A stretch of DNA of 64,000 bases from Ianthella basta (taxonomy: Eukaryota > Porifera > Demospongiae > Verongiida > Ianthellidae). A program made the translations under genes and the position numbers. Location of the stretch: NCBI GenBank assembly GCA_964019415.1, contig OZ025868.1:16098030-16162029 (forward strand). The letters are read 5' to 3'. This document shows positions 1-64,000 of the stretch, piece by piece (the stretch's first letter is position 1; every line of letters starts with the position of its first letter). The notes beneath the pieces were generated by a model, which searched no databases, was not told the DNA's origin, and saw nothing but the letters and a program-made list of their open reading frames with translations.

Positions 1-14
1 CTATCACATTGCAG

Positions 15-389
15 GGCCAAACTCCTGCTAACCAGTCTCATCCTGCATACCAGCCTGTACCTCCCCCTGCCCAGCCCCAAGTTGCCGCATCTCCCTACAC
101 GCCCAATGCACACTACGGAGCTCCTCAGACCAACATAAGCTACCCAAGCGAACTGCTCAGGGAGCGGCCACTGCAGCAGCCGGGGGCGGGGTCTGACCAA
201 GGTTACCATAGCTCCCAATATCTGAATAGGATGCCATCTCCTGTGGCATCGGGCAGCCCAAGAGCTGGTTATGACAGGCGGGATCGTCCCCTCCCCCACG
301 GCTGGGAGGCGAGGCATGCACCAGATGGCCAAACGTACTATGCTAATCTCGTCAGTGGTAACACTTCTTGGAACAGACCATCCAGTTGA
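15..389 (+). CDS. WW-domain protein, C-terminal exon (partial)
   Basis: The exon follows a CAG acceptor at the left edge and ends at TGA 387-389; upstream exons are outside the window. It encodes about 124 residues: a low-complexity Pro/Gln/Ser-rich stretch, then a WW domain at the very C terminus (LPHGWEARHAPDGQTYYANL, then a second Trp followed by Asn-Arg-Pro). Both signature tryptophans, the YY pair and the closing proline are present, so the domain should fold and bind proline-rich ligands. I cannot name the parent protein; the WW domain is clear, the rest is disordered. The stop codon lies within the first unit of a 23-bp minisatellite. Confidence 0.6.
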   Translation, partial: GQTPANQSHPAYQPVPPPAQPQVAASPYTPNAHYGAPQTNISYPSELLRERPLQQPGAGSDQGYHSSQYLNRMPSPVASGSPRAGYDRRDRPLPHGWEARHAPDGQTYYANLVSGNTSWNRPSS

Positions 390-611
390 CCAGGTGGGTG
401 GGGCAGTGTTGATCAGGTGGGCGGGGCAGTGTTGACCAGGTGGGTGGGGCAGTGTTGACCAGGTGGGCGGGGCAGTGTTGATCAGGTGGGCGGGGCAGTG
501 TTGACCAGGTGGGTGGTGCAGTGGTGATCAGGTGGGTGGGGCAGTGTTTACCAGGTGGGCGGGGCAGGGCTGACCAGGTGGGTGGGGCAGTGGTGATCAG
601 GTGGGATGCTG
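385..611. repeat. 23-bp minisatellite
   Basis: About ten tandem units of the form gaccaggtgggtggggcagt plus gtt, differing mainly by C/T changes. The first unit contains the stop codon of the WW-domain gene, so the array starts inside the coding exon and continues as its 3' UTR. Confidence 0.9.
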
Positions 612-732
612 AAGGGTAGTGAGCATTCAGAGATTCGAAGTTTGAAGGTGTTTTTAGTAAGCTGACGTCTGCTGATCTGTGAAATCTGTGAAATCTGTGT
701 GGCCGTTAAACTTTGCAAAGCTTATAGTGCAT

Positions 733-822
733 GGGGTAACGTAGTCTCGCGCGCCAGCCCCTATTTCCCCTATTGCGCAATTGCAATCACAGGAACCGCT
801 GGCGCGCGAGACTAGGGGTAAC
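733..822. mobile_element. MITE with TAGTCTCGCG termini and 8-bp duplication (copy 1)
   Basis: Perfect 17-bp inverted repeats at 742-758 and 798-814 (tagtctcgcgcgccagc). They are flanked by a direct repeat ggggtaac at 733-740 and 815-822, taken as an 8-bp target-site duplication, which is typical of hAT-type transposases. A related copy lies at 16625-16738. Confidence 0.85.
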
Positions 823-1689
823 CGATAATTGTTCCTTACTCTTCACTAGCGCCTCCATCAGTTTTTAGACCATTTGACTCCAAAAATGTTGTCAGGACAA
901 GTGCATTAGTGCAGGCATGAGCGTTAAACTGCCAGCAGTGTTGAGTCATTGGCCAAGTATTGAAGCGACAGACAGAGTTACAAAGTAATGTTAGTTATGG
1001 AGAAGCACCGAGTGAAACTGACACAATATGTAGTGGCTAGAAGTACAAACAAGCAATGATCTAATTTCCTAATTGCCTATACTTTCAAGTTTCCTTAAAC
1101 GTATTGTGTATGCCCTGTCCAAGGTGTCCTACCTTACAATAAGGGACAGCAGCTAGGTCAGGTTCTTCCCTGCATGTGTGTTTCCCTTATTGTGCTGTAC
1201 AGTGATGTGACGGCTTTCATCACCACCATCTTCCTCATGTCCCTTCAACAGACCCAGATTGCACTTTACAAAGGAAGACACAAGTCATCACTTGGACCAT
1301 TTTAGAACTTCTAGGGATTTTGGGCTGTGTTTTATATGTTTAGTGTTTTAGTATTGTACTATACGTTTTGAACGTGTACTTTGACAGGTTGTAGTAGGAG
1401 TGACATGAGGTGTGGTAGGAGTGAATCAAAGGATGGTAGATACACTGCATGCACTGTGTGTGATGGCTGGCTATATGCTAGATAGCTAGAATCGGAACAT
1501 CAGCCTCCACATCTCCTGAGATATGTCATGAAAACTCACTAGAACTCACAAGCTCGGTATGCCAAGACTGTTTAACATGCAAAGAAATCTTTACAATTGA
1601 ATGATGACAAAGGATGTGTGGATTGCATGCATGCATGTATATATATACATTATATACAATAATTGTGACTATATACATGGACATTAGCT
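823..1689. other. Gene-free stretch between WW gene and receptor A
   Basis: No conserved coding sequence was recognised here. It lies downstream of two convergent genes, so it should hold their 3' UTRs and polyadenylation sites. Confidence 0.4.
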
Positions 1690-3562
1690 TTAAATGGACC
1701 TTATTCTCTGCAGGAGTGATTTTATTTTCCAATATGCGACTTGTCTGACCCTCTTGGTCAGAATACAGTAGATGATGAAGTTGAAGAACCCCTGACTGGA
1801 GTCTCCAATGGCCTGCATATGGAGGCAGGGTGCAGTCAATGATCAAGGCATGCAGATGTGCACTTGTGCAAGCAAAACATGACTGCAGTAAACATAGCCA
1901 TCCCTCTATATACGTGACAGATAAGGTATGCATTATAATGCAGCCACATGGCTACAAGCCAATTCTGCTTTCACACGATTGATCGAATACACAGTAAACA
2001 AACTTCTTACTCCAATTAATGCAACATTTTGTGCATCACAGGCTTAGTCAGACATATACATGAAATAAGAAACACAGAAGAATCAACTTATAAGCAGAAC
2101 TCAGCATATGACAGCCATATTGAATGTACAGACCACATTGCTCACTTACTGAAAGGTACTGGAGAAGGAACGGAACAGGAACGTCTGGGTCTCTGTAAAC
2201 GTATACGACGTCCACCAGAACACTCCACATCCTCAGGAATATGAACACCAAAGGAATGGAGATTAGCTTCAAATTGCTGTGACCCTTGATAGCTGGTGAC
2301 TTCTGCAGAAACAGGTACAAGGAATCTACTAACACACTATGACATTACAATTTACCGTGTGATATATTGTTAACAGACTTGCCATGGCCCGCGGGTTAGG
2401 GTTAGGGTTTAACCCCTAACCAGTGGAGGAGGACCTATTCTATATCAAGCAAATTAGGTTAGTGCTTTTTCAAATGGAGAAAGAGGTCTTGTAGGCAGCA
2501 GCATTCCAAATTAACTGGTGTTTGCCTCCCAAGGAACCCAAGGAACTGAACATGCAGTCAACCAGTTCTTAATGAGCTATGTCTGTATCTAATCCTGTAC
2601 CCAGCCCAAATTCTTTATCTTTCTTACATAATGCGTTTATTGTATAAATAATTAAATGAAGGTAATGTAACAGAAGTGGGTTGCGTACAAGGCCATTGTA
2701 CACGGGCTATAACAGTTTTGGGAGCTGCCACTGGATTGGTATATGGACATTCTGTATTGTTTCAGCTACCCCTATAGTAGCTAGTACATGGCATGTTACA
2801 TTAGTAGAGTTGCCGTAAACAGTCCACAACGTTTTCAACACATTAGTTCATTTGACCAACCTTTCCTGATAGGATCAAAAACGTGGCTGCACAGAAGACC
2901 AGGATGAGAGCGCTTGACCACAGGGTGAAGAAATCTCCCCTCATAAACAAGATGAGGGATATCTCACTCTTTGTACTGTACTGGTTTCCCAGTGCTGTAC
3001 ACCACCCTCCAAAACTGCCCCAAGGTGAATAGGTTATCTGCTCTTCCCCAAAAGCCCATGCTGTCACATACACTGGTAGCAACCAACTGATGACGTGGCT
3101 GGAATAGTATATCACTTGGAGCATGCGCTCATAACGCTCTGTCAAGTAGCACAGTACTCCAAAGTATAGGTACACCGCCATACAGACTGTCCATAGGATG
3201 GAAGCGAGCGTGCCGTACGCTGCAAACATACCCTGTAAAGTGCACAGGGCATTCATACCTGGCGGCGGATCAAACCTCCATTCACCGTGACGGGTCCTGT
3301 TCACATAGTGTCCGAAGTCGATGCTTGCTCCCACCAGGTTAGCCAGCGCGTACATGATATCCATGAGGGAGACGAAGAAGACAAAGGAGCGAAGCTTGGT
3401 GCGCAGTTGCCTGCCGCAGCAAAACGAAATGGCTATGAGAAACGAACCAATGATGGATAGCGAACACACAAAGATGGTGACTACTCGCCGCGAAATGGGA
3501 GTCAATACGTCATAGTCACCTGCAAAGACAGGATGCAGCCGCTGGGAAAGAGGGTTCTCCAT
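1690..3562 (-). CDS. GPR157: GPR157-like seven-helix receptor A
   Basis: Exons on the minus strand: 3562-2861 (start ATG to TM5), 2302-2150 (TM6) and 1812-1690 (TM7 and tail, TAA), all joined in phase 0; 346 minus start-region extras gives about 325 residues. Predicted helices: TM1 27-49, TM2 59-80, TM3 107-134, TM4 152-172, TM5 208-232, TM6 about 245-270, TM7 about 286-305. Cys107 and Cys188 can form the usual TM3-ECL2 disulphide, and an NRT glycosylation site sits at about 88. TM6 (LKLISIPLVFIFLRMWS) and TM7 (GDSSQGFFNFIIYCILT) match the GPR157 pattern. GPR157 in vertebrates is a G-protein-coupled orphan linked to cilia. An in-frame upstream TTG-led extension exists, but the ATG at 3562 gives the same first-exon length (702 nt) as receptor B. 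Introns hold no other gene. Confidence 0.85.
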
Positions 3563-3681
3563 CTGTGTAAGCAGGGTCGAACGCTCAAAGTGACAGTCAC
3601 AGTTGTCGATGTGGAGGGTCGCCAAAGGTTGCAGCTAGAACATGATGTCATACACTTGACAGAGCAGCACTGCATGCAGGA

Positions 3682-3691
3682 GTCACGTGAT
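3682..3691. promoter_or_regulatory. GTCACGTGA palindromic E-box upstream of receptor A
   Basis: The sequence gtcacgtgat lies 120 bp upstream of the receptor A start codon, with a second cacgtgac at 3697-3704. The same core is upstream of receptors B and C. It fits the binding site of bHLH-zip factors (USF/MITF/TFE type). Function is inferred from position only. Confidence 0.5.
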
Positions 3692-4168
3692 ACGTGCACG
3701 TGACCATCTCCCGTGCATAGTGAAGCCATATATGTACTGCCTGCGCCCTGGGGACAGTGCACTGCAGCAGGGTATTAAATTTGGGACTTATAGGAATTTC
3801 AGTGGTCATTCAATAGACCTTCAAATATAATTTTAACTGCAATTATTGTATCTCCAGCCATTAGTTACATGACCATGCACTTACAATCTAGCTACAGCTG
3901 TGCAGTATACGTAGCTAGCTATAGTGGGCATGTACTGTAATACAATTGCAAGTCAAGGTGCACCAGCATATTACTAGCGAATGATTGCTTACATGCAGCG
4001 AGATTGCAGTAATGAAGGATATACGTGTGAATGGTGTGTACATAGCTATACCTGCTGCAAATGGGTTGAATACACATGCACATGTATGAACAGTTCTGTA
4101 TATAAACAAGGTGATCACATTTATAGCTTTAACGTGGGTTAATGTATGATATTCTGCAAATGGGGTCT

Positions 4169-6892
4169 TTACATCTTTGAAGGAGGTGAGGAGATTTGTA
4201 TGGTGGACCATGATCTCTGCATGAATGATCCCAGTTTCCAATATGCGACTTGTCTGACCCTCCTGGTCAGGATGCAGTAGATGATGAAGTTGAAGAACCC
4301 CTGACTGGAGTCTCCAACGGCCTGGGTCAGGAGGAAGGAGGCGAAAGGATGGAGCACAAGAGAAGTCAATGACTTATGCAGCACAGCACAATATATATAT
4401 ACAGGATCTCATAGAGGCACTTAGGAATGGGTAGGTACAGTATGGCCGGAAATTTTTGCGGGGAATTTATTTTGACAGGGAATTTATTTTGGCGGATTGG
4501 TGGTTTTGAGAGCAATCCGCCAATATTTCTTCCGCCAAAATTTGTGCAATCATATGGTTTTCCACTTAACAAGCTTGGTTGCGCCAGGCCTATAGATTAA
4601 TCGTCAGCATGGAGTTCACAACTGACAGCAGCGCCAGGACCGACTACGTTTCCAAAGAGTTTTGTACACCGGAGGTGGAAGAAGAGAGCGAGGAAGCCGA
4701 AAGCAATCCGAACGGCATCTTATATGCAGTCGCTGTGAAGACTGACGTTGAGATCATTGTTGGTAACTTACTGTGGCAGTTTCAGCAGCCTGTTTTCTGT
4801 TTCTGCGTTGGAGTGGTACAATTGTGTGTGAGGTCAGGCTGTAGGCAAGCGTCAGTAGATCTGCCAAAAGGAACCTTGAAAGCCTTTGTACGTTGCAGCA
4901 TTCGTGGTAAAAGCTAAGGATTAGAACAAAAATAACCCAATTATGGTCAAACAACAGCGCGTGTATTCCTCAGAGACTCTTCAGCAATCTAGCTCTGTTC
5001 GTCCAGGTTAGCCATATTGCTATGAATATCATTATGGCACAGGCTTTGCCAAACCGCCAAAGTAAATTCCGCCAATTTCAGAAATTTCAGCAATCCGCCA
5101 AAATTTCCGGCCATACGGTATAAGTGAAAGGGACGGAGAAAAGAAAGAGTAAAATTAATGGATGCAGGAGCTGAGCTCAAAGAGACAAGCAAGTGATCTG
5201 GGTTGGCACATACATTCAGCCCAGCACGGCAGTAGGGTCATTGATGTCCGTATGGTTGGGCATTCACTCACTGAGAGATACTGTAGAGGTACTGGAACAC
5301 CATCATCATTGTGTTGGTGTGGGTAGAAGTAGATGCATGCCACCAGAGTACTCCACATTCGCAAGAAAATGAACACCAAAGGAATGGAGATTAGCTTCAA
5401 GTTGCTATGACCTCTTATAGCTGGTGCCTTTTTCTGTGGAAAGAGAATAACAGAATATGGCAGTGGTTATATTCTACTAGTGTATAAAAATTCCTTTAGA
5501 ATTAAAAGGGATTTAGGAATGGCCAGCAGAAAAAGCATAGAAACAAGCAACAGTAACTCAACACCATGATGAACCACATTGCCGTGAACTTCGCTATGCA
5601 TTCCTAATTTCCTTGTACAGTTACATGGGCCCAAATGTCTAGCTAGCTAGTCCCATGTAGCTACAAGGAAATTAGGAATGCAGAGCGAAAATCACAGCAG
5701 TGTGGTTCAATGTGGTCAGTAAAGAATTTCATTACATAAAAATACGCTGTAACCTACCTATAAAAGAATTTGGGATCGATCACAATACAAGCTCAAATAC
5801 AGGCTAGGTCAAAATGGTTTTGAAGGACACAGAAGCAGACTATGTTCATTGTCCACATAACAACATTAAAAAGATTTATGGAGCGTTGATGAGCATTCAC
5901 GTAGCTGTAGGTCTGGTTCCTGTAAAACGTTTCGACCACGAGAGTCTTCATCAGTTTGGTCGAAACGTTTTACTGGAATCAGACCTACAGCTACGTGAAT
6001 GCTCATCAACGCTCCATAAATCTGCTACACAATGTACGTAGCATGAGCCTCTACCACATTAACATTAAAAAAGGCAAAAACTAGCAACTACCAAATCCTA
6101 GACTTGTCAAAGAATTACATTCAGTTGCCACTAAAATCCGTAGTGTCAAAGTAACACGCACTTCAGCCACACAATAGTGCATTGACCAACCTTACTGGTG
6201 AGAGTGGCGAAAGTGGCTGTACAGAAGACCAAGATGAGCAAGCTGGCTGAGAGAGTGGAGTAGTCACTGCTCATGAATGTGATTAGCTTAATGTTAGTCA
6301 TCCTACTGTACTGTTTTCCCATTGCTGTACACCACCCTCCAAAACTGCCCCAAGGTGAATAGGTTATCTGTTCTTCCCCAAGAGCCCATGCTGTCACATA
6401 CACTGGTAGCAACCAACTGATGACGTGGCTGGAATAGTAGATCACTTGGAGCATGCGCTCATAACGCTCTGTCAAGTAGCAGAGTACTCCAAAGTATAGG
6501 TACACCGCCATACAGACTGTCCACAGGACGGAAGCGAGCGTGCCGTAGGCTGCAAACACACCCTGTACAATACAGAGGGGACGCATTCTCGGCGGATCAA
6601 ACCTCCATTCACCGTGATGAGTCATGTTCACATAGTGACCGAAGTCGATGCTTGCTCCCACCAGGTTGGCCAGCGCGTACATGATGTCCATGAGGGAGAT
6701 GAAGAGGACGTAGGAGCGAAGCTTGGTGCGCAGTTGTCTGCCACAGCAAAACGATAGGACAATGAGAAGCGAACCAATGATGGACAGCGAGCAGACGACA
6801 ATGGTGACCACTCGCCGAGGAAGGGGAGTGCTCTCTGATTCGTCATTCACGAAGACGGGGGCCAGCCGCTGATAAAGAGGGTGGTAGTCCAT
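4169..6892 (-). CDS. GPR157: GPR157-like seven-helix receptor B
   Basis: Exons on the minus strand: 6892-6191, 5433-5272 and 4321-4169 (TAA), all phase 0; 338 residues. It shares the three-exon plan, the TM3-ECL2 cysteines and long identical stretches with receptors A and C, for example the ECL2 segment YSPWGSFGGWCTA and the TM4 segment HVISWLLPVYVTAW. The C-terminal tail after TM7 is Ser/Thr-rich and ends in SSPPSKM. The start is the ATG at 6892; a GTG six bases upstream is not needed. Intron 1 carries two fold-back elements and intron 2 carries a 681-bp inverted-repeat element, which explains why this copy spans 2.7 kb against 1.5 kb for receptor C. Confidence 0.87.
4436..5120. mobile_element. 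TA-flanked inverted-repeat element with an exon-like insert
   Basis: Outer inverted repeats start c(a/c)gtatggccggaaatttt; the 17 bases at 4440-4456 and 5100-5116 match perfectly. TA dinucleotides flank both ends (4436-4437, 5119-5120), as for Tc1/mariner-type integration. Sub-terminal blocks repeat the phrase ggcggatt and gaaattt in both orientations. The middle carries an exon-like stretch from an ATG at 4610 followed by a possible GT donor near 4761. No transposase was found, so the element is non-autonomous. Confidence 0.75.
5569..5712. repeat. Fold-back inverted repeat in receptor B intron 1
   Basis: Two arms of roughly 56 bp face each other; the best part is gcattcctaatttccttgta at 5598-5617 against its reverse complement at 5662-5681. 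The outer arms also match (gaaccacattgc against gaaccacactgc). It can fold into a long hairpin. No coding capacity. Confidence 0.8.
5862..6071. mobile_element. Penelope-like fold-back element, copy 1
   Basis: Long arms (tttatggagcgttgatgagc and its reverse complement) surround a core which on the minus strand reads ctgatga, a short GC hairpin, then gaaacgtt (5954-5929). It is flanked by an 11-bp direct repeat aacattaaaaa at 5862-5872 and 6061-6071, taken as a target-site duplication. The tail atgagcctctacc recurs, in reverse, in the copy at 24588. Confidence 0.75.
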
Positions 6893-6935
6893 TCTCACCA
6901 GTCAGCTCAAACGACGCCGGCACTGCGCTCTGAAA

Positions 6936-6945
6936 GTCACGTGAT
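6936..6945. promoter_or_regulatory. GTCACGTGA E-box upstream of receptor B
   Basis: The sequence gtcacgtgat lies 44 bp upstream of the receptor B start codon. It is the same decamer as the receptor A site. Confidence 0.45.
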
Positions 6946-7313
6946 AAATCAGGATACCGTATATGTTCTAATTTTCGCCACAATCTATAGACTTCGCATT
7001 CGACAAGACTTTAGCATGGATGAAGTCAGGCTGAATTCCCAAATAAAACAGATAATAAGAATGACTATATACATGTTTGTACACACAGCATAACTGCATT
7101 TCTAGCAGACAATACTGCTGTAGTTACACAGTCATGCAAGAAAGGATCAAGAAAGAAAACTGTCAGATAGCTGTAAAAAATAATTGAGTTACAATGAATG
7201 TTATTGAGAACTTGGGCATGCAGAGAAAACCTGCATGTGTGGAAAGCAGATAAAATACTTTCACTATATGCACATTCTGAGAGCGTCAAAAAGAAAAGAG
7301 GGAGATTCTTCTG

Positions 7314-8772
7314 TCAACGAGGGGAAGACACTTGAATGTTGGACCACGATCTCTGCAGGAGTGATTTCGGATTCCAAAACATGATCTGCCTGACCCTCTT
7401 GGTCAGAATGCAGTAGATGATGAAGTTGAAGAACCCCTGACTGGAGTCTCCAATGGCCTGGGTCAGGAGGAAGGAAGAGAATGAATGGAGCACAAAAGAA
7501 GAGAATGCAGAAGGAAATATGCCAAGAGTTTCAGCTGCACAAATGCATTGAATACAGTGTAGTTGTGGAGGGGGTCTGGACTGTAAGAGATGGAGTGGGT
7601 TGAGAAGGACAACAAGTTCACTAAGAGCGGTGTAAGGGTGTATATACAGAGGTACGGTGCGTATGTATCAGTGGGAGAGGTGAAGACAGGTGAGCACGCA
7701 GGTTGGAACATTTCAGCTCGGCATGCACAGTTGTGCCTTCACTCACTGACAGATACTGCAGCCCAACTGGAACATTGTCATCATTATCAATGGTGTGTGG
7801 GTAGAAGTAGATGCATGCCACAAGAGTACTCCACATTCGCAAGAATATAAACACCAGAGGAATGGAGATTAGCTTCAAGTTGCTGTGACCCATGATAGAC
7901 CGTGCTCTCTGTGGAACATAATCATAGTGCATGTATATAGGCACAGCTTCACTACATAAATAACAATCAGATTCATTCCTAAACATTTATACTAGTCTAG
8001 TGAAACAGTAAATGACGCTAGCAGTGAATCACCATTCTAAATGTACATAATACATTAATCATATGCTACAACTAACCTTTTTGAAAAGAATGACAAATGT
8101 GGCAGTGCAGAAGACCAAGATGAGCAAACTGGCTAAGACAATGAAGAAATCATTGTTTATAAAAGCCACCAGTCGAATGTTACTACTCGTGCGATCTCGA
8201 TTTCCCATTGCTGTACACCACCCTCCAAAACTGCCCCAAGGTGAATACGCTACCTTTTCTTCCCCAAGAGCCCATGCTGTCACATACACTGGTAGCAACC
8301 AACTGATGACGTGGCTGGAATAGTATATCACTTGGAGCATGCGCTCATAACGCTCTGTCAAGTAGCACAGTACTCCAAAGTATAGGTACACCGCCATACA
8401 GACTGTCCATAGGATGGAAGCGAGCGTGCCGTACGCTGCAAACATACCCTGAACAGTGCACAGGACATTCATACCTGACGGCGGATCAAACCTCCATTCA
8501 CCGTGACGAGTCCTGTTCACATAGTGTCCAAAGTCGATGCTTGCTCCCACCAGGTTGGCCAGCGCGTACATAATGTCCATGAGGGAGATGAAGAGGACAA
8601 AGGAGCGAAGTTTGGTGCGCAGTTGTTTGCCGCAGCAAAACGACAGTACGATTACAAGCGAACCAATGATGGATAGCGAACACACAAAGATGGTGACCAC
8701 CCGTTGCGGGATGGGAGTAGTCTCTGTTGCGTCGTAGTCACCAGCAAAGACGGGATGCAGCCGCTTCGGCAT
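7314..8772 (-). CDS. GPR157: GPR157-like seven-helix receptor C
   Basis: Exons on the minus strand: 8772-8077, 7908-7747 and 7457-7314 (TGA), phase 0 throughout; 333 residues. The start ATG opens MPKRLHPVFAGDYD, which aligns with receptor A. The seven helices, ECL2 cysteine and TM7 phrase GDSSQGFFNFIIYCILT are all intact. The intracellular tail (from KRVRQIMFW) is basic then Ser-rich. This is the most compact copy, with introns of 168 and 289 bp. The three genes must come from recent local tandem duplication. Confidence 0.87.
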
Positions 8773-8891
8773 AGTATCCTTCGTCCTGATACTCAGCGTC
8801 ACACCAAAGAAAACCTTTGGGCTACTGATACCAGTATGAGGGCAAGCTACAAGTAGTACCACAGCACAGTTCAGCCATTTTGTTGAAGAGT

Positions 8892-8901
8892 GTCACGTGA
8901 C
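8892..8901. promoter_or_regulatory. GTCACGTGAC palindrome between receptor C and the beta-trefoil gene
   Basis: A perfect 10-bp palindrome gtcacgtgac, 120 bp upstream of the receptor C start (minus strand) and 75 bp upstream of the proposed start of the plus-strand beta-trefoil gene. It may serve both genes. It equals the full CLEAR/E-box consensus of TFE-type factors. Confidence 0.5.
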
Positions 8902-8975
8902 CTAGCCACGCCTTCTCCTGGCCAATCGTACGGTCCATCCTCACCTGATCGTGTATAGAAGCGAGTACGGAAGAG

Positions 8976-11817
8976 ATGTCAGTGAGTTACTTGGTACTGT
9001 GTTCCATTCAGCAGTGATCCTGACGTAGGGACTACTGTATGCTTTCCAGGTAGCGCAGTACTTCTAGCGTTTCCAGATCCCGCGCGATGTCCGCTTACCA
9101 CTGGAAGCGAGCTTGATCGCCTGTCCCCCATTTTGTAGCGATAGTTCTATGATGTCGGAATTGTCTGAGAGCTGATGCGTAGCAAAGGCCTCCCAGACGG
9201 GCTCGGTGTTTGAGGCACCACGCCGTCTTCATGTGTGGCAAAAGACGGCTTCAAATTAAATAGTTCCCCGTTGCTTTGTCTGTTGTGGGGGACGTTGCAT
9301 GGATTTGGCCGGAGAGAGCTGGTATCAGCTAGCAGTCATTATCAAATGACCCATCTGTGTTCTGTGCTCGGTTGACTAGCGCCAGCTGATCAAGGGACTA
9401 GTGGTAACCATTGATCCGTCTCTGGCAACGTGACTCCAATGCGTTCAAGTGTGCGCTTGGACTAAGTCAGTGGTTCCTTTACTTGTAAAAACAATGACAC
9501 CATTAGTGTTAATGATAGCGACAAGAGAGAGAGGGGCTGATATGATATGTGAAGCCTTTCACTGGGCAAGATATAATGACGTGTGATGCTCAGCGCACTG
9601 CGTAAGATAAGTCTTACTCCTATATAGACATGTGTGTGTATGTACGTGTGTCTGTCCGTATTTATGTGCATATTTCTATGTAGCCTGTAGGGTGAGGTTG
9701 AGGGATGGTAGACTGTGTTATTTTGAATAGAATTCTAAAACCTTTTTGCACTAACCCTGCATCTGGCAACTTCTATGAATGAAGATTGCTAAACAGACAA
9801 AGATGTTACCAAAAGATGAGTTGGTTGAAAATGGCCGAACAGTTTGTTACAAAAACAGTAATTCTACCACGCACTGTGTTGCACAAGTGCCAATGGGGAG
9901 TAGCCTGTGCAAGTGAATAGCAAATGTTAAGTGTGTTTTCCTTTCTGTTCCCCTTCCTCTTGGTGATGCTCTGTATCCACCTGTGAACGAAGTTGGGAGG
10001 TTTCCTGGTGAGTGGTGAGTGGTGAGGTGTCATTCTCTTGTACAGGTTTACTATCATGTTAACACACATTCACCTTCAACTTTGTGTTAAGTTCTACCCT
10101 TCCTCCCCTCTCATCCTTACCCCGCTCTCCCTGCTGGGGCTCTAGAAACAAGTCGGCAGTGCTGTTGAGACTGCTGCCAAAGATGTTGAGAAAGACCTGG
10201 ACAAGGCTGTCCACTCCTCACCTATGGTGAGCACAGCATATGGTTCTCTAGCACCCACTGTGGTACACACACGCACGCACGCACACATTCATTCATTCAA
10301 CATGTACGTATGTAAACAATATGTGCCTGACCATTCAGTACTCCACCCCACCCCCTACCCCACCCCTAACTACGCCCCTACCCCGTCCCTACTCCACCCA
10401 CCCCCTACCCCACCCCCTATCCCACCCCCAACCACGCCCCTACTCCACCCCTACCCCACCCCCTACCCCACCCCCTACCCTGCCTCCTGTGTAGGACGCT
10501 ATCAAGCCGGGCAATGTAGTGATGTTCCGCTCCAAGGTGAACCAGAAGCTGTTGAGAGTGCTGGAGAATGGAGCACTGGACTGCAATGGAGATGGGGGGA
10601 ACATCTGTAAGAGCAGCATGTGACTGACATGTGACTGTCATGTGACCATCATGTGACTTCCATGTGACTACTGTGGATCACCAACGCACCTCTCCTGTGT
10701 GTAGGTGAATTCATAGTGGAGGCCGCTGGTTACCAGGGCACGTTCAAGTTCAGGAATGTCATGCAAAGCAACTGTTACATTGCCATTGTCAACATTCAGG
10801 GACAACTGTACTGCGTTGGAAATGTGAGTTTGCCATAGCCCCCCTAGCACCGCACCACACCTCCCTCACCACTGCCATGTGACATAAGACTTCTTGTTTC
10901 TGTGCCCATGCATTCTTGACAGACCATTTCTTTTAAAACACTGCACTATTGCAGCTGTAATTGCAGAGACGTTTAGATTGCCCTGTCTGCCAGAGTATTA
11001 ACATCTTGAAGTTTGAAACACACAGCCCCATATTTGAGAATTGCATTTATCACACATTTGTATCAGAAGGCTCCGATTTACTTGACTACAAGTGGGAGGA
11101 TGGTGTTGGTACAAGGTGATAGAATAGAGATTCATTACCACATCTGGACATTGATAAAGGGGGATTTGTTGAGCGTTAAACACGTGGCACACTTTTTTAC
11201 CAAAAGGCAAAACGTTTCAGCCCCAAAAGGGCCTTCTTCAGTTGCACAAGAGTACAAAACAGAACGTTTAATGCTCAACAAATGCCGCTTTATCAATTGG
11301 TACAAGGTAGTGTACATATTATACTTACAACTATTTCAAAGATTGTGTGTGTGTAGTGTGCACTGTGATTTCCCTTGTATTAGGGCACTGGTGGTCCAGA
11401 GTGTGACTTCCTCCCTGTCATCCAGCTGGATAGCTATGTTGCCTTCCAGTCTGGCCCCTCCCCCATGGCCCACATCGGGGCGCTCCCCAGTGGACAGATG
11501 ACCGCCCCTGCCCAGACACCTGTCAACAATGACACAGCACACTTCAAAGTGCAGTACCAGGTGAGGAGTGACATGAGTGACAGGGAATGACATGAGTGAC
11601 AAGTGGCAAGGGTGACAGATGTGTAAAGCGAATCGTGAGATAGAACAGAATACTATAAGCTAGAATGATCCAAGCACAAATTTCCTTTATTCTAGTTTAA
11701 TTAATTTATATGCATGTATCTTTATACTGCACTACTCACTTATGTGTTTGTGTTTCTGCTTCTTTCTTTGATTTGCAGCGAAAGATGCCCCAGAGCTCAC
11801 CCAAGCAGCCGCGCTAG
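8976..11817 (+). CDS. Intracellular beta-trefoil protein with FGF-like strand pattern
   Basis: Exons: 8976-8981 (proposed, ATG TCA before a GTGAGT donor), 10146-10226, 10495-10606, 10705-10823, 11384-11560 and 11779-11817 (TAG); the last five keep frame and give about 175 residues. An amphipathic N-terminal helix (AVETAAKDVEKDLDKAVH) is followed by about 125 residues of short beta strands with the spacing of a beta-trefoil: LLRVLENGALDC, CYIAIVNIQGQLYC, ECDFLPVIQLDSYVAFQS, HIGALPSGQ. This resembles the FGF/IL-1 fold (compare G-x-LY and ECxF motifs of FGFs), but no signal peptide is seen. The basic tail RKMPQSSPKQPR could be a nuclear or RNA-binding patch. The first exon is a guess; the family assignment is tentative. 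Intron 1 (8982-10145) holds nothing recognisable. Confidence 0.55.
10330..10490. repeat. C-rich degenerate repeat upstream of exon 3
   Basis: Irregular repeats of ccaccccctaccc and ccctactccacc run up to the splice acceptor at 10494 and act as its pyrimidine tract. Confidence 0.7.
11106..11308. mobile_element. Penelope-like fold-back element, copy 2
   Basis: A 12-bp direct repeat ttggtacaaggt (11106-11117 and 11297-11308) flanks the element. Arms ttgataaag...atttgttgagc and their reverse complement enclose a minus-strand core (11241-11213) reading ctgaaga, a GGCCC hairpin, then gaaacg. It sits in the last-but-one intron of the beta-trefoil gene. Confidence 0.75.
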
Positions 11818-12048
11818 TAGTGACCACACAGACACACACACACACACACACACAGCAGTGTGGCAGTGCAGTTGTAGCTAGAAGTTAGTAGGGTGTTTTG
11901 CAGGACAGCTCACTAGTTTTTGTACAACAAGAACATGCTTGTAGTAGAGGTGGGTCAGTACATGTGGGATACTTGAATGAAGCTGCTACTATTTATAGCT
12001 GAATTTTACTGCTGATATATAAGATACGTGTTATACGGCGGGACGAGC

Positions 12049-12054
12049 AATAAA
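12049..12054 (+). terminator. Poly(A) signal AATAAA
   Basis: Canonical AATAAA 232 bp after the beta-trefoil stop codon and 125 bp before the next start codon. It is the best candidate for the 3' end of that gene. Confidence 0.5.
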
Positions 12055-12178
12055 GTAAACAGGAAGTAATTAGGCAGGGTGTGTCGCTTGTGTATTTCCA
12101 AGGAAACAAAAATGGCCGCTGCATCAGGATGAACGCTTAAGTTCACACGCAGAACAATTGTCAAAGCAGTCTGCTGTG

Positions 12179-44591
<32,413 letters not shown>

Positions 44592-45641
44592 CATGTTTGT
44601 ATTGTGCATGTAGAGTATTGAGTATGGACAGCATTAATATTGTATATATGCACAATTTCTTATTGTATTTATGTACGTACTCCTGTCCTCGCTCCCCAAA
44701 ATGATGATACACCCCTCCAAACTGCACTGTGTAAGTGGTATGTGACTGTAATTGCCTTCATGTTCAGAATGTGTGGATCTTGACTTACTCGTGTTATCAC
44801 AAGATAGGCATGCATGGTACATGTCTGTGTGCAACCAAGCAGGGTCCTATATTGAATAGATTGAGTGTGTAATGTGCAACGACCTGAAAATGTACCCACT
44901 AATTGCATGTGAAGGAATTGAGTCAATTTTCCATCTGATATAACATATACCATGCAGCCATATGGAGTCCATGCACACGCATGCAGCTGCAGACGGTGAA
45001 CGAGCCTTCAAAACACAATGTGTGTGTATGTGTGCATGTATAATGGAGTGATCTGTTCACAGTACAAAATGACTCAACACGTACAACTGTATATAAACAT
45101 ATGATTGCACATGCATACGCGCAGCTGTACACAGCACACAACAGGGAAAATATAGTACAAACTGTCTTCAAGTTGCTCTGACCTTATAAAGTACATCTGA
45201 CAAAAATTCTGAAAGGAATGAATTGAATAAAATTGTTGAGGTAGGTTGGATGACAAAGTGTACCGTGTAGAAACAATAGCTCTGGACCTGCCCACTGGGG
45301 TCAGTAGGGATGTACCTGCATGTGAAGAGAGGTGACAAATATGCGAGTTAACACTAATCACATACCAACCGACACACTGACACCAGATACTTTAGTCCCT
45401 TCCAACAGTCACCCTTCACTGCTCATGCTTACAATTCACTTAATCAGTTCAAATGGCTCATTATTACCAGTACAAACTACCCACAGAATGGAATTTGGCG
45501 TTTGTAGAAAGAGTTAAAGATTTTTGTCTACAGTTGAAGATAAAAGATGACGGCAACTTCAGCAAATGTACAGTAAAACAGAACAGACTGGGTGTGCAAA
45601 GTACAAATCTTTAAAATATGGTCCAGTGAGTGCATGCTAGA
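44592..45641. other. Convergent intergenic stretch, USP and WH1-CRIB gene
   Basis: This lies between two convergent 3' ends. No conserved coding sequence, RNA gene or clear repeat was seen. Confidence 0.45.
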
Positions 45642-46757
45642 TTAGACTGTGGTAGAAGTGCTACGATTCTTCCCAGATTTCGGGACTGTGGAGTAAACGA
45701 AGTTCCTCTCAAAACCTTTACGCTCGTAAGTCAGTGGGGAAATGGGTTTTTCAATGGCGACCGACGTGAGAACATCGTCCAACCAACTGTGCTCCTCTTC
45801 CATCACTTCGTCACCAGACAGTGACGTTATGGCACTGTCATTTTCCTGACGTGACAATCTGTCACCTACACCCTCAACACCATCAACACTACTTACCGAG
45901 ACAGGGACAGATGTTCCCCCGACAGCACCAACATGTCCGTTGAAGTCTTGTCGCCCGGTGACGTTGGCCTCACTACATGCTCTTCTCAGAGTGGATGAGG
46001 CACGGTGCCGAGGGACAGTTGGAATGGGGATTGGGTAGCCTTCAAAGCGTGCACTGGTAACGGTTGCAGCCTTTCGAAGCTTCTTTGTCGGTTTCTGATA
46101 CACAGCGCCATCCGTACTCTCTCGCTTGGGTCCAACGCTCTGAATCTTCAACTGAACATCACTCTTCACCTTCTCAATGTCCATTATCTGTTCCAGCGCT
46201 TGGCTCCCAGCTACGTGCTGGAAGTTGCACGGCTTGGAGATCATTTCCCGCGTAAAACGTGGTACTAAAGGCGCCAGGTCTTTGGCCTTGTCCTTTCGCT
46301 CGCTCAGTTCATTCCTCTCCCTATTCCATTTCATGTATGTAGCTTGGAACTCGGCTGCGACGATTTCGGACTCGAACAAGACGCCTAGGATCCCCTCCAC
46401 GGAGTGAAGCTCGAACACATGGAAACGGTCACCAATAACTGAGTAGCTGCACGTCATCCCCAGTGTCTCCTTCCACACGGACACGCCGTAACGCTGATCC
46501 ACGATACAAAGTGAGAGTTGCCACTCCGCGCCTTTTTTGCTAACAACTCTGTTCCTCAACATCGCAACGATTCCAGACAGCACGTATTTCCAGTCCATAG
46601 TCGCCAGCTCTCCCGGGTTCGTCTTCATGGGGGTGACAAACACGTGCGCCCGACAGCCGCTCACCAAGGACTCAGCATTGCGACTGGAGAAGGAGAATCG
46701 AATCTTGTCCAAAGTGTCCTTGTCCATAACGTGGAACGTCTCTGTGAATTCGCTCAT
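45642..46757 (-). CDS. WH1-CRIB (WASP-like) protein lacking a recognisable VCA tail
   Basis: An intronless frame of 371 codons from an ATG at 46757. Residues about 45-150 fit a WH1/EVH1 domain: WQLSLCIVDQRYGVSVWKE, then a YFH-like FHVFELHS strand, then the closing helix EIVAAEFQATYMKW. Residues 173-184 (ISKPCNFQHVAG) fit the CRIB core ISxPxxFxHxxH of Cdc42/Rac-binding proteins, as in WASP. After that come a basic stretch (KPTKKLRKAA) and a Ser-rich tail with an acidic patch carrying a Trp (EEEHSWLDD). The long proline-rich region and the WH2 actin-binding motifs of WASP are not seen. It may be a WASP-derived adaptor that binds Cdc42 and WIP-type ligands but does not deliver actin. Assignment rests on motif patterns. 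Confidence 0.6.
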   Translation of the reverse strand: MSEFTETFHVMDKDTLDKIRFSFSSRNAESLVSGCRAHVFVTPMKTNPGELATMDWKYVLSGIVAMLRNRVVSKKGAEWQLSLCIVDQRYGVSVWKETLGMTCSYSVIGDRFHVFELHSVEGILGVLFESEIVAAEFQATYMKWNRERNELSERKDKAKDLAPLVPRFTREMISKPCNFQHVAGSQALEQIMDIEKVKSDVQLKIQSVGPKRESTDGAVYQKPTKKLRKAATVTSARFEGYPIPIPTVPRHRASSTLRRACSEANVTGRQDFNGHVGAVGGTSVPVSVSSVDGVEGVGDRLSRQENDSAITSLSGDEVMEEEHSWLDDVLTSVAIEKPISPLTYERKGFERNFVYSTVPKSGKNRSTSTTV

Positions 46758-47111
46758 CTCTGCACAACTTTGTAGGACTGTGAAACTCTGTCCCTATCTA
46801 CTAACAAAGAATAGTTGTCCCCTCTGAGGGGTAAAGGTTGTCACCAGCCAAACTGCCAAACTTGGAGATAAAGTTCTTCTTCCTGTGGTATTCGGCGGAA
46901 ATTCATCAGATAGCCAAATAAGGAGGTTGTCCTATGAATATTATTATTAATGGACGTGGGCGGGATTACCATGACACTGGGGGTTGTCCCGCCGTTTCCA
47001 AAGCAAAGCGGTTTGCTGGAGCAGAGCGGTTTGCTGGAGCAGTGAACCGGAGCGCGCAGATTGCAATTGGAGAGGGAACTGTTAGCGTAACAGAGCGGTA
47101 GAGCCTGCAGC
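46758..47111. promoter_or_regulatory. Shared divergent promoter, WH1-CRIB and PRDM9-like genes
   Basis: Only 354 bp separate the two start codons. The interval contains two direct copies of gcggtttgctggagcag (about 47007-47041). No TATA box was noted on either strand. Confidence 0.5.
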
Positions 47112-49596
47112 ATGTGCGAACTCAGCGAGTACGAAAAGAAACGGATACAACGAATTAGAGAGAATGAAAGTTTCTTGAAGACACTAGGTACGTGTGTCAC
47201 CAGGGAGCGCTGCAGTATTGCAGCGTACTCGGCTGTGCACTAGAGGCATAGTGCGTGCGCTGTATGAGTTTCCTTCTAATGCAGGCCTGGACTTGAAGAG
47301 CAGACGTGGGGAGTTGTCTGAGGCCGGTAGCTCGTCAAAGAGGCGAAGGAGGAGGCGCGCTGGGAGCGAGGATGACGATGATGATTGGGTTCCTGGAGTG
47401 GAGGAGGCACCGAGACGGTCCCGGAGGGGTAAGCCAATAGTGACGCTGTTTAGAGGAGGTTTCAGTTGTGCTTGTGCTTAAAATAGAGGTTGGACCATCT
47501 GCAGTTACTGTAGTAATATGGGTATAACTCCTATTTCCCTGCATGCATGCATATGTGAATATGTCATATACATCACTGGCTTCTGCTTATCCTCTAAATA
47601 CCAATTCTCCTCCCCTCTTCCCCTCTACTGTGTGTAGCACGTAAGACTGTATCCTACAAACCAAACGTCTTGTTCAAGCTCCCACAAGAGGAGAAGTTGT
47701 CCTTGAAAGAAGTGACCCGGAAAGTGGTAAGATCCATCCACTCACCATATCAATCTATGTCACATGTGTTGATTTTGTGACAGGAGTTGAGTGAACAATT
47801 TGGTGTGTGCTCTGAACCTACTTTCACTGCCTATTTTTAATGTTTTCAATACTTTTGGATTTGTTACTTCAAGTCACTGTCTTGTTTCTTTGCTTTGTTC
47901 CTGTCAGACGCGGCAGGTGGAGGAGGTGTTCAAACAGGGCCTTAGTACCTCCAAGTGTGGGGTGGGGCGGGCAGGAGGGAGGCGTGGTGACACACCCACA
48001 GAGGTCCCTGATGTGGAGCTGCCAGACTTCTTTGACGACAGCAACGACCCTGAGGTGTTTTATGGCTTCTCAGAGGATGAGTGCCACCCTGAGCTGGCTG
48101 GGGATAGCAGCGTGGACAGAGTGTGTGTGTGGGTCTTGCCTTCAGAAGTGGAGGATCTGTTTAACTCAGACAGTGACGACACTGATTTTGAGGGATTTGA
48201 CGAGGATGAAAGGTTGGTAACATCAATTAACTGCTTGTCAGTAGATTAGGGTACATAAGCATGACCATTGAATGGTGCGTGTGCATGCAATCAATCAATA
48301 TTACATACCACATGCAGATTATGCGTATGTATGTTTTTCTAAGAATTTGTGAGCATTCACTAAGTTTTTTGTGCTACTGATCATCCATAGCATAAGCAAT
48401 TGATTCACCTGCCATCCATGAACCACACTTAATCCTTCTTTATTTATTTGGCTATAGCTTCTTTGCACTGTTTGAAGAGGCAAAAGAGATTTGCTGTGTG
48501 ACACGTCAGTCAGCAAGGAAGGTGGGTCAGGAGAAGACCTATACAGAGGATGAGCTATCTGATGAGGACGAGTACCTTTGTGAGTTCACTGAAGTGACAC
48601 ATACGCTTACAGAACACTATAGTACCACCATTTCCACATGTTGGGGTGTTTGTGCATGTACCCTAATAACTAATAGCTGCCTGTAACTGCAGGTGAGTGT
48701 AAAACCATCCCTGCACATCTTTTCTCTCCGTATTGGACTGCTTTAGAACCTGCACATTTCTATACTATGTGTTAATATAAATGGCTATACATAAAGTGCA
48801 CAAATATTCTTCTCTGGCTGTGTCATCCTCCACCCATCCACCCAGATTGTGAGGAGTGTGGGCAGATTAACCGTGGGGATTGCCCCATTCATGGCCCCCT
48901 CACCCCACTGGATGAGTCGCTGGGTGTTGATGAGGCATCGAAACAATTCACAAGTGTTCCAGTGCCAAAACAGCTCACAGTTAAGGGATCCACTATCCCT
49001 GACGCTGGGATGGGAGTCTACTCCAAGGAGTACATTCCTAAGGGGACACGATGTGGGCCTTACAGGGGAACCATTGTGGACAAGATGGACATTGGAGCTG
49101 ATGTGGACACTGCATACATGTGGGAGGTGAGCATGCAATAGTTGTACCTTGCATTCTGGTGGTGTGGGGTTATTCATACAAATAAAGTGTTTGAAGTTTA
49201 CATGAATCAACTCTTTGAAAAGTCCCTTATAGTTTTGGAATTAGCTGCAAATGAGCAGTCATTGTGCTTTATTAAATATTGTTTTAGCATGATTTTATAG
49301 TTTCCCCACACAACTTGCATTAAGCTTATAAAAGCATATGTCAATTCTTATAGGAATACATAATAATTGGCTGAAATGCACTCTATCGACTGTTAACTCT
49401 GTCTCCCTGGATGCCCTGAATTGCCTGACTAGATCAAAAAGTCTGGTTGCTCAGCGTACTATCTTGATGGGAGTGATGAGGCCACCTCCAACTGGATGAG
49501 GTTTGTCAACTGCGCTAGAAGTGAGACGGAGCAGAACATGGTGGCCTTTCAGTTCTGCGGAGAGATGTACTACCGGACATACCGTGACATCTACCC

Positions 49597-49633
<37 letters not shown>

Positions 49634-51045
49634 GAATCTAACTTCCCAGTGCATCTACCTCAGTAAGTGTACAACTGCAGAATGCAGTAATCTAATGTGC
49701 ATGTGCCATGCTGTAATACTAACACTGTAGGCACTGAGCTGTTGGTGTGGTACGGTGAGGAGTATGCCAAGGACTTGGGTATTGAGGTGACATCAGCACA
49801 CTTGGACTACTGCAGTGATAGTGATGACAGCAGTGATAACGAAGATAAGCCAAGTAAGTTGCATTCAGTGCATGCAATCAGCAGTGTCTATAGTGTCCTA
49901 TGTAACCTAAACACACCATGCAGTACTAGTCACCCCCTAAGCACTTTGTAATGTGAAATACAGTACATACTTACACAGGTGTCATTTGACTGGGTCATGT
50001 CACACCTGCACCTGATTAGCACTTGCAACTGTGACTTTGTTGTGCTTGTCAAGAGATTTACAATATTTGGTTGCCATGCACTTTACCCACAGAGTTCAGA
50101 ACATCCTTTGTCTGTCGTGGTTGTGGTGCCTCCTTTGTTGAGCATTCGTCCTTCAAGATCCACCTCAAGTACAACCGTGAATGCCTTGAGGCTAATCCAC
50201 AAATTTTCAGTTGTCGATTATGTGGAGAAAAGTATGGACGGCTGTTTGAGCTGCAGGATCACATTCGTAAACACGAGCAGCTAAAAGACATCAGCACTGT
50301 GTCAACCAAGGAAGCAGACACTGCCCTCAATTATGTTGCTGGTGTGACGAGGTGGGGTGGAGCTGGTAAAAAGACTTTCACATGTACCTACTGTGACAAG
50401 GCATTTACTAGTGACGGCTACCTCAAGACACACATCCGAATACACACTGGTGACAGACCATACCAGTGCACCTACTGTGGTAAGACGTTTACTACAGACG
50501 GCAGCCTCAAGACACACATCCGAATACACACTGGTGATAGACCATACCAGTGCACCTACTGTGGTAAGGCGTTTACTACAGACGGCAACCTCAAGACACA
50601 CATCCGAATACACACTGGTGACAGACCATACCAGTGCACCTACTGTGGTAAGGCGTTTACTACAGACGGCAGCCTCAAGACACACATCCGAATACACACT
50701 GGTAACAGACCATACCAGTGCACCTACTGTGGTAAGACGTTTACTACAGACGGCAACCTCAAGACACACATCCGAATACACACTGGTGACAGACCATACC
50801 AGTGCACCTACTGTGGTAAGGCGTTTACTACAGACAGCGACCTCAAGAGACACATCCGAATACACACTGGTGACAGACCATACCAGTGCACCTACTGTGG
50901 TAAGGCGTTTACTACAGACGGCGACCTCAAGAGACACATCCGAATACACACTGGTGACAAACCATACCAGTGCACCTACTGTGACAAGGCATTCATTACC
51001 AGTCGTGACATGAAAAAACATATTAATACATTTCATGGAATATGA
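47112..51045 (+). CDS. PRDM9: PRDM9-like PR/SET histone methyltransferase with C2H2 finger array
   Basis: Nine exons: 47112-47187, 47285-47428, 47638-47726, 47908-48212, 48458-48579, 48846-49126, 49433-49598, 49731-49853, 50093-51045 (TGA); 752 residues. An acidic/basic N-terminal region (residues 1-245) has no KRAB box I can see. It is followed by the zinc knuckle [20 protein letters not shown] (from 244), the arrangement found in PRDM9/7/11. The PR/SET domain spans about 275-420, with [31 protein letters not shown] and [15 protein letters not shown]; the cofactor and catalytic tyrosine motifs are kept, so H3K4/K36 methyltransferase activity is plausible. One post-SET finger (443 on), a second isolated finger, then eight tandem C2H2 fingers from 531 to the end. 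In vertebrates PRDM9 places meiotic recombination hot spots; here this is inference. Confidence 0.88.
50377..51040 (+). repeat. 84-bp zinc-finger coding repeat
   Basis: Eight fingers in register; the phrase tgcacctactgtg recurs every 84 bp from 50467 to 50971. The inner six units differ at only a handful of bases, mostly in codons for helix positions 2, 3 and 6. The first and last units are more divergent, as expected for an array evolving by unequal exchange. Confidence 0.93.
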
Positions 51046-51630
51046 TTCTATCACTACTTAGCACAATTGCTATATTCTCATGTTTTCTAATAATTATAAT
51101 GATTTGCAATTCTTGTAAGTTACACGAACAGCATGTTTTTTACTTCACCATAATTATATGCATAGTTAAAAATTTAAATTAGTTGTACTTATGCACATAC
51201 AATGCTAATCATAATAAATTAATGCAGTCAGCCAGCATGCTATTATTATAGAATTGTTAATTTGTGGGCATAAACATGCAGTATATATTATTAAACATCA
51301 TGTGTCGAGCACCCATGTGTAGTAATCATTACCATTGTTTTGCAACTACGAATAGGAATATAAAAAGTTGGTTAGTATCTCTAATAGACCCATGCCAGCA
51401 TCTTGGGCTTTTGCCCAGGGAAAAAGAGGGGCTAGCAAGCCAGACAAACCAAAAATGCCAATATGGAATAATTATGCAATATAACAATATACCGTAGAAT
51501 ATGGTACATCAATTAAAAATCTATTAATTACATATGGAGTCAGTTATCAATTACCTTGTAGTCATTGCTATACATTACAATACATCATGTAAAATCTACT
51601 GAGCTACTACATGTATACTAAAACAGTAAT
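51046..51630. other. AT-rich convergent intergenic stretch
   Basis: AT-rich spacer between the 3' ends of the PRDM9-like and TLCD5-like genes; possible poly(A) signals (aataaatta near 51213) but no gene seen. Confidence 0.5.
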
Positions 51631-54298
<2,668 letters not shown>

Positions 54299-54330
54299 GG
54301 CACGTCATCGAGCTCAGCATTTGGAACAAA
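54299..54330. promoter_or_regulatory. 32-bp interval between divergent TLCD5-like and PSMC4 start codons
   Basis: The two ATGs point apart with only 32 bp between them, so the core promoters and 5' UTRs must overlap or lie within coding sequence, unless one gene starts at a downstream exon. The interval includes cacgtcatc, a CRE-like half site. Confidence 0.6.
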
Positions 54331-58009
<3,679 letters not shown>

Positions 58010-58250
58010 ACTTACGAATATCATGACAATACTTCATTGTATGTCTCAGTGTACATTCAAATAAGAGTTCTTGTCAGTGTACAACACATCACAGCACACT
58101 ACAGGGGACCACAGTACTATTAAGTGATGTTCCACTCAGCAATGTCCATCCAAAGTGGCATGGAGTGATCAGGCAGGTGTCTGGGTGTGATTAACTATGC
58201 TCATCCTGACTACACCAATGAGCAGCTGTACAGTGTACAGTGACGTGACG

Positions 58251-58328
58251 TGACGTCATGAAATTTCGGAAGTAGCACAAACGGAAGTGGTAGGTTACTG
58301 CTTTACCACGTGACCTCCCAACCACGTG
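58251..58328 (+). promoter_or_regulatory. V-ATPase A promoter: CRE and twin CACGTG boxes
   Basis: A perfect CRE palindrome tgacgtca (58251-58258) follows two tgacg copies. Two ETS-type cggaag sites lie at about 58267 and 58282. Two accacgtgac boxes (CACGTG at 58307-58312 and 58323-58328) are 46-67 bp upstream of the start codon. The boxes match the CLEAR/E-box core of TFEB-type factors that control V-ATPase genes in mammals. No TATA box was seen. Confidence 0.55.
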
Positions 58329-58373
58329 ACTGTTGCACCACTCGGGAGCTTGCTCAGAGAGGAAGAGATAGAG

Positions 58374-63870
<5,497 letters not shown>

Positions 63871-64000
63871 GTGGGTGGGGAGGGGAGGGAAGGGGAGGGG
63901 GAGGGGAGGGGATGGAAGAGGAGAGGAGGGGAGGGGAGGGGGAGGAAAGGGGAGGGAAGAAGAGGGGAGGGGAGGGGAAGGAGAAGGCCGCGGGGTTGGT
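63871..64000 (+). other. G-rich start of the last visible ATP6V1A intron
   Basis: The donor gtgggt opens an intron made of gggga and ggaggg runs up to the window edge. The terminal exon is not in view. Confidence 0.7.

Follow-up and report, generated by a model that had tools for sequence, protein, structure and literature searches.

A predicted PRDM9-family gene with a homogenised zinc finger array and an excess of contact-site variation in the sponge Ianthella basta

The PRDM9 genes of vertebrates are among the closest described systems. According to Baker et al. 2017 (PMC5519329), the fingers evolve rapidly in vertebrates if and only if PRDM9 is complete, with one possible exception, and the vertebrate data given there link the KRAB and SSXRD domains to both rapid finger evolution and recombination targeting. 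Table 1 of that paper lists scores of 0.331-1.000 for genes with KRAB, SSXRD and SET (one has no value) and of 0.158-0.331 for vertebrate genes with SET only, which occupy 46 rows by our own count.

Outside the vertebrates, Oliver et al. 2009 (PMC2779102) describe concerted evolution of the Prdm9 fingers in Nematostella, Lottia and Capitella, and report positive selection at positions -1, 3 and 6 in Nematostella. A 2026 review (PMC13186367, citing Ponting 2011) places full-length PRDM9 homologues in cnidarians and sponges. The same review states that it is unknown whether the function of PRDM9 is equally old, treats as open when and why a self-destructive placement of recombination arose, and confines the direct evidence to vertebrates. 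The first-pass annotation of the locus described here suggested that PRDM9 may target recombination in early animals. This idea is not new, since the literature already includes sponge PRDM9 and rapid evolution of the fingers in a sea anemone. No paper on the finger array of a sponge PRDM9 was among the matches listed for PRDM9 combined with sponge terms, which is no proof of absence. The unusual point of the predicted protein appears to be the array signature in the absence of full KRAB and SSXRD domains.

The searched genome of Ianthella basta has 209,087,449 bases in 96 contigs. The window, which is the whole stretch of 64,000 nucleotides that was analysed, corresponds to C1:16,098,030-16,162,029 (contig OZ025868.1). 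It contains a PRDM9-like gene at window positions 47112-51045 on the + strand. The splice model, inferred from the sequence, has nine exons separated by GT-AG introns throughout and results in a stop-free translation of 752 aa. An in-frame TAA stop is located at 47088, upstream of the gene start. From the N- to the C-terminus, the protein consists of a helix-like stretch, a basic/acidic region, a zinc knuckle, a PR/SET domain, two separate fingers and a tandem array of eight, and the last exon (exon 9) contains every C2H2 finger. The assembly represents a single haplotype at this gene, with one match of 100% and a second-best match of 50%. The features are listed below in window coordinates, and contacts refer to helix positions -1, 2, 3 and 6.

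47112..47187, + strand: exon 1, N-terminal helix (21 residues), half-KRAB-like, with the intron right behind Leu-Gly
47285..47428, + strand: exon 2, basic stretch and acidic-Trp motif DDDDDWVP
47638..47726, + strand: exon 3, from the splice model
47908..48212, + strand: exon 4, acidic linker, from the splice model
48458..48579, + strand: exon 5, corresponds to the SSXRD site of vertebrate PRDM9; SSXRD not detected
48846..49126, + strand: exon 6, zinc knuckle (17 residues) and start of PR/SET
49433..49598, + strand: exon 7, further part of PR/SET; YYRT holds the catalytic Tyr equivalent to human Y341
49731..49853, + strand: exon 8, last part of PR/SET; VWYGEEY holds the catalytic Tyr equivalent to human Y357
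50093..51045, + strand: exon 9, every C2H2 finger plus the stop codon
50107..50184, + strand: separate finger a, C2HC form, PF00096 (two stretches in the segment)
50206..50277, + strand: separate finger b, C2H2, PF00096
50377..50460, + strand: finger 1, contacts S, G, Y, T
50461..50964, + strand: fingers 2-7, homogenised, contacts TGST, TGNT, TGST, TGNT, TSDR, TGDR
50965..51045, + strand: finger 8, diverged, and protein end, contacts T, R, D, K

Several other features lie in the window. Satellite DNA with a 30-bp unit and approximately 548 copies by TRF occupies about 17 kb (20453-37365). A single-exon open frame of 383 aa is located on the - strand (45642-46793), divergent from the PRDM9-like gene and starting about 350 bp from it. 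This frame looked WH1/CRIB-like by eye, but no Pfam family was found in it. The convergent neighbour on the - strand (52223-52828) is a TLC-domain gene (PF03798, E 1e-9), and on the + strand (55883-56089) there is an exon that, on visual inspection, resembles a 26S proteasome AAA ATPase.

The PR/SET domain of the array gene was matched to 15 PDB sequences. The best of these is PRDM9 (139 bits, E 9.9e-40), followed by PRDM14 (106 bits) and PRDM11 (89 bits). The Pfam PR domain covers residues 291-412 of the 752-aa protein, and the knuckle and PR/SET together align end to end with PRDM9 chains 4c1q, 6nm4 and 4ijd. With the uninterrupted translation, this bears out the earlier description of the knuckle and PR/SET as intact, and membership in the PRDM9 family is near certain as judged from similarity. 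In the alignment to the PRDM9 PDB sequence, tyrosine occupies all three of the positions equivalent to Y276, Y341 and Y357, which were placed by counting on what we take to be the human PRDM9 numbering. These three residues are named as catalytic in PRDM9 (PMC5519329). The source had also been called a non-vertebrate animal from the letters alone, and the mitochondrial contig C96 confirms this. Its COX1 reads with TGA as Trp, and the gene order is nad6-nad3-trnR-nad4L-cox1-cox2-trnK-atp8, with the genes for tRNA-Asn and tRNA-Trp on the opposite strand.

A second PR/SET gene is located on the same contig at about 8.45 Mb (C1:8,451,690-8,451,010, within the region C1:8,445,000-8,454,900). It has a zinc knuckle, retains all three tyrosines, and its top PDB match is also PRDM9 (115 bits). 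Two fingers are seen in the adjoining open frame and no tandem array is present there. Since the best match of the second gene is likewise PRDM9, either of the two may be the PRDM9 orthologue. Relatives in the prokaryote collection (genome_contigs) gave 19 pattern matches, none of which was confirmed, and the viral collection (viral_contigs) gave three, again with none confirmed, as expected for both collections.

The array consists of eight C2H2 fingers in an exact 84-bp register starting at 50377. TRF reports a repeat at 50386-50990 with a period of 84, 7.2 copies and 95% matches. The mean pairwise DNA identity of the inner six fingers (50461-50964) is 95.9% (range 92.9-98.8%). The residues at the helix positions are those that had been noted from the sequence: fingers 2-7 carry, in order, S, N, S, N, D and D at position 3, five of them have G and one has S at position 2, and at position 6 T occurs four times and R twice. 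Codons 8 and 14 of fingers 2-5 show all four combinations (Thr-Ser, Ala-Asn, Ala-Ser and Thr-Asn). This four-gamete pattern suggests exchange between the finger units, although a repeated transition at one site would give the same pattern. Together with the homogenised units, it supports the proposed concerted evolution of the fingers.

The diversity of the inner fingers is enriched at the contact sites but is not exclusive to them. Four of the eight variable bases in fingers 2-7 fall within the 12 contact-codon bases, in the codons of helix positions 2, 3 and 6 (hypergeometric/Fisher P = 0.0128). The other four lie outside the contact codons, one at an Ala/Thr site before the conserved Phe (Thr in two of the six inner fingers), two in linker codon 25 and one in linker codon 26. 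In the linker an Asp/Asn change and an Arg/Lys change each occur once. Three of the six variable residue positions are therefore elsewhere and position -1 is fixed as Thr in all six inner fingers, so the statement that diversity is confined to the contacts does not hold, whereas the excess at the contacts does. The contact share of residue diversity in fingers 2-7 is 0.58, with P = 0.008 when compared with every possible set of four positions, P = 0.017 among the 22 non-structural positions and P = 0.013 in a permutation over the 24 non-Cys/His positions; these values are modest and the hypothesis came from the very data tested. Inclusion of finger 1 (fingers 1-7) gives a share of 0.50 (P = 0.002 and 0.007). 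The range of contact residues is narrow (S, N, D; T, R), with single steps between them, and seven of the eight variable bases are transitions. Only one variable base is silent (third position of codon 25), compared to about a quarter expected without selection. Eight variable bases with one silent change are too few synonymous data for a dN/dS above 1 to be demonstrable.

The array was also compared with others in the same genome. A total of 28 regions were taken, 26 around C2H2 matches and two around zf-CW matches, and scoring covered every array with at least three fingers, both in the window and in the 26 C2H2 regions. This set is incomplete, since 150 of the 269 PF00096 candidates were scored. 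Among the 21 arrays examined, the PRDM9-like array has the highest contact share, 0.451, ahead of 0.302 for the runner-up. Its homogeneity over the Cys-to-His core is 0.83, compared to 0.37-0.56 for the other 20. The criterion of Baker et al. 2017 of at least four fingers of 28 residues (PMC5519329) selects four of the 21 arrays, which score 0.500 (the PRDM9-like array), 0.233, 0.207 and 0.196. A score of 0.500 by the published measure is at the level of complete vertebrate PRDM9s, yet KRAB and SSXRD are undetected here, and the value is noisy because it derives from seven fingers with little diversity. In the region C10:7,585,000-7,592,000, two arrays of five fingers each face opposite ways with about 0.7 kb between them, and the longer match of the + copy runs through stop codons. 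The region C19:5,408,000-5,417,500 has a six-finger array within an open frame of 2786 aa.

The N-terminal half of the PRDM9-like protein has neither KRAB nor SSXRD by Pfam, NCBIfam or PDB, and its PDB matches are compositional or unrelated. The genome-wide search found no KRAB (control blank). For SSXRD there were two matches elsewhere in the genome with E 3.7 and 3.9, below the cut-off (control blank). A segment of 25 residues does match, ungapped, the second half of what we take to be the human PRDM9 KRAB-A sequence, with a score of 51. Shuffled sequences score 18.7 +/- 3.7 (SD), and none of 2000 shuffles of either sequence scored as high. Extending the match as far as the acidic-Trp motif raises the score to 65, which was reached in 0 of 2000 shuffles of the query and 1 of 2000 shuffles of the target. 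The motif in question, DDDDDWVP of exon 2, was likened by eye and by alignment to DSDEEWTP, presumably the human counterpart. When matches to KRAB-A were ranked over 348,138 bases in six frames, exon 1 was the best (46 unspliced), followed by locus L050 with 36 and an unrelated stretch with 34. We treat this resemblance of the N-terminus to the latter half of the PRDM9 KRAB-A box as a lead. The first KRAB helix is missing. A hidden copy of it upstream was sought by eye in the three forward frames of 46700-47187 and was absent, and the in-frame stop lies in this interval. L050 (C10:4,573,156-4,573,230) encodes an N-terminal motif like that of exon 1, with 16 of 25 residues identical. Since a similar motif occurs in another gene of the same genome, the half-KRAB-like motif is not specific to PRDM9. 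The ancestral type of KRAB-A is listed only from Bilateria in PMC8835667.

Genes for possible partners of PRDM9 are present. The zf-CW domain occurs in two places only in the genome (nine candidates, all scored), and both genes have a PWWP-like sequence downstream, with the exons joined by eye. The best solved match of one is ZCWPW1 (2e61, E 2.5e-8) and that of the other is ZCWPW2 (4o62, E 3.8e-10). The PWWP score is 22.6 bits in the ZCWPW1-like gene, against a cut-off of 25.6, and 26.3 bits, over the cut-off, in the other. In vertebrates the presence of ZCWPW1 and ZCWPW2 coincides with that of PRDM9 and the losses are coupled, as reported in PMC8892340. The two sponge genes, assigned by their nearest matches, would fit a PRDM9 that acts in recombination. 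TP6A_N, the SPO11-type domain, has two matches over the cut-off. These lie about 29 kb apart on contig C22 (L046 and L047) in near-identical exons, possibly one duplicated gene. No solved relative was found for a 36-residue piece of the SPO11-like exon. MEI4 has one match with E 0.08, below the cut-off.

The best single reading of these observations, and one we consider moderately probable, is a functional PRDM9-family gene that places meiotic breaks in the sponge. Recombination targeting is plausible. The protein would be a sequence-specific histone methyltransferase, in which the C-terminal fingers choose the DNA sites and PR/SET marks the neighbouring nucleosomes. Its most likely job would be to place meiotic double-strand breaks away from promoters, and the ZCWPW1-like and ZCWPW2-like proteins may read the marks. 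The finger exon would behave as a coding minisatellite, in which the 84-bp units stay similar through unequal exchange and gene conversion and changes in the contact codons are retained more often than changes elsewhere. Loss of target sites by conversion would then favour new contact residues. The sequence itself shows the gene structure, the family, the catalytic residues, the homogenised units, the contact-site excess and the presence of reader genes, and from there we infer methyltransferase activity, germ-line expression, break placement and red-queen selection. The recombination-targeting reading is weakened by the result that no KRAB or SSXRD was found, since these domains are tied to it in vertebrates. 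Further points that count against it are the variable bases outside the contact codons, the fixed position -1, the few contact states, the second PRDM9-family gene, the low PWWP score of the ZCWPW1-like gene, the lack of a solved relative for the SPO11-like exon, the MEI4 match below the cut-off and the single assembled haplotype.

The missing KRAB and SSXRD would also agree with a somewhat unlikely alternative, in which the gene encodes a PRDM9-family transcription factor that does not place breaks. Its fingers would have been amplified recently by replication slippage or unequal exchange and then diverged by mutation under relaxed constraint at the contacts. The small number of variable bases, their bias to transitions, the single silent change and the variation of three non-contact residues are in line with this. 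The contacts are also among the few finger positions that tolerate change, and the P value weakens to 0.017 when only the 22 non-structural positions are considered. However, none of the 20 other arrays examined is homogenised (core identity of at most 0.56 compared to 0.83), and the contact share of 0.50 exceeds the values of all 46 SET-only vertebrate rows (0.158-0.331). A quite improbable alternative is that four of the eight variable bases cluster in the contact codons by ordinary chance, the tandem array being young and the pattern having come to notice because it was sought. A P of about 0.01 was chosen post hoc and a first rank among 21 cannot go below about 0.05, which leaves some room for chance, but independent features point the other way: the array sits in the one long PRDM9-type PR/SET gene and the genome has genes for both ZCWPW readers. 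An assembly error that collapsed or mis-joined the tandem units could also make the fingers look alike, since 84-bp tandem repeats are easily miscounted and the array was judged from the assembly alone. Such an artefact is hardly credible here, as the frame is open across all units, a proper end finger is present, the units differ in combinations and are not plain copies, and contig C1 spans 16.6 Mb.

A broader reading is conceivable but unlikely. The last common ancestor of animals may have had PRDM9-directed recombination with a simpler protein, consisting of a half-KRAB helix, PR/SET and fast fingers and served by ZCWPW1/2 readers. KRAB-A would have arisen later by the addition of the first helix, and the N-terminal helix motif, common to at least one other sponge gene, would be its source. 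Full KRAB and SSXRD would then be dispensable for red-queen fingers. If this is true, red-queen finger evolution would occur without full KRAB and SSXRD, contrary to the vertebrate rule. If the array proves to be fast-evolving without these domains, the vertebrate requirement would not be general to animals. The N-terminus may also reveal the material from which KRAB was assembled. As an outgroup, a sponge in which the PRDM9-type enzyme is intact, the array is homogenised with an excess of contact-site differences and candidates for both ZCWPW readers occur could be used to test the origin of recombination placement.

Compared with known systems, the second PR/SET gene of the same genome shares the knuckle, the PR/SET domain and the best match to PRDM9 with the array gene, but differs by having two fingers and no array seen. 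The existence of PRDM9 homologues in other sponges is reported in PMC13186367. The Prdm9 genes of Nematostella, Lottia and Capitella (PMC2779102) are likewise non-vertebrate and under concerted evolution, with selection on contact residues in Nematostella. By description only, the selected positions there are -1, 3 and 6, whereas positions 2, 3 and 6 vary in the inner fingers of the sponge. Fish PRDM9 alpha/beta genes lacking KRAB and SSXRD (PMC5519329) have the same SET and fingers only. The SET-only vertebrate rows of that source, one mammal and one gar among them, remain within 0.158-0.331 in 46 of 46 cases, in contrast to 0.500 for the sponge array. Mammalian PRDM9 (Meisetz) differs from the sponge gene, which has no Pfam KRAB or SSXRD and a half-KRAB-like N-terminus instead, a fixed position -1, and eight fingers with few contact states. 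The two have in common the zinc knuckle, the PR/SET domain with three catalytic tyrosines, a single last exon with separate finger(s) ahead of the terminal tandem array, and homogenised units with diversity at the contact sites.
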